Shown here: piece by piece, positions 1-64,000 of the stretch
How positions within the stretch are numbered: position 1 is the first letter of the stretch
How the letters are laid out: the number at the start of each line of letters is the position of its first letter
DNA from: Burkholderiales bacterium
Lineage (GTDB): Bacteria > Pseudomonadota > Gammaproteobacteria > Burkholderiales > Burkholderiaceae_C
DNA length: 64,000 nucleotides
Reading direction: 5' to 3'
Assembly: GCA_016185015.1 (NCBI GenBank)
Contig: JACPOI010000020.1
Coordinates: forward strand, 248,001-312,000
The notes under the pieces: generated by a model
Database searches by the model: none
Told to the model about the DNA's origin: nothing
The model's input: only the letters and a program-made list of their open reading frames with translations
Program-made: the position numbers and the translations under genes

Positions 1-30
1 CCGCTGGAGTGGTCAAGGTGTAATTGAATT

Positions 31-46
31 TATTCGAAAACGAATA
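31..46. promoter_or_regulatory. Perfect inverted repeat upstream of the Fic gene
   Basis: TATTCG, four A residues, CGAATA forms a perfect 6-bp inverted repeat in an AT-rich stretch about 75 bases before the Fic ATG. It is followed by TAATAG, which could be part of a -10 element. It may be an operator for the Fic gene; no regulator is encoded next to it in the window. Confidence 0.3.
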
Positions 47-121
47 TTTCTAATAGAATTTGGTGTTGCGTAATTCGTTTTGAATCACGCCCCATCATCC
101 AGCATCATTTTTGAGGCTTCT

Positions 122-1732
122 ATGAAGGCTGAGGATCTCCCGGTCGATCCGATCGGAGCAGCATGGCTGGCCCGGCAGTATGGTCAGCTGCCCTTGTCGC
201 GCCTTCATGTTCTGAGCCAAGTCGGTGGCCAGCGGCGCGGCCAGGTGGTGGATGGCTACCGCCTTGAAACCTTCCCCGAGAACATGCGACCGCAATCGGA
301 TTTTGCCTCGCATTTGCAATTTCACCTAAGGTATGAGGTCGTCCACTTCGAGTTCCTGTCCCGGCTGTTTCGCGCAGGCGGCCCCCAGCCAGTGCAGGAT
401 TGGATCGATTCAGAGCCTACCGGCCAATATGCACGGCGATCAGCCTTCCTATATGAGTGGTTGACTGGCGCGCAGCTCGTCGTGCCTGCGAAGCTCGCGG
501 GCAACTATGTCGATGCTCTCGACGATGATCGAGTGGTTACATCGACGCCGGCTCGCATCGTAAAAAATGCTCGTTGGCGAATCAACGACAACATCCCCGG
601 CACCCCCGCCTTCACGCCGCTCGTGGCCAAGACCGACGCTGTTCGCGATGCCATCCAGACTGATGTGGCCGCGCTGTTCGCCGGTTTGGCCCAGGAATTC
701 GGTGAGGAACTACTGTTGCGCGCTGCGGCGTGGATGACTCTGCGCGAGAGCAGGGCTAGCTTCGCGATCGAGGGGGAGGACGACAAAGCTCATACCACTC
801 GCATTCAGCGTTTTGCAGACGTCATGGCTCGGCGCACGGGAACCGGCGACCTGCCCTTGAGCGACTTGCCCTTGGCAGAGTTGCAGCAGGAAATTCTTGG
901 CCCAAGACACACCTTGAAGCACTTGGGTCTCAGGAACTCACCAGTGTTCGTTGGTGAAACGATCCGCTTCCAAGAAATTGTTCATTACGTCGCGCCCCCG
1001 GACGATTACTTGAGAGACATGCTCGACGGAGTTCGAGTCTTCCTCGAGCGCACCCAGGGACAATCGTCCGCCATGCGCAGTACGGTCGCCGCGTTCGCAT
1101 TTGTCTACATCCATCCGATGGCCGATGGCAATGGTCGTGTGCACCGTTTTCTCATCAACGATGTCTTGCGTCGCGATGGAGTGATCCCGGCGCCGGTGAT
1201 CCTGCCAGTTTCCGCGGTCATTGATGCAGATGCCGGGGAGCGCCGCGCATACAACGACGTGCTCGACGTCGTGTCAAAGCCGCTGATGGAGGCGATAAGA
1301 GACAAAGTCTCTTTCTCTCGGACACAGGTGGAATATCCCGATGGGGTGGTGTCGAACTTCCAGTTCACTGGAGTGAACGAGGCCTTGCCAGTGTGGCGTT
1401 ACCCGGACTTGGGGGCGCACGTGGTGTACATGGCCAATGTCCTGGCTAGAACCATCACCGAACAGATGCGCGAGGAATCACGGTATCTGCGCAGTCATCA
1501 TCGAGCCAGAGAAGCAGTCAAGGAAATCGTAGAGATGCCGGATCTCCAGGTGGATCGGGTGATCCGCTCGATTGAACAGAATGCAGGAAAACTCTCAGGA
1601 GCATTGAGCAAGGAAATACCCGTCCTGGAGCAGCCAGGGGTGTGGGATGCGATTACCGAGGCAGTCGCTAACGCATTCATGGATGAAGGCCACGTCGAGG
1701 ACTCGGTTGTGAAACGCTATCGCCCGACTTGA
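122..1732 (+). CDS. Fic family protein (probable AMPylase, class II)
   Basis: Fic enzymes transfer AMP or related groups from nucleotides to hydroxyl side chains of target proteins. The protein carries the Fic motif HPMADGNGR (residues about 331-339 from the ATG at 122), with the catalytic His and the phosphate-binding GNGR. About 115 residues earlier it has SFAIEG, matching the [S/T]xxxE[G/N] inhibitory motif of class II Fic proteins, in which the Glu blocks ATP positioning. The enzyme is therefore probably self-inhibited rather than paired with a separate antitoxin. At 536 aa it is long for the family, with sizeable N- and C-terminal parts I do not recognise. A TTG at 80 would add 14 residues; the ATG is preferred. 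It is the only plus-strand gene seen in the island part and converges on the yggL-like gene. Target unknown. Confidence 0.88.
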   Translation: MKAEDLPVDPIGAAWLARQYGQLPLSRLHVLSQVGGQRRGQVVDGYRLETFPENMRPQSDFASHLQFHLRYEVVHFEFLSRLFRAGGPQPVQDWIDSEPTGQYARRSAFLYEWLTGAQLVVPAKLAGNYVDALDDDRVVTSTPARIVKNARWRINDNIPGTPAFTPLVAKTDAVRDAIQTDVAALFAGLAQEFGEELLLRAAAWMTLRESRASFAIEGEDDKAHTTRIQRFADVMARRTGTGDLPLSDLPLAELQQEILGPRHTLKHLGLRNSPVFVGETIRFQEIVHYVAPPDDYLRDMLDGVRVFLERTQGQSSAMRSTVAAFAFVYIHPMADGNGRVHRFLINDVLRRDGVIPAPVILPVSAVIDADAGERRAYNDVLDVVSKPLMEAIRDKVSFSRTQVEYPDGVVSNFQFTGVNEALPVWRYPDLGAHVVYMANVLARTITEQMREESRYLRSHHRAREAVKEIVEMPDLQVDRVIRSIEQNAGKLSGALSKEIPVLEQPGVWDAITEAVANAFMDEGHVEDSVVKRYRPT

Positions 1733-1855
1733 GCGGAATGAAATCGCTCTGCGCACCAGTGTACGAAGAGTTGAGCGAGTCAGAATTAATGCATGCTGTC
1801 ATGCAATCAAAATGCAGTCCCTTGCTTGGCAGGTAAGCCCTATTTGCAGAGCCCG

Positions 1856-2197
1856 CTAAAGCGTATCGTCATCGTCATCGGAGTGCCAAACATCGAAAAG
1901 CGCGCTCGCCCTGACCTGAGCGATCTCGGATCGGGCTTGAAGCCAATTCAGCACAGCAAGGCGTTGCGACTCAGAGACAGAGCCGCGACCGGGACGGGTG
2001 ACCACGCCACTACTTACCCAGCCACCAAATGCTAGGTCGCCAGGCTCAATGGCTTCGAAGATAAGGGCATCCACCAACGCCTCCGCCTGATCCGGACTGA
2101 GTGGCAATTTGAAAGAGGCCTCCCATGTGAAGCCAAGCTCCTGAAACTCACCGATTCGGAGCTTCTTCCTAAGACGACGACTGCGATTCTTTGGCAT
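1856..2197 (-). CDS. yggL: YggL family (DUF469) 50S ribosome-binding protein
   Basis: The 113-aa product opens with NRSRRLRKKL and EFQELGF, the hallmark N-terminus of YggL, and ends with SALFDVW, matching the family's C-terminal SELFDVW. The family is reported to bind the large ribosomal subunit in enterobacteria; its exact role is unclear. The start was set at the ATG opening MPKNRS, which fits family length; an in-frame upstream Met would add ten residues. It is transcribed away from the recombinase operon, after the metallophosphoesterase, inside the putative island. That is odd because yggL is normally a chromosomal housekeeping gene. It ends in an acidic DDDDD run. Confidence 0.85.
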   Translation of the reverse strand: MPKNRSRRLRKKLRIGEFQELGFTWEASFKLPLSPDQAEALVDALIFEAIEPGDLAFGGWVSSGVVTRPGRGSVSESQRLAVLNWLQARSEIAQVRASALFDVWHSDDDDDTL

Positions 2198-2293
2198 GCT
2201 AAGAACTCTATCGTATGAGGGCTTCACCGCCCAAAGGACGATCGTTCCTTGTGGCGAGGGTAGCCCGCCTGATTCCGCCGAGGGTGATGAGCA

Positions 2294-3058
2294 TCACCAT
2301 CCAGGTACACCCTCATAGATTTCCTCACCAAGACCGTTTTTGATTTGGCAGTAGCGAAGGCCGACGGCATCGAATCCCAGGCGGCTGCGGTGCTTGGTGT
2401 ACTCAGCTGTCTGGTCATCGTGATGGTGCCCATGAAAACTTCTGGCCACACCCAAACTGCGCGCCAGCCCATCTAAGGCCTCAAATCCGCGAGGATGGCA
2501 ACTTGGAGCCTCATGCGTCACAAGAATGTCTGCCCGTTCCTTCGCGAGACTGTCAAGGTCGCCCGGAAAGATGGCCGCATCGTACTCGGGAGAAGGTTCC
2601 TGGCCGCCTCGATACTGAAACGCCCCTCGGCTCATCGCAGCCTGCTTGGTGCCATAAGCCGGGGCAGCTGGAGGCATCCAGACACCTTGGACGAAGTGCC
2701 CGCCCAAGCCAGCCACCCGGACCCCGGAGAGATTCGCAACCTGGCCGTGTAATGCCACTGCGTCGCCGGCGTCATGCAGCATCGACCAGTGCTCGTGACT
2801 GTCAGCGTCGTGGTTGCCGTGAATAAAGGCGATCCTCAGATCGGGATCGAATCGACGTACGGGCGCGAGGATCTCTTTGAATGGCTTGTGGTCAATGTCG
2901 ATGTCTCCCAGAAAGACGATCCAATACGGCCGCAGCTGCGCTTGCAGCAGTGACTGAGCGAGGTGCCTGAACTCGCCGTGTACGTCCCCAACGAACCACA
3001 TACGGCGCAGTGTTTCGGCACGGTCCCGGTCGAACTCGGCGATGCGAGTGTTGATCAT
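2294..3058 (-). CDS. Metallophosphoesterase
   Basis: A calcineurin-like phosphoesterase with all the metal-binding blocks in order: GDVHG (residues about 24-28), GDID (about 51-54), GNHD (about 81-84), a THEAP histidine, and GHHHDD toward the C-terminus. Such enzymes use two metal ions to hydrolyse phosphomono- or diesters; the substrate cannot be told from sequence. The start is uncertain: a TTG at 3088, ATG at 3058, or ATG at 3001 just before the core are all in frame with no convincing ribosome site. It lies 75 bases or fewer downstream of the recombinase operon on the same strand and may be read with it as island cargo. Confidence 0.82.
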   Translation of the reverse strand: MINTRIAEFDRDRAETLRRMWFVGDVHGEFRHLAQSLLQAQLRPYWIVFLGDIDIDHKPFKEILAPVRRFDPDLRIAFIHGNHDADSHEHWSMLHDAGDAVALHGQVANLSGVRVAGLGGHFVQGVWMPPAAPAYGTKQAAMSRGAFQYRGGQEPSPEYDAAIFPGDLDSLAKERADILVTHEAPSCHPRGFEALDGLARSLGVARSFHGHHHDDQTAEYTKHRSRLGFDAVGLRYCQIKNGLGEEIYEGVPGW

Positions 3059-3132
3059 TTCGGCATCAATTTTATGAAGTTGGATCAAGAAAGCAGCCTT
3101 GCTGAGGATGTTCCCACTATTGTTGAAAGAAC

Positions 3133-3900
3133 CTAGGCGGCCGGCGCGCGAATCGATTCAAGCAGCAAAGACTTGGCCACGCCGTCACGGTTGTCGATCA
3201 CCCTGCAACTCGCCCACATCCAGGTGCAGGACTTGGCTGCCTGGAATAACTGATCGGCAAGATCGCCAGCGGTCTCATCCCCAAGATGCAATTTAATCTG
3301 GCGCAATCGGCCTGACACAGTACGTCGTGAGCTCCTGCTCAGTTGGACCAAGGCCTCTCTCACACCAACTGACAAAGGCCTAAACTGGACTTCAACCAGA
3401 TCCGATCGCAAGGAGCTGAATCCACGTTTGGGCAAGACCGTTGAGGAAAAGGATCCATCTGGAGAGCGCAAAGTTAGCTTACCTAGGTCATCACCCATCT
3501 GCCGACCTGACCGGGCAAGCGACTGACGTTCGACCAGATCCAGGAAGTCATTGGCCGACCATTGATGTTTAGTCTGAAGAAGCGCCAGCAAGGTGAACGA
3601 CTGGCGAACCCTCGATGCAGCAGACGCTGCTTCGATGTCGAGATCCGTCTGATTTAGCCCAAGAGAGCGTTCCAATTCAGGCAGCAAGCTGCGTTGACGC
3701 CCCTCTCTAATATAGACGTCGAGCCACTCCCCTCCCTCATCACCGAATCGTTTCACCAGATGGATTTCGTTGCCGCGAACAATCGGTTGGAGCAAGCTCG
3801 TGATGCCTCGTTGAATACGCAAAACCCGCCGGAGATAAGGCGCAAGCTCGGTCGGCATGTTAGTGTTTGAAAGCAAAACGCTAAAGACCTCTTTGCTCAT
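3133..3900 (-). CDS. Unknown protein, third gene of the recombinase operon
   Basis: A 255-aa soluble protein that I do not recognise. Its ATG overlaps the TGA of the recombinase gene (ATGA at 3897-3900), so the two are translationally coupled and probably work together. The region with QTKHQWSANDFLDLVERQ looks helical, and the C-terminal half is rich in Arg and Lys (for example SRSSRRTVSGRLRQ), which would suit DNA binding. By position it resembles the small accessory protein that follows recombinases in elements such as Tn554, but I see no sequence motif proving homology. No membrane segment or signal peptide is visible. Confidence 0.7.
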   Translation of the reverse strand: MSKEVFSVLLSNTNMPTELAPYLRRVLRIQRGITSLLQPIVRGNEIHLVKRFGDEGGEWLDVYIREGRQRSLLPELERSLGLNQTDLDIEAASAASRVRQSFTLLALLQTKHQWSANDFLDLVERQSLARSGRQMGDDLGKLTLRSPDGSFSSTVLPKRGFSSLRSDLVEVQFRPLSVGVREALVQLSRSSRRTVSGRLRQIKLHLGDETAGDLADQLFQAAKSCTWMWASCRVIDNRDGVAKSLLLESIRAPAA

Positions 3901-6680
3901 GTTGCAAAACCCTTCCTTCGAAAAGCGTGAAATACAGAAAGAGAAAAAAACAAGCCGTGAAACTCGTGCATTCGCACGGCCGCTGAAGGCGCACACTTGC
4001 CGGCTGAAATCTGTGTGCAAGTCAATACCAGGTACCCCAGCGGATGGCCCCGACGAGGGCGAACCCGCTCGATTCGAACCGAGGCGCCAAAGCCTGAGAA
4101 AAAAACGTCCCGAATATCCTTGACTGCAGCGCTGGTGCGCAAAAGACCATCAGTGCTTTGCTCATCGTCCTGAATGCGAATCACGAGTGAATCAGCTGGG
4201 ACCCCAGCTTCCTTGAGAAGCCGAAGTAGCACCCGCGTCGCCACGGGGTCATGCAGCGAAAGAACCTTGTGCTGCCACATCGATGACCAAGCTAGGGCGG
4301 CTTCCGCGGACAGGGAGTCCTGCGCGTGACGCTCCAGGTACCGTTCCAAATTGATCAACTGCGTGTTAGAGCCCGGCTCAAAACGAAGCTGATGCAGTGC
4401 GATCTGCTGCTGTACCCATTGCCGGGCATACTCGGCACTTGCATCCGCAAGGAGTAAGCCAGAAGAATGATCTCGGATCGTGCTTCTCCGCAGTCTTAGC
4501 GCCTGCTGAACTGCCAGGCATAAGGTGTGGATCTCCGTGGGCTGGCAAGACAAGCGAAGACATGCCGCTTCAAGCGACACCCCGCTAGAAACTGCGGCGA
4601 GCGCCTGACGTACCCAGCGCAGATCCCGTGGCGTCTCGATTGAAAGCGGCCCGATCGCAGGCAATTGAAAAAATGGAAGCTGCAAACGGTTGTTCAGGAC
4701 AGAAGGGTCTGCGCCAGCCTTCTGCGTGAGCCACTGGCTGTAAAGGGCATTAGAGGTACTGGTCCCGGAAACTGCTCGCGACGCCCGTTGGCGCAACGTG
4801 GCCGGCGTGATATCGAGCCAACTTGCAGTCTCATCCGTTGAATATCGACAAACTGCCTCGATACGATCGCTGGCCGCGCGCAGAGCGAACTCGGGTAAGT
4901 GAAAATAGGTCGACCAGAGAGTGTCACGAGAGGAGTGTCCAAGCTCATGGCAAAGCTCGTCCAAGGGCGACACTGCCTCGGCCGGCTGAGGTTGCGCGAG
5001 CAGCGAGTAGGCGCGAGCCGAGGCACTGGCATGCCGTAACGAATGGAAGGACACTCGGTCGTCCCCAGTGGCGCGACGCAGCAGTTCATTGGCGAGTCGA
5101 ACGCATTGTCCAATACGATATAGCTGGTGTGTCGAATGCGGATCTCCGAACAAAAAGAGGGGCGTACCTGAATCCAACTCGGATTCCAATACCCTACGGT
5201 CACGCCATCGCAAGATCAAACTGATTAATGCGGGGGCATGCACCCTAACGATGCGTCGCGCAGCCCGACTCTTGCCACCATGGAGTCCCCGGCCTGGATT
5301 CACGTGTACTCGAAGCGTGTCACCGTCTAGTACAAGGTCACTGGTGAGAAGCCCAGGAAGCTCACCAATCCGAAACAGTCCACCAGCACCCAAGGCCAGC
5401 AGCACCTGCACCTGTTTAGAAACCCGCTCGTCAGGAGAAACAGTGGTTGCATACTGCAGGGCACGTTGCTGCTCATGCGGCCAAACGAGATTGGCGTGAA
5501 CCCGGGTTGCCTCGACAGCTTGAAACATCACATCCGGCATCGGATCACAACCGTAGGTGCGCACTGCCCAACTGTGCAAAGAGGCTAACGCAGCGGAGCT
5601 TTGACCAGTGCATGCGCGCTGACGCAGCAAATCGAAGAGCCTGTACCAGTCCTCCTGTGAAAAGCAGGCCGGAGGGTACTTCAGCTCGATAAGTGCATCG
5701 GCCAGCGGTTCGAGCAGCGACGTCACATATGCCGAAATCGTAGAGACCGCAGGATTGACTTTTCGGATGCTTCCCACGGTAAGGAGATGAATCGCCCAGC
5801 TTAGCAATACGGCAGCGATCCATCCCTCCGATCGGATCATCTCGGTTACCAGCGTGAGCTTGTCACGCAGCTCCTTGCTGTTCAGGTGGGTGGCCAGACG
5901 GAGGCCGGTTTGGTTGACCGTGACAGAAAAGACCGACTGGATCAATGCAATCGCTTGAGGTGGTACGCGTGGCGCGTCGTTGGATGAGTGAGACAAAAGA
6001 CGGTCACCGACCCAGTCATGAGCCAGGTCGAGAGCAGGATCGGCCGCCAGCGACTCGATGTTCAAACCTGTTGGCTGGTCTTCGAGTCGGCGCAGCACCT
6101 GTTGATCAAATATCGGCATCCGAAATGCGCCCCGGACGTGGGAGTAAAGGCAAAGAGGCAAGTGCAGATACCACCATGTCCCTGCATCTTTCAATGCAAG
6201 GTCGAGCGCGGTCGTGTGGAGGGCTGAGTCGATATCTGGATAGATATCCTGCAGGAGTCTTTCGAGCTCCGCAGCAGAAGCTGCCCAGTCGATGTCGTTT
6301 GTAAGTCGACGGACTGCCAGTCTTGTTCGAACGGATAGACAGCGCGACTCAGTGTGCCGAAATCCCTCGCGATCAGAAGTCCACGTGATCCGGACACCTG
6401 GGTCGAAGGACGGTGTACTGGAGATAGCTTGGGCTAAGGCGATGAGATCCGGCTCGTTGAGCACACAGTCATACCCAATCACACACAAAAGAAAGCTGAC
6501 AGCAGGCGGAGCGTCGAGAAGATACCCAGGTAAATCCTTAACAAAACGATCGAAACGACTGGCGGCCGCTCCGGACCAAGGATTGAGCATCCAAACTGCT
6601 TCGCCAGCGCCTTGACGCAAACTGGGTCCACGGTCACGTTCGAGACTGGCGCAATCTATAGGTGATGCTGATCGCTTCAT
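3897..6680 (-). CDS. Large tyrosine recombinase (catalytically complete)
   Basis: A 927-aa protein whose middle part is a tyrosine recombinase catalytic domain. Visible residues are Arg437 in LFRIGELPGL, Lys470 in HGGKS, His546 and Arg549 in FHSLRHAS, His582 in ELGHSS, and the nucleophile candidate Tyr592 in STYFHL. About 400 residues precede and 330 follow this core, far more than in usual 300-400-aa integrases. The tail holds a possible helix-turn-helix (WLDITPATLRQRASRA). It overlaps both neighbours by ATGA, placing it in one translationally coupled trio. It presumably integrates and excises the island at the tRNA-Arg site at 9306. The function call rests on the catalytic motifs; the flanking domains are unassigned. 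Confidence 0.85.
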   Translation of the reverse strand: MKRSASPIDCASLERDRGPSLRQGAGEAVWMLNPWSGAAASRFDRFVKDLPGYLLDAPPAVSFLLCVIGYDCVLNEPDLIALAQAISSTPSFDPGVRITWTSDREGFRHTESRCLSVRTRLAVRRLTNDIDWAASAAELERLLQDIYPDIDSALHTTALDLALKDAGTWWYLHLPLCLYSHVRGAFRMPIFDQQVLRRLEDQPTGLNIESLAADPALDLAHDWVGDRLLSHSSNDAPRVPPQAIALIQSVFSVTVNQTGLRLATHLNSKELRDKLTLVTEMIRSEGWIAAVLLSWAIHLLTVGSIRKVNPAVSTISAYVTSLLEPLADALIELKYPPACFSQEDWYRLFDLLRQRACTGQSSAALASLHSWAVRTYGCDPMPDVMFQAVEATRVHANLVWPHEQQRALQYATTVSPDERVSKQVQVLLALGAGGLFRIGELPGLLTSDLVLDGDTLRVHVNPGRGLHGGKSRAARRIVRVHAPALISLILRWRDRRVLESELDSGTPLFLFGDPHSTHQLYRIGQCVRLANELLRRATGDDRVSFHSLRHASASARAYSLLAQPQPAEAVSPLDELCHELGHSSRDTLWSTYFHLPEFALRAASDRIEAVCRYSTDETASWLDITPATLRQRASRAVSGTSTSNALYSQWLTQKAGADPSVLNNRLQLPFFQLPAIGPLSIETPRDLRWVRQALAAVSSGVSLEAACLRLSCQPTEIHTLCLAVQQALRLRRSTIRDHSSGLLLADASAEYARQWVQQQIALHQLRFEPGSNTQLINLERYLERHAQDSLSAEAALAWSSMWQHKVLSLHDPVATRVLLRLLKEAGVPADSLVIRIQDDEQSTDGLLRTSAAVKDIRDVFFSGFGASVRIERVRPRRGHPLGYLVLTCTQISAGKCAPSAAVRMHEFHGLFFSLSVFHAFRRKGFAT

Positions 6681-8707
6681 GCTGATGCTCCGGCAAGTCC
6701 AGGCAGCGGACGGATGTCTAACGCGAGCAGGATCGAATCAATAGCCAGCGACGTGCCAAGCAGCCGATCACCCAGGATCTCAATACCGCTAGCGCTTTGT
6801 GGATTGATGCCATGACCTTGATGTCGCAGGAAAAGATGGACATCGGCAAGCGGCCGGTCCTCAGCTATGAGTTTGGTTGCCATCAGATGTCTGCCCCAGT
6901 CCCGGTTCAGCTCGACGCCCTTCCCAGTGAAGAGATGCTCTGTTTTCAGCTGTTGGGGTGTGCCATCCGCATCAAGGAGAAAAAGAAGTGGGACAGCTAG
7001 GTGTTTCCGAATGGCGTCGATCAGAGACTGCGCAGCAGTCGCTTTGTGGCCGAGCTTCTTGATTAACCGGTCTTGCAGGCTCGTGATGTGGCGTTGCCAC
7101 AGCTTCAACTGCGTACGAGCTGCAGGGGAGATCGGGATGGGGGTGCGACTTTGAGCAATGCCGACGCTTTTGTCGTCCAAAAACCCAAATGGTGAGCTAT
7201 CCAGCCATCCAGAAGCCAAGAACTCGGTCGTCGCTGATGCCCGCGCACCCGAGACGAAATGTAGGAACATTCCGACGCGCTTTGCGTATCGGTTGTGGTG
7301 CTCAATCAAGCTAGGAAGGCTGTAGCTACGGCCAACCCTAATTTCCGCAACAGCCAGATCAAGATCGGCAAAGATTGCGCGCGCAGTCTGCTCCTGGGCA
7401 GTGCGGGCAGACCCAATGCGACGAGCTGCCGGATCGTCAACAATCACCGAATCGCCAAGGCCAGCAGCATCAAATACTTTAGCCCTAAGGCTCCAGATCT
7501 GATCTTCGGAAATATTGATGTACGGTAGGTCGGAGTGATCAAGCAGGTGAAATGCGAGAAACCCATAGGCGGCCACTGCCCTGTTTCCGGTCAGCCGGAT
7601 GGCTGAGGAGGGACCAGATCGCAAAAACTTGCTTCTGACAGAAGCCGAGCGAGCGTCATCAACCGTGCCGATTGAAAACGACTGTTGATCCACAAGATCG
7701 CCCACGCGCTTAGCCGATGGACACATGGTCCACGCCAGCTTGAGTTGCTGAGCGACGAACTTAGGCAGCGGCAGTCGGAGCATGTTGCTAGTCACCTCAC
7801 ATCCCGGAATGGGTTGTCCGAGGTCTCGGAGTAAGGGGCGGATGTCTAAGTGCGCCACGCCTCGCGTGCCATCCAACCAAAGAATGTGCCCTTCACCTTG
7901 GTCGCCACTCCGTAGCGGGACCTGACAAAGAAGATCCCATTGGAGGTTGAGGCTGAACCCAAGCAGCGAGCCGAGCGCATCGGCATCCCCGGAGGTCGTC
8001 TCATTCATGAGCTTGGAGACTGTATCGAATAGCGCTGTTCCAGATAGAAACTTCCGGAGGTCGGCGTCGCGCTGCACAACGGGGTGAGCACTCGAAACCT
8101 CTGATCGCAGATGGTTGATCAGCTGGCTGTTGAATCGCAGGACAGATTTGTCCTGGATCCGGAGATGCTGGTTGAGAATCTCCGCGAGATCGACGCTGCT
8201 GCGGCTCAGCAGAGCCCCAAGAGTGCGCATCTGTTCTTCCGTCAGGCTGGGCTCGTCAAGGACAGCGCGGCAAAGTGTGCTGAGATTTTCAAAGCGCTGC
8301 TTGGGCAGAGGAAGGTCGGTCAGCAAGCTACTGATCAGCAGATTGCCTACCGTGCGAAGGAGCGGATCCGGAGCTCGCTCCGGAAGTCTCGACAGCACAC
8401 GCAAAGCCAGTCGGTTCGCCGGCATGAATCCCGCCGCTAAGCCAGGATTGGGCAGTTGCTGGTGTGTCAGTTCTCCGATGGCAGCATTTAGGCCGCGACA
8501 GATTTCGTCCATTGGCTCACGAGCCGATGGCAGCTGACTGATGGTGTGGTGTAGGCAGCGCTGAACGTTCTTCAGCACCGGCAGCGCAGAAAATTCCAAC
8601 GAATCGACCTCGAGCAAAGCGGAAAGCCTTGAGATGAGTGAGGCCGTTTCTTCGGAAATTGAAACATTCAGAACGACTGAGCGTGGGTCTTCAAATAACG
8701 TGGGCAT
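6677..8707 (-). CDS. Recombinase-like partner lacking the catalytic tyrosine
   Basis: First gene of the trio, 676 aa, with GGAG placed seven bases before its ATG. Its last 200 residues follow the tyrosine recombinase pattern: a box I-like GARAS with Arg489, then DWGRHLMATKL, which aligns with HxLRHTFAT but has Asp603 in place of the His and keeps Arg606. LRH with His629 follows. No tyrosine follows where the nucleophile should lie; Ser and Gly are there instead. I infer a fold relative that cannot cut DNA itself and may act as a DNA-binding or regulatory partner of the 927-aa recombinase, to which it is coupled by ATGA. The N-terminal 450 residues are unrecognised. Confidence 0.68.
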   Translation of the reverse strand: MPTLFEDPRSVVLNVSISEETASLISRLSALLEVDSLEFSALPVLKNVQRCLHHTISQLPSAREPMDEICRGLNAAIGELTHQQLPNPGLAAGFMPANRLALRVLSRLPERAPDPLLRTVGNLLISSLLTDLPLPKQRFENLSTLCRAVLDEPSLTEEQMRTLGALLSRSSVDLAEILNQHLRIQDKSVLRFNSQLINHLRSEVSSAHPVVQRDADLRKFLSGTALFDTVSKLMNETTSGDADALGSLLGFSLNLQWDLLCQVPLRSGDQGEGHILWLDGTRGVAHLDIRPLLRDLGQPIPGCEVTSNMLRLPLPKFVAQQLKLAWTMCPSAKRVGDLVDQQSFSIGTVDDARSASVRSKFLRSGPSSAIRLTGNRAVAAYGFLAFHLLDHSDLPYINISEDQIWSLRAKVFDAAGLGDSVIVDDPAARRIGSARTAQEQTARAIFADLDLAVAEIRVGRSYSLPSLIEHHNRYAKRVGMFLHFVSGARASATTEFLASGWLDSSPFGFLDDKSVGIAQSRTPIPISPAARTQLKLWQRHITSLQDRLIKKLGHKATAAQSLIDAIRKHLAVPLLFLLDADGTPQQLKTEHLFTGKGVELNRDWGRHLMATKLIAEDRPLADVHLFLRHQGHGINPQSASGIEILGDRLLGTSLAIDSILLALDIRPLPGLAGASA

Positions 8708-8724
8708 CGCAACTCCAAATAAAA

Positions 8725-8767
8725 AAGCCCGCTTACAGCCTGGCGGACGGTTATCCGATGCGGGCTT
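8725..8767 (-). terminator. Intrinsic terminator in the leader of the recombinase operon
   Basis: On the minus strand AAGCCCGC pairs with GCGGGCTT, with an inner CGGA/TCCG stem, and is followed by a run of T (8721-8726). It stands 18 bases before the ATG at 8707, and the ribosome site sits directly after it, leaving no room for a promoter in between. Transcripts reaching the operon must pass it, so it may act as an attenuator. Confidence 0.75.
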
Positions 8768-8990
8768 GGGCGTAAAAGGTGGGGGTGACAGCCGGCTGCC
8801 GGTGCCGCTGCGGAGACCGAGAGCAAGTGGCTCCGGGACGATCCCCGAGGAAATTTCGGGGACCGATCAAAAGCTGGATTCGGGGTCCAGCTGCCGTGTG
8901 TGGTCCGCGAGAATGGGAACGCGGCTACAACAAGACAAAGTTGACGGCTGACGCTTGATCAGCAAATGCACCGCTTGGCGGTGCGATTTG
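8768..8990 (-). ncRNA. Candidate structured leader or small RNA
   Basis: Between the island end and the recombinase operon lies a cluster of perfect hairpins: 8842-8848 with 8856-8862 (TCCCCGA/TCGGGGA), 8872-8878 with 8886-8892 (AGCTGGA/TCCAGCT), and 8968-8974 with 8978-8984 (GCACCGC/GCGGTGC, loop of three). No convincing reading frame is present. On the minus strand these precede the intrinsic terminator at 8725-8767, so the region could be an RNA leader or a terminated small RNA. Some hairpins could instead be recombinase-binding sites near the attachment site. Nothing clear was seen in the remaining 8991-9305 part. Confidence 0.35.
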
Positions 8991-9305
8991 AATTTTGCTC
9001 GCCTGTGTCAAAGGCGTCAAAAGATCCGGACCAGATTGGCGGGGGCCCTGGGTCGATTGATCCGATTGGATAGCGGGGCATGGTCCCTAAACCGACCAAT
9101 AGTCAGTCTTTGGGAGGTGCAAACATGCCAGCGATAAGGGGCATTTTTGGCATAGTGCCGTGACAGGGTGTCTCGATCGGTGCAATACGGTGTTTGCGGA
9201 AGCACCGAAGAAACCTAGCTAAATCAATGACTTGATGACGAATGACGCCGAATGTTGCGGGGTAAAGGCGGTTAGGGCATTTGCATGCGCATCAATTTTT
9301 TAGCT

Positions 9306-9350
9306 CTCCGAAGCCAAGGGTCGTGGGTTCGATCCCCGCCAGCCGCACCA
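9306..9350 (+). other. Attachment site: 3' fragment of tRNA-Arg(CCG)
   Basis: The 45 bases read as a tRNA from the anticodon loop onward: loop CTCCGAA (anticodon CCG), anticodon stem GCCAA, variable GGGTC, T stem GTGGG, T loop TTCGATC, T stem CCCGC, acceptor CAGCCGC, A, CCA. Element lengths are all canonical. The 5' half (it would begin GCGGCTG) is absent, as upstream bases do not pair. This is the usual scar of integration into a tRNA 3' end and marks the island's right boundary. Confidence 0.85.
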
Positions 9351-9357
9351 ATCATCT

Positions 9358-9395
9358 GAAAAACTCGCGTATCTCCTTGATCCGTATGAGTTTTC
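9358..9395 (+). terminator. Terminator-like hairpin after the tRNA fragment
   Basis: AAAACTC and GAGTTTT form a 7-bp stem eight bases after the tRNA CCA end, with T-rich sequence in the second arm. It is probably the original terminator of the tRNA-Arg gene. The rest of 9396-9477 shows nothing clear. Confidence 0.45.
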
Positions 9396-9477
9396 TGTCA
9401 AGCCCCGCATGGGCACGCGCGTGTTCCGAGCGCATTCCCCGACGCCGGGTCGGGTAGCCTGCCTGCTGCCGCCGGAC

Positions 9478-9957
9478 TCAGTCCAGTTGCCGCTGCACAT
9501 GTAGCAGCAGGCCCGCGCAGGCGTCCTCCACCAGGTCCAGCACCTGCTCAAAGCCCTGCTCGCCACCGTAGTAGGGGTCGGGCACCGTTTGTGCCGTGCG
9601 CTGCAGGCAGAACTCGGTGAAGTGGCGGAGCTTGTGCCGTTGGTCGGGCGGGCAGAGTTCGCGCGCGTGTTCGTGGTTGTCCTGGTCCATGACCAGTACG
9701 AGGTCGTAGCGTTCGAAATCCCGGGGCAAGAGCTGGCGCGCGCGCAGGTCTGAAAGGTCGTAGCCACGTCGGGCGGCATGCTGCTGCGAGCGTTCGTCGG
9801 GCGGGCGACCGGCATGGTAACCATGAGTGCCGGCCGAATCGACCTGCACCCGGGGGGCGAGGCCGTGTTCGAGCAGCTGGTGGCGGAACACGCCATGCGC
9901 GGTCGGGCTGCGGCAGATATTGCCCATGCAGACGAAAAGGACGGCGTAGCCCTTCAC
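9478..9957 (-). CDS. Low molecular weight protein-tyrosine-phosphatase
   Basis: A 159-aa cytoplasmic phosphatase with the N-terminal signature CMGNICRS (nucleophile Cys10, Arg16) and the later DPYYGG carrying the general acid Asp. It hydrolyses phosphotyrosine; bacterial members often balance tyrosine kinases of polysaccharide export, but none is in the window. Its ATG overlaps the rsmI stop (ATGA at 9954-9957), so it is translated behind rsmI. It is the first intact chromosomal gene after the island end. Confidence 0.92.
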   Translation of the reverse strand: MKGYAVLFVCMGNICRSPTAHGVFRHQLLEHGLAPRVQVDSAGTHGYHAGRPPDERSQQHAARRGYDLSDLRARQLLPRDFERYDLVLVMDQDNHEHARELCPPDQRHKLRHFTEFCLQRTAQTVPDPYYGGEQGFEQVLDLVEDACAGLLLHVQRQLD

Positions 9958-10867
9958 GTGCCTTCGTCCTTCTTCAGCTGCAGTGCCGCCTCGTAGAGGG
10001 TGTTGCGCGACGTGCCCGTGATCTCGGCGGCCAGGCGCACGGCCGTCTTGAGCGGCAGTTCAGCCAGCAGCAGGGTCAGCACGCGCAGGTCGGGGCCACT
10101 CTCGCTGGTCTGCGCCTGCAAGGGGTGCAGCACCAGCACGAATTCACCGCGTTCCCGCTTTTCATCCGCGGCCAGCCAGGCGCCCAATTCCGCCGCCGGC
10201 AGGGTGACCAGCTGCTCAAATTGTTTGGTCAGTTCCCGCGCCACGGTCAGGGGGCGGGTGCCCAGCAGGGCCAGCGCGGTGGCCAGCGCCCCGATGCGGT
10301 GCGGCGCTTCCAGCAGCACGACGGCCCGCGGCTCACCGGCCAAGGCCTGCACGGCGGCCGTCCGCTCGCCAGCCTTGGCGGGCAGGAAACCGGCGAAGAC
10401 GAAGGCACCGGCCTCGTCAACCACGCCCGCCACACTGAGCGCGGCGGTGATGCTGCTGGCCCCGGGCAGGGGGACGATGGGCAGGCCGGCGGCGCGCACC
10501 GCGGCCACCAGGCGCGCGCCGGGGTCGCTGATGGCGGGGGTGCCGGCATCGCTGACATAGGCCAGGCGTTGGCCGGCCTGCAGGCGGGCGACGACCTGCT
10601 GCGCGGCCTCGGCCTCGTTGTGCTGGTGCAGGGCGATCAGGGCGGCCGAGGGGCGGTCGATGCCGTAGGCGCGCAGCAGGCTCTGGGTATGGCGCGTGTC
10701 CTCGCAGGCCAGGGCGTCGACCAGCTGCAACACGTGCAGGGCGCGCAGCGTGATGTCGGCCAGGTTGCCGATCGGGGTGGCCACCACATACAGCGCTCCC
10801 TGCGGATAATGCTGGGCAGCGGCCGCGTCATGCGCGGCGGACAGGGCGGAGGCGTAAGTAGCGTTCA

Positions 10868-10868
<1 letters not shown>
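9954..10868 (-). CDS. rsmI: 16S rRNA (cytidine1402-2'-O)-methyltransferase RsmI
   Basis: RsmI methylates the ribose of C1402 in the 16S rRNA decoding centre using S-adenosylmethionine. The family start LYVVATPIGNLADITLRAL is present near residue 26, followed by CEDTRHT and a C-terminal helical part ending in LKKDEGT. A TTG at 10868 is the only in-frame start that keeps the full N-terminus. It overlaps base for base with the divergent yraN ATG, so the promoters of both genes must lie inside each other's coding region or the start is misplaced. The rsmI-yraN-diaA-dolP neighbourhood matches the enterobacterial yraL region. Confidence 0.93.
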
Positions 10869-12589
<1,721 letters not shown>

Positions 12590-12624
12590 GTCCGGCTGGC
12601 CGGTCCGCTCAGGGCCGGCGGTCT

Positions 12625-13530
12625 TTACTTGCGCAGGCGGCGCACCAGGCTGGAGGTGTCCCAGCGTCCGCCGCCCATTTCCTGAACGTCGCCATAGAAC
12701 TGGTCCACCACGGCCGTCACGGGCATGCGCGCACCGTTGCGGCGCGCCTCGTCCAGCACCAGGCCCAGGTCCTTGCGCATCCAGTCCACCGCGAAACCGA
12801 AATCGAACTGGTCGGCCACCATGGTCTTGCCGCGGTTGTCCATCTGCCAGCTCTGGGCAGCGCCCTTGCCTATCACCTCCAGCACCAGGTTCATGTCCAG
12901 CCCGGCCTGCTGGCCGAAGGCCACGGCTTCGGCCAGGCCCTGGATCACGCCGACGCAGCAGACCTGGTTGACCATCTTGGCCAGCTGGCCGGCGCCGCTG
13001 TCGCCGATGCGCGTGAAAGCGCGCGAGTAGGCCATGGCGGGCGGCTTCACGGTGTCGAAAGCGGCCGGATCACCCCCGCACATGACCGTGAGCATGCCGT
13101 TCTGGGCGCCGGCCTGCCCCCCAGACACCGGCGCGTCGACGAATTGCAGCTGGCGCTCACGCGCAGCGGCATACAGCTCGCGCGCCACTTCAGCCGAGGC
13201 TGTGGTGTGGTCGGCAAACACGGCGCCGGTCTTCATGCCGGCGAAGGCACCATCCGGCCCCAGCACCACGTTGCGCAGGTCCGCGTCGTTGCCGACGCAG
13301 GCATAAACGACGTCGGCTCCGGCCGCCGCTTCACGTGGTGTGGCTGCCGCAGCACCCCCGAACTCCTGCACCCAGGCCTGGGCCTTGGCGGCGGTGCGGT
13401 TGTAGACCGTGACCGCGTGTCCGGCGCGCGCCAGATGGCCGGCCATGGGGTAGCCCATCACGCCCAGGCCGAGGAAGGCGACCTTGCGGGAGGGGGTGGG
13501 GTCGTAGGTTTTGGAGTTAAGGCTGGGCAT
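12625..13530 (-). CDS. NAD(P)-dependent beta-hydroxyacid dehydrogenase
   Basis: A 301-aa member of the 3-hydroxyisobutyrate dehydrogenase / tartronate semialdehyde reductase family. It shows the Rossmann motif FLGLGVMGYPMAGHL near residue 20, the substrate loop DAPVSGGQAGAQNG, and the catalytic Lys in GAGQLAKMVNQ. Known members reduce or oxidise small 3-hydroxy acids; the exact substrate cannot be fixed. It converges on dolP and stands upstream of an intergenic repeat (13561-13637) that separates it from pilU. Confidence 0.9.
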   Translation of the reverse strand: MPSLNSKTYDPTPSRKVAFLGLGVMGYPMAGHLARAGHAVTVYNRTAAKAQAWVQEFGGAAAATPREAAAGADVVYACVGNDADLRNVVLGPDGAFAGMKTGAVFADHTTASAEVARELYAAARERQLQFVDAPVSGGQAGAQNGMLTVMCGGDPAAFDTVKPPAMAYSRAFTRIGDSGAGQLAKMVNQVCCVGVIQGLAEAVAFGQQAGLDMNLVLEVIGKGAAQSWQMDNRGKTMVADQFDFGFAVDWMRKDLGLVLDEARRNGARMPVTAVVDQFYGDVQEMGGGRWDTSSLVRRLRK

Positions 13531-13560
13531 GCTGTGCTCCTGAAGAAGCGTAGCGCGGCG

Positions 13561-13637
13561 TAGCGAGCGGGATGCAGAGCAAGGCGCGGGTGGCGGGCAT
13601 CCGGAACGTACCTTGGGGTACGTGAGGAATGCCCGAC
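13561..13637. repeat. Intergenic structured repeat, copy 1
   Basis: This stretch shares TAGCGAGC, GCAAGGCG and CCGGAACGTAC...GGTACGTGAGGA with 51028-51100. It folds as outer arm GGGCAT/ATGCCC, an internal loop CCGGA/GAGGA, and inner stem ACGTACC/GGTACGT around TTGG. The outer arm differs between the two copies but pairs in both. The surrounding 13531-13675 holds no gene. Confidence 0.65.
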
Positions 13638-13675
13638 GGGACCCGCAACGCGGCTATGCGCCCGCGCAGTAGCCG

Positions 13676-14812
13676 CTAAACAATGGCGAAGTTTTCCGTA
13701 CCCGCTGCCAGGTCCTGCGACTTGCCGCGCTGGCTGTTGAGCTTGATCTGCAGGCGCAGGTCATTGAGCGAGTCGGCGTTGCGCAGCGCGTCTTCGTAGG
13801 TGATCTGATTGCTTTCGTAGAGATCGAACAGGGCTTGGTCGAAGGTCTGCATGCCGATGTTGCGGCTCTTCTTCATGATCTCCTTGACCTCGGAGACCTC
13901 GCCCTTGAAGATCAGATCGGAGATCAGCGGCGAGTTGAGCATGACCTCCACGGCCGCGATACGGCCCTTGCTGTCCTGCTTGGGGATCAGGCGCTGCGAA
14001 ACCAGGGCGCGCAGGTTGAGCGACAGGTCCATCAGCAGCTGAGGGCGGCGCTCTTCGGGGAAGAAGTTGATGATGCGGTCCAGGGCCTGGTTGGCGCTGT
14101 TGGCGTGCAGGGTGGCCAGGCACAGGTGACCGGTTTCGGCGAAGGCCACGGCGTGTTCCATGGTTTCGCGGTCGCGGATCTCGCCCATCAGGATCACATC
14201 GGGCGCCTGACGCAACGTGTTCTTTAGGGCGATTTCCCAGCTGTCGGTGTCCAGGCCCACTTCGCGCTGCGTCACCACGCAGTTCTTGTGCGGGTGCACG
14301 AACTCCACCGGGTCCTCCACGGTGATGATGTGACCTTGCGAGTTTTCATTGCGCCAGTCCACCATGGCCGCCAGCGTGGTGGACTTGCCCGAGCCGGTGG
14401 CGCCCACCATGATGCACAGGCCGCGCTTGGCCATGGTCACTTCCTTGAGGATCTGCGGCACGCCCAGGGTGTCGATGGTGGGCAGCACGGCGGGAATCAC
14501 CCGCAATACCAGCCCAACCTTGCCTTGCTGGATGAAGGCGTTGGCGCGGAAACGGCCGACATTGGGCGGCGAGATCGCGAAATTGCACTCCTTGGTGCGC
14601 TCGAACTCCGCGACCTGCTTGTCGTTCATGACCGACCGCGCCAGCGCCATGGTGTGGGCCGCGCTCAGGGGCTGGGGCGAGACCTTGGTGATCTTGCCGT
14701 CCACCTTGATGGCGGGCGGAAAGTCGGCCGTGATGAACAGATCGCTGCCGTTGCGGCTGATCATCAGTCGCAGCAGGTCGTTGATGAATTTGGTTGCCTG
14801 GTCGCGCTCCAT
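13676..14812 (-). CDS. pilU: Type IV pilus retraction ATPase PilU
   Basis: A 378-aa hexameric secretion ATPase of the PilT/PilU class. It has Walker A GATGSGKSTT, the Asp box VEDPVEFVH, Walker B with LMGEIRD, and the His box TLHANSANQALDRI. The N-terminus with NGSDLFITADFPPAIKVDGK and the extended C-terminus after the DLYESNQITYEDALRNADS stretch fit PilU rather than PilT. PilU assists PilT in pilus retraction and twitching at the inner face of the cytoplasmic membrane. It lies 70 bases downstream of pilT on the same strand. Confidence 0.93.
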   Translation of the reverse strand: MERDQATKFINDLLRLMISRNGSDLFITADFPPAIKVDGKITKVSPQPLSAAHTMALARSVMNDKQVAEFERTKECNFAISPPNVGRFRANAFIQQGKVGLVLRVIPAVLPTIDTLGVPQILKEVTMAKRGLCIMVGATGSGKSTTLAAMVDWRNENSQGHIITVEDPVEFVHPHKNCVVTQREVGLDTDSWEIALKNTLRQAPDVILMGEIRDRETMEHAVAFAETGHLCLATLHANSANQALDRIINFFPEERRPQLLMDLSLNLRALVSQRLIPKQDSKGRIAAVEVMLNSPLISDLIFKGEVSEVKEIMKKSRNIGMQTFDQALFDLYESNQITYEDALRNADSLNDLRLQIKLNSQRGKSQDLAAGTENFAIV

Positions 14813-14882
14813 GAGAGCACCTCCTTCCCGGTGCGCCCTGCCTCAGCGGCGGGACGCGTGGTTTGCTCGTCCTCCCGAGGCT

Positions 14883-15926
14883 TCAGCCGGGGAAGTTCTC
14901 CGGGATCTTGGCCTTGCCGCGGGCTTCGGCGGCGCTGATGACGTTGCGCTTGACCAGCTCGGTCAGGTTCTGGTCCAGCGTCTGCATGCCCACGCTGTTG
15001 CCGGTCTGGATGCTGGAGTACATCTGGGCCACCTTGGCTTCGCGGATCAGGTTGCGGATGGCCGGCGTGCCCAGCATGATCTCGTGCGCCGCGACCCGAC
15101 CCTGGCCGTCCTTGGTCTTGCACAGGGTCTGCGAGATCACGGCCTGCAGCGATTCGGACAGCATGGCGCGGATCATTTCCTTTTCCTCGGCCGGGAACAC
15201 GTCGATGATCCGGTCGATGGTCTTGGCAGCACTCGATGTGTGCAGGGTGCCGAAGACCAGGTGGCCCGTTTCGGCCGCGGTCATGGCCAGGCGGATGGTT
15301 TCCAGGTCACGCATTTCGCCGACCAGGATGGCGTCCGGGTCTTCGCGCAGCGCCGACTTGAGGGCTGCGGCGAAGCTCAGGGTGTGCGGGCCCACCTCGC
15401 GCTGGTTGATCAGGCACTTCTTGGATTCGTGCACGAACTCGATCGGGTCTTCCACCGTCAGGATGTGGCCGAACTCGGTCTCGTTCAGGTAGTTGACCAT
15501 GGCGGCCAGGGTGGTGGACTTGCCCGAACCCGTGGGGCCGGTCACCAGCACCATGCCACGTGGCTTGAGCGCCAGGTCGCCGAAGATCTTGGGCGCGTTG
15601 AGCTGCTCCAGCGTCAGGATCTTGCTCGGGATGGTCCGGAACACGGCGCCGGCGCCGCGGTTGTGGTTGAAGGCATTGACCCGAAAGCGCGCCAAGCCAT
15701 CGATCTCGAAGGAGAAGTCGATTTCCAGGAACTCTTCGTAGTTCTTGCGCTGCGTGTCGTTCATGATGTCGTACACCATGGCGTGCACTTCCTTGTGCGA
15801 CAGGGCATCGACGTTGATGCGCCGCACATCGCCGTGCACGCGGATCATCGGCGGCAGGCCGGCGGAGAGGTGCAGGTCGGAAGCCTTGTTCTTGACGCTG
15901 AATGCCAGCAGTTGAGTAATGTCCAC
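14883..15926 (-). CDS. pilT: Type IV pilus retraction ATPase PilT
   Basis: A 347-aa ATPase opening with MDITQLLAFSVKNKASDLHL, the standard PilT start. It contains Walker A GPTGSGKSTT, VEDPIEFVHES, LVGEMRD and TLHTSSAAKTIDRIIDVFP. PilT powers pilus depolymerisation for twitching motility and DNA uptake. It precedes pilU and is divergent from yggS with only 49 bases between start codons, an arrangement common in this bacterial group. Confidence 0.96.
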   Translation of the reverse strand: MDITQLLAFSVKNKASDLHLSAGLPPMIRVHGDVRRINVDALSHKEVHAMVYDIMNDTQRKNYEEFLEIDFSFEIDGLARFRVNAFNHNRGAGAVFRTIPSKILTLEQLNAPKIFGDLALKPRGMVLVTGPTGSGKSTTLAAMVNYLNETEFGHILTVEDPIEFVHESKKCLINQREVGPHTLSFAAALKSALREDPDAILVGEMRDLETIRLAMTAAETGHLVFGTLHTSSAAKTIDRIIDVFPAEEKEMIRAMLSESLQAVISQTLCKTKDGQGRVAAHEIMLGTPAIRNLIREAKVAQMYSSIQTGNSVGMQTLDQNLTELVKRNVISAAEARGKAKIPENFPG

Positions 15927-15975
15927 GTGTCCCTCGATCGATGTATGCGTACTTTGCTAAGCTTGCCGGTCAATT

Positions 15976-16668
15976 ATGACCGTGATTGCCGCCCAGCTCC
16001 AAGCCGTTCATGCCCGCATGGCCGCCGCATGTCATGCGGCCGGACGTGACCCGGCCAGCGTGCTGTTACTGGCGGTTTCAAAAACCTTCGGCCCCGAGGC
16101 GGTGCGCGCAGCACATGCTGCCGGGCAGACGGCCTTTGGCGAGAACTACATCCAGGAGGCCGTGGACAAGATGGCCGTGCTGGAGGGGCTGCCCCTGCAG
16201 TGGCACTGCATCGGCCCGATCCAGAGCAACAAGACGCGACTGGTGGCCGAGCACTTTGCCTGGGCGCAGACCGTGGATCGACTCAAGATCGCGCAGCGAC
16301 TCAGCGAGCAGCGGCCGGCCCACCTGCCTCCCCTGCAGATCTGCCTCCAGGTCAATGTGGACGGCGGGGCGACCAAGTCTGGTGTGGCGCCCGCCGATCT
16401 GCCGCAGCTGGCCCATGCGGTGGCGGCGTTGCCCCGACTGCAATTGCGCGGCCTGATGTGCATTCCCGACCCCCAGCCGGACTTCGAAGCCATGAAGGCC
16501 GTGTTCCTGCGGGCCAGAGATTTGTATGAGCAGTTGCGTGCCCAAGGGCTGGCGCTGGACACCCTGTCCATGGGCATGAGTGCCGACCTTGAGGCGGCCA
16601 TCCATGCCGGCAGCACGCTGGTGCGTGTGGGCACGGCCATCTTTGGTGGCCGCAGCTACGTCGCCTAG
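15976..16668 (+). CDS. yggS: YggS family PLP homeostasis protein
   Basis: The 230-aa protein carries pyridoxal 5'-phosphate on the Lys in LLLAVSKTFG (near residue 36) in a fold-type III barrel. FGENYIQEA, WHCIGPIQSNKTR and LSMGMSADLEAAI follow, all family blocks. YggS/PLPBP is thought to handle and deliver PLP and to influence amino-acid balance, without a known catalytic reaction. It is divergent from pilT. Its stop codon overlaps the end of a minus-strand remnant at 16665-16778. Confidence 0.94.
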   Translation: MTVIAAQLQAVHARMAAACHAAGRDPASVLLLAVSKTFGPEAVRAAHAAGQTAFGENYIQEAVDKMAVLEGLPLQWHCIGPIQSNKTRLVAEHFAWAQTVDRLKIAQRLSEQRPAHLPPLQICLQVNVDGGATKSGVAPADLPQLAHAVAALPRLQLRGLMCIPDPQPDFEAMKAVFLRARDLYEQLRAQGLALDTLSMGMSADLEAAIHAGSTLVRVGTAIFGGRSYVA

Positions 16669-16778
16669 GCCTGGCCGATGGCCGCGTTCAGGCGCGGCCT
16701 CACCTCTTCAGCCATGAGCTGCATCGAACGCTGGGCCAGGGCCGTGTCCTCGACGTGCTCGCCCACACAGGCTTCGCT
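16665..16778 (-). pseudogene. Remnant of an LLM-class flavin oxidoreductase C-terminus
   Basis: Reading through the TAG that ends the flavin reductase, the same frame continues for 37 codons with EHVEDTALAQRSMQLMAEEV and a final PRLNAAIGQA. This closely resembles the last helix of luciferase-like (LLM) flavin-dependent monooxygenases. No LLM body is present. It may be the tail of a deleted monooxygenase gene that once used the neighbouring flavin reductase, or of a former fusion. Assignment rests on a short match. Confidence 0.4.
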
Positions 16779-17300
16779 CTAACCCTGGCGGTCGGCCAGC
16801 CCCACGCCCTGCTGGAACTGGCCGTTGCAGAACAGCAGGGGTGCGGTGGCGCTGTGGGCGTAGTGCTCCACCTCGCCCAGGAAGAGGACGTGGTCGCCCA
16901 CCGGCTGGTCGCCGACGATGCGGCACTCGATGCTGGCCGCGCAGCCCGCCAGCACCGGCTGTTCGTGCCGGCCCTCGCTGCAGTCCACGCCGGCAAACTT
17001 GTCGGGGGCCGGGCGTGCGAAGCGCTGCGCCAGTGCCAGCTGTTCCAGCGCCAGCACATTGACCACGAAGCGCCCGGCGGCGCGAAACCCGGCCAGGCTG
17101 GGCGAGTGCAGGGCCAGGCTCCAGAGCACGATGGGGGGTGCCAGGGAGACCGTGTTGAAGGAATTGGCCGTCACGCCCAGGCGTTGCCCTTCGGGGGTGC
17201 GCGCGGTGATCACGGTCACCCCGGTGCCAAAGCGCCCGAAGGCGCGGCGCAGGTCCAGGGGGTCGGGGGCGGGGAAGGCTTGGGGCTGGTCACTTGCCAT
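16779..17300 (-). CDS. Flavin reductase family protein
   Basis: A 173-aa FMN-binding split-barrel protein with FRRAFG-type start (LRRAFGRFGTGVTVITA), GVTANSFNTVSLAPP and GDHVLFLGEVEHY, the usual blocks of NAD(P)H:flavin reductases that feed reduced flavin to monooxygenases. The last residues GLADRQG are unlike family ends, and the frame continues after the TAG with an LLM-like tail, so the C-terminus may have been created by a deletion. It lies 71 bases downstream of the pcaD-like gene on the same strand, with a palindromic FNR-like site in that gap. Confidence 0.85.
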   Translation of the reverse strand: MASDQPQAFPAPDPLDLRRAFGRFGTGVTVITARTPEGQRLGVTANSFNTVSLAPPIVLWSLALHSPSLAGFRAAGRFVVNVLALEQLALAQRFARPAPDKFAGVDCSEGRHEQPVLAGCAASIECRIVGDQPVGDHVLFLGEVEHYAHSATAPLLFCNGQFQQGVGLADRQG

Positions 17301-17313
17301 GCCATATTTTTGG

Positions 17314-17334
17314 TGATCAATTGATCAACATCAA
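17314..17334. promoter_or_regulatory. Perfect FNR-type box overlapping a second palindrome
   Basis: TTGATCAACATCAA (17321-17334) matches the FNR/ANR consensus TTGAT-N4-ATCAA exactly. It overlaps the perfect palindrome TGATCAATTGATCA (17314-17327). The centre is only about 27 bases before the flavin reductase ATG, so a classical activating position would put the transcript start inside the gene; repression, or a different regulator using the palindrome, is also possible. Confidence 0.5.
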
Positions 17335-17371
17335 TCCCGGGTTTACCCGCGGCCGGGACTTGAGTCTGGGT

Positions 17372-18127
17372 TCAGTGCTCGGCGAGGAAGTCGAGCACGT
17401 GGCGGCTGAAACCGTCCGGGTTTTCAAGGTGCAGGATGTGCGGCCCGGCCAGCGCGGCATAACGCGCCCCGGGCGTGAGCCGGGCGTAGCCCTCGATCTG
17501 GGAGGCGGCCACGGCCTGGTCGTCCAGGCCTGCCAGGTAGAGCGTGGGCACCTGCAACTGGCCCAGGCGGTCCTGCAGGTGCAGGCCGGCCAGCGCCCGG
17601 GCGCTGGCGGCGTAGCCGTGCGGCGGGCAGGCCAGCAGCTGCTGACGCACCTCCTCGACGACGGCCGGCTGGCGTGCCAGGAAGGCGGGGGTGAACCAGC
17701 GCTCCAGGGTGGGCGCGACCACCGGTGTCATACCCTGCTGCTCGACCAGGATGGCGCGTTGTTGCCACATGCCGGTCGCCGCGGCGTCCATCTCCAGGCG
17801 GGAGCAGGCCACGACCAGCGATTGCAGGCTTTTCGGCGTGCGCAAGGCCAGCGCCACGCCGATGCAGCCACCCAGCGAGAGGCCGAGAAAATGGCTGCGC
17901 GCAATGCCCAGCGCCTTCCAGAGCTGCTGCACCTGGGCGGCCAGAGCGTCCATCGTGTCATGCGCGCCGCTGTGGCCATGGGTGTTGACGGCCAGCACGC
18001 GGTAGTCGCGGGACAGGGTCGGCAGCAGCGCATCCCAGATGCGCAGGTTGGCGCCGATGGGATGGCTCAGGGTCAGCCAGGGGGCATCGGCCGGGCCGTG
18101 CAGGGTGTGTTCGAGGACGGTGCTCAT
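17372..18127 (-). CDS. pcaD: Alpha/beta hydrolase, 3-oxoadipate enol-lactonase-like
   Basis: The 251-aa hydrolase has the oxyanion loop SHPIGANLRIWD, the nucleophile elbow GLSLGG (Ser near residue 93), an acid at the YLAGLDDQAV loop, and the catalytic His in GPHILHLENP. These match PcaD-type enol-lactonases, which hydrolyse beta-ketoadipate enol-lactone in protocatechuate breakdown. No other pca genes are next to it, so another ester or lactone substrate is possible. It is divergent from a TetR regulator 53 bases away. Confidence 0.75.
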   Translation of the reverse strand: MSTVLEHTLHGPADAPWLTLSHPIGANLRIWDALLPTLSRDYRVLAVNTHGHSGAHDTMDALAAQVQQLWKALGIARSHFLGLSLGGCIGVALALRTPKSLQSLVVACSRLEMDAAATGMWQQRAILVEQQGMTPVVAPTLERWFTPAFLARQPAVVEEVRQQLLACPPHGYAASARALAGLHLQDRLGQLQVPTLYLAGLDDQAVAASQIEGYARLTPGARYAALAGPHILHLENPDGFSRHVLDFLAEH

Positions 18128-18180
18128 GACGGCGCTGCTGAGGTTGCAAGGGTGAGCATTAGATCATTAAGATCGGGGCC

Positions 18181-18873
18181 ATGACAAGACCAGCGTCCGT
18201 AACGACCAAGCCCGCAGCGGCCGGCCCGCGCCGGCGCCCGGCGGGCGAGGCGCGCGAAAAGGCCATCGTCGAGGCCGCGGTGCAGTTCTTCGCCGAGGTC
18301 GGTTTTGACGGCGACACGCGTGAGCTGGCGCGGCGCGTGGGGGTGACGCAGTCGCTGATCTTCAAGTACTTCCCCAGCAAGGCGGCGCTGATCGAGCGGG
18401 TCTACCAGGAGGTCTACGTGGGGCGCTGGAACCCCTACTGGGAGGTCATCATCGCCGACCGGCGCGTGCCGCTGGAAGAGCGCCTGACGCGGCTGTACAG
18501 CGACTACGCGAAAACCGCCCTGACCTGGGACTGGGTGCGCCTGTTCATGTTCTCCGGACTCAAGGGCGAGGCCATCAACCAGCGCTACCTCCAGTTCTTG
18601 CGCAGCCGTGTGCTTGAGCCGGTGGCGCTGGAGCTGCGTGCCGAACTGGGCCTGCCGGGGCCGCAGGTGGTGCCGCTGAGCGAACTGGAGATCGAGCTGG
18701 TCTGGGGCATCAATGCGCGCATCTTCTACTTCGGGCAGCGGCGCTGGATTTTCGATGTGCCCCTGGAGGCCGACCTGGACACCCTGATCCGGCTTACCCT
18801 CCACCACTTCATGGCGGGTGCGCGGGCGGTGTTGCCGTGGCTGTTGGCGCCGAAGACGGACGATGCCCGGTGA
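18181..18873 (+). CDS. TetR/AcrR family transcriptional regulator
   Basis: A 230-aa regulator with the TetR N-terminal helix-turn-helix: EKAIVEAAVQFFAEVGFDG, then ELARRVGVTQSLIFKYFPSK near residues 45-65. The C-terminal ligand-binding part is rich in Trp and Tyr. It is divergent from the pcaD-like gene, which it may control; the shared gap at 18128-18180 contains TTAGATCATTAA, a weak TTA-N6-TAA inverted repeat that could be its operator. The ligand is unknown. Confidence 0.9.
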   Translation: MTRPASVTTKPAAAGPRRRPAGEAREKAIVEAAVQFFAEVGFDGDTRELARRVGVTQSLIFKYFPSKAALIERVYQEVYVGRWNPYWEVIIADRRVPLEERLTRLYSDYAKTALTWDWVRLFMFSGLKGEAINQRYLQFLRSRVLEPVALELRAELGLPGPQVVPLSELEIELVWGINARIFYFGQRRWIFDVPLEADLDTLIRLTLHHFMAGARAVLPWLLAPKTDDAR

Positions 18874-18882
18874 CCCGGCACA

Positions 18883-18894
18883 GGGGGGGGGGGG
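18883..18894 (+). repeat. Run of twelve G residues
   Basis: A 12-base G homopolymer lies ten bases after the TetR gene stop and about 105 bases before the pseudopilin gene. Tracts of this length slip easily during replication. It is followed at 18941-18972 by a nested hairpin (ACGGGC/GCCCGT with inner GCTGG/CCAGC) and AT-rich promoter-like sequence. Confidence 0.8.
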
Positions 18895-19000
18895 CAAAGC
18901 GTGGAATAAGTCACGGATTGACTACCCCTGGGGTTGATGGACGGGCTTACCCGCTGGTGCCAGCAGGCCCGTTACATAAAATTACAATCCCGAACTGACC

Positions 19001-19483
19001 ATGTATCCCACGTCTTTCACTGCGGCACCCCGCCGACCCACCGGACTGACCCTCATCGAGCTCCTGCTCGTGATGGCGATGATCGGCGTGCTGGTGGCCC
19101 TGGCTCTGCCCAAGTACCAGAGCTACCAGGAGCGGATCAAGCAGACCCACGCCATCCAGGACATCACGGTGCTGCAGACCCTGATCCGGGACTACCAGCT
19201 CAACAACGGCAGCTATCCCGCCTCGCTGGCCGATGTCGGCAACGGCGGCCGGCTCGACCCCTGGGGTCGCCCCTATATCTACCAGGAGTTGGCGAGCGTG
19301 CATGGCAAGGGCCTGGCGCGCAAGGATCGCAAGCTCAATCCACTGAACTCCGATTTCGACCTCTACAGCGTGGGCAGGGACGGCGACTCCAAGACGCAGC
19401 TGACGAACAAGGTCAGCCTGGACGACGTCGTGCGGGCCAACGATGGTGCGTTTGTCGGCGTGGCTGCCGACTACACCCACTGA
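19001..19483 (+). CDS. GspG-like type II secretion pseudopilin
   Basis: A 160-aa prepilin-like protein. A basic leader (APRRPTG) ends in the prepilin peptidase site G|LTLIELLLV, with Glu at +5 and a hydrophobic helix. DPWGRPYIYQ and DLYSVGRDGD, the features of major pseudopilin GspG (calcium-binding C-terminus), follow. No other type II secretion genes are near, so it may be an orphan or serve a related pilus-like machine. It is followed 19 bases later by the GGDEF-EAL gene on the same strand. Confidence 0.82.
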   Translation: MYPTSFTAAPRRPTGLTLIELLLVMAMIGVLVALALPKYQSYQERIKQTHAIQDITVLQTLIRDYQLNNGSYPASLADVGNGGRLDPWGRPYIYQELASVHGKGLARKDRKLNPLNSDFDLYSVGRDGDSKTQLTNKVSLDDVVRANDGAFVGVAADYTH

Positions 19484-19502
19484 GTCCGGCATCGCCACGG
19501 CC

Positions 19503-22322
19503 ATGTTCCCGCTGCTCAAGCTCCCCATCCAAGGGTTGTTCCTGCGCAGCCAGGTGGCGCGACGCGTGTTCCTGCTGTTCCTGACGTCGGCGCTGATCCC
19601 AGCCCTGCTGCTGGGGGTGCTGGCTTACTGGCACATGCGGACCATGGATGAGCAGCACGTGAACCGCCAGCTGGCCCTCGAGGCGGGAAACTACACCAGC
19701 GGCCTGTACGAGCGGCTGCTGGGCGCCCATTTCATGCTCAGCGTGCAGGCGGCCGGATTGCGCCAGGGGCTGACGGTGGCAGACACCAGCCCGGACCAGG
19801 CCCATCGTGTCTTCAAGCGCATCAACGTGCATGAACAGGCGCTGTCGGGCAGTCCGCAGGATGCGGACCTGGGCCAGCGCCTGCAGCAGCCCCAGGCGCT
19901 GGCCCATCTGATGCGCGGCGACAGCGTGTTGCTGACGCGGCCCGATACTGCGGGGACCCACATCGAGCTGGCGACGGCCATCAACCCCGCGCAGGCCGCC
20001 CGTGGCGTGCTGCTGGCCGAACTGGAGCCGGACCATGTCTGGGGCGATGCCGATGACCTGGCGCACCAGACGCAGGCCTGCGTGCTGGATGCCAGCGCCC
20101 AGGTGCTGTATTGCTCCGACATGCAGCTCACCGCCGTTGCCGCCGACATCGTGGCGCAGGGCCTGGACCAGCCCACGGGCACCAGCGGGGTCTGGCAGTT
20201 CAACACCCGCCGCCTGTTCCTGCGTGCCCGCTTCGCGGTCGACGACTGGACGGTCATCACGCTGCGCCCGCAAGGCGCAAGCGACGCCGGCTGGAGCCGG
20301 CTGGCCTATTACTTTCTCGGCATCATCCTGCTGACCCTGCTGCTGGTGGCCCTGCTCAGCGGGGTCCAGCTGCGGCGTATCCTGGTGCCGCTGGAGCGAC
20401 TGATCGATGGCACGCGGCGCATTGCGCGCGAGGAATTCGCACAACCGGTCATGGTGCGGCGGGACGACGAGTTCGGCCAGCTGGCGCAGGCCCTCAACAA
20501 GATGGCGGCCCGCCTGGGCCGCCAGATGGGCACGCTGCGCGCCCTGGCGGAGATCGACCACGAGATCCTGTCGCGTGTGGACATGGAGCAGATCATCTCC
20601 CGCGTCCAGGAGCGCCTGCACGAACTCTGGCCGAAGGCCGTGACCAGCATGGTGGTGTTCGACCAGCAGGCGGCCGACTTTGGCATCGTGCATCTCTACT
20701 CGGGCGTGAATGACGTCACCTCCAAGATGCCCAGCCGGCTGGAGCCCTGGCTGCTGGAGCAACTGGCGCGTGACTATGACGGCTTGTGGTTCGATGTCGG
20801 TGGCGGGGAACTGCCGGACTTCCTGTCCATGGTGGCCGAAGCCGGCGCGCGGCGCATCCTGGTGCTGCCCATCTTCTGGAACGAAAAAGTCAGCGGCCTG
20901 CTGGCTGTCGGCCTGCTGGAGCCGCGCGAGTTCAGTAACGAACTGGTGCAGCAGGCGCGCGATCTGGTCAACCGCATCGGCGTGGCCCTGGCGGCCCACG
21001 CGCGCGACGAGCAGCTCAAGTTCCGCGCCTACCACGATGCCCTGACGGGCTTGCCCAACCGGCCGTTGCTGGTCGAGCGCCTGAACCAGGAGATGGCGCA
21101 TACGCGTCGCAACGGCAAACAGCTGGCCGTGCTGTTCATCGACCTCGACCGTTTCAAGAAGATCAACGACAGCCTGGGGCATGAAGGGGGCGACCGCCTG
21201 CTGTGCCAGGTGGCCGAGCGCCTGACCTCGTGCACCCGCGAGGGGGACACCGTGGCCCGCATGGGCGGCGACGAGTTTGTCGTGCTGCTGCCTGACCTGG
21301 GCAACGCGCAGCTGGCGGCGCGCCTGGCCAGCGAGATGCTGGGGCTGCTGGCCGAGCCCTTCATCATCGAGGGCAGCAGCAACTACGTGGGTGCGAGCAT
21401 CGGCGTGGCCATCTTCCCGGACGACGGCAGCATTGCGCCGGAACTGCTCAAGAAGGCCGACATGGCCATGTACCGGGCCAAGGCCACGGGGCGCGGGCGC
21501 ATCATCTTCTTCGAGGAGAGCATGAACCTCGTCCAGCAGGAGCAGTCCGTGCTGGAGCGCGAGCTGCGACTGGCCATCGAACGTGGGCAGTTCTCCTTGC
21601 GTTACCAGCCGCGCATACGGCTGAGTGACGGCAAGCTCGCGGGCGCCGAGGCGCTGCTGCGCTGGCAGCACCCGGAGCTGGGTTGGGTCAGTCCCGATAA
21701 GTTCATCCCGCTGGCCGAGGAAGTCGGGCTGATCGACGAGATCGGGGGCTGGGTGCTGCGCCAGGTCTGCGCACAGTTGGGGCAATGGCAGACGGCGGGT
21801 TACCGCATCACGCTCTCCGTCAACGTTTCAGGTCGCCAGTTGAGGTCGGGGCGCCTGGGCCAGCAGGTGCAGCAGGCGCTGAACGAGAGCGGCGTGGTGC
21901 CAGCGGCACTGGAGCTTGAGGTCACGGAGGGCACGCTGATCGACAACATCGAGGAGGTGGGTGAGCAGCTCGGCCAGATCAAGCAGACCGGCGTCGGCAT
22001 CGCGCTGGATGATTTCGGCACCGGCTACTCTTCGCTGAGCTATCTGCAGCGCCTGCCGATCGATATCCTGAAGATCGACCGCGCTTTCATCCGGGAGCTG
22101 GGTCGCAGCGACGGCGCCGGCAGCATCGTGCACTCCATCATCGCGCTGGCGCATGCCCTGGGCAAGACGGTCGTGGCCGAAGGCGTGGAGCGCGAAGATC
22201 AGGTCGAGCTGCTGCGCATCTGGCAGTGCGAGCAGGCCCAGGGCAACTATCACAGCTTGCCGATCACGGCCGACGAACTCGAGGCGCTCATGACACGCTC
22301 ACGTCCGGCCGAGATCGCCTGA
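19503..22322 (+). CDS. Membrane GGDEF-EAL protein with periplasmic sensor and HAMP
   Basis: The 939-aa protein has an N-terminal membrane helix, a periplasmic sensor of about 240 residues, a second helix, and a HAMP segment around LVPLERLIDGTRRIAREEF. A GAF-like stretch, a GGDEF domain (GGDEF at 588-592) and an EAL domain (EALLRW from 716) follow. REGD placed five residues before GGDEF is the RxxD inhibitory site for c-di-GMP. EAL metal residues, including DDFGTGYSSL, are intact. Both synthesis and breakdown of c-di-GMP are thus possible. The start at 19503 (MFPLLKL) precedes the first membrane segment. The 3' end overlaps the convergent arginase gene by 24 bases. Confidence 0.9.
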   Translation: MFPLLKLPIQGLFLRSQVARRVFLLFLTSALIPALLLGVLAYWHMRTMDEQHVNRQLALEAGNYTSGLYERLLGAHFMLSVQAAGLRQGLTVADTSPDQAHRVFKRINVHEQALSGSPQDADLGQRLQQPQALAHLMRGDSVLLTRPDTAGTHIELATAINPAQAARGVLLAELEPDHVWGDADDLAHQTQACVLDASAQVLYCSDMQLTAVAADIVAQGLDQPTGTSGVWQFNTRRLFLRARFAVDDWTVITLRPQGASDAGWSRLAYYFLGIILLTLLLVALLSGVQLRRILVPLERLIDGTRRIAREEFAQPVMVRRDDEFGQLAQALNKMAARLGRQMGTLRALAEIDHEILSRVDMEQIISRVQERLHELWPKAVTSMVVFDQQAADFGIVHLYSGVNDVTSKMPSRLEPWLLEQLARDYDGLWFDVGGGELPDFLSMVAEAGARRILVLPIFWNEKVSGLLAVGLLEPREFSNELVQQARDLVNRIGVALAAHARDEQLKFRAYHDALTGLPNRPLLVERLNQEMAHTRRNGKQLAVLFIDLDRFKKINDSLGHEGGDRLLCQVAERLTSCTREGDTVARMGGDEFVVLLPDLGNAQLAARLASEMLGLLAEPFIIEGSSNYVGASIGVAIFPDDGSIAPELLKKADMAMYRAKATGRGRIIFFEESMNLVQQEQSVLERELRLAIERGQFSLRYQPRIRLSDGKLAGAEALLRWQHPELGWVSPDKFIPLAEEVGLIDEIGGWVLRQVCAQLGQWQTAGYRITLSVNVSGRQLRSGRLGQQVQQALNESGVVPAALELEVTEGTLIDNIEEVGEQLGQIKQTGVGIALDDFGTGYSSLSYLQRLPIDILKIDRAFIRELGRSDGAGSIVHSIIALAHALGKTVVAEGVEREDQVELLRIWQCEQAQGNYHSLPITADELEALMTRSRPAEIA

Positions 22323-23246
22323 CGCGCGGCGCACCTGGCCCGCACCCAGCAGCGCACCGATCAGGTCGATCGCATGGCGGGTCGTCCGCTGGTCCCGATC
22401 CAGTGTCGGGTTGAGTTCCACCACATCCACCGAGCCCAGCCGGCCGCAGCGCGCGATCCACTGCAGGCACTGCAGTGCCTGCACCAGGCTGGCGCCACCG
22501 GCCACCACCGTCCCCGTGCCGGGCGCGACCTCGGGGTCCAGGAAGTCCAGGTCCAGGCTGACATGCAGATGCGCGTTGGTGGGCAGATCCTCCAGTGCGC
22601 GCGCCATCACGGCGTCTGCGCCCTCTGTGCGCAAGGCGTCCATGCCGCTCACCGCCAGTCCCAGGCGGTGCACCAGCTGCGCCTCGCCGGGGTCCACGCT
22701 GCGCACGCCGATCAGGCGCAGCTCGGACGTCGCGAGTGCCGGGACGCGGCTGCCCAGCCCAGTCAGCTCTGCGGGGCCCACCCCGCGCAGGCAGGCCACC
22801 GGCATGCCGTGCAGATTGGCGCTGGGGCTGGTGCGGCGGCTGTTGCAGTCGGCATGGGCGTCGAACCAGAGCACGCGCAGCGGCTGGCCGCGGGCGCGGC
22901 AGTGGCGCGCCACGGCGCTGATGGAGCCGATCGCCAAGCTGTGGTCGCCGCCCAGCAGCAGGGGCAGTCGGCACCGGCCCAGCGCCAGGGTCACCGCATC
23001 GTGCACCGTCCGGTTCCAGGCGGTGACCTGCGCCAGGTTGCGGTAGCCGCCCGCCAAGGTCGGTACCGGGGCAGAGGGGCCGTCCAGGTCGCCAGCGTCG
23101 TGCACGGCGCAGCCCTGCGCCTGCAAGCTGGCGACCAGCCCTGCCGCGCGCAGTGCACCGGGCCCCAGGCGGGCGCCCGGCCTCCCGGCACCGGCATCAC
23201 ACGGGGCCCCAATGAGTTCGATCTCGTGCTTCAATGGCGAAGACAT
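22299..23246 (-). CDS. rocF: Arginase family protein (probable arginase)
   Basis: A 315-aa ureohydrolase with the manganese-binding blocks GGDHSLAIG, WFDAHADCN and SLDLDFLDPEVAPGTGT, and the start IELIGAPCDAGAGRPGARLGP typical of arginases. It should hydrolyse arginine to ornithine and urea. The ATG at 23246 was chosen over longer in-frame starts because MSSPLKHEIELIG begins just before the conserved core. It overlaps the GGDEF-EAL gene end to end and is divergent from the phosphoribosyltransferase gene (24 bases between starts). Confidence 0.9.
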   Translation of the reverse strand: MSSPLKHEIELIGAPCDAGAGRPGARLGPGALRAAGLVASLQAQGCAVHDAGDLDGPSAPVPTLAGGYRNLAQVTAWNRTVHDAVTLALGRCRLPLLLGGDHSLAIGSISAVARHCRARGQPLRVLWFDAHADCNSRRTSPSANLHGMPVACLRGVGPAELTGLGSRVPALATSELRLIGVRSVDPGEAQLVHRLGLAVSGMDALRTEGADAVMARALEDLPTNAHLHVSLDLDFLDPEVAPGTGTVVAGGASLVQALQCLQWIARCGRLGSVDVVELNPTLDRDQRTTRHAIDLIGALLGAGQVRRASGDLGRT

Positions 23247-23270
23247 AGAGCTATTCTGCGGGAGACCGCC

Positions 23271-23891
23271 ATGTTCCGTGACCGACTTGACGCCGCCGAG
23301 CGTCTGAGCAAAGCACTCGCGGCCTACCGCGGCCAGCAAGCGCTGGTGCTGGCCATCCCGCGCGGCGCCGTGCCCATGGCCAAGGTGATGGCCGAGCGCC
23401 TCAAGGGCGATTTCGACGTCGTGCTGGTGCGCAAGCTGCGCGCGCCCTGGCAGCCTGAGCTGGCCATCGGCTCAGTGGACGAAGGCGGCTGGACCTACAT
23501 CGCGCCTTTTGCGGCCAGTGCGGGGGCCGATGCCCGGTACATCGAAACGGAAAAGCGCCAGCAGCTGGAGACGATACGCCAGCGTCGCGCCCAGTACACC
23601 CCCCTGCGCACGCACATCAACCCGGCCGGACGCATCGTCATCGTGGTCGACGACGGCCTGGCCACCGGGGCCACCATGATCGCGGCCTTGCATGGACTGC
23701 GCCAGCAAAAACCGGCCAAGCTGGTGTGTGCCGTGCCGGTAGCGTCGCCCGACACGCTGGAGAAAGTGCGCCCCCTGGCCGATGACGTGGTGTGCCTGGA
23801 AACGCCTGAAGGCTTCCAGGCCGTGGGCCAGTTCTACCGTGACTTTGCGCAGGTGGAAGACCAGGAAGTGATCGCGCTGTTGAAAGCGTGA
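23271..23891 (+). CDS. Phosphoribosyltransferase domain protein
   Basis: A 206-aa type I phosphoribosyltransferase with the PRPP-binding motif VIVVDDGLATGATM near residues 120-133, an N-terminal RGAVPMAKVMAE stretch, and an EVIALL C-terminus. In many bacteria this domain is adjacent or fused to an alpha/beta hydrolase, as it is next to one here. Its base substrate is unknown. It ends seven bases before the convergent hydrolase gene. Confidence 0.85.
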   Translation: MFRDRLDAAERLSKALAAYRGQQALVLAIPRGAVPMAKVMAERLKGDFDVVLVRKLRAPWQPELAIGSVDEGGWTYIAPFAASAGADARYIETEKRQQLETIRQRRAQYTPLRTHINPAGRIVIVVDDGLATGATMIAALHGLRQQKPAKLVCAVPVASPDTLEKVRPLADDVVCLETPEGFQAVGQFYRDFAQVEDQEVIALLKA

Positions 23892-23898
23892 GCCGCTC

Positions 23899-24552
23899 CT
23901 ATTTCCAGTGTCGGCTGAACCAGTCCGCTGCCTGGCGTGCCACTTCATCCAGGGCCCCGGGCTCTTCGAACAGGTGGCTCGCATCGGGAATCACCGACAG
24001 CACCTTCTCGCATTGCAGTTTCCCGTAGGCCACGCGGTTGAGCTGCAGCACCTCGCTGTCGGCTTCGCCCACCAGCAGCAGGGTGGGGGCACGTACCTTG
24101 GCCAGCTCGTGCGCGCCGGCCAGGTCGGCGCGGCCGCCGCGCGAGACCACGGCTTGCACGCCCTCGCCCAGGGCGGCTGCCGCCTGCAGGGCCGCTGCCG
24201 CTCCGGTGCTGGCGCCGAAATAGGCTATGGGCAGGTGGCGCCTGGCCGGGGTGTGTTGCATGACGTAGGCGCTGGCCACCAGCAGCCTGTGCGTCAGCAG
24301 GCTGATGTCGAAGCGCGTGTGGTAGTCCAGGTCCTCGCCCAGGGTCAGCAGATCCAGCAGCAGGGTGCCGCTGCCTTGGGCATGCAGTACACGCGCCACG
24401 TGGTTGTTGCGCGGGCTGTGGCGGCTGCTGCCGCTGCCATGCGCGAACAGCACCAGACCGCGCGCACCGGCCGGCAGTTCCAGCAGGCCCTCGATGTGCA
24501 CGTCGTCGGCTGGAATGCGTAGCAATTCCTGCATGTCGATGCTCCGATCCAT
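23899..24552 (-). CDS. Dienelactone hydrolase-like alpha/beta hydrolase
   Basis: A 217-aa alpha/beta hydrolase with LVLFAHGSGSSRHSPRN (oxyanion loop), the nucleophile elbow GASTGAAAA (Ser near residue 114), LVGEADSEVL (acid) and ASHLFEEPGAL (His). This subgroup is typically found fused or next to the phosphoribosyltransferase seen here; the shared role is not established. A Met seven codons in (24534) is an alternative start. It faces the phosphoribosyltransferase tail to tail, so the pair is not co-transcribed here. Confidence 0.82.
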   Translation of the reverse strand: MDRSIDMQELLRIPADDVHIEGLLELPAGARGLVLFAHGSGSSRHSPRNNHVARVLHAQGSGTLLLDLLTLGEDLDYHTRFDISLLTHRLLVASAYVMQHTPARRHLPIAYFGASTGAAAALQAAAALGEGVQAVVSRGGRADLAGAHELAKVRAPTLLLVGEADSEVLQLNRVAYGKLQCEKVLSVIPDASHLFEEPGALDEVARQAADWFSRHWK

Positions 24553-24713
24553 GAACGGTACTGCGCCGCAGGGGGCGCGTCAACCGTGGCGGGGTGGGGG
24601 CCGCCCTCTTCCTGTGCAACTAGCGGCAAATACGGCCCTTTTCCGCTTTCCGCGGCAGGCTTCCTTATGCAGAATGGCACCAGGGCCTTGTCGCCCGGAT
24701 ACCGGTGAACCGC

Positions 24714-26867
24714 ATGAGCACTCCGAAATTGACAGGCTGGCGTGATCTGAGCCTGGCCACCAAACTTCCTCTCAGCCTCTTTGCGGTGGTGGGCGTGGTC
24801 TTTCTGGCCTTTGTCCTGGGCATAGGCTACACGCTGATGAATTCGGTCGAGCAGCGCGCCAGCGAGGACATGGCGATCAAGACGCGGCTCATCGTCGACC
24901 TGGTCGACGCTTCCGACAAGGACCTGCGGGTGCGCGCCGCTTCGTTGGCCAAGGCCTTGCAGGTCCGCCTGGCGGGGCGTTTCGAGCTCGATCCCGCGAT
25001 CACCGAAGTCAACGGCAAGCCGGCACCGACGCTCAAGCTCGATGGCAAGGTGCTGAACATGGACTTCAGCGTGGCCGACCAGTTCACCCAGGCCACCGGC
25101 GCGGTGGCCACCGTGTTCGCCAAGACCGGCGACGATTTCATCCGGGTCACCACCTCGCTCAAGACCGACAAGGGCGCACGCGCCATCGGCACCCTGCTGG
25201 ACCGTGCCCACCCCGGCTACAAGGCCACGCTGGAAGGCAAGACCTACAACGGCCCCGCCGTGCTGTTCGGCAAGCCCTACATCACCCAGTACGACCCGAT
25301 CGTCGACGCGCAGGGCAAGGTCATCGGCCTGTCCTTCATCGGGCTCGACTACAGCGACTACCTGACCCAGCTCAAGAACACCATCCGCGGCATGAAGATC
25401 GGCGAGTCCGGCTACTTCTATGTGATGGACGCGCGCCCGGGCGCGAACTACGGCAACCTGCTGGTGCACCCGGTGGCCGAAGGCAAGAACCTGATAGACA
25501 CCAAGGATTCGGCTGGCCGCGAGTTCCTCAAGGAGATCCTGGAGCGCAAGAACGGCGTGATCCACTACCCCTGGGTCAACAAGGAGCGCGGAGAAACAAA
25601 CGCGCGTGAGAAAGTGGCGGCCTTCTCGCACTTCCCCGGCTGGCAGTGGGTCGTCGTGGGCGGAACCTATGTCGACGAATTCACGGGCGACGTGCGCCGC
25701 CTGCGCAACCTGTTCGGAATGGCGGGCGTGGTGCTGGTGCTGCTGATTGCCGGCATCGTGTACCTGCTGATCCGGCGCATGGTGATCTCGCCGCTGGCGC
25801 AGGTGGGGCAGGCCGCACAGGCGCTCGCCGAGGGTGACCTGACGGTGCAGATGCAGGTGCGGCGGCATGACGAGGTGGGCCGTCTCATGGCGCAGATGAA
25901 CCTGATCGGTACCGGCCTGGCCAAGGTGGTCTCACGCGTGCGCCAGGGCAGCGAATCGGTTTCCACCGCCAGCGCCGAGATTGCCCAGGGCAACCAGGAC
26001 CTGTCGGCGCGCACCGAAAGCCAGGCCAGTTCGCTGGAGGAAACGGCGGCGTCCATGGAGCAGCTCGGCTCCACGGTACGCCAGAACGCCGACAACGCTC
26101 GACAGGCCAACCAGCTGGCGCAAAGCGCCAGCACCGTGGCGGTCAAGGGCGGCGAAGTCGTGGCCGAGGTGGTGGGCACCATGAAGGGCATCAACGACAG
26201 CGCGCGCAAGATCCACGACATCATCAGCGTGATCGACGGCATCGCCTTCCAGACCAACATCCTGGCGCTCAATGCGGCGGTGGAAGCCGCGCGGGCCGGC
26301 GAACAAGGTCGCGGGTTTGCCGTGGTGGCGTCCGAGGTGCGCAGCCTGGCCGGGCGCAGTGCCGAGGCCGCCAAAGAGATCAAGAACCTGATCACCGACA
26401 GCGTGCAGCGGGTGGAGCAGGGCAGCGCCCAGGTCGACCAGGCCGGCGCCACCATGAACGAGGTGGTGGCCGCCATCCGGCGCGTGACCGACATCATGGC
26501 CGAGATCAGTGCGGCCAGCGGCGAGCAGAGCGCCGGTGTCTCTCAGGTCGGCGAGGCGGTGACGAACATGGACCAGGCCACGCAGCAGAATGCGGCGTTG
26601 GTCGAGCAGATGGCGGCGGCGGCCTCAAGCCTCAGGTCGCAGGCCCAGGACCTGGTGCAGGCCGTCAGCGTATTCAAGCTGGCAGGGGGCGGGGGTCACA
26701 GCGCACCGCGCGCTGTGCCTGCGCCTTCAGCCACACCTATACGGGCCCCGGCCCGCCCCCCTGTGCCTCGCAAGCCTGCGTCGCCCGCCGTCGCCCGCCA
26801 AGCTACCGCTATCGCCGCACCTGGCAAGGGAGCCGCGAAGGAAGAAGGCGACTGGGAAAGCTTCTAG
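24714..26867 (+). CDS. Methyl-accepting chemotaxis protein
   Basis: A 717-aa chemoreceptor: an N-terminal membrane helix, a periplasmic Cache-type sensor of about 290 residues ([33 protein letters not shown]), a second helix, a HAMP domain ([19 protein letters not shown]), and a signalling domain with the conserved hairpin [20 protein letters not shown]. The protein ends in a Pro/Ala-rich linker and the pentapeptide DWESF, close to the CheR/CheB tether NWETF of high-abundance enterobacterial receptors. A GTG at 24705 is an alternative start three codons upstream. The ligand is unknown; the Cache fold suggests small organic acids. Confidence 0.93.
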
Positions 26868-26879
26868 GGTCGCCCGGGC

Positions 26880-27851
26880 TTACTGGGCCTGGAAGCCGCT
26901 GGCCTTGATGATGCGCGCCCAGCTCTCGCTGTAGGCGCGCTCGCGCTGGCCCAGCTGCTCGCCGCTCATGTGGCCCACCGTCAGGCCCATGGCGGTGAGA
27001 CGCTCATGCACTTCGGGCAGGGCGATGACCTTGGCCAGCGCGGCCGAGTAGCGCTCCAGGGTGGCCTTGGGCGTGCCCTTGGGCGCGAAGATGCCGTAGT
27101 AAGGCAGGTCCTCGAAGCCACTCAGCCCCAGTTCGGCGAAGGTCGGCACCTCGGGCAGGATGGCCTGGCGTTTGGTGCCGATCACGGCGACCATGCGGAT
27201 CTTGCCGGCCTTGTGGTTCTCGATGAAGTCCGGCACGGAGCCCACGCCGGCGGCGATCTGATTGCCCAGCATGTCGCCCATCATGGGCGCGCTGCCGCGG
27301 TAGGGCGCAGCTTGCAGGTCCAGGCCGTTCTTCTGGCCCATCACCTTGACCAGGAACTCGGGCACCGAGGCCGGGGCCGGCACACCCACCGTGCCCTTGC
27401 CCTTGCCGTTCTCACGCACCCAGGCCAGGTACTCCTTGTAGCTTTTCGCCGGCGTGCCGCTCGACAGGGCCAGGCCGTTGACGAAGGTGGCGAAACCGGC
27501 CACCGGCACGAAGTCCTGCGCCGGGTCGAAACCCGGGTTCTTCATCGTGAGCGGGATCACGGTGATGCTGTGGTCGTGCGAGAGGAAGAGCACCGAACCG
27601 TCGGCTGGCGCGGCCTTGAGCGCCTGGGCGGCGAGCTGGCCGCCGGCGCCGGCCTTGTTCTCGACGATGACGTTGGCGCCCAGCTGGTCTTTGAGTTTCT
27701 CGGCCAGCACGCGGGCGATGGCGTCGGTGCCGCCGCCGGGCGGGAAACCCACCATGATCTTGATGGTGGCGGGTTCGGCCAGGGCCTGGCCGGCGAAGAG
27801 CAGGGCCGCCGCGGTCAGGCCCAGGGTGCGGCGCTTGAGGTTCAGGAACAT
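26880..27851 (-). CDS. Bug-family periplasmic substrate-binding protein
   Basis: A 323-aa tripartite tricarboxylate transporter-type receptor with a signal peptide ending near AGQALA|EP, then the family opening IKIMVGFPPGGGTDAIAR and ENKAGAGGQLAAQAL. Such proteins bind small carboxylates in the periplasm. No membrane subunits (TctA/TctB) are nearby, which is usual for the expanded Bug family of Burkholderiales. It lies 65 bases downstream of the lrgB-type gene and reads the same way, so it could belong to the glcD-lrgA-lrgB unit and bind glycolate or a related acid; that is inference. Confidence 0.9.
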   Translation of the reverse strand: MFLNLKRRTLGLTAAALLFAGQALAEPATIKIMVGFPPGGGTDAIARVLAEKLKDQLGANVIVENKAGAGGQLAAQALKAAPADGSVLFLSHDHSITVIPLTMKNPGFDPAQDFVPVAGFATFVNGLALSSGTPAKSYKEYLAWVRENGKGKGTVGVPAPASVPEFLVKVMGQKNGLDLQAAPYRGSAPMMGDMLGNQIAAGVGSVPDFIENHKAGKIRMVAVIGTKRQAILPEVPTFAELGLSGFEDLPYYGIFAPKGTPKATLERYSAALAKVIALPEVHERLTAMGLTVGHMSGEQLGQRERAYSESWARIIKASGFQAQ

Positions 27852-27916
27852 GGTGTCACTCCAACGTTGAGAAAAAGAATGGGGCAAATTCTGCACCAGC
27901 GCGCCCCTGGCCCGGC

Positions 27917-28642
27917 TTACAACAAGCGGAACACCAGCGGGATCAGCAGCGAGGCCAGCACCACCTGCAGGCCCATGGCCAGGCCGGCGTAGGCGCCGGC
28001 GTCGGCATTGACCTGCAGCGCGCGTGCCGCGCCCAGGCCGTGCGAGGTGGTGCCCAGCGCAAAGCCGCGTGCCATCCAGCCGGGCTGGGTGGTGGAGATG
28101 CGCAGCAGATCAAACAGGTATTTGCCGCTCAGGGCGCCGATGATGCCGGTCAGCACGGCAAACACCGCGGCCAGCGCGGGGATGCCACCGATCTTTTCGG
28201 CCACGCCCATGGCCACCGGCGCCGTGACCGATTTGGTCGTCATGGACAGCACCACGTCGGTGGGCAGGCCGAAGGCCAGGCCCAGCACCCAGGCCGAGCC
28301 GGCCGCCGCCGCACCGCCGATGAGGGCCGCCAGCAACAGCGGCGCCCAGCGCGCGCGCAATTCCACGCGGCGCTGCCACAGCGGCCAGGCCAGCGCCACC
28401 ACGGCCGGGCCCAGCAGGAAGTGGATGAACTGCGCGCCCGAGAAGTAGGTGGGGTAGGGGATGCCGGTGACCAGCAAGACACCGGCGATCACCAGCACCG
28501 TCCACAGCACCGGGTTGGCCCAGGGCGCCTGCTGGCGTGCGGTGTAGAAGGCATGCGCCAGCACGTAGACCGCGATGGTGGCGGTCAGGCCGAACAGCGG
28601 CGTGCTGGAAAGGTAGACCCAGAGCTGGACGAAGTTCTGCAT
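27917..28642 (-). CDS. lrgB: LrgB/CidB family membrane protein
   Basis: A 241-aa protein with about seven hydrophobic segments and the LrgB signature MTTKSVTAPVAMGVAEKIGG and GTTSHGLGAARAL. LrgAB/CidAB were named as holin-like proteins, but plant PLGG1, an LrgA-LrgB fusion, transports glycolate and glycerate. Here it follows an lrgA-type gene by four bases and a glycolate oxidase subunit gene, which favours a glycolate transport role. Confidence 0.9.
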   Translation of the reverse strand: MQNFVQLWVYLSSTPLFGLTATIAVYVLAHAFYTARQQAPWANPVLWTVLVIAGVLLVTGIPYPTYFSGAQFIHFLLGPAVVALAWPLWQRRVELRARWAPLLLAALIGGAAAAGSAWVLGLAFGLPTDVVLSMTTKSVTAPVAMGVAEKIGGIPALAAVFAVLTGIIGALSGKYLFDLLRISTTQPGWMARGFALGTTSHGLGAARALQVNADAGAYAGLAMGLQVVLASLLIPLVFRLL

Positions 28643-28646
28643 GGGC

Positions 28647-29000
28647 CTACTTCTGCTGCGCCTGCTGTTTCATCAGCGCGCGCAGTGCCAGCGCCGTGAC
28701 GGCCAGGCCGATCCAGGTGGACAGCACGATGACGGCGAGCATGCGCCCACCGTATTCGCCGATCAGGCCCAGGTGGGTCATCACACCCACGCCCACCGGC
28801 ACGAAGAGCAGGGAAAGATGCGCGAGCAGGAAGTCGGCACAGGCTGCCACCGGGGTGCGCACGGCTTCGAAGTACAGCGCGCCGAGCAGCAGCACCAGGC
28901 CCACGACCGGGCCGGGAAAGGGCAGGCGCAGCGCGTGCGCGAGCAGTTCCCCCGCGGATTGCAGCACCAGCAGCCAGGCGAATCCGCGCAGGGCATTCAT
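28647..29000 (-). CDS. lrgA: CidA/LrgA family membrane protein
   Basis: A 117-aa protein with four hydrophobic segments and the family motif PFPGPVVGLVLLLG, followed by LLFVPVGVGVM. It is the expected partner of the LrgB-type protein encoded four bases downstream. The start at 29000 (MNALRGFAWLL) lies 14 bases after glcD's stop, so the three genes form a tight unit. Whether it forms a transporter or a holin cannot be shown from sequence; the context suggests glycolate transport. Confidence 0.88.
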   Translation of the reverse strand: MNALRGFAWLLVLQSAGELLAHALRLPFPGPVVGLVLLLGALYFEAVRTPVAACADFLLAHLSLLFVPVGVGVMTHLGLIGEYGGRMLAVIVLSTWIGLAVTALALRALMKQQAQQK

Positions 29001-29013
29001 CGAGGGGTCGGGC

Positions 29014-30516
29014 TCAGAAGCGCGGCAGATCCGGGTGGCTGATCTTGCCGCCGCGCACCAGCATCTTGCCGTACTCGGCGCAGCGGTTGTGCGTGGGGAT
29101 GACCTTGCCGGGGTTGAGCAGGCTGCCCGGATCGAAGGCGCGCTTGAGGGCCAGCATCTGCGCGTTTTCCTCGGTGCTGAACTGCACGCACATGGAGTTG
29201 AGCTTCTCCACGCCCACGCCGTGTTCACCGGTCACCGTGCCGCCCATGGCCACGCTGGTTTCCAGGATGTCGGCACCGAAGAGTTCGCAGCGGTGCAGCT
29301 GGTCCGGGTCGTTGGCATCGAAGAGGATCAGCGGGTGCAGGTTGCCGTCGCCGGCGTGGAAGACGTTGAGGCAGCGCAGCGCGTATTTCTGCTCCATCTC
29401 CTGGATGGCCAGCAGGATGTCGGCCAGGCGCTTGCGCGGGATGGTCGAGTCCATGCACATATAGTCCGGCGCCAGGCGGCCGCTGGCGGGGAAGGCGTTC
29501 TTGCGCCCGCTCCAGTAGCGCAGGCGCTCGGCCTCGTCGCGGCTGACCGCAATGGCGGTGGCGCCGGCTTTGCGCAGCACCTCGCTCATGCGGCCGATCT
29601 CTTCTTCCACCTCTTCAGGTGTGCCGTCGCTTTCGCACAGCAGGATGGCGGCGGCGTTCAGGTCATAACCCGCGTGCACGAAATCCTCCACCGCGGCCGT
29701 CATGGGCTGGTCCATCATCTCCAGCCCGGCCGGGATGATGCCGGCGGCAATCACCGCCGCCACCGCGTCGCCGGCCTTGCGCACATCGTCGAAGCTGGCC
29801 ATGATGCAGCGCGCCAGCTGCGGCTTGGGCACCAGCTTGACGGTCACCTCCACCGTCACCGCCAGCATGCCCTCACTGCCGATGAAGACGGACAGCAGGT
29901 CGTAGCCCGGCACGTCCAGCGCTTCCGAGCCGAACTCGACCGGCTCGCCCGCCACCGTGTAGCCGCGGACCTTGAGCACGTTGTGCACCGTCAGCCCATA
30001 TTTGAGGCAGTGCACGCCGCCCGAGTTCTCGGCCACGTTACCGCCGATGGTGCAGGCGATCTGGCTGGACGGATCGGGCGCGTAATAGAGCTTGTAGGGC
30101 GCGGCGGCCTCGCTGATGGCCAGGTTGCGCACGCCGGCCTGGACCACGGCCGTGCGGCTGAGCGGGTCGATCTTGAGGATCTGGTTGAACTTGGCCAGCG
30201 ACAGCGTCACGCCCATGGCGTTGGGCATGGCGCCGCCCGAAAGGCCCGTGCCGGCGCCGCGCGCCACCACGGGCACGCCCAGGGCGTGGCAGGCCTTGAG
30301 TACACCCTGCACCTGGGCCTCGGTTTCGGGCAGGGCGACCACCAGCGGGCGCTGGCGGTAGGCCGTGAGGCCGTCGCATTCGTAGGGGGTGGTGTCCTCG
30401 GCTTGCCAGAGCAGGGCGTGGGCCGGCAGCACGGCGCCCAGGGCCTGCACGACCTGCGACTGGCGCTGGGCACGCTGCAGGGCGTCGATCTGCGGGGGGG
30501 AGGCAGGAGCGTTCAT
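29014..30516 (-). CDS. glcD: FAD-linked glycolate oxidase subunit GlcD
   Basis: A 500-aa flavoprotein of the VAO family with the FAD-binding blocks VVARGAGTGLSGGAMP, TIGGNVAENSGGVHCLKYG and GSEGMLAVTVEVTVKLVP, and the C-terminal GDGNLHPLI and TGEHGVG that mark GlcD and D-lactate-type enzymes. GlcD oxidises glycolate to glyoxylate, normally with GlcE and GlcF, which are not seen here. It leads a likely operon with lrgA, lrgB and perhaps the Bug protein. A D-2-hydroxyacid substrate other than glycolate is possible. Confidence 0.9.
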   Translation of the reverse strand: MNAPASPPQIDALQRAQRQSQVVQALGAVLPAHALLWQAEDTTPYECDGLTAYRQRPLVVALPETEAQVQGVLKACHALGVPVVARGAGTGLSGGAMPNAMGVTLSLAKFNQILKIDPLSRTAVVQAGVRNLAISEAAAPYKLYYAPDPSSQIACTIGGNVAENSGGVHCLKYGLTVHNVLKVRGYTVAGEPVEFGSEALDVPGYDLLSVFIGSEGMLAVTVEVTVKLVPKPQLARCIMASFDDVRKAGDAVAAVIAAGIIPAGLEMMDQPMTAAVEDFVHAGYDLNAAAILLCESDGTPEEVEEEIGRMSEVLRKAGATAIAVSRDEAERLRYWSGRKNAFPASGRLAPDYMCMDSTIPRKRLADILLAIQEMEQKYALRCLNVFHAGDGNLHPLILFDANDPDQLHRCELFGADILETSVAMGGTVTGEHGVGVEKLNSMCVQFSTEENAQMLALKRAFDPGSLLNPGKVIPTHNRCAEYGKMLVRGGKISHPDLPRF

Positions 30517-30541
30517 GACGGTGATTCTAGACCCCGCTCCC

Positions 30542-30547
30542 TATAAT
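30542..30547 (+). promoter_or_regulatory. Candidate -10 element of psd
   Basis: A consensus TATAAT lies 35 bases before the psd GTG start and 26 bases upstream of the divergent glcD start. The -35 region (CGGTGA at 17-base spacing) is weak. Only the -10 match supports it. Confidence 0.4.
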
Positions 30548-30581
30548 TTGGACCTTTCAACCATCTGTCCAAGGCAGTACC

Positions 30582-31430
30582 GTGTCCGATCGTCTTGCCG
30601 TGCTGCCGCAGTACCTGCTGCCCAAAAAAGCCATCACCTCGTTTGCGGGCCTGATCGCCGGCTCCGCCATGGGGGGCGTGACCACGGCCATCATCCGCCG
30701 TTTCATCCGCCGCTACGACGTGAACATGGCCGAGGCCGCCAACCCCGATCCGGCCAGCTACCCCACGTTCAATGAGTTCTTCACGCGCGCCCTGAAAGAC
30801 GGCGTCCGCCCCCTGGCTGACGCCCATTGGGTCTGCCCGGTGGACGGCGCCATCAGCCAGTTCGGCCCCATCGAACGCGACCAGATCTTCCAGGCCAAGG
30901 GCCACCGTTACAGCACGCAGGCTCTGGTGGGCGGCGACGCGGCGCTGGCGGCGAGTTTCGAGAACGGCCACTTCGCCACCCTGTACCTGAGCCCGCGCGA
31001 CTACCACCGCATCCACATGCCCTGCGACGGAACGCTCACGCGCATGGTCTATGTGCCGGGCGAGCTGTTCTCGGTCAACCCGACCACGGCGCGAGGTGTG
31101 CCGGGCCTGTTCGCCCGCAATGAGCGGGTGGTCTGCATTTTCGACACGGGCCACGGCCCCCTGGCCCTGGTGCTGGTGGGCGCCACCATCGTGGGCAGCA
31201 TGGCCACCGTCTGGCACGGTCAGGTCAACCCGCCGCGCCGGCCCCGGGTGACAGAATGGCACTATGAAGGCCAGGGGATTACCCTGGCCAAGGGGGCCGA
31301 GATGGGCCGTTTCCTGCTGGGCTCCACCGTGGTGATGCTCTGGCCCAAAGGCCCCACGCAATTCAACCCGGACTGGGCGCCCGCCCGCCCGATCCGGCTT
31401 GGTGAGAAAATGGCTAATTCAGTGTCCTGA
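30582..31430 (+). CDS. psd: Phosphatidylserine decarboxylase
   Basis: The 282-aa proenzyme makes phosphatidylethanolamine from phosphatidylserine at the inner membrane. The self-cleavage site LGST, which yields the pyruvoyl group on Ser, is present near the C-terminus in FLLGSTVVMLWPKG. The catalytic His motifs YLSPRDYHRIHMP and VDGAISQFG are also there. A GTG at 30582 is the start; the N-terminus LPQYLLPKKAITSFAG is typical. It is followed 16 bases later by the aminotransferase gene on the same strand. Confidence 0.95.
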   Translation: MSDRLAVLPQYLLPKKAITSFAGLIAGSAMGGVTTAIIRRFIRRYDVNMAEAANPDPASYPTFNEFFTRALKDGVRPLADAHWVCPVDGAISQFGPIERDQIFQAKGHRYSTQALVGGDAALAASFENGHFATLYLSPRDYHRIHMPCDGTLTRMVYVPGELFSVNPTTARGVPGLFARNERVVCIFDTGHGPLALVLVGATIVGSMATVWHGQVNPPRRPRVTEWHYEGQGITLAKGAEMGRFLLGSTVVMLWPKGPTQFNPDWAPARPIRLGEKMANSVS

Positions 31431-31446
31431 AACAACGGAGTTATAT

Positions 31447-32601
31447 ATGCCAGGTCTTCTGCCCAACGTGGATCCCGATGGACTGCTCGAGTTCTCGGTG
31501 GTCTACACCGACCGCGCCCTCAACCACATGTCCAAGCGCTTCCAGGGCGTGATGAAGGACATCTCCGGCATCCTCAAGGAAGTCTACAAAGCCAAGTCTT
31601 CCGTGCTGGTGCCCGGCAGCGGTACTTTCGGCATGGAAGCCGTGGCGCGCCAGTTCGCCACCGGCAAGAAGGCCCTGGTCATCCGCAATGGCTGGTTCAG
31701 CTACCGCTGGACCCAGATCTTCGACATGGGCGGCATCCCGGCCTCGTCCACGGTGCTCAAGGCCCGTCGCGTGGGCACCGGCTCCCAGGCTGCCTGGATC
31801 CCCTGCCCGGTCGAGGAAGTGGTCGCCACCATCAAGGCCCAGAAGCCCGACGTGGTGTTCGCCCCGCACGTGGAAACCGCGGCCGGCATGATGCTGCCCG
31901 ACGACTACCTGCGCAAGGTCACCGACGCTGTCCATGAAGTGGGCGGCCTGTTCGTGCTGGACTGCATCGCCTCCGGCTGCATGTGGGTCGACATGCAGGC
32001 CACCGGCGTGGACATCCTGGTCAGCGCCCCGCAAAAGGGCTGGAGCGGCTCGCCGGCCTGCGCCATGGTCATGCTCAGCGAGCGCGCCCGCGCGGCCATC
32101 GAAGGCACCACCAGCACCAGCTTCGCGGCCGACCTCAAGAAGTGGCTGCAGATCATGGAGGCCTACGAAAACGGCGGCCACATGTACCACACCACCATGC
32201 CCACCGACGCCCTCACGCGCCTGGACGAGGTGATGCGCGAGACCAAGGCCTACGGCTTCGACAAGGTCAAGCAGGAGCAGATCACCCTGGGTGCCAAGGT
32301 GCGTGAACTGCTGGAGGCCCGCGGCTTCGTCAGCGTGGCCGCCGATGGCTTCAAGGCCCCGGGCGTGGTGGTGAGCTACACCACCGACCCCGAGATCCAG
32401 AACGGCAAGAAATTCCTGGCCCTGGGCCTGCAGACGGCCGGTGGCGTGCCGCTGCAGTGCGACGAGCCGGCCGACTTCAGCACCTTCCGTGTCGGCCTGT
32501 TCGGCCTGGACAAGCTGCACAACCCGGACCGTAGCGTGGCGCAGCTGGCGGGCGCGCTGGACAAGCTGGGTTTCAAGGAAAAGGCCACGGCCGCAGCCTG
32601 A
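31447..32601 (+). CDS. Class V aminotransferase (alanine/serine-glyoxylate type)
   Basis: The 384-aa PLP enzyme has VLVPGSGTFGMEAVARQF (cofactor phosphate pocket), FVLDCIASG with the Asp, and the Schiff-base Lys in SAPQKGWSGSPACA. The fold places it with alanine- or serine-glyoxylate transaminases. GGAG stands before the ATG at 31447. With glcD close by on the other strand, a route glycolate to glyoxylate to glycine is plausible, but substrates are not proven. A clear intrinsic terminator follows. Confidence 0.85.
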   Translation: MPGLLPNVDPDGLLEFSVVYTDRALNHMSKRFQGVMKDISGILKEVYKAKSSVLVPGSGTFGMEAVARQFATGKKALVIRNGWFSYRWTQIFDMGGIPASSTVLKARRVGTGSQAAWIPCPVEEVVATIKAQKPDVVFAPHVETAAGMMLPDDYLRKVTDAVHEVGGLFVLDCIASGCMWVDMQATGVDILVSAPQKGWSGSPACAMVMLSERARAAIEGTTSTSFAADLKKWLQIMEAYENGGHMYHTTMPTDALTRLDEVMRETKAYGFDKVKQEQITLGAKVRELLEARGFVSVAADGFKAPGVVVSYTTDPEIQNGKKFLALGLQTAGGVPLQCDEPADFSTFRVGLFGLDKLHNPDRSVAQLAGALDKLGFKEKATAAA

Positions 32602-32614
32602 AGTCGACAACATG

Positions 32615-32645
32615 AAAAAGGGCCTCCCGATGGAGGCCCTTTTTT
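32615..32645. terminator. Bidirectional intrinsic terminator
   Basis: AAAAAGGGCCTCC and GGAGGCCCTTTTTT form a near-perfect long stem with a four-base loop and T runs on both strands. It sits between the convergent aminotransferase and Bug genes and can end both transcripts. Confidence 0.92.
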
Positions 32646-32659
32646 ATGGGTGCCCAGGA

Positions 32660-33655
32660 TCAATCGATCTTCATGTCGCGGATCACCGGCCGGAACTGGT
32701 CCATCTGGCGTCGCAGCATGGCGTCCTGTTCGGCCGGGGACGAGCCCACCGGCTCCGCCCCGAGATCGGCCAGACGCTTGGCGACCTCGGGGTGGCGCAC
32801 CGCGGCAACCACTTCCCGCTGCAGGCGCTCGATGATGTCCTTGGGCGTCTTGGCTGGCGCGAACAGGCCGTTCCAGCCCTCCAGTTCGAGCGAGGGGAAG
32901 CCGGATTCGCGCACCGTGGGCACGTCGGGCAGACCCTCGATGCGTTTGGTGGCCGTGGTGGCCAGCGCGCGCGCGGTGCCGGCGCGGATCTCCGCCAGCG
33001 AGGAGGACAGCTGGTCGCCGCCGAACTGGATGCGGCCGGCGAGCAGCTCCTGTTTCAGCGGCGCGGCGCCGCGGAACCCGATGTGCTGCATCTCGATCTT
33101 GCCGTCGCGCTTGAGGGCTTCGCCCAGCACGTGCATGGCCGAGCCGGGGCCGGTCGAACCATAGTTGTACTTGAGGTCCTTGTTGTTCGTCAGCAGCGCC
33201 ACGAACTCGCGCAGGTCCTTGGCGGGCACACCCGGGTTGGCGGTCAGCACGAAGGGCACGTAGACCGCGATCGAAATGCCAGCGAAATCAGTCTCCGCGT
33301 TGAAGGGCGAGCGATTGGACAGGGTCTGCGCCACCGAGGACAGCGGGAAGGTGATGTTGTGCATCAGGATGGTGTAGCCATCGGGCGCGGCCTTGGCTAC
33401 CAGGTCGGCCCCGATGGCGCCGCCGGCGCCGCCCTTGTTGTCCACCAGCACGGGCTGTCCCATGGACTCGCTCATGCGCTGCGCCATGATGCGTGCCACG
33501 ATGTCGGTGGTGCCGCCCGCTGGGAAGGGCACGATCATCTTGATCGGTTTGGACGGATAGGCCTGGGCCTGCGCGCCCGGACTGAGCGACAGGGCCAGCA
33601 GGCCTGAAAGTGCCAGACCGGCGAGGCGTTTGAAGATGCTCCGGGGTGTCGACAT
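32660..33655 (-). CDS. Bug-family periplasmic substrate-binding protein
   Basis: A 331-aa extracytoplasmic receptor with a signal peptide ending near PGAQAQA, then YPSKPIKMIVPFPAGGTTDIVAR and DNKGGAGGAIGADLVAKA, the two binding-loop motifs of the Bug family. It should bind a small carboxylate. The start at 33655 (MSTPRS) is preferred over a Met four codons upstream. No transporter genes are adjacent. It lies downstream of purU with a hairpin between them and is likely read alone. Confidence 0.92.
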   Translation of the reverse strand: MSTPRSIFKRLAGLALSGLLALSLSPGAQAQAYPSKPIKMIVPFPAGGTTDIVARIMAQRMSESMGQPVLVDNKGGAGGAIGADLVAKAAPDGYTILMHNITFPLSSVAQTLSNRSPFNAETDFAGISIAVYVPFVLTANPGVPAKDLREFVALLTNNKDLKYNYGSTGPGSAMHVLGEALKRDGKIEMQHIGFRGAAPLKQELLAGRIQFGGDQLSSSLAEIRAGTARALATTATKRIEGLPDVPTVRESGFPSLELEGWNGLFAPAKTPKDIIERLQREVVAAVRHPEVAKRLADLGAEPVGSSPAEQDAMLRRQMDQFRPVIRDMKID

Positions 33656-33751
33656 GGATGCTCCCAAGGGTTAGGAATGGATGCCTGGGTCCAGGCCAAT
33701 CCATTTCAAGTTGCCTCGGTGCGGGTGTCAAGCGAGCTTGCCCCTAGATGA

Positions 33752-33784
33752 CTGAGGCACCGGCTGTGCAAGCCAGTGCCTCAG
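33752..33784 (-). terminator. Terminator-like hairpin after purU
   Basis: CTGAGGCAC pairs with GTGCCTCAG, extended by an inner GGCT/AGCC stem, just downstream of the purU stop. It lacks a T run, so it may slow or process transcripts rather than terminate alone. Confidence 0.5.
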
Positions 33785-33794
33785 CGCAGACGAC

Positions 33795-34643
33795 CTACTT
33801 GAAGATCACCGTCTTGTGGCCGTTGAGCAGCACGCGGTGCTCGCTGTGCCACTTCACGGCGCGCGCCAGCACCTGGCTCTCGGTGTCGCGGCCGATGGCG
33901 GTCAGGTCTTCCACCGTCTTGCTGTGGTCCACGCGGGCCACGTCCTGCTCGATGATGGGGCCTTCGTCCAGGTCGGCCGTCACGTAGTGGGCGGTGGCGC
34001 CGATCAGCTTCACGCCGCGGTCGTGCGCCTGGTAGTAGGGCTTGGCGCCCTTGAAGCTGGGCAGGAAGCTGTGGTGGATGTTGATGGCCTTGCCCGAGAG
34101 CTTGCGGCACAGGTCGTCGCTCAGCACCTGCATGTAGCGCGCCAGCACCACGAGCTCGGCGCCCTCGGCCTGCACCACTTCAAATTGCTTGGCTTCGGCC
34201 TGGGCCTTGGTGGCCGCCGTCACCGGGATGTGGTGGAAGGGCACGTTGTAGCTGGCGGCCAGCTGGTAGAACTCGCGGTGGTTCGAGACGATGGCGCGGA
34301 TGTCGATGGGCAGCAGGCCGATCTTCCAGCGGAACAGCAGGTCGTTGAGGCAATGGCCTTCCTTGCTGACGAAGATGACGGTGCGCATGGACGTGGCGGC
34401 CGCGTGCAGGCTCCACTGCATGGCGTAGGGCTCGGCGAAGAGCTTGAGCTGGACCTGCAGGTCCTCGTAGGTCACCTGGCCGCAGGAGAACTGCACACGC
34501 ATGAAGAACAGGCCGGTGGCGTGGTCGTTGTACTGCGCGGCTTCTTCGATGTTGCCGCCGCGTTCGAGCAGGAAACCGGAGACGGCGTGGACGAGGCCCA
34601 GGCGGTCCGGGCAGGAGAAGGTGAGGATGTAGGTCTGGCTCAT
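33795..34643 (-). CDS. purU: Formyltetrahydrofolate deformylase
   Basis: The 282-aa enzyme hydrolyses 10-formyl-THF to formate and THF, balancing one-carbon pools. An N-terminal ACT domain (YILTFSCPDRLGLVHAVSGF) is followed by the formyltransferase-type catalytic part with INIHHSFLPSFKGAKPYYQA, ATAHYVTADLDEGPIIEQD, containing the Asn, His and Asp catalytic residues. It stands alone between the Bug gene and ubiD. Confidence 0.95.
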   Translation of the reverse strand: MSQTYILTFSCPDRLGLVHAVSGFLLERGGNIEEAAQYNDHATGLFFMRVQFSCGQVTYEDLQVQLKLFAEPYAMQWSLHAAATSMRTVIFVSKEGHCLNDLLFRWKIGLLPIDIRAIVSNHREFYQLAASYNVPFHHIPVTAATKAQAEAKQFEVVQAEGAELVVLARYMQVLSDDLCRKLSGKAINIHHSFLPSFKGAKPYYQAHDRGVKLIGATAHYVTADLDEGPIIEQDVARVDHSKTVEDLTAIGRDTESQVLARAVKWHSEHRVLLNGHKTVIFK

Positions 34644-34776
34644 AAAACCCTGGTGGCAGGTGTGTGGATTGATGCCTGCGGCCCGCTTTTGACGGGCGCA
34701 GGGATCAATTGTCTCAATTTTTGGAGACCGACGGCCCAGGTGGGAGAAGTCGGCCCTCTGAGCTGCTCGTCACGCC

Positions 34777-36276
34777 TCAGGGTGTCAGCGGGATGCCGTA
34801 GTCCTGCCAGCGGCGTGTGACCTGCTCGACGACCGCTTCGTCCATGCGGATCGGGCGGCCCCAGCGGCGGTTGGTCTCGGGCGGCACCTTGTTGGTCGCA
34901 TCGATGCCCAGCTTGCCGCCCAGGCCCGAGACCGGAGAGGCGAAGTCCAGGTAGTCGATGGGCGTGTCCTCCACCAGCACGGTATCGCGCACCGGGTCGG
35001 CGCGGGTGGTGATGGCCCAGATCACGTCCTTCCAGTCGCGCGCGTTGATGTCGTCGTCGACGATGACCACGTACTTGGTGTAGGCGAACTGCCGCAGGTA
35101 GGACCACACGCCCATCATGATGCGCCGCGCGTGGCCCGGGTAGGCCTTGCGGATGGAGACGATGGCCATGCGGTAGGAGCAGGCCTCGGGCGGCAGCCAG
35201 AAATCCACCACCTCGGGGAACTGCTGGCGCAGCAGGGGGATGAAGACGTCGTTGAGCGCCTCGCTGATGACCGAGGGCTCGTCCGGCGGGCGGCTCAGCA
35301 GGGTGGACATGTAGATGGGCTGGCGGCGCATGGTGATGGTCTCGATGGTGAAGACCGGAAAGCGCTCGGCCGAATTGAAATAGCCGGTGTGGTCGGCGTA
35401 GGGTCCTTCTTCCGCCGTCTCGCTCAGCGACACATGGCCTTCGAGCACGATCTCGGCATTTGCCGGCACCTGCAGTGGCACGTCCAGGCAGGGCGCAAGC
35501 TCACATTTTTTGCCGCTGATCAGGCCGGCGAGCTGGTATTCGGAAATGGTGTCGGGCGCCGGGATCACGGCCGCCAGCAGCGTGGTCGGGTCCGGCCCCA
35601 GCGCCACGGCGACCGGGAAGGGTTCCTGGCGCGCCTGCTTCCAGCGTGCGAAGTGCTGTGCGCCGCCACGGTGCGGCAGCCAGCGCATGATGACCTGGTT
35701 GCGGCCCAGCACCTGCATACGGTAAATGCCCAGGTTGTCCTTGTCGTTGGGCGCGTCGCTCGGGCCGCGCGTCACCACCATGCCCCAGGTGATCAGCGGT
35801 GCCGGCTCGCCGGGCCACAGGTGCTGGATGGGCAGGCGCGCCAGATCTACCTCGTCGCCGCGCCACACCACTTCCTGGCACGGCGCCTGGCTGACGATGC
35901 GCGGACGCGTGGCGCCGATCTGCTTGAGTTTGCGCAGCAGCGCCGGGCTGTCGGCCAGCGACCAGTTGTCGGGCAGGCGGGGCTGGCGGAAGAAGGCCAG
36001 CATCTCGCCCAATTCGCGCAGGCCATCGGGCTCGCGCCCCAGCGCCCAGGCCACGCGTTGGCGGTGGCCGAAGAGATTGACCAGCACCGGGAAGTCGTAG
36101 GGCCGGCCTTGCGCATCCAGCACCTGCTTGAAGAGCAGGGCCGGGCCGCCCTGCTGCAGCACGCGGTGGTGGACCTCGGTGATCTCGTAGGCGGCGCTGA
36201 CCGGTGTCTCCACCTCGACGAGGTGCTGCTTCTCACGCAGGAATTGAAGAAAGGCGCGCAGATCGGGGAAGTGCAT
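34777..36276 (-). CDS. ubiD: UbiD-type prenylated-FMN decarboxylase
   Basis: A 499-aa protein, the usual UbiD length, opening MHFPDLRAFLQFLREK. It has DNLGIYRMQVLGRN, MRWLPHRGGAQHF and GPYADHTGYFN, the conserved blocks that bind prenylated FMN and metal and supply the catalytic Glu. UbiD removes the carboxyl from 4-hydroxy-3-polyprenylbenzoate in ubiquinone synthesis. The start at 36276 is supported by family alignment; the frame is open far upstream only because it runs antisense-like through dadA. It follows dadA by 11 bases, and ubiUVT lies close by, all fitting quinone synthesis except dadA. Confidence 0.9.
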   Translation of the reverse strand: MHFPDLRAFLQFLREKQHLVEVETPVSAAYEITEVHHRVLQQGGPALLFKQVLDAQGRPYDFPVLVNLFGHRQRVAWALGREPDGLRELGEMLAFFRQPRLPDNWSLADSPALLRKLKQIGATRPRIVSQAPCQEVVWRGDEVDLARLPIQHLWPGEPAPLITWGMVVTRGPSDAPNDKDNLGIYRMQVLGRNQVIMRWLPHRGGAQHFARWKQARQEPFPVAVALGPDPTTLLAAVIPAPDTISEYQLAGLISGKKCELAPCLDVPLQVPANAEIVLEGHVSLSETAEEGPYADHTGYFNSAERFPVFTIETITMRRQPIYMSTLLSRPPDEPSVISEALNDVFIPLLRQQFPEVVDFWLPPEACSYRMAIVSIRKAYPGHARRIMMGVWSYLRQFAYTKYVVIVDDDINARDWKDVIWAITTRADPVRDTVLVEDTPIDYLDFASPVSGLGGKLGIDATNKVPPETNRRWGRPIRMDEAVVEQVTRRWQDYGIPLTP

Positions 36277-36287
36277 GGCGGGAGTTC

Positions 36288-37550
36288 CTAGGATGACAGT
36301 CCGGTGAAGGCGAAGGCCACCTCGGGCTTGCGGCCGCTGACGATGCGGGCGATCGACTGCCCCGAGCCGCAGGCATGCGTCCAGCCCAGCGTGCCATGGC
36401 CGGTGTTGAGGTAGAGATTGGGCAGGCGGCTGCGGCCGATGATGGGCACGTTCGAGGGCGTGGCCGGGCGCAGCCCGCTCCAGAACTGCGTCTCTCGGGT
36501 GTCGCCCGCACCGGGGAAGAGCTGCTCGAAGCGTTGCACGATGGCCTGGCAGCGCCGCGGGTTGAGCTGGCGCTCGTAGCCGTTGAACTCGGCCGTGCCG
36601 GCGATGCGCAGATGCCCGCCCAGGCGCGAGTACACCAGCTTGTATTCCTCGTCGATCATCGAGACCTCGAAGGCCTGCGTCGCGTCGGCCACCGGCAGCG
36701 TGACCGAATAACCCTTGGCCGGATAGACGGGCAGGCGGATGCCCAGCGGCGCCGTCAGGAAGGGGCTGAAGCAACCCAGAGCCAGCACGTAGGCGTCGGC
36801 CTGCAGGCGTTGGTAACGGCCTTCGGCATCGGTGGCTTCGATGTGGTCGAGTTGGCCCTGCGCCGCACGCAGCGCCGTCACCGTGTGGCTGAACAGGAAA
36901 CGCGCGCCAGCCGCCTCGCAATGCCGCGCCAGTTCGCGCACGAAGCGCTGTGCATTGCCCGACTCGTCCTGCGCGGTGTAGGTGGCACCCACCAGCTGCG
37001 GTTCGATGCTGCGCAGGGCGGGTTCGATCTGCACCGCCTCGCGCGGCGTGAGCACGTGGCGCTCGCAGCCCAGCTCCCGCATCAGCGCGGCCGGTGCCAG
37101 CGCGCTGTCGAAGGTCGCCTGGCTGGTATAGAAGTGCAGGATGCCTTGCAGGCGCTGTTCGTATTCGATGCCGGTGGCCGCGCGCAGGGCCTGCAGCTGG
37201 CCGCGGCTGTAGGTGCCCAGGCGCAGGAGCTGCTCCACATTACGACGGGTGCGCGCCGGCGTGCATTCGCGCAGGAAACGCAGGCCCCAGAGCCACTGGT
37301 GCGGATCGGCGCGCAGGCGAAACAGCAGCGGCGCGTCGTCGCGGCCCAGCCAGCGCAGCAGCTTGAGCGGTGCCTGCGGGTTGGCCCAGGGTTCGGCATG
37401 GCAGACGGAGATCTGCCCGCCATTGGCAAAGCTGGTCTCGGCCGCGGGGTGGGCCTGACGATCGACGACGGTCACCTCGTGGCCGTGCTGCAGCAGGTAA
37501 TAGGCCGAGGTGACGCCCAGCAGGCCGGCGCCGAGCACGATGACGCGCAT
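36288..37550 (-). CDS. dadA: D-amino acid dehydrogenase
   Basis: The 420-aa FAD enzyme oxidises D-amino acids to keto acids, passing electrons to the respiratory chain. It begins MRVIVLGAGLLGVTSAYYL (dinucleotide-binding motif) and has ETSFANGGQISVCHAEPWANP, a DadA hallmark, and GTLGWTHACGSGQSIA near the C-terminus. It is the upstream gene of a pair with ubiD (11-base gap) and is divergent from ubiU across a 246-base regulatory region. Confidence 0.93.
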   Translation of the reverse strand: MRVIVLGAGLLGVTSAYYLLQHGHEVTVVDRQAHPAAETSFANGGQISVCHAEPWANPQAPLKLLRWLGRDDAPLLFRLRADPHQWLWGLRFLRECTPARTRRNVEQLLRLGTYSRGQLQALRAATGIEYEQRLQGILHFYTSQATFDSALAPAALMRELGCERHVLTPREAVQIEPALRSIEPQLVGATYTAQDESGNAQRFVRELARHCEAAGARFLFSHTVTALRAAQGQLDHIEATDAEGRYQRLQADAYVLALGCFSPFLTAPLGIRLPVYPAKGYSVTLPVADATQAFEVSMIDEEYKLVYSRLGGHLRIAGTAEFNGYERQLNPRRCQAIVQRFEQLFPGAGDTRETQFWSGLRPATPSNVPIIGRSRLPNLYLNTGHGTLGWTHACGSGQSIARIVSGRKPEVAFAFTGLSS

Positions 37551-37652
37551 GAGATGAGGGTTCCACGGGGGATGGAGAACACCTGTCGGTCATGGGGGCA
37601 TGCGGGACGACAGGCGAGAACGCATGTTGCCCGCGCCCTGCCATCACCAGGT

Positions 37653-37666
37653 TTGATGCAGGACAA
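37653..37666. promoter_or_regulatory. FNR-like site 1 between dadA and ubiU
   Basis: TTGATGCAGGACAA matches TTGAT-N4-ATCAA in the left half fully and in four of five bases on the right. It is flanked like site 2 (both have TTTGAT-N-CAG-N-ACAAAC), a direct repeat 71 bases apart. Confidence 0.45.
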
Positions 37667-37723
37667 ACAGCGCGGCCGTCGCGACATGACCTCGGTCAAT
37701 CCATCGGAATACCACCGTGCTGT

Positions 37724-37737
37724 TTGATCCAGCACAA
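37724..37737 (+). promoter_or_regulatory. FNR-like site 2 before ubiU
   Basis: TTGATCCAGCACAA resembles FNR/ANR boxes. Its centre is about 41 bases before a start expected from TACCTT at 37760-37765, a fair -10 element, which is the spacing of an FNR-activated class II promoter. Oxygen-independent ubiquinone synthesis would make biological sense of such control. Confidence 0.5.
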
Positions 37738-37796
37738 ACCCGAAGGCAGGCGCTTTGCTTACCTTAGCGGCCATTCCTCTCACGCCACGGTCACGC

Positions 37797-38813
37797 ATGT
37801 CCCCATCGTCCCCACTGCCGGAACTGGTCTGTCCGGCAGGCAGTTTGCCGGCCCTCAAGGCCGCGGTCGACCACGGCGCGGACGCGGTCTACATCGGCCT
37901 GAAGAACGAGACCAATGCACGCAACTTCCCGGGCCTGAATTTCGACGAGACCAGTGCCCGCTCCGGCATCGAGTACGCGCGCCAGCGCGGGCGCAAGGTC
38001 TTCATGGCCATCAACACCTACGCACAGGGCGTGGACATCACACGCTGGACGCGCGGCATCGACCAGGCGGCCGACCTGGGGGTGGACGCCGTCATCCTGG
38101 CCGACATCGGCCTCATGCGTTATGCGGCGCAGCGCCACCCGGGCCTGCGCCTGCACATGTCGGTGCAGAGCTCGGCCACCAACTACGAGGCCGTCAACCT
38201 GGCGCACGAGCTGTTTGGCGTGCAGCGTGCGGTGCTGCCGCGCGTGCTGACGCTGGACCAGGTGCGCCACGTGATCGAGCACACGCCGGTGCAGATCGAA
38301 GTCTTCGGCTTTGGCAGCCTGTGCGTGATGGTCGAGGGGCGCTGCCTGCTGTCCAGCTACGCCACGGGCGAGTCACCCAACACCCACGGCGTGTGTTCGC
38401 CGGCCAAATACGTGCGCTGGGAGGAAGGTGCATCAGCACTGGACGCGCGCCTCAACGGCGTGCTGATCGACCGCTACGCCAAGGATGAGCCGGCGGGTTA
38501 CCCCACGCTGTGCAAGGGGCGCTTCGAAGTGCAGGACGAAACCTATTACGCGCTGGAAGAGCCCACCAGCCTCAACGTCATCACCATGCTGCCGCAGATC
38601 ATGGCCATGGGCGTGTCGGCCATCAAGGTCGAGGGGCGCCAGCGCAGCCCGGCCTATGTGGCGCAGGTCACGCAGGCCCTGCGCGAGGCGCTGGACGCCG
38701 CGGCCCACGACGGCGCCCGCTACAACGTCAAACCCGCCTGGCAGCAGGCCCTGGGCAAGGTGGCCGAGGGGCAGCAGCAGACGCTGGGCGCCTACAACCG
38801 CCCCTGGAGATAG
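37797..38813 (+). CDS. ubiU: Ubiquinone biosynthesis protein UbiU (U32 family)
   Basis: The 338-aa U32-family protein works with UbiV in oxygen-independent hydroxylation steps of ubiquinone synthesis. Four cysteines at 176, 183, 200 and 239 have spacings of 7, 17 and 39, the same as the [4Fe-4S] ligands reported for E. coli UbiU. The family start ELVCPAGSLPALKAAVDHGADAVY-type motif is present. The ATG at 37797 fits. ubiV follows after five bases and ubiT overlaps ubiV, giving an operon. Confidence 0.95.
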   Translation: MSPSSPLPELVCPAGSLPALKAAVDHGADAVYIGLKNETNARNFPGLNFDETSARSGIEYARQRGRKVFMAINTYAQGVDITRWTRGIDQAADLGVDAVILADIGLMRYAAQRHPGLRLHMSVQSSATNYEAVNLAHELFGVQRAVLPRVLTLDQVRHVIEHTPVQIEVFGFGSLCVMVEGRCLLSSYATGESPNTHGVCSPAKYVRWEEGASALDARLNGVLIDRYAKDEPAGYPTLCKGRFEVQDETYYALEEPTSLNVITMLPQIMAMGVSAIKVEGRQRSPAYVAQVTQALREALDAAAHDGARYNVKPAWQQALGKVAEGQQQTLGAYNRPWR

Positions 38814-38818
38814 GTCGT

Positions 38819-39763
38819 ATGAGTGCCACCCCTGTGAACCGGCTGCAGCTCGCGCTCGGCCCCGTCCTGTTCTTCTGGTCGCGTGACGACATCTTCCGCT
38901 TCTATGCGGAAGCGATGCAGTGGCCGGTGGACACCATCTATCTGGGCGAGGTGGTCTGCGCACGGCGCCAGCAGGTGCGCACCGCGGACTGGATCGCGCT
39001 GGGTCACGACCTGGCCGATGCGGGCAAGGAGGTGGTGCTGTCCTGCCAGGCCCTGCTGGAGAGCGAGACCGACCTGCGCCGTCTGCGTCGCCTGGTGGAG
39101 AACGGCCGCCTGCGCGTGGAAGCCAACGACCTGGGCGCGGCCCGGCTGGCGCGCCAGCACGGCCTGCCCTTCGTGGCTGGCACCCACATGAACATCTACA
39201 ACGCCGCCACGCTGGCGTTGATGGAGGAATTGGGCGCCAGCCGCTGGCTGCCACCGGTGGAGATGGGGCAGGCGCTGCTGGGCGAGTTGATGCAGTCGCT
39301 GCGCCAGCGCGGCAGCGCGCTGCAGACCGAGGTCTTTGCCTGGGGCAAGCTGCCGCTGGCCTTCTCGGCACGCTGCTTCACCGCACGCCACTACAACCTG
39401 AACAAGGACGACTGCCAGTTCCGCTGCCTCGATCACCCGGACGGCCTGACGCTGGCCACGCGCGACGCGCAGGACTTCCTGAGCATCAACGGCATCCAGA
39501 CGATGTCGGCAGGCTGCACGGCGCTGCTGCCGCATCTGGCGCAGATGCAGGCCATGGGCGTGCACAGCGTGCGCATCAGCCCGCAGTGGCAGCACACGGC
39601 CGAGGTGGTACAGCTGTTCCACCGCGCGCTGGGTGGTGAGGCGCCGGCGGAGGATGTGTGGCCGCAACTGGCCGCGTACGCGCCCGGCCCGCTGGTGGAT
39701 GGCTACTGGCGCGGTGAAGCCGGCATGGCTCAACTGAAAGAGGTGGCGCATGCAGGTACCTGA
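38819..39763 (+). CDS. ubiV: Ubiquinone biosynthesis protein UbiV (U32 family)
   Basis: A 314-aa partner of UbiU. Cysteines at 47, 186, 199 and 203 reproduce the iron-sulfur pattern of UbiV, with the last three spaced 13 and 4 residues as in E. coli. GPVLFFWSRDDIFRFY opens the family domain. It is co-transcribed with ubiU (five-base gap) and overlaps ubiT by 14 bases. The two proteins are thought to form a heterodimer that hydroxylates ubiquinone precursors without O2. Confidence 0.95.
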   Translation: MSATPVNRLQLALGPVLFFWSRDDIFRFYAEAMQWPVDTIYLGEVVCARRQQVRTADWIALGHDLADAGKEVVLSCQALLESETDLRRLRRLVENGRLRVEANDLGAARLARQHGLPFVAGTHMNIYNAATLALMEELGASRWLPPVEMGQALLGELMQSLRQRGSALQTEVFAWGKLPLAFSARCFTARHYNLNKDDCQFRCLDHPDGLTLATRDAQDFLSINGIQTMSAGCTALLPHLAQMQAMGVHSVRISPQWQHTAEVVQLFHRALGGEAPAEDVWPQLAAYAPGPLVDGYWRGEAGMAQLKEVAHAGT

Positions 39764-40181
39764 CATCGTTGTTCCCGCACCGCTGGCGCGCCTCGTGAGC
39801 CGTCTGCCGGTGGCGCCGCCGTCCTGGGCCCTGGCCCAGGTGCTCAATCAGATGCGACGCCGCGGTGTCCTGCCCGCGGACATGAGCCTGCTGGCCGGCC
39901 GCCGCTACGAGATCGAAGTGCGGGACCTGGGCCTGCGCCTGCGCTTCACCGCCAGTGCGCGCGGCTTCCGTGCCGCCGCGGCCGGCGTGCCCGACCTGCG
40001 CTTGTCGGCCACGCTGGCCGACTTCGCGCGCATGATGCTGCGCGAGGAAGACCCGGACACCCTCTTCTTTCACCGCCGTCTCGTGATCGAGGGCGACACC
40101 GAGCTGGGTCTGGTGGTGAAGAACCTGCTCGACAGCGTGGACTGGAGCCGCACACCGCTGGCGCGCTGGATGACGCCCTAG
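39750..40181 (+). CDS. ubiT: Ubiquinone biosynthesis accessory factor UbiT (SCP2 domain)
   Basis: A 143-aa SCP2-type lipid-binding protein with PSWALAQVLNQMRRRGVL, DLRLSATLADFARMML and LFFHRRLVIEGDTELGLVVKN. UbiT is thought to bind hydrophobic ubiquinone intermediates for UbiU/UbiV, as UbiJ does in the oxygen-dependent pathway. It overlaps ubiV by 14 bases and converges on cutA. Confidence 0.93.
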   Translation: MQVPDIVVPAPLARLVSRLPVAPPSWALAQVLNQMRRRGVLPADMSLLAGRRYEIEVRDLGLRLRFTASARGFRAAAAGVPDLRLSATLADFARMMLREEDPDTLFFHRRLVIEGDTELGLVVKNLLDSVDWSRTPLARWMTP

Positions 40182-40188
40182 GCCAGGC

Positions 40189-40515
40189 TCAGGCCGTGTT
40201 CGCGTCCACCCAGGCCAGGTAAGCCGCGCTGCCCGCCGCAATGGGCAGCAACACGATCTCCGGCGTTTCGTAGGGGTGGCGTTCGCGGATGAAGGTTTCG
40301 AGCGCCGCGTAGAGCGCGCTGCGTGTCTTGATGGCCAGCAGCCATTCGGCTTCGTCGTGCGCGCGTTCCTGCCAGACGTAGAAACTGCGGATGGCCAGCA
40401 CCTGCACGCAGGCGCCCAGGCGGGCCTGCACGATGGCGCGGGCCAGCTCGGCCGCCTGGGCCTCGCTGGGCAGCGCGGTCTGCACGATGCAGTGGGTGGA
40501 TGCTTCGGTACTCAT
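40189..40515 (-). CDS. cutA: Divalent cation tolerance protein CutA
   Basis: A 108-aa trimeric ferredoxin-like protein with the family blocks CIVQTALPSEAQAAELAR, GACVQVLAIRSFYVWQ and RHPYETPEIVLLPI. CutA has been linked to copper tolerance in E. coli, but its role is unclear. The ATG at 40515 gives the usual length; the longer open frame upstream is antisense to the next gene. Confidence 0.93.
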   Translation of the reverse strand: MSTEASTHCIVQTALPSEAQAAELARAIVQARLGACVQVLAIRSFYVWQERAHDEAEWLLAIKTRSALYAALETFIRERHPYETPEIVLLPIAAGSAAYLAWVDANTA

Positions 40516-40563
40516 GGGGGCTCCTTGGCTTGCGGCGATACTACGCCGATCCCCTTTGTCCGT

Positions 40564-41616
40564 ATGCGCTTCACTTCCCCCGCACGTATTGCGGCCACGC
40601 TGTTGCTGGCCCTGCTCGCCGCCCTGTTCTGCGTCTGGCTCAAGATCCCCTTGCCCTGGATGATCGGCCCCTTGCTGGCCACGGCCACGGCTTCGATGCT
40701 GCGCGCGCGCACCGAAAGCTGGGCGCCGCTGCGCAATGCCGGGCAGTGCACCATCGGCATCGCGCTGGGCCTGTATTTCACGCCCCAGGTCACGGCCCTG
40801 GTGGCCAGCCTGTGGTGGGCGATTGCCCTGGGCATTGTGTGGGCGCTCGTGCTGGGCTGGCTGTTCGGCCTGTGGCTGCAGCACATGAATGCGCATCGAT
40901 TGCCTGGCCTGAACCGGGCCACCACCTGGTTTGCCGGCGCCATCGGCGGCGCGCCCGAGATGACGCTGTTGGCCGAGCGCGCCCAGGGTCGCACCGAGCT
41001 GGTGGCCGCGGCCCACAGCCTGCGGCTGCTGATCGTGACGCTGGCGATCCCGTTCGCCATGCAGCTCGGTGGCCTGCACGGGCTGGATCTGCTGCCGGCC
41101 AGTGCCCGGGTGGTGAACTGGGGCGGCCTGCTGCTGCTCTTCGTGCTGGCCGGCGCCGGGGCCTGGGTGCTGGAGCGGCTGGACCGCGCCAACCCCTGGT
41201 TCCTCGGGGCCTTGCTGGTCGCCATGGGCCTGACCATGTTCGATATCCAGCTCTCGGCCCTGCCCACCTGGCTGAGCAACGCGGCGCAGCTCGTCATCGG
41301 CGTCAGCCTGGGGGTGCGCTTCACGCCGGCCTTTGTGCACACGGCACCGCGCTGGCTGGCGTCGGTGGCCGTGGGCACGCTGGGGCTGCTGGGGCTGTGC
41401 GCCGGGCTGGCCGTCGTGATGGCCTGGCTGACGGGGCTGCACCCGGCCACCATGGTGCTGGCCACGGCACCCGGCGGCATTGCCGAGATGTCGATCACCG
41501 CCAAGGTGCTGCAGCTCGGCGCGCCGGTGGTCACCGCCTTCCAGGTCTGCCGCCTGATCGCGGTCCTGCTGCTGATCGAGCCGCTGTACCGCCGGAGCCT
41601 GCGCCGCCCTTCCTAG
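40564..41616 (+). CDS. AbrB family membrane protein
   Basis: A 350-aa integral membrane protein with about ten hydrophobic segments in two similar halves, each with the LPWMIGPLLATA or ANPWFLGALLVAMG-type turn and GGAPEMTLLAERA or APGGIAEMSITAK motifs. This is the AbrB family (COG3180), sometimes labelled ammonia monooxygenase; real function unknown, probably transport. It is divergent from cutA by 48 bases. Its stop codon lies within a palindrome shared with the convergent gene. Confidence 0.85.
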   Translation: MRFTSPARIAATLLLALLAALFCVWLKIPLPWMIGPLLATATASMLRARTESWAPLRNAGQCTIGIALGLYFTPQVTALVASLWWAIALGIVWALVLGWLFGLWLQHMNAHRLPGLNRATTWFAGAIGGAPEMTLLAERAQGRTELVAAAHSLRLLIVTLAIPFAMQLGGLHGLDLLPASARVVNWGGLLLLFVLAGAGAWVLERLDRANPWFLGALLVAMGLTMFDIQLSALPTWLSNAAQLVIGVSLGVRFTPAFVHTAPRWLASVAVGTLGLLGLCAGLAVVMAWLTGLHPATMVLATAPGGIAEMSITAKVLQLGAPVVTAFQVCRLIAVLLLIEPLYRRSLRRPS

Positions 41617-41633
41617 GGCCTGTCAGGCCCTAG
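41613..41633. terminator. Palindrome spanning two convergent stop codons
   Basis: CTAGGGCCT and AGGCCCTAG form a perfect 9-bp stem with a three-base loop. The left arm holds the stop of the AbrB-family gene and the right arm that of the binding-protein gene. It is probably a compact bidirectional terminator, although T runs are missing. Confidence 0.55.
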
Positions 41634-42784
41634 TGCCGGAAGCGGTTGTCGCGGGTGTACATGACCAGGTCCACCAGCTTGAGGCCCGCGTGGTCACCAG
41701 GCTGGTAGCCGGCGCGCAGGCCGTTGAGGTCGAACGCTCCGGCCTTGTAGATGCCCTGGATGAAGCTCTCGCGTGTGGGCTGCGGGCCGGCCTGGCGCAG
41801 GGCGGCCACCAGGGCCTTGGTCGTCATATAACCCTCCAGGCTGCCGTAGGAGAAGTCCACGCCGGGTTTGTGGCGCTTGAAGGCATCCTGGTACTCGCGG
41901 GTGAGATCGGTCTTGCGCTCCCAGGGGCTGGGCAGCACCTGCGCGAACAGCATGCCGTGCGCCAGCTCGCCCAGGTGGCGGGCCAGCTGGGTGGAGCCGG
42001 AGTTGACGGCCATGAAGGGCGTGGGGCTGCCCTTGGCGCGTGTCTGCCGGATCAGTTTTTCGTAGAGCCCGGCGCTGCCGTGGTTGACCACGCCCTGCAG
42101 ATTGGCCGTGGCGATGCGGCCGGCCATGGTGGCGAGCTGCTCGTCCGTGACGTCGGACTTGAAGGGCAGGTCCAGCGCCAGCTCCAGGCCCAGCTCCTGG
42201 CACAGGCGTTTGAAATTCTCCAGGTGCTGCAGGCCCACTTCAGAGTCCGCACGGAAGAAGGCCACGCGCTTGCCGCCGGTGGCGCGGATGTACTCCAGCA
42301 GCACGCGGAACTCGTCGCGGTGCTCGGCGCGCACCGGAAACACCAGCGGCTGGTGCGGCCGGCGCAGGGTGGGCGAGCCGGCCATGGGGCCGAACAGGGG
42401 GACTTTCAGTTCGTTGGCCACCGTCATCACCGCGTTGGAGGGGCCGCCTTCGATAGAACCGAACAGGATGAAGACCTTGTCTTCCTCGATCAGCTTGCGG
42501 GCATTGGCCTCGGCCTGGCTGGTCTTGTTGTCGTCGTCCAGGGTCTTGAGCACGATCTGGCGGCCGTTGACCCCGCCCTTGGCGTTGACGTCCTGCAGGT
42601 AGGTGTGGATGCCGTCCATCACCGCCATGCCGTACTCGTTCTTGCCACCCTGCTGGGTGATGCTCTGGCCGATCAGGATCTGTTTCGGGGTGACGCCCTG
42701 GGCCCGCACCGTGCCGGCTGCGGCCAGCATCAGGACGGTCCAGCACATCCAGTGGCGCAGGTGGAAAACGGCGGGCGACAGCAT
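41630..42784 (-). CDS. ABC transporter substrate-binding protein (amino-acid/amide type)
   Basis: A 384-aa periplasmic receptor of the LivJ-like type I fold, with a signal peptide ending near GTVRAQG, then KQILIGQSITQQGGKNEYG, INAKGGVNGRQI-type VNAKGGVNGRQIVLKTLDDD and GRIATANLQGVVNHGS. It should bind an amino acid, amide or aromatic acid for an ABC importer, but no permease or ATPase is adjacent. The start at 42784 (MLSPAVF) gives a normal signal peptide; a Met ten codons upstream is possible. Confidence 0.88.
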   Translation of the reverse strand: MLSPAVFHLRHWMCWTVLMLAAAGTVRAQGVTPKQILIGQSITQQGGKNEYGMAVMDGIHTYLQDVNAKGGVNGRQIVLKTLDDDNKTSQAEANARKLIEEDKVFILFGSIEGGPSNAVMTVANELKVPLFGPMAGSPTLRRPHQPLVFPVRAEHRDEFRVLLEYIRATGGKRVAFFRADSEVGLQHLENFKRLCQELGLELALDLPFKSDVTDEQLATMAGRIATANLQGVVNHGSAGLYEKLIRQTRAKGSPTPFMAVNSGSTQLARHLGELAHGMLFAQVLPSPWERKTDLTREYQDAFKRHKPGVDFSYGSLEGYMTTKALVAALRQAGPQPTRESFIQGIYKAGAFDLNGLRAGYQPGDHAGLKLVDLVMYTRDNRFRH

Positions 42785-42928
42785 GGGAAAACCTCGATAG
42801 GGGTAAAACCACAAGGTTAATAGGGTAACCCCGATTTCGCCTGTGAGCTATGTCACAGGACGGCGGCCCTGGATTTGTTTTATGCCGCAGCAGTGGACTA
42901 AGTCACACCGGGTGGGCGGCTCAGCTGC

Positions 42929-43219
42929 TCAGTGCAGGTGCAGCGGGAGGGTCGCCAGCTCGGCGTACTGGGCCAGCGTGTCTTCCACCTCTTCCTGGGT
43001 GGGGGTGCTGCGCTGCCATTCGGCCAGGCGTTGCTGGAACAGCTCGGCCCAGGAGCCGTCCAGGTAGATCTCCTTGCCGGCACGCTTGTCCACGATCTCG
43101 AAGCCATGACGCAGCAGGGCCGGCGGGGTGGCTTCGCCCTCGGGTGTGGCAGGCGTTGGCTCCACCGTGGCCAGCGTGTGGGTCACGATGTAGTCGTCGG
43201 AGTCGTAAAGCGTGTGCAT
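42929..43219 (-). CDS. DUF3567 family protein
   Basis: A 96-aa acidic protein with the family features YDSDDYIVTHTL at the start, GFEIVDKRAGKEIYLDG in the middle and a final LPLHLH. DUF3567 is restricted to betaproteobacteria and has no known role. It lies between the binding-protein gene and the DUF3108 gene, read on the same strand. Confidence 0.82.
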   Translation of the reverse strand: MHTLYDSDDYIVTHTLATVEPTPATPEGEATPPALLRHGFEIVDKRAGKEIYLDGSWAELFQQRLAEWQRSTPTQEEVEDTLAQYAELATLPLHLH

Positions 43220-43292
43220 GTTGTCTCAGGAGGCCAAAAGGGCCTGCTGGGTACTTGGCACTGCTGCCACCGATTTCAAGAGGCCGGGCGGC

Positions 43293-44315
43293 TCAGGGCG
43301 GCCCGCTGCCGCGCCACTGCTGGTCGATGAAGTCGCCGTTCTCCTGTGACAGGCGGATGCGCGCAGGCAACCAGCCCAGCGCCGGTGCCAGCCAGATCTC
43401 GGCACGCGGTTCATCGGCGCGGGTCGGCGCCCGCGATAGCTTGAGCGCGCGCAGCTCGCCGCCGGGCAGGCTGAGTGTTTCCTCGTCCTCGACCACGACA
43501 CTCCAGCTCTCCGGGCCGTAGACGCCCACCGCCGGCAGCGTGATGGCCGTGCCGCGCGGGTAGCGCTGCGGTGTCGTGCTGATCAGGCTGCCCAGCTGCA
43601 CGAAGACGCTGAGCTGGTCCTGAGCGTCTTGCGGCAGGGCCACGGGTGGCGCGCCTTCGCTGAAACGGATCTGTCCTTGCGTCTGGTCGAACTCCGCCAC
43701 GCGGTCCTGGCGCACCCGGTCGACGAAGCGCTGCGGCTGCAGGCCGGCGGGCGTGATGCGGCCCCGGCTGTGCTGCACGCGCGAGCCCAGCAGGAAGGCG
43801 CCCACCTCCATGCGCGCCTCGTAGTTCTGGCCGTCGTGCGCCCACAGCAGTTCCCCGCTGGCCTGGTAGGACAGGCTGCTGAGCTCGCCGCGCAGTGCGT
43901 ACTTCAGGCGCAGCGAACCGGGGATGAAGGCCTGCACCTCCAGCGGGGGCGGTGTTGCCGGTGCCGATGCAGCGGCAAGGGGCGCAAGGGCTGCTGCTGC
44001 CTCCTGCGCGGGCGCTGGCTCGTCGGGGGGCGGGGCGGGCGGTGCCATCGGTGTTTCCGGCGTGGCGGCCGGCTGTTCCGGCACGGCCACGGGGCGCGGC
44101 CGGCGGGTGGGAGTAGCACGGGGCCTCGGCGCCGGGGTCGCCGTGACCGGCTCGGGCGGGGCGTCGTAGATGAGCGGGCGCAGGATGATCGTCTGGGCCT
44201 CGGGCGCAGGCCGCGGGTTCACGATCAGCAGCACCAGCAGGTGGATGAGCAGCGCCAGCAGGCCGGGCAGCAGCAGCCGGCGCCGACGGGCCGCGGTATC
44301 GTCGGCGCTCACCAT
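43293..44315 (-). CDS. DUF3108 domain protein, membrane-anchored
   Basis: A 340-aa protein with one N-terminal membrane helix (LLALLIHLLVLLIVNP), a long Pro/Ala-rich spacer of about 90 residues, and a C-terminal periplasmic DUF3108 domain with SLRLKYALRGELSSL and YGPESWSVVVEDEETL. The arrangement resembles TonB-like periplasm-spanning proteins, but the C-terminus is not a TonB domain. Function unknown. Its ATG lies two bases after the IclR gene stop, so they are probably co-transcribed. Confidence 0.8.
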   Translation of the reverse strand: MVSADDTAARRRRLLLPGLLALLIHLLVLLIVNPRPAPEAQTIILRPLIYDAPPEPVTATPAPRPRATPTRRPRPVAVPEQPAATPETPMAPPAPPPDEPAPAQEAAAALAPLAAASAPATPPPLEVQAFIPGSLRLKYALRGELSSLSYQASGELLWAHDGQNYEARMEVGAFLLGSRVQHSRGRITPAGLQPQRFVDRVRQDRVAEFDQTQGQIRFSEGAPPVALPQDAQDQLSVFVQLGSLISTTPQRYPRGTAITLPAVGVYGPESWSVVVEDEETLSLPGGELRALKLSRAPTRADEPRAEIWLAPALGWLPARIRLSQENGDFIDQQWRGSGPP

Positions 44316-44317
44316 GC

Positions 44318-45097
44318 TCAGCGGGTATGACCCAGTTCGTGCGAGAGCTGACGCGCGGCCTGGCCCAGGGCCGTGGCGACCGCGCCGTTCCACGCGGTAT
44401 CGACCGTGGCCACCGAGCCCATGGCCACGATGCCCAGCACCATGTGGCCGTCGAAGTCGAACACCGGGGCGCAAAAGCCCGCGATGCCCGGCAGCAGCGT
44501 GTCCACCACGCGGGCCATGCCGTGCGTGCGCACCTCCTTGAGCAAGGTGCCGAGCTCGGCCTGGGTGCGTGGCAGGTCGGTGCGGCCCAGCTGCCGGTTG
44601 CGTGCCAGCTCGGCGCGCAGCAGCGGCGCGATGGCCTCGCGCGAGACGTGCGCCGCAAAACAGCGCCCGGTGGCCGAAGACAGCAGGGGCATCACGTCGC
44701 CCAGGCGAAGGTTCACCGTGACCGACTGCGGCGACTCCTCCCAGTGCACGATGGTCGGGCCATGGTTGCCCCAGACCGCAAGGGCCAGCGTGTGGCCGAT
44801 GTGCTGCATCAGCGCTGGCATGCGTTCACGTGCCAGTTTCACGGCATCCAGCCGCGTGATGGCGGCCAGGCCCATGCGCAGCGCGGCCGGGCCAAGGTCA
44901 TAGCGCGCGCTGGCCGTGTCCTGGCTGACCAGGCCCAGGCGCTGGAAGCTCACCAGGTAACGGTGCGCCTTGGCCGCGCTCATGCCGGCGGCAGCGGCCA
45001 GGTCGCGCAGCATCAGCGGGCCCTGTGCGCGCGCCAGCGCGTCGACCAGGGCAAAGCCCACCTCGACCGACTGGATGCCTGCGCGCGTCTTGTCCAT
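44318..45097 (-). CDS. IclR family transcriptional regulator
   Basis: A 259-aa regulator with an N-terminal winged helix (LMLRDLAAAAGMSAAKAHRYLVS, near residues 30-52) and the IclR effector domain with LPLLSSATGRCFAAH-type residues and VFDFDGHMVLGIVAMG. It is divergent from the fumarylacetoacetase-like gene with 63 bases between starts and an inverted repeat in that gap, so it very likely controls that gene, probably in response to an aromatic or keto acid. Confidence 0.9.
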   Translation of the reverse strand: MDKTRAGIQSVEVGFALVDALARAQGPLMLRDLAAAAGMSAAKAHRYLVSFQRLGLVSQDTASARYDLGPAALRMGLAAITRLDAVKLARERMPALMQHIGHTLALAVWGNHGPTIVHWEESPQSVTVNLRLGDVMPLLSSATGRCFAAHVSREAIAPLLRAELARNRQLGRTDLPRTQAELGTLLKEVRTHGMARVVDTLLPGIAGFCAPVFDFDGHMVLGIVAMGSVATVDTAWNGAVATALGQAARQLSHELGHTR

Positions 45098-45110
45098 GAT
45101 GTAATTGGCG

Positions 45111-45129
45111 GGAAACCTGTTCCGACAGG
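45111..45129. promoter_or_regulatory. Candidate IclR operator
   Basis: CCTGT-TCCG-ACAGG (45116-45129) is a perfect 5-bp inverted repeat overlapping GGAA-N5-TTCC (45111-45123), in the 63-base gap between the IclR gene and the divergent hydrolase gene. IclR-type operators are often such imperfect dyads. Confidence 0.4.
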
Positions 45130-45160
45130 CCTTAACGATACGTCATTCGAGAAACCATCG

Positions 45161-46171
45161 ATGAAGCTTGCCACCTACAAGGACGGTTCGCGCGACGGCC
45201 AGTTGGTCGTCGTCTCGCGCGACCTGAGCACGGCGCATTATGCGACCGGCATCGCCCACCACCTGCAGCAGGTGCTGGACGACTGGAACTTCCTCTCCCC
45301 GCAGCTGCAGGACCTGTACGTCACGCTCAACCAGGGCAAGGCGCGCCACGCCTTCCCCTTTGATCCGGCGATGTGCATGGCCCCGCTGCCGCGCGCCTAC
45401 CAGTGGGCCGATGGTTCGGCCTACATCAACCACGTGGAGCTGGTGCGCCTGGCGCGCAACTCCGAGGTCCCGGCCAACTACTACACCGAGCCGCTGATGT
45501 ACCAGGGCGGCAGCGACGACTTCCTGGGTCCGCGCGACGACGTGGTCTGTGTCAGCGAAGCGCATGGCATCGATTTCGAGGCCGAGGTCGCCGTGGTCAC
45601 CGCCGACGTGCCCATGGGCGCCGGGCCCGAGCAGGCGCTTGACGGCATCCGCCTGGTGATGATCGCCAACGACGTCAGCCTGCGCCACCTGATCCCCGAC
45701 GAGTTGGCCAAGAGCTTCGGTTTCCTGCAGAGCAAGCCGGCCACCGCCTTCGGCCCGGTGGCCGTCACACTCGATGAGCTGGGCGAAGCCTGGCAGCAGG
45801 GCAAGCTGCACCTCACCCTGCAAAGCGCCTGGAACGGCCGCACGGTCGGCATGTGCGAAGCCGGCGAGGAGATGACCTTCCACTTCGGCCAGCTCATTGC
45901 GCATCTCGCCAAGACGCGCAATGTGCGCGCCGGCAGCATCATCGGCTCAGGCACGGTGAGCAACCGCGCCACCGAGGTCAACGGCAAGAAGGAATGGAGC
46001 AAGGGCTACAGCTGCATCGCCGAGAAGCGCGCCATCGAGACCATCCTCGACGGCAGGCCCGCCACCGACTACATGAAGTTCGGCGACACCATCCGCATCG
46101 AGATGAAGGGCCGCGACGGCCAGTCGGTCTTTGGCGCCATCGAGCAGAAGATCGTGCCGCTGGCGAAATAA
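45161..46171 (+). CDS. Fumarylacetoacetate hydrolase family protein
   Basis: A 336-aa FAH-family enzyme with N-terminal MKLATYKDGSRDGQLVVVSR and the metal-binding core FEAEVAVVTADV, MIANDVSLR and SIIGSGTVSNR. Family members cleave carbon-carbon bonds of acylpyruvates in aromatic degradation. The length and the N-terminal domain resemble two-domain fumarylacetoacetases of Burkholderiales. It is divergent from the IclR regulator and ends at a clear terminator. Confidence 0.88.
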   Translation: MKLATYKDGSRDGQLVVVSRDLSTAHYATGIAHHLQQVLDDWNFLSPQLQDLYVTLNQGKARHAFPFDPAMCMAPLPRAYQWADGSAYINHVELVRLARNSEVPANYYTEPLMYQGGSDDFLGPRDDVVCVSEAHGIDFEAEVAVVTADVPMGAGPEQALDGIRLVMIANDVSLRHLIPDELAKSFGFLQSKPATAFGPVAVTLDELGEAWQQGKLHLTLQSAWNGRTVGMCEAGEEMTFHFGQLIAHLAKTRNVRAGSIIGSGTVSNRATEVNGKKEWSKGYSCIAEKRAIETILDGRPATDYMKFGDTIRIEMKGRDGQSVFGAIEQKIVPLAK

Positions 46172-46191
46172 GCCGCGGCGGGACCAAAAGC

Positions 46192-46215
46192 AAAGGGCGC
46201 CACCGGCGCCCTTTT
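46192..46215. terminator. Intrinsic terminator
   Basis: AAAGGGCGCC and GGCGCCCTTTT form a tight stem with a three-base loop and T run on the plus strand. It follows the FAH-family gene and may also serve the convergent gene at 46232 through its A/T-flanked arms. Confidence 0.88.
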
Positions 46216-46231
46216 CGTTGACGACAGGCTC

Positions 46232-46669
46232 TCAGGCCTGGCCGTTCATCTTGTCGTGTTTGAGGAAGTACTGCTTGGCCATGGCCACCAGCTGGCCGTC
46301 GCTGGGGTGGTCGCTGGTGACGACACCGACGATGGCCTGGTCGACGGCCTTGTCGTGGCGTGCGCAATGCGCCTTGAACTCGTCCTTGGCCTGGGCCGGG
46401 CCGGTCACCAGGACTTCGTGCACACCCTTGAGGGCCTCGGCGATCGAGTGGTAATAAGTTTCGTCGCCGCTGCTGTGGCCGCCGGCAGGGCTGTGGTGGC
46501 CGCTGGCGCTGTCACCACGGCCCGAGCCCTGGTGCGAGCCCGTGTGGCCGCCGGTGGCCTTGTGATGGCTGCGCGACTTGATCTTCTGCGCGGCGATGTG
46601 CTCGCGGTCGAACAGGATGACGTGGGCTTCGGAACGGTCGAGCCAGACGATGGCGTGGAAGGTGGGCAT
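46232..46669 (-). CDS. eRF1-domain-3-like protein with His-rich linker
   Basis: A 145-aa protein whose ends FHAIVWLDRSEAHVILFDRE and VLVTGPAQAKDEFKAHC, SDHPSDGQLVAMAKQYF resemble bacterial eRF1-domain-3 (baeRF, host-attachment-like) proteins, often labelled translational machinery protein. In the middle is a spacer of about 35 residues rich in His, Gly and Ser. The chemical role is unknown; the spacer could bind metal. It shares a strand with the DksA-type gene 43 bases upstream. Confidence 0.7.
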   Translation of the reverse strand: MPTFHAIVWLDRSEAHVILFDREHIAAQKIKSRSHHKATGGHTGSHQGSGRGDSASGHHSPAGGHSSGDETYYHSIAEALKGVHEVLVTGPAQAKDEFKAHCARHDKAVDQAIVGVVTSDHPSDGQLVAMAKQYFLKHDKMNGQA

Positions 46670-46712
46670 GGTGGGTTCTTTCTCTTGGTCGTGAGGAGGG
46701 GAAGGGCGCGCT

Positions 46713-47084
46713 TCAGGCGTGCCGACGGTGTTCGAGCTTGTCCTGGCAGCTGATGCAGCGCGGCGTCTCGGGCGCCGCATGCAGGCGTGCGGCCGGTATG
46801 TCGGTGCCGCAGTCGGTGCACACGCCATAGGTTCCGGCCTCGATGCGCTTGAGCGCGGCGTCCACGGCATCAAGCTCGGCGCTCTCGCGGGCGTCGAGCG
46901 TGAACTCCAGGTCGCGCTCGGTTTCCTGCTGGGCGCGGGAGTCTTCCTTTTGTCCGCCGAAATGATCGGCCGAAGCCTGGGCGCGGCCGACGTTGCCGCC
47001 GCGCAGGCTGGCCAGCTGGGCCAGCAGGGTGGTGCGCTGCTGCAGCAATTGCTGCTTGAAGGGCGCGGTGATCTGGGTGCTCAT
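46713..47084 (-). CDS. TraR/DksA family zinc-finger protein
   Basis: A 123-aa protein with an N-terminal coiled-coil (FKQQLLQQRTTLLAQL) and a C-terminal C4 zinc finger: YGVCTDCG and RCISCQDKL, with the preceding GTYG turn. DksA-type proteins enter the RNA polymerase secondary channel. The coiled-coil tip Asp-Ala pair of DksA is not clear here; ESAELDAVDAALKRIEAG is the nearest. The start at 47084 (MSTQITAP) fits the family. Confidence 0.87.
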   Translation of the reverse strand: MSTQITAPFKQQLLQQRTTLLAQLASLRGGNVGRAQASADHFGGQKEDSRAQQETERDLEFTLDARESAELDAVDAALKRIEAGTYGVCTDCGTDIPAARLHAAPETPRCISCQDKLEHRRHA

Positions 47085-47191
47085 GCGGTATCTCCTGGTC
47101 GGTCTGGCTTCATCATGCGCTCCTACTCTGCGCCGGTCTTTGACACAGGTCAAGACCGGTGCCGGCCGCGGCCCCGGAGGGGTCGGCCATA

Positions 47192-47557
47192 ATGCATTTC
47201 ATGCAGACCCTGCGCCAAGCTCGCTTCCTCGCCCGCCTCGTGCTGGTGTGGTTCGCATTGGCGCTGGGGGCCGCCATTGCTTCCCCCCTCGTGAAGCCGC
47301 AGGCCATCGAGCTGGTCTGCGCCAGCGGCGGGGCCATGAAGCTCATCGTCAAGAGCGATGACGGCAGCCAGGCCCCCTCCAGCCACACGCTGGATTGCCC
47401 CCTGTGCGCCACGGTCGGCGCACCGCCGCCCCTGGCCCAGCCCGCGGCAACACTGCCCGACGTGCTGGCGCACGTGCTGCTCCCCGTCGCAGCGGCGCAC
47501 ATCGCCGGCCGCACGGCTGCGCCGCTGCCCGCCCGCGGCCCTCCCACCCTCTCCTGA
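47192..47557 (+). CDS. DUF2946 family protein
   Basis: A 121-aa small exported or membrane protein: a basic start, a hydrophobic segment (LVLVWFALALGAAIA), then LVCASGGAMKLIV and the conserved LDCPLC. DUF2946 genes are frequently next to TonB receptors, YcnI and PCuAC, and are suspected in copper handling; the same neighbours follow here. A Met three codons downstream (47201) is an equally good start. It begins the probable copper cluster. Confidence 0.75.
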   Translation: MHFMQTLRQARFLARLVLVWFALALGAAIASPLVKPQAIELVCASGGAMKLIVKSDDGSQAPSSHTLDCPLCATVGAPPPLAQPAATLPDVLAHVLLPVAAAHIAGRTAAPLPARGPPTLS

Positions 47558-47634
47558 TCCATCGCTGAGCAGCCCCGGCCCTCCGCTCCTTCGGAAGGCC
47601 TGGCTGCATGTCCTGATGTTTGCGGAGAGTGTTC

Positions 47635-49932
47635 ATGCGGAAGAACCGCCTGGCCATGGCCCTGGCCCTGGCTTTCCCTTTTGCCTTTCAGGCTTCGGCC
47701 CAGAGCCTCACGGCGCCGGCCGAAGCCGACACACCGGTGAAGTCGCTCGGTGTCGTCACGGTCCATAGTGGCCAGCCCACCTCGCTGCCCACGCAGATCC
47801 CCGCCACCATTGAAGGCGTGACGCGCGAGCAGATCGCCGAAACCGTCAACGCCACCGACAGCGAAGACGCGCTCAAGTATTTCCCCAGCCTGCTGGTGCG
47901 CAAGCGTTATGTCGGCGACTACAACCACGCCGTGCTGTCCAGCCGTGCTTCGGGCACAGGCAACAGCGCGCGTTCGGCGGTGTATGCCGACGGCATCCTG
48001 CTGTCCAACTACCTGGGCAATGGCGCCACCTATGCGCCGCGCTGGGGTATGGTGAGCCCGGAGGAGATCGAGCGCGTCGACGTCATGTACGGCCCCTACT
48101 CTGCGGCCTACCCCGGCAACTCGGTAGGCGCGGTGGTGGACTACGTGACGCGCATGCCCAGCCGCTTCGAAGGCGCGGTGAACCTCAGCACCTGGCGCCA
48201 GGACTTCAAGCTCTACAACAGCAGTGCCAGCTATGGCGGCAGCCAGGGCAGCGCCTCGCTGGGCAGCCGCAACGGCGACTGGTCCTGGTGGGTCCATCTG
48301 AACCACACCGACAGCACCGGGCAGCCCCTGGTGTTCGCCACCAAGCTGCTGACAGCCACGGGCGGGGCCGGCACCACGCCGGTGAGCGGCGCAGTGCGTG
48401 CGCCCAACACCACGGGTGCGGACAACTACATCCTGGGCACCAACACCCAGTACCGCACCGTGCAGGACCAGGCCCGGATCAAGCTGGCCTACGACGTCTC
48501 GCCTACGCTGCGCGCCAGCTACACCCTGGGCAGCTGGGCCAACACCGCCGAGGGCACGCCGCAGAGTTATCTGCGCGACACGGCAGGTAATGCGGTGTAC
48601 TACGGCGACGTGCAGATCAACGGCCAGAACTACAACGTCAACAACGCCTTCAACGCCTCGCGCGAAAACCTGGCCCATGTGATGCACGGCCTCTCGCTCA
48701 AGAGCAACACCAGGGGCGAGTGGGACGGGGAACTTGCGACCAGCGTCTATGACTATGGCCGCGACCAGCTGCGCGCGGCCACGCTCTCGGCCACTTCCAC
48801 CCTCAGCGGCGGCGCGGGCACGATCACCGACCAGCAGGGTACCGGCTGGTCCACCGTGGTGGCGCGCGGCACCTGGCGGCCCCAGGGCCTGCAGGGCACG
48901 CACATCGTGGACTTCGGCGCCCAGCAGGACCACTACCAGCTGCGCATCCTCAAGTCCAATATCGCCGGCAATTGGCTGACCGATGCTGCGGGTTCACTCA
49001 ACAGCGACGTGGGCGGCAAGACCCGGACCCAGGCCTTCTACGGCCAGGACAGCTGGGCCTTTGCGCCGCGCTGGAAGACGGTGCTGGGCGCGCGTGTGGA
49101 GCAATGGAGCGCATCGGGCGGTTACACCCGCCTCAGCGGCTCCACGCCGGTGGACTACGCCAGTCGCAACGAAACCCATGTCTCGCCCAAGGCCGCACTG
49201 GCCTACCAGTGGTCGTCCGACAAGGTGCTCAAGGCCGCCACCGGCCGCGCCGTGCGTTTCCCCACCGTGCAGGAGCTCTACGGTTCCACCTCCAACGCCA
49301 ACCTCTCCTTCGTGAACGACCCCAATCTGGCCCCGGAAACATCCTGGACCACCGAGCTCACGCTGGAACAGGACCTGGGCCGCGGCCTGCTGCGCCTGAC
49401 CGTGTTCAACGAGGACACACGTGATGCGCTCTACGCCCAGCTCATTCCCGGCAGCAGCACCACCAGCCGCGTGCAGAACATCGACGCGGTCAACACCAAG
49501 GGGGTGGAGCTGGCCTACAACGGCAGCGACGTGCAGCTCAACGGGCTGGAACTGTCCGGCAGCCTGACCTACGCAGACTCGCGCATCGTCAGCAACCCGG
49601 CCTACCCGCAGAGCGTGGGCAAATACCAGCCGCGCGTGCCGGTCTGGCGCGCCACCGCGCTGGCCAGCTACCGCTTCGACGAGAAGCAGAGCGGCTCTCT
49701 GGGCGTGCGCTACAGCGGGCCACAGTATTCGACGCTGAACAACGCCGACATCAACGGCTATGCCTACACGGGCGCCAGCAGCTATCTGGTGACCGACGTG
49801 CGCTGGCGTTACCGCATGAATGCCCAGACCGTGGCTTCGCTGGGCATCGACAACCTGACCGACGAAAGCTACTGGAACTTCCATCCCTATCCGCAGCGTA
49901 CCTACGTGGCGGATCTCAAAGTCAATTTCTGA
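47635..49932 (+). CDS. TonB-dependent outer-membrane receptor, probably for copper
   Basis: A 765-aa receptor with a signal peptide (MRKNRLAMALALAF to SAQS), a plug domain with SAVYADGILLSNYLGNG and IERVDVMYGPYSAAYPGNSVG, and a beta-barrel ending in Phe (YVADLKVNF), as required for BAM. The specificity is inferred from flanking DUF2946, YcnI and PCuAC genes; copper receptors of the OprC/NosA type are the best guess, but no metal motif is decisive. A TTG at 47620 would add five residues. Confidence 0.88.
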   Translation: MRKNRLAMALALAFPFAFQASAQSLTAPAEADTPVKSLGVVTVHSGQPTSLPTQIPATIEGVTREQIAETVNATDSEDALKYFPSLLVRKRYVGDYNHAVLSSRASGTGNSARSAVYADGILLSNYLGNGATYAPRWGMVSPEEIERVDVMYGPYSAAYPGNSVGAVVDYVTRMPSRFEGAVNLSTWRQDFKLYNSSASYGGSQGSASLGSRNGDWSWWVHLNHTDSTGQPLVFATKLLTATGGAGTTPVSGAVRAPNTTGADNYILGTNTQYRTVQDQARIKLAYDVSPTLRASYTLGSWANTAEGTPQSYLRDTAGNAVYYGDVQINGQNYNVNNAFNASRENLAHVMHGLSLKSNTRGEWDGELATSVYDYGRDQLRAATLSATSTLSGGAGTITDQQGTGWSTVVARGTWRPQGLQGTHIVDFGAQQDHYQLRILKSNIAGNWLTDAAGSLNSDVGGKTRTQAFYGQDSWAFAPRWKTVLGARVEQWSASGGYTRLSGSTPVDYASRNETHVSPKAALAYQWSSDKVLKAATGRAVRFPTVQELYGSTSNANLSFVNDPNLAPETSWTTELTLEQDLGRGLLRLTVFNEDTRDALYAQLIPGSSTTSRVQNIDAVNTKGVELAYNGSDVQLNGLELSGSLTYADSRIVSNPAYPQSVGKYQPRVPVWRATALASYRFDEKQSGSLGVRYSGPQYSTLNNADINGYAYTGASSYLVTDVRWRYRMNAQTVASLGIDNLTDESYWNFHPYPQRTYVADLKVNF

Positions 49933-49943
49933 AACGAGCCTTC

Positions 49944-50486
49944 ATGAAAAATCTTTTTGCTTTCCTGTTCAGCGCCGCCTTGTTGCCCATCGCCACGCCA
50001 GCGTCGGCCCACATCGTCCTGGAAGACCAGGCCGCGCTGGCCGGCAGCAGCTACCGCGCGACCTTCCGCGTGGGCCACGGCTGCAGCGGCAGTCCGACCA
50101 CGGCCCTCCGTGTGTTCCTGCCCGCCGGCGTGCGCGGCGCCAAGCCCATGCCCAAGGCGGGCTGGACCCTGGCCGTACGGCGCGAGGTCCTGGCCCAGCC
50201 CTACGACAGCCATGGCAAGACCGTGCGCGAGGACGTGGTCGAGATCAGCTGGACCGCCAGCGCGCCCGAGTACGCGCTGCCCGACGACTGGTACGACGAG
50301 TTCGTGTTGCGCGCCACGCTGCCGGCCCAGGCCGGCCCCCTGTGGTTCCGTGTGGTGCAGACCTGCGCCAGCGGCCAGCTCGACTGGGCCGACATCCCGG
50401 CCCGGGGCACGTCCACCCGCGGCCTGAAGGCGCCCGCCGTCCTGCTCGAAGTCCTGCCCTCGGGCGCGACCGGGCACAGGCACTGA
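49944..50486 (+). CDS. YcnI family copper-binding protein (DUF1775)
   Basis: A 180-aa periplasmic protein whose signal peptide ends SASA-type, leaving mature His23 as the N-terminus (HIVLEDQAALAGSSYRA). YcnI proteins bind Cu(II) through this N-terminal His in a monohistidine brace. VGHGCSGSPTTALRVFLP and DDWYDEFVLRA are family features. It starts 11 bases after the TonB receptor stop and precedes PCuAC by 40 bases. Confidence 0.88.
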   Translation: MKNLFAFLFSAALLPIATPASAHIVLEDQAALAGSSYRATFRVGHGCSGSPTTALRVFLPAGVRGAKPMPKAGWTLAVRREVLAQPYDSHGKTVREDVVEISWTASAPEYALPDDWYDEFVLRATLPAQAGPLWFRVVQTCASGQLDWADIPARGTSTRGLKAPAVLLEVLPSGATGHRH

Positions 50487-50526
50487 GTTTTCTTTCCCCG
50501 TATAGTTTTTCAACAGGAGTACCACC

Positions 50527-51000
50527 ATGTTTAACAAATCCATCCATGCCCTGATCGCTGCGCTCGCCCTGGCCGCAGGCGTGGCCCACGCGCAGGCCGT
50601 CGACGTGCGCGAGGCCTGGGTCCGTGCCACCGTGCCGGGCCAGAAGTCCAGCGGCGCCTTCATGAAGCTCACGGCGAAGGAGGGCACGCGCCTGGTCGGC
50701 GCCGATTCGCCGGTGGCCGGCATCACCGAGGTGCACGAGATGAAGATGGAGGGCGACGTCATGAAGATGCGCGCCGCACCGGACGTCGAACTACCAGCCG
50801 GCAAGACCGTGGAGTTCAAGCCCGGCGGTTACCACGTCATGCTGATGGATCTCAAGACCCCGCTGAAGAAGGACAGCGCCATCCCCCTGACCCTGCTCTT
50901 CAAGGATGCCAAGGGGGTAGAGAGCAAGGTCGAGGTGCAGCTGCCGGTGCGCAGCATGGCGCCGGGTGCTGCCGACCACGGCGCCGGCATGAAGCACTGA
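50527..51000 (+). CDS. PCuAC-type periplasmic copper chaperone
   Basis: A 157-aa protein with a signal peptide (ending near VAHAQA) and the full copper motif: His70, Met81, His103 and Met105, fitting H-x10-M-x21-H-x-M. PCuAC delivers Cu(I) to the CuA or CuB centres of cytochrome oxidases. A second His/Met-containing tail (HGAGMKH) ends the protein. GGAG precedes the ATG. It closes the copper cluster. Confidence 0.93.
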   Translation: MFNKSIHALIAALALAAGVAHAQAVDVREAWVRATVPGQKSSGAFMKLTAKEGTRLVGADSPVAGITEVHEMKMEGDVMKMRAAPDVELPAGKTVEFKPGGYHVMLMDLKTPLKKDSAIPLTLLFKDAKGVESKVEVQLPVRSMAPGAADHGAGMKH

Positions 51001-51027
51001 CAAGAAGGGAAACTCGTGCAGCAATCG

Positions 51028-51100
51028 TAGCGAGCAGCCCGAGCGCAAGGCGGACGGAGCGCAGGAACCGGAACGTACGCAGGTACGTGAGGATTCCGAC
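51028..51100. repeat. Intergenic structured repeat, copy 2
   Basis: Shares sequence and fold with 13561-13637: outer arm GGAA/TTCC, internal loop CCGGA/GAGGA, inner stem ACGTAC/GTACGT around GCAG. It stands in the 212-base gap between the convergent PCuAC and GntR genes. Confidence 0.65.
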
Positions 51101-51120
51101 AACGAAGTTGCGGTGTAGGC

Positions 51121-51142
51121 TAACTTTCGTTTGCGAAAGTTA
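51121..51142. terminator. Perfect 9-bp hairpin between convergent genes
   Basis: TAACTTTCG, TTTG, CGAAAGTTA is a perfect stem-loop between the PCuAC and GntR genes, directly after repeat copy 2. It may contribute to transcript ends, though it has no T run. Confidence 0.4.
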
Positions 51143-51212
51143 AGCGCAGCGGCCGGAGCCAACACCGCCCAACGATGCGATTCGGGTTGCGCAGTAGATT
51201 GATGCGCGAGTT

Positions 51213-51881
51213 TCAGCGGCCCAGCAGGTTGCGCTGCACGTGCTGCAGGTGGCCGCGTGTGCACTCCAGCGCACGCTCCAGGTCACGCTCGCGCAGCGCG
51301 GCGACCAGCTCGCGGTGTTCCTGCTGGTAGGCTGCGCGCCGTTCGGGCGTGACGCTCTTGCGCTTGAGCATGCCCCATTCGCCCTGCGTGCGCGCCTGGT
51401 TCATGAGCTTGAAGACCTGGCCCACGAAGCTGTTGTGCGCCGCCTCGGCGATCACCTCGTGCAGCAGCCCGTCCCAGTGCTCGAAGTCTTCCAGCGTACG
51501 GGCCTGCTCGGCGCGTTCGCAGCACTGGGCCATGCGTGTGAAATCGGCCGGCGTGGCATTGCGGATCACCATCTCCACAATGGCCGGCTCCAGCGCCATG
51601 CGCACTTCCATCAGCTCGGCCGGGCTTACGGCCGCGACGGCCGGCGCTTCGAGTGCCGGCAGCAGGGTGGCGATGCGTTCGCTCACATAGGTGCCGCTGC
51701 CCACGGTCTGAGTGATCAGGCCGAGCTCCTTGAGCTGTCCCAGCACACGCCGCACGGCCGAGCGACCCAGGCCGTACTCGGCGCACAGCGCGCGTTCGGT
51801 CGGGATGCGGTGGCCGGCGCGCCAGATGCCAGATTTCAGCTTGTCGAGCAGGGTTTCGCGGAGCAGGGCAGACGGGTCCAT
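51213..51881 (-). CDS. GntR/FadR family transcriptional regulator
   Basis: A 222-aa FCD-type GntR regulator with the winged helix GHRIPTERALCAEYGLGRSAV and VRRVLGQLKELGLITQ, and an FCD ligand domain (FEHWDGLLHEVIAEAAHN, with the metal-site Asp and His). The start at 51881 (MDPSALL) is preferred; an upstream start adds 16 residues. It is divergent from the FAH-Bug pair, which it probably regulates through the paired repeats at 51924 and 52012. Confidence 0.9.
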   Translation of the reverse strand: MDPSALLRETLLDKLKSGIWRAGHRIPTERALCAEYGLGRSAVRRVLGQLKELGLITQTVGSGTYVSERIATLLPALEAPAVAAVSPAELMEVRMALEPAIVEMVIRNATPADFTRMAQCCERAEQARTLEDFEHWDGLLHEVIAEAAHNSFVGQVFKLMNQARTQGEWGMLKRKSVTPERRAAYQQEHRELVAALRERDLERALECTRGHLQHVQRNLLGR

Positions 51882-51923
51882 GGTGCGGGGCGGGCGGTGA
51901 AGCCGTGATCTTAGCAAGCAAAC

Positions 51924-51940
51924 AACCAAAGCAGACCAAT
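51924..51940. promoter_or_regulatory. Candidate GntR operator, copy 1
   Basis: AACCAA-N5-ACCAAT, identical in layout to the site at 52012-52028, 88 bases apart. It lies in the shared upstream region of the GntR and FAH genes. Confidence 0.4.
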
Positions 51941-52011
51941 ATGAACACCAGCTACGTGTTTTCCACTGAACTCAGAGGAGAGTCCGGTCTTTATAATTTC
52001 AATCCAAGATA

Positions 52012-52028
52012 AACCAATCGCAACCAAT
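52012..52028. promoter_or_regulatory. Candidate GntR operator, copy 2
   Basis: Second AACCAA-N5-ACCAAT, followed at once by the palindrome AACCGGTT (52029-52036), 31 bases before the FAH-family ATG, where binding would block initiation. Confidence 0.42.
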
Positions 52029-52058
52029 AACCGGTTGCCCTTTGCTGCAGGAGTTCGC

Positions 52059-52940
52059 ATGAAGATCGCACGTGTGCAAAAAGACGGCCAGATCCACCTG
52101 GCCCTGGTCAGTGAAGCCAAGCAGGAAGTCGCCCTGGTCGGCGGCCCGCTGGCCCAGCATCCCAACCCGGTGCTCAACGTCATCCAGCTCGGTGTGAGTG
52201 CGGCGCAGCTGCAGGCCGCCGTGATGGCGCGTGTCCCCATGGCCCAGGTGAAGTTCATGGCGCCGCTCTCGGCCTTCCTGCGCAACCCCTTCGCCGTGGG
52301 CAAGAACTACCACGAGCATGCGATGGAGTTCGACAAGAGCGGCTTCAACGCCACCAGCGGTGGTGCCTCGGCCATTCCCGCCTTCCCGCAGATCTTCACC
52401 AAGGCCACGCACACGCTCAACGGCCCGACCGATCCCATCCAGTTCAACCCCAAGCACACCCAGTCGGTGGACTACGAAGGCGAGATCGGTGTCGTCATTG
52501 GCACCACCTGCCGCAACGTCAGCAAGGCCGACGCCATGAAGCAGGTCTGGGGTTTTGTGGCCACGAACGACGTGACCGCGCGTGACCTGCAGAAAAACCA
52601 CGCGCAGTGGTTCCTGGGCAAGTCGCTCGACGGCTTCTGCCCGATCGGTCCGTGGATCACCACCACCGACGAAGCCCCCACCGACATGACCATGCAGACC
52701 TGGGTCAACGGCGAGCAGCGCCAGAACGCCCACATCTCGCAGCTGATCTTCGACGTGCCTACCCTGATCGAGCAGATGAGCGCCGCCATGACCCTGCTGC
52801 CTGGCGACATCATCCTCACCGGTACCTCGGTGGGCGTGGGCATCGGTTTCAACCCGCCCAAGTTCCTCAAGCACGGCGACGTCGTGCGCGTGGCCATCAG
52901 CGGCCTGGGCGAGCTCAATAATCCTGTCCAGGAAATCTGA
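52059..52940 (+). CDS. Fumarylacetoacetate hydrolase family protein
   Basis: A 293-aa single-domain FAH enzyme with the family core VGKNYHEHAMEF, DYEGEIGVVIGTTCRNV (metal Glu residues), VTARDLQ and GDIILTGTSVGVG. It likely cleaves or hydrates an acylpyruvate-type intermediate; the substrate is unknown. CAGGAG stands before the ATG at 52059, chosen over a GTG-like upstream start. The Bug gene follows after 46 bases, suggesting uptake and breakdown of one compound under GntR control. Confidence 0.88.
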   Translation: MKIARVQKDGQIHLALVSEAKQEVALVGGPLAQHPNPVLNVIQLGVSAAQLQAAVMARVPMAQVKFMAPLSAFLRNPFAVGKNYHEHAMEFDKSGFNATSGGASAIPAFPQIFTKATHTLNGPTDPIQFNPKHTQSVDYEGEIGVVIGTTCRNVSKADAMKQVWGFVATNDVTARDLQKNHAQWFLGKSLDGFCPIGPWITTTDEAPTDMTMQTWVNGEQRQNAHISQLIFDVPTLIEQMSAAMTLLPGDIILTGTSVGVGIGFNPPKFLKHGDVVRVAISGLGELNNPVQEI

Positions 52941-52986
52941 ACCCAGGTTCCGACCGAGACTTTCGTTCCACAACGAGGAGATCCCC

Positions 52987-53964
52987 ATGACCCAACGCCG
53001 TGAATTCCTGCAACTGGGCGCAGCCGCGCTGGCCACTGCCGGCCTGCCCGCCTTCGCGCAGGACGCCTACCCCAGCAAACCCGTCACCATGCTCGTGCCC
53101 TTCCCGCCGGGCGGCGTGGCTGACACCGTGGGCCGCCCCGTGGCCGAGGCCATGGGCCGTGCGCTGGGCCAGACCATGATCGTCGAGAACAAGGGCGGCG
53201 CCGGCGGCGGCATCGGCATGGCACAGGTGGCCAAGTCGCGCGCCGACGGCTACAACGTGCTCATGTCGCTCTCGTCCGTGGTCGTGCTGCCGGAAGCCGA
53301 CAAGGTGCTCAAGCGCAATCCGCTTTACACCCTGGACCAGCTCAAGCCCGTGGCCCGCTTCACGGCCGACCCCACCGCCCTCGTGGTGCGCGCCGACAGC
53401 CCCTGGAAGACCTACAAGGACTTCATCGCCCATGTGAAGGCCCGCCCCGGCCAGACCACGTTTGGTTCCTCGGGCAACTACGGCACCATGCATGTGCCCA
53501 TGGAGCAGCTCAAGGCCGCCACCGGCACCTTCATGCTGCACGTGCCCTACACCGGCGCCGGCCCCGCCGTCATGGCCCTGCTGGCCGGCCAGATCGATGC
53601 ATTGTCCACCGGCCCCTCCAGCGTGATGCAACACGTGCGCGCCGGCAAGCTGCGCGTGCTGGCGCACTGGGGCGAAGGGCGCCTGGCCGCCCTGCCCGAG
53701 GTGCCGAGCTTCAAGGAACTCGGCGTGCCGATCAGCTACTCGCAGTGGTCCGGCCTGTTCGTGCCGGCGGGCACGCCCGAGGCCGTGGTGACCCGGCTGC
53801 GCCAGGCCGCCAAGGCCGCCTCCGAAGATGCGCGCGCCAGGCAGTCGCTGCTGGCCGCGGGCACCTCCTTCATGTACCAGGACGCGCCCGAGTTCGAGCG
53901 TTTCGTACAGACGGATGCCAAGGCCATGGCCGCGCTGGTGCAGCGCATCGGTCGCGTCGAGTAA
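52987..53964 (+). CDS. Bug-family periplasmic substrate-binding protein
   Basis: A 325-aa receptor with a Tat-like or Sec signal (MTQRREFLQLGAAALATAG, ending near AFA|QD) and the Bug loops YPSKPVTMLVPFPPGGVADTVGR and ENKGGAGGGIGMAQVAK. It should bind a carboxylate. It follows the FAH-family gene in the same direction, the usual pairing of a catabolic enzyme with its scavenging receptor in Burkholderiales. Confidence 0.92.
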   Translation: MTQRREFLQLGAAALATAGLPAFAQDAYPSKPVTMLVPFPPGGVADTVGRPVAEAMGRALGQTMIVENKGGAGGGIGMAQVAKSRADGYNVLMSLSSVVVLPEADKVLKRNPLYTLDQLKPVARFTADPTALVVRADSPWKTYKDFIAHVKARPGQTTFGSSGNYGTMHVPMEQLKAATGTFMLHVPYTGAGPAVMALLAGQIDALSTGPSSVMQHVRAGKLRVLAHWGEGRLAALPEVPSFKELGVPISYSQWSGLFVPAGTPEAVVTRLRQAAKAASEDARARQSLLAAGTSFMYQDAPEFERFVQTDAKAMAALVQRIGRVE

Positions 53965-54044
53965 GGCAGCCGGCCGCGCGCCTGCGGCCCCGGGATGAAA
54001 GGGCCTAAGATGGGCCCAGAATCCAGGGCTGTCGGGAGGCGGTT

Positions 54045-56642
54045 TTGTCGTACATCCATCCTCGCTGGGGCGCGTGGCTGCTGGTCCTGCTGTTGGGCCT
54101 GCAGTCTGCGGCGGCCTGGGCGCAGCCGCGCACCGTGCGCGTCGGCGTCTATGCCAACGAACCCAAGATCTATCTCAACGCGGCCGGCCGTGCCACGGGC
54201 ATCTTCGCGGACCTGCTGGGCGAAATCGCCAAGGGCGAGGGCTGGACCCTGGAGTTCGTGCCCTGCGAGTGGCAGGCCTGCCTGGAGGCGCTGGAGGCCG
54301 ACCGCATCGACCTGATGCCCGATGTGGCTTACAGCGCGCAGCGCGACCAGCGCTTCGACTTCCACCAGGTTCCGGTCATGCACAGCTGGTCGCAGCTCTA
54401 CCGGCATCCGGCCGTGTCGATCAACTCCATCCTGGACCTCGATGGCAAACGCGTGGCCCTGCTCGAAGGCTCCATCCAGATCGCCCTGTTCAAGGAGCTG
54501 GTGACGGGCTTCGGCGTGAAGCCGGTGCTCATGCCGGTGCCCTCGCTGGACGAGGCCTTCCGCCTGGTGGCCGCCGGCAAGGCCGATGCGGCCATCGCCA
54601 ACCACTTCTTCGGCAACCGCCTCAGCCCGCGCTACCGGCTGGTCGAAACGCCCATCGTGTTCCAGCCCTCGCGCCTGTTCTTTGCCGCCGGGCAGGACCG
54701 CAACCCCGAGCTGCTGGCGACCATCGACCGCTACCTGCGCGACTGGCAGAACGATCCGCGCTCGATGTATTTCGCCATCATCCGGCAATGGGGCGGCCAG
54801 GTGCCCGAGCCCGCCGTGCCGCGCGCCTTCTGGTGGGGGCTGGCCGCGGTCGGCGGCCTGCTGCTGCTGGTCATGCTGATGGCGGTACTGCTGCGCGGTC
54901 AGGTGGTCGCCCGCACCCGTACCCTGCAGGCCGCCCACGAGGAGGTGGGCCGCTTCAAGGCCATCTTCGACCAGTCCACCTTCGCCGCCTGGATTGCCGG
55001 CCTGGACGGCCAGCTGGTCTACGTCAACGCGCGCTGCGCGGCCTTGCAGGGGCGCAAGCCCCAGGAGCTGATCGGCCAGCGCTACCTCACCCTCTACGCC
55101 CCCGCAGGGCAGGAGACGGCCGAAGACTATTGGCGCAGCGTGCGCGAAGGCGGCGACGGTGCGCCGCGCGAACTGCTGCAGCTGGCAGGCGACGGCCGCG
55201 AGCTGCCCATGCTCAGCAGCGGCCTGCTGCTGCGTGATGCCCAGGGCCGCCCCGAGCTGCTGGCCTGCACCGCGGTGGACATCAGCGACCGCAAGCAGGC
55301 CGAGGAAAAGATCCACCAGCTCGCCTTCTACGACGTCCTCACCGGCCTGCCCAACCGGCGCCTGCTGATGGACCACCTGGCGCATGCGCTGGCCGCCAGC
55401 GCGCGCCACGGCGGCGGCGGGGCCCTGCTGTTCATCGACCTCGACCACTTCAAGACCATCAACGACACCCTCGGCCATGCCGTCGGCGACCAGCTGCTGC
55501 GCGAAGTGGCGGCGCGCATCAGCTACTGCGTGCGGGTGGGCGACACCGTGGCGCGCCTGGGCGGCGACGAGTTCATCGTGCTGATCGAGGACCTGGGCGA
55601 GGTGGCCGAAGTGGCCGCTGGCCAGGCCGAGGCCGTGGGCCGCAAGATCATGGCCGCGCTCAGCCAGCCCTACCGCCTGGGCAACAGCCAGCACCACAGC
55701 ACCCCCAGCATCGGCGTGGCCCTGTTCACGAACGGGCAGGTCCAGGGCGACGAACTCCTCAAGCAGGCCGACCTGGCCATGTACCAGGCCAAGGCGGCGG
55801 GCCGCAACAGCCTGCGCTTCTTCGACCCGCGCATGCAGACCGTGGTGGCGGCGCGCGCCTCGCTGCAGAGCGACCTGCGCGAGGCCATGCACTCGGGGCA
55901 GCTGGCCTTGCACATCCAGCCGCAGGTGGATACGGCGGGCCGGGTGGTAGGCGCCGAGGCGCTGCTGCGCTGGACGCATCCGGTGCGGGGCGAGGTCTCG
56001 CCGGTCGAGTTCATTCCCGTGGCCGAAGAGAGCGGCTTGATGCAGGAGCTGGGGCTGTGGGTGCTGCAGCGCGCCTGCGAACTGCTGGTGGCCTGGGCCG
56101 ACCAGCCGGCGCTGCGCAAGCTCAGCCTGGCCGTCAACGTCAGCGTGCAGCAGTTCCGCCATCCGGATTTCGTCTCGCAGGTGCTCGAAACCCTGCTGCG
56201 CACCGGCGCCGTCGCGGCGCGGCTCAAGCTGGAGATCACCGAGAGCCTGCTGATGGAAGACGTGGAGGACGTGATCGTCAAGATGGACGCCCTGCGCGCG
56301 CACGGCGTGAGCTTCTCGCTCGACGATTTTGGCACCGGTTATTCCTCGCTGAGCTACCTCAAGCGCCTGCCGCTAGACCAGCTCAAGATCGACGCCTCCT
56401 TCGTGCGCGACCTGCTCAGCGACCCCAATGACGCGGCCATCGTACGCACCATCATGGCCCTGGCCCGCAGCCTGGGCCTGCAGGTGGTGGCCGAGGGCGT
56501 GGAGACCGAGGCCCAGCGCCAGTCCCTGGCCGCCGAAGGCTGCCCGGCCTACCAGGGCTACTACTTCAGCCGGCCGGTGCCCGCCGCGGTCTTCGAGGGT
56601 CTTGCCGCGCAGTCCCTGCCCTTGTCGACGACCTTGGAGTAA
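54045..56642 (+). CDS. GGDEF-EAL protein with periplasmic substrate-binding sensor and PAS
   Basis: An 865-aa signalling protein: signal/anchor, a periplasmic SBP_bac_3-type domain (residues about 28-255, with IDLMPDVAYSAQRDQRFDF and GKRVALLEGS), a membrane helix (about 262-284), PAS (IFDQSTFAAWIAGLDG), GGDEF (506-510, preceded by RVGD, an I-site) and EAL (EALLRW from 638, DDFGTGYSSL). It probably adjusts c-di-GMP to an extracellular amino acid or similar ligand. The TTG at 54045 is the only start that keeps the signal segment. An antisense open frame of 855 codons is an artefact. Confidence 0.9.
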   Translation: MSYIHPRWGAWLLVLLLGLQSAAAWAQPRTVRVGVYANEPKIYLNAAGRATGIFADLLGEIAKGEGWTLEFVPCEWQACLEALEADRIDLMPDVAYSAQRDQRFDFHQVPVMHSWSQLYRHPAVSINSILDLDGKRVALLEGSIQIALFKELVTGFGVKPVLMPVPSLDEAFRLVAAGKADAAIANHFFGNRLSPRYRLVETPIVFQPSRLFFAAGQDRNPELLATIDRYLRDWQNDPRSMYFAIIRQWGGQVPEPAVPRAFWWGLAAVGGLLLLVMLMAVLLRGQVVARTRTLQAAHEEVGRFKAIFDQSTFAAWIAGLDGQLVYVNARCAALQGRKPQELIGQRYLTLYAPAGQETAEDYWRSVREGGDGAPRELLQLAGDGRELPMLSSGLLLRDAQGRPELLACTAVDISDRKQAEEKIHQLAFYDVLTGLPNRRLLMDHLAHALAASARHGGGGALLFIDLDHFKTINDTLGHAVGDQLLREVAARISYCVRVGDTVARLGGDEFIVLIEDLGEVAEVAAGQAEAVGRKIMAALSQPYRLGNSQHHSTPSIGVALFTNGQVQGDELLKQADLAMYQAKAAGRNSLRFFDPRMQTVVAARASLQSDLREAMHSGQLALHIQPQVDTAGRVVGAEALLRWTHPVRGEVSPVEFIPVAEESGLMQELGLWVLQRACELLVAWADQPALRKLSLAVNVSVQQFRHPDFVSQVLETLLRTGAVAARLKLEITESLLMEDVEDVIVKMDALRAHGVSFSLDDFGTGYSSLSYLKRLPLDQLKIDASFVRDLLSDPNDAAIVRTIMALARSLGLQVVAEGVETEAQRQSLAAEGCPAYQGYYFSRPVPAAVFEGLAAQSLPLSTTLE

Positions 56643-56675
56643 GCTGGCAACAGCGCGTACCAGAGGAGTGCCACC

Positions 56676-57221
56676 ATGAGCAACAAGGCAGACCCCGCCG
56701 GCTTCGGCCCTTTCGTCCCGGGTTTCGACTTCCTGCAGAAGCTGGCCCAGGGCGGCAACGCCTCCATGGCCAGCTGGGTGGCGCCCACCCTGGACGCCGA
56801 GGCGCTGGACAAGCGCATCACCGAACTCAAGGCCGTGCAGTTCTGGCTGGACCAGAACGCCGCCGCGCTCAAGGCCACCATCCAGGCGCTCGAAGTGCAG
56901 AAGATGACCCTGGCCACGCTCAAGAGCATGAACGTGCCCATGCCCGGCACCGGCATGCCCTGGCCCGTGCCGGGCGCGGCCCCTGCAGCCCAGTCCAAGG
57001 CCGCGCCCGCCGCCAAGCCAGCCACTGCCGCACCCGGCGCAGCACCGATGGCCGACCCCATGCAGTACTGGGGTGCACTGACGCAGCAGTTCCAGCAGAT
57101 CGCCAGCCAGGCCATGAAAGACGCGGCCGAGCGCAGCGCTGCAGCTGCGGCAGCCGCGCCCAAGCCCGCCGCCAAGGCCGCCGCCAAAAAAGCTGCCCCG
57201 CGCAAGCCCAAGCCTGTTTGA
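56676..57221 (+). CDS. phaM: PhaM-like polyhydroxyalkanoate granule protein
   Basis: A 181-aa protein with the PhaM start GFDFLQKLA and WVAPTLDAEALDKRITELKAV, and a C-terminal Lys/Ala/Pro tail (AAAKKAAPRKPKPV) like histone H1-type DNA-binding tails. In Ralstonia, PhaM activates PHA synthase and tethers granules to the nucleoid. PHA synthase genes are not in the window. GAGG precedes the ATG; the FIST gene follows after seven bases. Confidence 0.88.
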   Translation: MSNKADPAGFGPFVPGFDFLQKLAQGGNASMASWVAPTLDAEALDKRITELKAVQFWLDQNAAALKATIQALEVQKMTLATLKSMNVPMPGTGMPWPVPGAAPAAQSKAAPAAKPATAAPGAAPMADPMQYWGALTQQFQQIASQAMKDAAERSAAAAAAAPKPAAKAAAKKAAPRKPKPV

Positions 57222-57228
57222 GACGCCG

Positions 57229-58482
57229 ATGAAAAACTTTCCCCTGGCTCACGCCACCCACCCGCAATGGCGCATGGCCGCTGCGCTGGTGCTGGCGCAA
57301 CTGCGCGCGCAGCTGGCCCTGCCCGGCGCCGCGCAAAACCCCACGCTGGCCCTGCTCTACATCACCGATCACTACGCCGCCGAGGCCGAGGCCATCCTCG
57401 CCCACCTCAGCGGCGAGCTGCCCGAGGTCACCGACTGGGCCGGCACCGTGGGCGTGGGCATAGCCGCCACCAACGTCGAATACTTCGACGAGCCGGCCCT
57501 GGCCGTGATGCTGTGCGATCTGCCCAGCGACCAGTACCGTGTCTTCTCTGGCGTGGCGCCCCTGGGCCTGGGCTTCCAGGCGCACACCGCGCTGGTGCAC
57601 GCCGACGGCCACACGCCCGAACTCTCCGAGCTCATCGACGAGATGGCCGCGCGCACCGACAGCGGCTACCTCTTCGGCGGCCTGGCCGCCAGTCGCAGCG
57701 AGAGCGTGCAGTTCGCGCTGGGCGGAGACGGTTTCATCCGCGGCCAGGGCCGCTCCACCGGCGTCTTCCACGGCGGCCTGAGCGGCGTGGCCTTCGGCGA
57801 GGGCGTGCAGCTGGTCTCGCGCGTCACCCAGGGCTGCTGCCCGGTGGCCGGCAGCCACACCATCACCGAAGCCGAGCGCAACGTGGTCTACCAGCTCGAC
57901 GGCGAGCCCGCGCTGCAGGTGCTGTTGCGCGAACTGGATGTCACGCTGGACGAACCAGAGGAGGCCATCAACACCGTGCGCGCCACGCTGGCCGGCCTGG
58001 TGCATGCGCAAGATGTGGCCGCCGATGGCCGCGCCATCAGCCGTACCGGCAACTTCGGCAGCGACGTGCGTGTGCGCCACATCGTCGGGCTGGACCCGCA
58101 GCGCGGCGGCGTGGCCCTGGCCGAGCTGGTGGACGAGGGCATGCAGCTGGCCTTCTGCCAGCGCAATGTGCAGGCCGCGCGCGCCGACCTCATGCGCATC
58201 TGCGCCGAGATCCGCGAGGAACTGGAACCCGAGGAACTGCCGCTCACCGCGGGCGGGCTGGAGTCCGAGCCGCCCGTGCAGGTGCCGCGGCGCATGGTGG
58301 GTGCCGTCTACGTGAGTTGTTCCGGCCGCGGCGGTCCGCACTTCGGCGGCCCCAGCGCCGAGCTGCAGATCGTGCGCCACGCGCTGGGCGACGTGCCGCT
58401 GATCGGCTTCTTCGCCGGCGGCGAGATCGCGCGCCATCACGTGTATGGCTACACCGGTGTGCTGACGGTTTTCACAGCCTAG
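57229..58482 (+). CDS. FIST domain signal protein
   Basis: A 417-aa protein with an N-terminal FIST domain (GTVGVGIAATNVEYFDEPALAV; YLFGGLAASRSESVQF) and a FIST C-terminal domain ending with ADVPLIGFFAGGEIAR-like GDVPLIGFFAGGEIARHH. FIST proteins are predicted to sense small ligands such as amino acids in the cytoplasm. It lies seven bases after phaM and may be co-transcribed with it. Ligand and output unknown. Confidence 0.88.
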   Translation: MKNFPLAHATHPQWRMAAALVLAQLRAQLALPGAAQNPTLALLYITDHYAAEAEAILAHLSGELPEVTDWAGTVGVGIAATNVEYFDEPALAVMLCDLPSDQYRVFSGVAPLGLGFQAHTALVHADGHTPELSELIDEMAARTDSGYLFGGLAASRSESVQFALGGDGFIRGQGRSTGVFHGGLSGVAFGEGVQLVSRVTQGCCPVAGSHTITEAERNVVYQLDGEPALQVLLRELDVTLDEPEEAINTVRATLAGLVHAQDVAADGRAISRTGNFGSDVRVRHIVGLDPQRGGVALAELVDEGMQLAFCQRNVQAARADLMRICAEIREELEPEELPLTAGGLESEPPVQVPRRMVGAVYVSCSGRGGPHFGGPSAELQIVRHALGDVPLIGFFAGGEIARHHVYGYTGVLTVFTA

Positions 58483-58494
58483 GCGCCGGGCGCC

Positions 58495-58929
58495 TCATTC
58501 CTGCGGTCGGGTCTTCAGCAAGTCCTTGCGGCACAGTGGCCCGTCCACCGGGTTCTCCAGGCTGTGCGCGATCGCCGTCACCAGCGCGTGCGCCTGCTCG
58601 GCGGTGAAATGTTCCATCAGCGGGCGCGCCACCGCCGGCGGCAGCCGCACCACGGCCGTGCTGCCGTCGCTGCGCGTGATGCTCAGGCTGGCCACCTGGT
58701 GGCTGCCCCAGTCGGGCCGCGCCTCGGCGCGTTGCATCTGCTCCTGCATCAGCGCCTCGTAGTCGGCCTCCAGCGCTTCCAGGGTGTCGTCGTCGGGCTC
58801 GGCGCTCAGCTCGACCACCCAGCCTTCCATCCTGTCCTTGCGCGTGCTGCATGCCAGCGCACGTACCGCCAGCCCCTGCACGAAACGATCGCGCAGCTCG
58901 GTCTCGAAAAACACATACCCGGTGGCCAT
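58495..58929 (-). CDS. Hypothetical protein
   Basis: A 144-aa acidic soluble protein that I do not recognise. It contains EPDDDTLEALEADYEALMQEQM, a helical stretch, and HFTAEQAHALVTAIAHSLE. No catalytic motif, signal or membrane segment is visible. It sits 16 bases downstream of the sulfide:quinone oxidoreductase gene on the same strand and could be read with it. Confidence 0.65.
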   Translation of the reverse strand: MATGYVFFETELRDRFVQGLAVRALACSTRKDRMEGWVVELSAEPDDDTLEALEADYEALMQEQMQRAEARPDWGSHQVASLSITRSDGSTAVVRLPPAVARPLMEHFTAEQAHALVTAIAHSLENPVDGPLCRKDLLKTRPQE

Positions 58930-58945
58930 GGCGGGTGCAGGGTGC

Positions 58946-60220
58946 TTACTTGTCCTTGAGCTTCATGATGCCCAGGGCGTTCATCACCATCTTCTCGAAC
59001 AGCGGCTCCGAGGTGCCGGCCTTCATCTTGCGCATGAAGTATTTCTCGAAGGCGATCTTGGCCAGGTGCACCCACTTGCCCTGAGAAAACCAGTTCACGT
59101 TGCGCGGCGGGATCTGCGGCAGCGCCACGAAACAGGCGCCGGTGTCGCCGAAGTCGGCCAGGCACACGGCGTTCCAGGTGGCCTTGGTGCCGGGCTCCTT
59201 GCCGTCGAGTTCGTCGCGGATGTTGTGCGCCGTGGCCGTCACCATGGATTCGATCATGTAACCCGTCTTGGGCGCGCCCGTGGGCACCGGCGTGGTTTCC
59301 ACCGGCGGAATCGCCACGCACACGCCCACGGCGTAGATGTTCTTGTATTTCGGGTTGCGCTGCTGCGGGTCGATCAGGATGAAGCCGCGCGGGTTGGTCA
59401 GCCCTTCGATGCCGAACACCGCGTCGATGCCCTTGAAAGCCGGCAGCATCATCGAGAACTTGAAGTCCAGCACATGCTCCTTCTTGGGCGTGCCGTCCTC
59501 GTTGTGCTCGGTCACGTACATCTTGCCGGCTTCGACCTTGGTGGTCTTGGCATTGCAGATCCACTTGATGTGGCGGTCACGCATGACCGATTCGAGCAGG
59601 CCCTTGGAGTCCCCCACCCCGCCCAGGCCCAGGTGGCCGATATAGGGCTCGGCCGTGACGAAGGTCATGGGCACCTTGTCGCGGATCTTGCGGCGGCGCA
59701 GGTCGGTGTCCATGATCATGGCGTATTCGTAGGCCGGGCCGTAGCACGAGGCGCCTTGCACCGCGCCCACCACCACGTGGCCCGGGTTCTTGACGAACGC
59801 CTGCCACTGCTTCTCCGCCTCAACCGCATGGTCCACATGGCAGATCGACTGCGTGTGACCCTGGGGCCCCAGGCCTTCCACTTCCTCGAACGCCAGCCGG
59901 GGCCCGGTGGCGATCACCAGGTAGTCGTAGTCCACCGTGCGGCCGTCGTCCAGTTCGATCTGGTTCTTCTCGGGGTGCAGGCGTTTGGCCCCCACGCCGA
60001 TGAAGTCGATCTTCTTCTTGGCCAGCACCGGCGCGATGTCCATCTCGATGTCGTCGCGCTTGCGCCAGTCCACCGCCACCCAGGGGTTGGAGGGCACGAA
60101 GTGGAACTTCGGGTTGTTCGATATGACGGTGATCTTGTCTTCCGCGCGCGCCAGCGCACGCATCTCATAGGCCATCGGCATGCCGCCGATGCCTGCGCCG
60201 AGTATCACGATATGGGCCAT
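58946..60220 (-). CDS. sqr: Sulfide:quinone oxidoreductase-like flavoprotein
   Basis: A 424-aa FAD enzyme opening IVILGAGIGGMPMAYEM, with FVPSNPWVAV characteristic of SQR and three cysteines at 127, 159 and 301 placed like the catalytic cysteines of bacterial SQR (SICHVD, GASCYGP, GVCVAIPP). SQR oxidises sulfide to polysulfide and reduces quinone at the membrane. AGGAGA precedes the ATG. The upstream region holds a perfect FNR box at an activating distance. The paralogous NADH dehydrogenase II is less likely because of the cysteines. Confidence 0.88.
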   Translation of the reverse strand: MAHIVILGAGIGGMPMAYEMRALARAEDKITVISNNPKFHFVPSNPWVAVDWRKRDDIEMDIAPVLAKKKIDFIGVGAKRLHPEKNQIELDDGRTVDYDYLVIATGPRLAFEEVEGLGPQGHTQSICHVDHAVEAEKQWQAFVKNPGHVVVGAVQGASCYGPAYEYAMIMDTDLRRRKIRDKVPMTFVTAEPYIGHLGLGGVGDSKGLLESVMRDRHIKWICNAKTTKVEAGKMYVTEHNEDGTPKKEHVLDFKFSMMLPAFKGIDAVFGIEGLTNPRGFILIDPQQRNPKYKNIYAVGVCVAIPPVETTPVPTGAPKTGYMIESMVTATAHNIRDELDGKEPGTKATWNAVCLADFGDTGACFVALPQIPPRNVNWFSQGKWVHLAKIAFEKYFMRKMKAGTSEPLFEKMVMNALGIMKLKDK

Positions 60221-60273
60221 GGTCTTGTCTCCTGGTGTGTGCCGCGCCTGCCATCGGGCGCGACTGTTCAGGA

Positions 60274-60279
60274 GTTATA
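60274..60279 (-). promoter_or_regulatory. Candidate -10 element of the sqr promoter
   Basis: TATAAC on the minus strand places the expected transcript start near 60267. That is 40-41 bases from the FNR box centre at 60307.5, the spacing of class II FNR-activated promoters. Confidence 0.55.
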
Positions 60280-60300
60280 GCCCCGGGGGTATATCTCAGG

Positions 60301-60314
60301 TTGATCCATATCAA
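60301..60314. promoter_or_regulatory. Perfect FNR/ANR box upstream of sqr
   Basis: TTGATCCATATCAA fits TTGAT-N4-ATCAA exactly in the 111-base gap between the sqr start and the convergent-end of the XRE gene. It most likely activates sqr when oxygen is low. Confidence 0.75.
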
Positions 60315-60331
60315 TCCTGACGCAAGGAAAG

Positions 60332-61063
60332 TCAGCGCCGCAGTGCAGCAAACGCCTCGAATTCCCAGCTCCGCATGGCCAGCAGCAGGGTGTAACCCTC
60401 GCGGTCCTTCTCGGGCAGTTTCTGGTCGGCCTGGTGCTGCTGCGCAAAGTCCTGCGCCACGCGCTGCAGGCGTTCCATGAAAGACGGCGCCAGGCTGCGC
60501 GCGATGCTGCCGTGCACCAGCAGCAAGCCTTCGCCGTGGCCGTCAAAGCCGCCGCTGTAATAGTCCAGCAGCGCGTGCTCGCGGAAGTAGTCCATCACGG
60601 CGCCATGCGGGCGCCAGCGGAAGGTCTTGGCCAGTTTCAGGCTGTAGCGGTTGAGCGGCCGCAACTCGATGATGCCGATGCGGTCCAGCTGCGCCAGGTA
60701 CTTCACGCACTCGGCCTCGCTCAGGCGGTAGCTCGCCACCATCTGCTCCAGCGTCCACTGGCTCAGCACGCAGATCGCCACCAGCAGCAGCTTCTTGTCG
60801 GCCACCACGGCCTTTTCCTGTGCCTGCGTCAGCTCGGCCAGCAGGGGCTGGGCGTCGGCCACGCGGCGCGCCAGTTCGGCAAAGTCCAGCTTCAATGCGC
60901 GGCAGATCGCGTCGATGCGCGACAGCGGCATGTCGCCCTTGGCCAGCATGCGCTTGACGCTGCTCTCCGCCATGCCCAGCTTCTTCGCCAGGTCGGCATA
61001 GGTCAGGTGGGCGGCCTTGAGTTCCTTCTTCAGGACCAGGACGAGATCGGCTGTGGTGCTCAT
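60332..61063 (-). CDS. XRE-type helix-turn-helix regulator with C-terminal sensor
   Basis: A 243-aa protein: residues 1-70 form a Cro/C1 HTH (TYADLAKKLGMAESSVKRML), and the rest is a helical domain with LLLVAICVLSQWTLEQMV, SEAECVKYLAQLDRIGIIEL (a second DNA-binding-like part) and FYSGG-type DYYSGGFDGHGEG. The C-terminal domain is found after XRE domains in Burkholderiales; function unknown. It shares strand with sqr but ends before its promoter, so it is separate. The start at 61063 begins the HTH directly. Confidence 0.8.
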   Translation of the reverse strand: MSTTADLVLVLKKELKAAHLTYADLAKKLGMAESSVKRMLAKGDMPLSRIDAICRALKLDFAELARRVADAQPLLAELTQAQEKAVVADKKLLLVAICVLSQWTLEQMVASYRLSEAECVKYLAQLDRIGIIELRPLNRYSLKLAKTFRWRPHGAVMDYFREHALLDYYSGGFDGHGEGLLLVHGSIARSLAPSFMERLQRVAQDFAQQHQADQKLPEKDREGYTLLLAMRSWEFEAFAALRR

Positions 61064-61189
61064 GGGGAGGGTCTCCTGGGTATCGATTATCGATACTCCC
61101 GGTAGACAGAAACAGGGAAGTCGCATGAAATGACCCCGTGAACGATGCGCGCGCCCCACAGTGCAGCCATCCTTACTCCGGAGTCCTTC

Positions 61190-61954
61190 ATGTCCCTGCC
61201 GATCTCACGCGCCGAAGCCGGGCTGCTTTTTGCGGTGCTGGCCTTGAGCCTGCTGGCCGCTGTCGCCCCACCGCTGGCGCAGGCCCCGCACTTCCATGAT
61301 TTCGCCGACCAGCGCGCCTGGCTGGGCCTGCCCTGCGCACTCGACGTGCTGAGCAACCTGCCCTTCGCCCTTTTCGGACTGCGGGGCCTGCACGTGCTGC
61401 GCCGCGTGCCGGCCACGGCGCTGCCCGCAGCGCAGCGCCAGCTGGCCACGCTTTTCTTCGCCGGCCTCATCCTCACGGCCCTGTGCTCGGCCTGGTACCA
61501 CGGGGCGCCCGACGACGCGGGCCTGGTGGTGGACCGCCTGGGCATGACGGTGGCCTTCGCCGGCCTGCTGGGCCTGGGCGTGGCCACGCACCTCGGTGCG
61601 CGCGCCGCGGGGTGCCTGGCTGCCGTCGTGCTGCTGGGCGGGCCGCTGAGCGTGGGGGTCTGGGCGGCCAGCGGCAACCTGTTGCCCTGGGCCCTGCTGC
61701 AGGGGGGCGGCATGGTGCTGCTGCTCGTCCTGGCGATGATGAAACCCTTGCCCGGGGCGCTGGTTGTGCGCTGGGGCGCCGTCATCGCCATCTACGTCGT
61801 GGCCAAGGCGCTGGAGCAGTACGACGCGGCGGTGTTCGAATGGACGGGGCAATTCGTCTCGGGCCACAGCCTCAAGCATCTGGTGGCCGCGTTTGCCGCG
61901 ATGCCTGTCATCAAGGCCCTGCATCTGCTCGGGCAGAATGCCACTCAACGATAA
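61190..61954 (+). CDS. Ceramidase-like (CREST superfamily) membrane protein
   Basis: A 254-aa protein with seven hydrophobic segments and the CREST pattern: FHDFADQRAWLGLPCALDVLSNLPF with acidic residues, SAWYHGAPDDAGLVVDRLGM, and GHSLKHLVAA. The Ser, His and Asp residues placed like those of alkaline ceramidases suggest a zinc-dependent lipid hydrolase. It is followed by the lysophospholipid transporter-acyltransferase gene, with the ribosome site (AAGGAGGA) starting in its stop codon, so lipid remodelling is a reasonable guess. Confidence 0.72.
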   Translation: MSLPISRAEAGLLFAVLALSLLAAVAPPLAQAPHFHDFADQRAWLGLPCALDVLSNLPFALFGLRGLHVLRRVPATALPAAQRQLATLFFAGLILTALCSAWYHGAPDDAGLVVDRLGMTVAFAGLLGLGVATHLGARAAGCLAAVVLLGGPLSVGVWAASGNLLPWALLQGGGMVLLLVLAMMKPLPGALVVRWGAVIAIYVVAKALEQYDAAVFEWTGQFVSGHSLKHLVAAFAAMPVIKALHLLGQNATQR

Positions 61955-61966
61955 GGAGGAGACATC

Positions 61967-63895
61967 TTGGAACACAAGAACGACAAAGCTGTGCCGCACG
62001 ACGAGCACCCCAACCAGTTCGCCCTGCTGCGCCAGCGCCGCTTCGCGCCCTTCTTCTGGACGCAGTTCAGCGGTGCCGCCAACGACAACCTCTTCAAGTT
62101 CGCCTTCACCGTCATGGTCACTTACCAGCTGCAGGTCAGCTGGCTGCCACCCGCCATGGCGGGCCTGGTGATCGGCGCACTCTTCATCCTGCCCTTCCTG
62201 CTGTTTTCCGCCACCAGCGGCCAGCTGACCGACAAGTTCGAGAAGACGGCCATGATCCGCTTCGTCAAGAACCTGGAGATCGTGATCATGCTGATCGCGG
62301 CCTGGGGTTTCATCATGGCCAATGTGCCGGCCCTGCTGCTGTGTACCTTCATGATGGGCCTGCACTCCACACTCTTCGGCCCGGTCAAGTTCGCCTACCT
62401 GCCGCAGGTGCTGAGCGAACGTGAGCTCACGGGCGGCAACGGCATGGTGGAGATGGGTACCTTCGTGGCCATCCTGCTGGGCAATGTGGTGGGCGGCCTG
62501 ATCGTCGCCATCCCCGAGGTGGGCCACCAGAACGTGGCCTTCGCCTGCGTGGCCCTGGCCGTGGTGGGGCGGGCCGCGGCGGCGCGCATCCCCGCGGCGC
62601 CGGCCACCGACCCCGGCCTCAAGATCAACTGGAACCCGGTGTCCGAAACCTGGCGCAACCTCAAGCTGGCGCACGGCAACATCGTGGTCTACCGTTCGCT
62701 GCTGGGCATCAGCTGGATGTGGTTCTTCGGCGCGGTCTTCCTGAGCCAGTTCCCCAGCTTCGCCAAGGAAGTGCTGCACGGTGATGCGCACGTGGCCTCG
62801 CTGCTGCTGGTGGTGTTCTCCATCGGCATCGGCATCGGCTCGCTCATGTGCGAAATGCTCAGCCGCCGCCACGTGGAAATCGGCCTGGTGCCCCTGGGTG
62901 CCATCGGCATGACGGTCTTCGCCATCGACCTCTACTTTGCTTCCCGCGGCCTGCCCGTGTCCGAAGTGATGGGCCTGGGCGCCTTCCTGGCCCAGCCTGC
63001 CCACTGGCGCGTCATGGCCGACCTGCTGCTATTGAGCCTGTTCGCCGGCCTCTACAGCGTGCCCATGTACGCGCTGATCCAGCTGCGCAGCCCGGCCACG
63101 CACCGCGCCCGCATCATCGCGGCCAACAACATCCTCAACGCCCTGTTCATGATCGCCAGCTCGCTCATCGCGGGCGCGCTGCTGGCCATGGACGTCACCA
63201 TCCCGCAGATCTTCTTCCTGGTGGGCCTGGCCAACGCCGTGGTGGCGCTCTACATCTTCCTGCTGGTGCCCGAGTACCTGCTGCGTTTCGTGGCCTGGGT
63301 CATGAGCCACTTCGTCTACCGCTTCAAGGTCACGGGCGACGAGCACATCCCTACCACCGGCCCCGCCATCCTGGCCTGCAACCACGTGAGCTTTGTGGAC
63401 GCGGTGCTGCTCATGGCGGCCAGCCCGCGCCCCATCCGCTTCATCATGGATCACCGCATCTTCAAGATCCCGGTGCTGGGCTGGCTGTTCAAACTGGCCA
63501 AGGCCATCCCCATCGCCCCGCGTGCCGAAGACCCGGCGGCCTACGACGCGGCCTTCACCGCCGCCGCCCAGGTGCTGAAAGAAGGCGACCTGCTGGCCAT
63601 CTTCCCCGAAGGCGGCATCACCCACGACGGCACCCTGCAGGAGTTCAAGGGCGGCATCATGAAGATCCTGGAACAGCAGCCTGCACCCGTGGTGCCCATG
63701 GCGCTGACCAACCTCTGGGGTTCCTACTTCAGCCGCGTCGAACTGGTGGGCGGCAAGCCGACAGCCATGGCCAGGCCGTTCCGAAGGGGGATTTTCAATA
63801 CTGTGGGACTGAATGTGGGGGTGCCGCTGACGGCGGGTGAGGTAAAACTTGACGAAATTAGGCATCGAGTTTCACAGCTGATTGATGGCGCGTAA
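61967..63895 (+). CDS. LplT-type transporter fused to 1-acylglycerol-3-phosphate acyltransferase
   Basis: A 642-aa fusion. Residues about 20-430 form an MFS transporter of the LplT kind (WTQFSGAANDNLFKFAF, GPVKFAYLPQVL). Residues about 440-642 form a PlsC-type acyltransferase with NHVSFVDAVLL (H-x4-D) and FPEGGITHDGTL. It probably flips lysophospholipids inward and reacylates them, as LplT plus Aas do in enterobacteria; here one polypeptide lacks the acyl-ACP synthetase part. The TTG at 61967 is preceded by AAGGAGGA at good spacing. Confidence 0.9.
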   Translation: MEHKNDKAVPHDEHPNQFALLRQRRFAPFFWTQFSGAANDNLFKFAFTVMVTYQLQVSWLPPAMAGLVIGALFILPFLLFSATSGQLTDKFEKTAMIRFVKNLEIVIMLIAAWGFIMANVPALLLCTFMMGLHSTLFGPVKFAYLPQVLSERELTGGNGMVEMGTFVAILLGNVVGGLIVAIPEVGHQNVAFACVALAVVGRAAAARIPAAPATDPGLKINWNPVSETWRNLKLAHGNIVVYRSLLGISWMWFFGAVFLSQFPSFAKEVLHGDAHVASLLLVVFSIGIGIGSLMCEMLSRRHVEIGLVPLGAIGMTVFAIDLYFASRGLPVSEVMGLGAFLAQPAHWRVMADLLLLSLFAGLYSVPMYALIQLRSPATHRARIIAANNILNALFMIASSLIAGALLAMDVTIPQIFFLVGLANAVVALYIFLLVPEYLLRFVAWVMSHFVYRFKVTGDEHIPTTGPAILACNHVSFVDAVLLMAASPRPIRFIMDHRIFKIPVLGWLFKLAKAIPIAPRAEDPAAYDAAFTAAAQVLKEGDLLAIFPEGGITHDGTLQEFKGGIMKILEQQPAPVVPMALTNLWGSYFSRVELVGGKPTAMARPFRRGIFNTVGLNVGVPLTAGEVKLDEIRHRVSQLIDGA

Positions 63896-63943
63896 ATTGA
63901 ACGCTTCCGTTACAGCACACTAAGAAATATAGTGAAAACAAGA

Positions 63944-63970
63944 GAGGGCATGCGGATGCTGCATGCCCTC
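63944..63970 (+). terminator. Hairpin after the acyltransferase gene
   Basis: GAGGGCATGC and GCATGCCCTC form a perfect 10-bp stem with a seven-base loop, 49 bases after the fusion gene stop. The following CTATTCC has few T residues, so the hairpin is a likely but imperfect terminator. Confidence 0.6.
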
Positions 63971-63993
63971 CTATTCCAATGTAGGGGAGTCAA

Positions 63994-64000
63994 ATGCAAA
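63994..64000 (+). CDS. Possible start of a gene cut by the window end
   Basis: An ATG at 63994 follows GGGGAG at good distance and directly follows a terminator. Only two codons and one base remain, so nothing can be said of the product. Confidence 0.2.

Follow-up and report, generated by a model that had tools for sequence, protein, structure and literature searches.

Tyrosine recombinases normally act as four active subunits, or as two active pairs as in XerC/D. Islands that carry several recombinases are already known, namely the GInts, the Gamma-Mobile-Trio (GMT) elements and the recombinases in trio (RIT), and so is one dead recombinase that acts as a selector, TnsF. The Gamma-Mobile-Trio elements reportedly have a conserved gene trio that includes the recombinase GmtY, and we know of no dead member among RitA, RitB and RitC. 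A dead/live integrase family, fused or paired, was not seen among the literature matches listed (titles and the starts of abstracts were covered); nor did we find described, among the same matches, a conserved dead/live pair, as two genes or as a fused protein, on islands that can split a tRNA gene and bring a replacement.

In the GInts, the islands with the ginABCD genes, all four genes are required for excision and integration, and the RHRHY motif is reported for GinABC, except that GinC is without the first Arg (Bardaji et al. 2017, PMC5385486). TnsF of Tn6022 is an inactivated tyrosine recombinase, demonstrated to select the site of insertion by binding to the target (Faure et al. 2023, PMC10293859). 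The Gamma-Mobile-Trio elements (Mahata et al. 2024) are described as mobile islands with many genes for defence and offence. In the classical tyrosine integrases that target tRNA genes, the 7-bp anticodon loop is the crossover region and the stem provides the core arms (PMC8371274).

The window, that is, the whole stretch of 64,000 nucleotides that we analysed, holds a run of three genes (dead A, live B and small C), which lies where a 28.8-kb island ends and has gene A as its first gene:

8707..6677, minus strand: gene A, 676 aa, inactive tyrosine-recombinase partner; the dead catalytic domain is at about residues 430-676, window positions 6680-7420
6677..6680, minus strand: ATGA overlap of the gene A stop and the gene B start, as read in the sequence
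3897..6680, minus strand: gene B, 927 aa, active-type tyrosine recombinase with R437, K470, H546, R549, H582 and Y592 (from motif positions and alignment)
3133..3900, minus strand: gene C, 255 aa, ATGA-coupled to gene B

An earlier, sequence-only reading of this DNA had noted a pair, in which gene A is coupled by ATGA to a complete tyrosine recombinase. This is indeed so, as the two genes overlap at 6677-6680 and gene B has the full R-K-H-R-H-Y set; the run is longer than this pair and has a second ATGA overlap, between genes B and C, at 3897-3900. By the residues present, gene B would be an active tyrosine recombinase. It matches a PHROG integrase (E 2.9e-13) and Pfam Phage_integrase (E 6.8e-6, slightly under the family cut-off). 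Genes A and C, compared with NCBIfam, Pfam and PHROG at E up to 1, matched none of the families. PADLOC gave no match for genes A, B and C or for three relative proteins, which for the three genes speaks against a catalogued defence role. Gene C is retained in a relative from the same genus (G767) with 52.9% identity. A plasmid relative (L032) likewise has a small third gene at the place of gene C, judged by position.

Like the GInts, the island of the window has at one end a multi-gene run with several tyrosine recombinases and a small protein, but the GInts have three recombinases where the A/B/C run has two recombinase-fold proteins (PMC5385486). The GInt set of three adjacent tyrosine recombinases with GinD was not found in the run, and C is without a family match. 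The GInts have imperfect repeats of 10-17 nt at an ABC-transporter gene, ssb and other places, and a split or a replacement of a tRNA gene is not described in the part of the paper drawn on here (PMC5385486). TnsF is the plainest earlier example of a dead recombinase that selects the target. Compared with gene A by description, it differs in that it works with Tn7 proteins and has N-terminal zinc fingers, a partial catalytic domain and comM as its target (PMC10293859). The Tsy element has two recombinase-fold proteins, as A and B are, but both must be catalytic, unlike here (PMC10293859). The RIT elements share with our island the adjacent recombinase genes on one element, but have the three recombinases RitA, RitB and RitC, whereas here there are two, one dead and one live (PMC8138268). 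Classical tRNA integrases likewise use the anticodon loop but are single enzymes, in contrast to the dead/live pair; in all but very few cases the tRNA gene that results from recombination retains its original promoter, whereas here a complete second tRNA stands behind a 10-bp core (PMC8371274). The recomb_GmtY model NF040693 (441 positions) had no match at E up to 1 among the three window proteins and five relative proteins, and, as regards GmtX and GmtZ, genes A and C have no match among the NCBIfam models searched.

Homology and selection of the inactive partner

The residues of gene A agree with what had been read from the sequence: GARAS starts at residue 487 and contains the box I Arg489, NRDWGRH has Asp603 in place of the HxxR His and retains Arg606, FLRHQG contains His629, and no tyrosine follows it, the last Tyr of gene A being residue 474. 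Lys513 (LDDKS) and His607 (again NRDWGRH), both absent from that reading, are retained as well. Both the nucleophilic Tyr and the HxxR His of an active recombinase are therefore gone. Since the phosphate-binding Arg, Lys and His are kept without these two residues, gene A would be expected to bind DNA without cutting it. In G767, R489, K513, D603, R606, H607 and H629 are all identical, at 62.7% identity overall.

We used a profile of seven rows (A4), made of residues 430-676 and homologues. Against the PDB this profile matches XerD (E 3.5e-8) and a XerC-like protein (E 4.9e-6); the alignment with XerD brings boxes I, II and III into register, and in box II the profile has Asn where XerD carries the HxxR His. 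Pfam Phage_integrase matches six of the seven profile members (best E 3.9e-5) and leaves the window's own gene A sequence unmatched. The homology claim rests on the XerD profile match, because a comparison of the dead and live profiles with hhalign aligned box I at E 0.13, which is not significant. Judged from this detectable homology of the catalytic domain, gene A is a member of the tyrosine recombinase superfamily by descent.

A comparison of the predicted structure with known recombinases, which the sequence-only reading had proposed, points the same way, short of proof. The AlphaFold model of residues 430-676 (mean pLDDT 73.2, pTM 0.77) has its best Foldseek matches in the integron integrase IntI4 (probability 0.99), Xer and Cre, and nine of the ten best matches are tyrosine recombinases, the tenth being topoisomerase I; yet no match reaches E 1e-3. 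An earlier and poorer model (A3, with a poor N-terminal part, mean pLDDT 54.6) likewise had no Foldseek match at E 1e-3.

We also compared gene A with its copy in G767 using a simple counting method, and found dN 0.28 and dS 1.67, that is, a dN/dS of about 0.17 at a high dS; the values for the dead domain alone are dN 0.27 and dS 1.64. For genes B and C synonymous change is near saturation, and pN/pS is 0.38 and 0.40, respectively, versus 0.35 in A. Gene A is under purifying selection with a constraint like that of its partners B and C, and because of the low dN/dS against a relative of the same genus we do not regard it as decaying.

Dead and live halves in other genomes

When genomes of the order were searched with A and with B, 399 each time, four and five were positive, respectively, counting the window's own genome. 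The A2 profile, built from the dead half, matched in 20 of the 369 class-level genomes at E <= 1e-5, and in five of 26 genomes of the same genus, again own included. Six of the class-level matches (E 1.3e-7 to 6.0e-6) are to ORFs of 296-389 aa, which by size resemble ordinary recombinases, and were dropped. A plasmid search with a fused protein gave two records. Close-relative scans found nothing for gene A among genome contigs and nothing for genes A and B among plasmids, a near-identity scan among E. coli genomes found nothing, and the viral contigs scanned with the A1 profile contained no relative.

In two cases (G124 and contig 24 of G251) the A and B queries both fall within one ORF of about 1840-1860 aa. 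When six, and then ten, proteins or concatenated pairs were aligned, the N-terminal half had the motifs of A and the C-terminal half those of B, in that order. Altogether we distinguish 29 stretches. In 13 of them (L028 and L030 counted separately) a single ORF holds the dead and the live half, and in ten, the window included, the two are separate genes; in L012 and G540 the break lies within the dead half; a dead ORF was found without a live partner in G646, G407 and L065; and the G796 remnant is without a match, with only truncated pieces of A present. From these varied break points we infer fission or fusion at different points, with the pair mostly kept together. A live-type ORF without a dead partner occurs on the 8.9-kb contig of L015, and gene B of G767 carries an in-frame stop.

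For the residues we made two censuses. The dead one comprises 26 ORFs, 25 of them readable at box III, with the near-identical L028 and L030 both counted; it leaves out G423, the fused gene of G765 (L128) and the truncated pieces of G796, and its row G509 C4 is aligned only as far as the Lys. The live one comprises 24 ORFs, with L015 in and G800 and L128 out. The box-I Arg and the Lys are each present in 25 of the 26 dead ORFs, and the second Arg and the box-III His in all 25 that are readable further. The HxxR His is retained in 22/24 live ORFs versus 1/25 dead ones, 15 of which have Asn there. A Tyr at the live spacing (+9 or +10) is seen in all 24 live ORFs and in none of the 25 dead ones. 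Homologues with a tyrosine at a shifted position, which by the earlier reading would refute it, are there in part: no readable dead ORF has one at the live spacing, but six of the 25 have a Tyr somewhere from +5 to +12 (+6, +7, twice +8 and twice +11; none in the other 19, the window included).

The island ends and the split tRNA-Arg(CCG)

The right end of the island lies in the window, the left end to the left of it on the same contig (C17):

9306..9315, plus strand: right attachment core CTCCGAAGCC, 10 bp, in tRNA-Arg(CCG) the anticodon loop (CTCCGAA) with GCC from the stem
9306..9350, plus strand: displaced 3' part of the chromosomal tRNA-Arg(CCG), 45 nt, a repeat of the last 45 nt
9145..9305, no strand: right-end segment of the island, shared with G767 and G796
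9351..10868, no strand: chromosome resumes, with genes that by eye resemble those for a low-molecular-weight phosphatase and RsmI
C17:228427-228467, left of the window: 5' part of the broken tRNA-Arg, tRNA positions 1-41
C17:228522-228597, left of the window: complete, island-borne tRNA-Arg(CCG)

The same 10-bp core CTCCGAAGCC is found at the left junction (C17:228458-228467), and the broken 5' part ends 54 nt before the complete tRNA-Arg. Read from these parts, the host tRNA-Arg(CCG) is cut after CTCCGAAGCC, its two parts are the ends of the island, and the complete tRNA is borne by the island. An ordinary attachment site at a tRNA 3' end had been considered for the 45-bp repeat and was ruled out once the upstream 5' part was found. 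Empty sites are present in G778 and G773 of the same genus, where an intact tRNA-Arg is directly joined to the chromosomal flank. The right-end segment is 76.8% identical to G767 over 211 bp, which includes the tRNA part, and lies inside an 829-bp match to G796 at 82.0%; a left linker is also common to the window island, G767 and the G796 remnant.

The tRNA is split at the anticodon loop, and a complete tRNA stands between its two parts, in the window island (W), in G767 and the G796 remnant from the same genus, and in the distant G641. The latter belongs to another family and has its own tRNA-Arg(CCG) split, with the 5' part, a complete tRNA and the 3' part 37 kb off, at a core of 18 bp. From the run to the right junction it is 39 kb in G767, 8-9 kb in G641 and about 600 bp in W, measured to the tRNA 3' part.

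Altogether, an attributable tRNA half is present in nine of the 29 stretches (W, G767, G796, G641, Aeromonas, G800, G540, G124 and G555). At 716 bp upstream, the dead gene of Aeromonas caviae has the 3' part of a tRNA-Asp, from the anticodon loop on; a complete tRNA-Asp lies 46 kb away. G800 has the 3' part of a tRNA-Met(CAT) from the anticodon loop on, 546 bp upstream, and a complete copy on another contig. A Met-like 3' part stands at 211 bp in G540, without a second copy within three mismatches; G124 has a degenerate Arg-like 3' part and G555 the 5' part of a tRNA-Val. The other 20 stretches show no attributable tRNA half; many are short contigs, but G509 C2, G423 and G004 are long. A scan up to 3 kb upstream of the first gene of the run, in 24 loci that do not include the window, found a tRNA 3' part in three (G540, G800 and the Aeromonas locus L031, at 211, 546 and 716 bp), and no tRNA 3' half within this distance, or less at contig ends, in the other 21. 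Within the same distance G407 has a complete tRNA-Val, and two upstream matches to the tRNA motif were set aside as not tRNA. A tRNA-Val repeat in G453 was not counted, since it is part of a different island that has an integrase of its own, about 20 kb away. For the split pair of Gallionella (L012), the search for an empty site yielded nothing beyond the genome of the pair itself and three matches that were short and weak. The loci were picked for carrying the dead/live pair, so that the pair stands beside split tRNAs partly by selection.

The role of the dead/live pair and its alternatives

We consider it probable that the A/B module is the recombinase that integrates the island, with A binding DNA without cutting it. 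A heteromeric recombinase with one non-cutting subunit had been suggested from the sequence, and it still seems to be the best reading: dead and live recur as neighbours or in one ORF, the dead domain is under purifying selection, and nine of the 29 stretches have a split tRNA. Genes A, B and C would be the recombination module of the 28.8-kb island. Gene B would be the catalytic tyrosine recombinase; gene A, as a partner with the recombinase fold, would sit on DNA beside or opposite B and set target recognition and synapsis; gene C may be an accessory protein. Acting on a core of 10 bp, made up of the 7-nt anticodon loop and GCC, the putative complex of A and B would recombine an end of the island and the part of a tRNA gene that encodes the anticodon stem-loop; here the gene is that of tRNA-Arg(CCG). 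The island would carry a complete replacement because its insertion breaks the tRNA gene, and from its place 54 nt past the broken 5' part this tRNA could be transcribed by the original promoter. With the integrase and live profiles, the G767 island with its surroundings (63.5 kb) was found to contain A and B and no further recombinase. The dead partner is the gene that adjoins the junction in W, Aeromonas, G540 and G800. Against this reading count the second integrase treated below, the 20 stretches without an attributable tRNA half, the 21 scanned loci without a 3' half upstream, the long way from the run to the right junction in G767 and G641, the stop in gene B of G767, the dead or live ORFs that stand without a partner, and the features of the replacement tRNA in G641, G767 and G796 that would fit a two-step history.

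The alternatives concern either the enzyme that made the insertion or the state of gene A. The window island also contains

C17:239254-240762: Arm-DNA-bind_2 tyrosine integrase, 502 aa (Pfam E 6.4e-22 and 6.3e-20)

and it could be this enzyme, a complete ordinary integrase, that inserted the island at tRNA-Arg, with A/B/C as a separate passenger, for instance a factor for control or excision, or else a second, nested element at the end. Such an integrase is present in nine of the 29 pair-bearing stretches, window island included (one is a 188-aa piece at a contig edge), and in four of the nine with a split tRNA (W, G641, Aeromonas and G124); in G413 it begins about 670 bp after an intact tRNA-Arg. 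Yet the G767 stretch, with a whole tRNA-Arg island in it, gave no such integrase, and neither did the partial stretches of G800, G555, G540 and the G796 remnant. Nor is this enzyme the recombinase that adjoins the junction in W and Aeromonas. A tRNA 3' part starts 211-716 bp from the A/B run in three loci and about 600 bp from it in W. We regard a passenger role of A/B/C as unlikely, though it is the main rival.

That gene A is itself catalytic, with a Tyr from another position or supplied in trans so that both subunits cut, we hold to be quite improbable. The Tyr at +8 (the near-identical L028 and L030) or +11 (G453 and G641) might be shifted nucleophiles, two other dead ORFs have one at +6 and +7, and Flp is described as cleaving in trans (PMC8371274); on the other hand, 19 of the 25 readable dead ORFs, including that of the window, have no Tyr from +5 to +12, and 24 of 25 are without the HxxR His. 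Hardly credible at all is a degenerate duplicate of B without function, drifting to loss. The missing active-site His and Tyr and the truncated pieces of A in G796 would fit such a decay, but the dN/dS of about 0.17 with identical key residues, the same pattern of loss across widely diverged homologues, and the fusion of A to a live domain in 13 of 29 stretches all speak against it. In distant relatives dead and live are fused into one protein, so the dead partner seems to be a permanent and functional component of the machinery that mobilises the island.

For the reading of A and B as a recombinase with a non-cutting subunit, a particular geometry is possible, if doubtful: a pseudo-tetramer of two dead/live pairs, in which each att site is held by a single fused chain or by an A-B dimer and only one strand per duplex can be cut. 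With one A and one B per att site, only a single strand exchange could take place. If this held, integration at the anticodon loop would be an obligate single-strand exchange with the Holliday junction finished by replication or host enzymes, the whole replacement tRNA would free the islands from the need for long tRNA identity, and such 'half-active' integrases would form a widespread class. That half of the recombinase domains cannot cut, in an architecture conserved in diverse bacteria, makes the contribution of the dead domain directly testable, with target choice, directionality and single-strand exchange as candidates. The pair also marks a family of islands able to break a tRNA gene and to supply the replacement in cis, in which the broken halves can serve as boundary markers, and a large integrase with tRNA specificity may come from the dead/live family.

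In G641 the complete tRNA and the displaced 3' part share 53 bp more past the tRNA, with one mismatch, and G767 and G796 have a common 2-nt shortening in the displaced 3' part. The tRNA of the G641 island may have been captured with its terminator; alternatively, both observations would fit a two-step history of the replacement tRNA. Finally, in G767 and G641 the island tRNA and the host parts differ by paired changes in the anticodon stem (seen by eye), as expected of a working tRNA.

Island-borne and displaced tRNA-Arg parts

Both in G767, a same-genus island at tRNA-Arg, and in G641, a distant island of the same design, paired changes in the anticodon stem separate the island-borne tRNA-Arg from the broken host tRNA. 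In G641, we also see 53 bp of downstream sequence that is common to the island copy and the displaced part. Compared with the window's 3' part, the displaced 3' parts of G767 and G796 (the latter also a same-genus island) lack the same 2 nt, which may indicate an insertion of shared descent or may be a coincidence.

G767:C34:87333-87408, island-borne tRNA-Arg gene
G641:C38:104717-104793, island-borne tRNA-Arg gene
G767:C34 ~33160-33202, displaced tRNA 3' part
G796:C71 ~5615-5650, displaced tRNA 3' part

The G796 island is a remnant of ~3.7 kb (G796:C71:1798-5650, with the right flank partly masked) that retains both tRNA junctions; gene A, the inactive recombinase partner, is present there in truncated pieces only.

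Genes accompanying the recombinase pair

Gene C (window 3133-3900) encodes a small third protein, which has no match to any known family and is retained in the G767 copy. On the Ketogulonicigenium plasmid (L032), the gene after the pair is likewise small and may be a homologue of gene C; at other loci, the dead gene is preceded by a small gene that may also be homologous.

In 9 of the 29 stretches compared, the dead/live pair is accompanied by an Arm-DNA-bind_2-type tyrosine integrase:

G000:C17:239254-240762, in the window island
L013, L028, L031, L056, L058, L059, L063 and L067, loci of relatives

Among five neighbouring proteins scanned, an HD domain occurs in three, and the other two gave no family match.

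Cargo of the window island

The cargo (G000:C17:228598-248000 on the source contig and window 1-3088) resembles that of a defence island. Names to the left of the window are by-eye labels.

G000:C17:228598-248000 (within), by eye: nucleotidyltransferase-like gene; SLATT-like gene; type I restriction system; DUF262-like protein; kinase; phospholipase-D-like gene
Window 80-1732, Fic protein
Window 1856-2227, YggL-like gene
Window 2294-3088, metallophosphoesterase

Irregular loci among the relatives

In Thauera phenylacetica (L030:4641-6622), an inserted gene breaks the fused gene close to its start. The fused gene is whole and near-identical to this copy in an Anaerolineales MAG (L028), whose contig may have been mis-binned or may stem from a recent transfer. 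The Aeromonas caviae record with locus L031 (NZ_AP026896.1) is labelled a plasmid, yet it is probably the chromosome, because it is 4.94 Mb long and carries genes for tRNA-Ile, tRNA-Ala and tRNA-Asp with the spacing of an rRNA operon.
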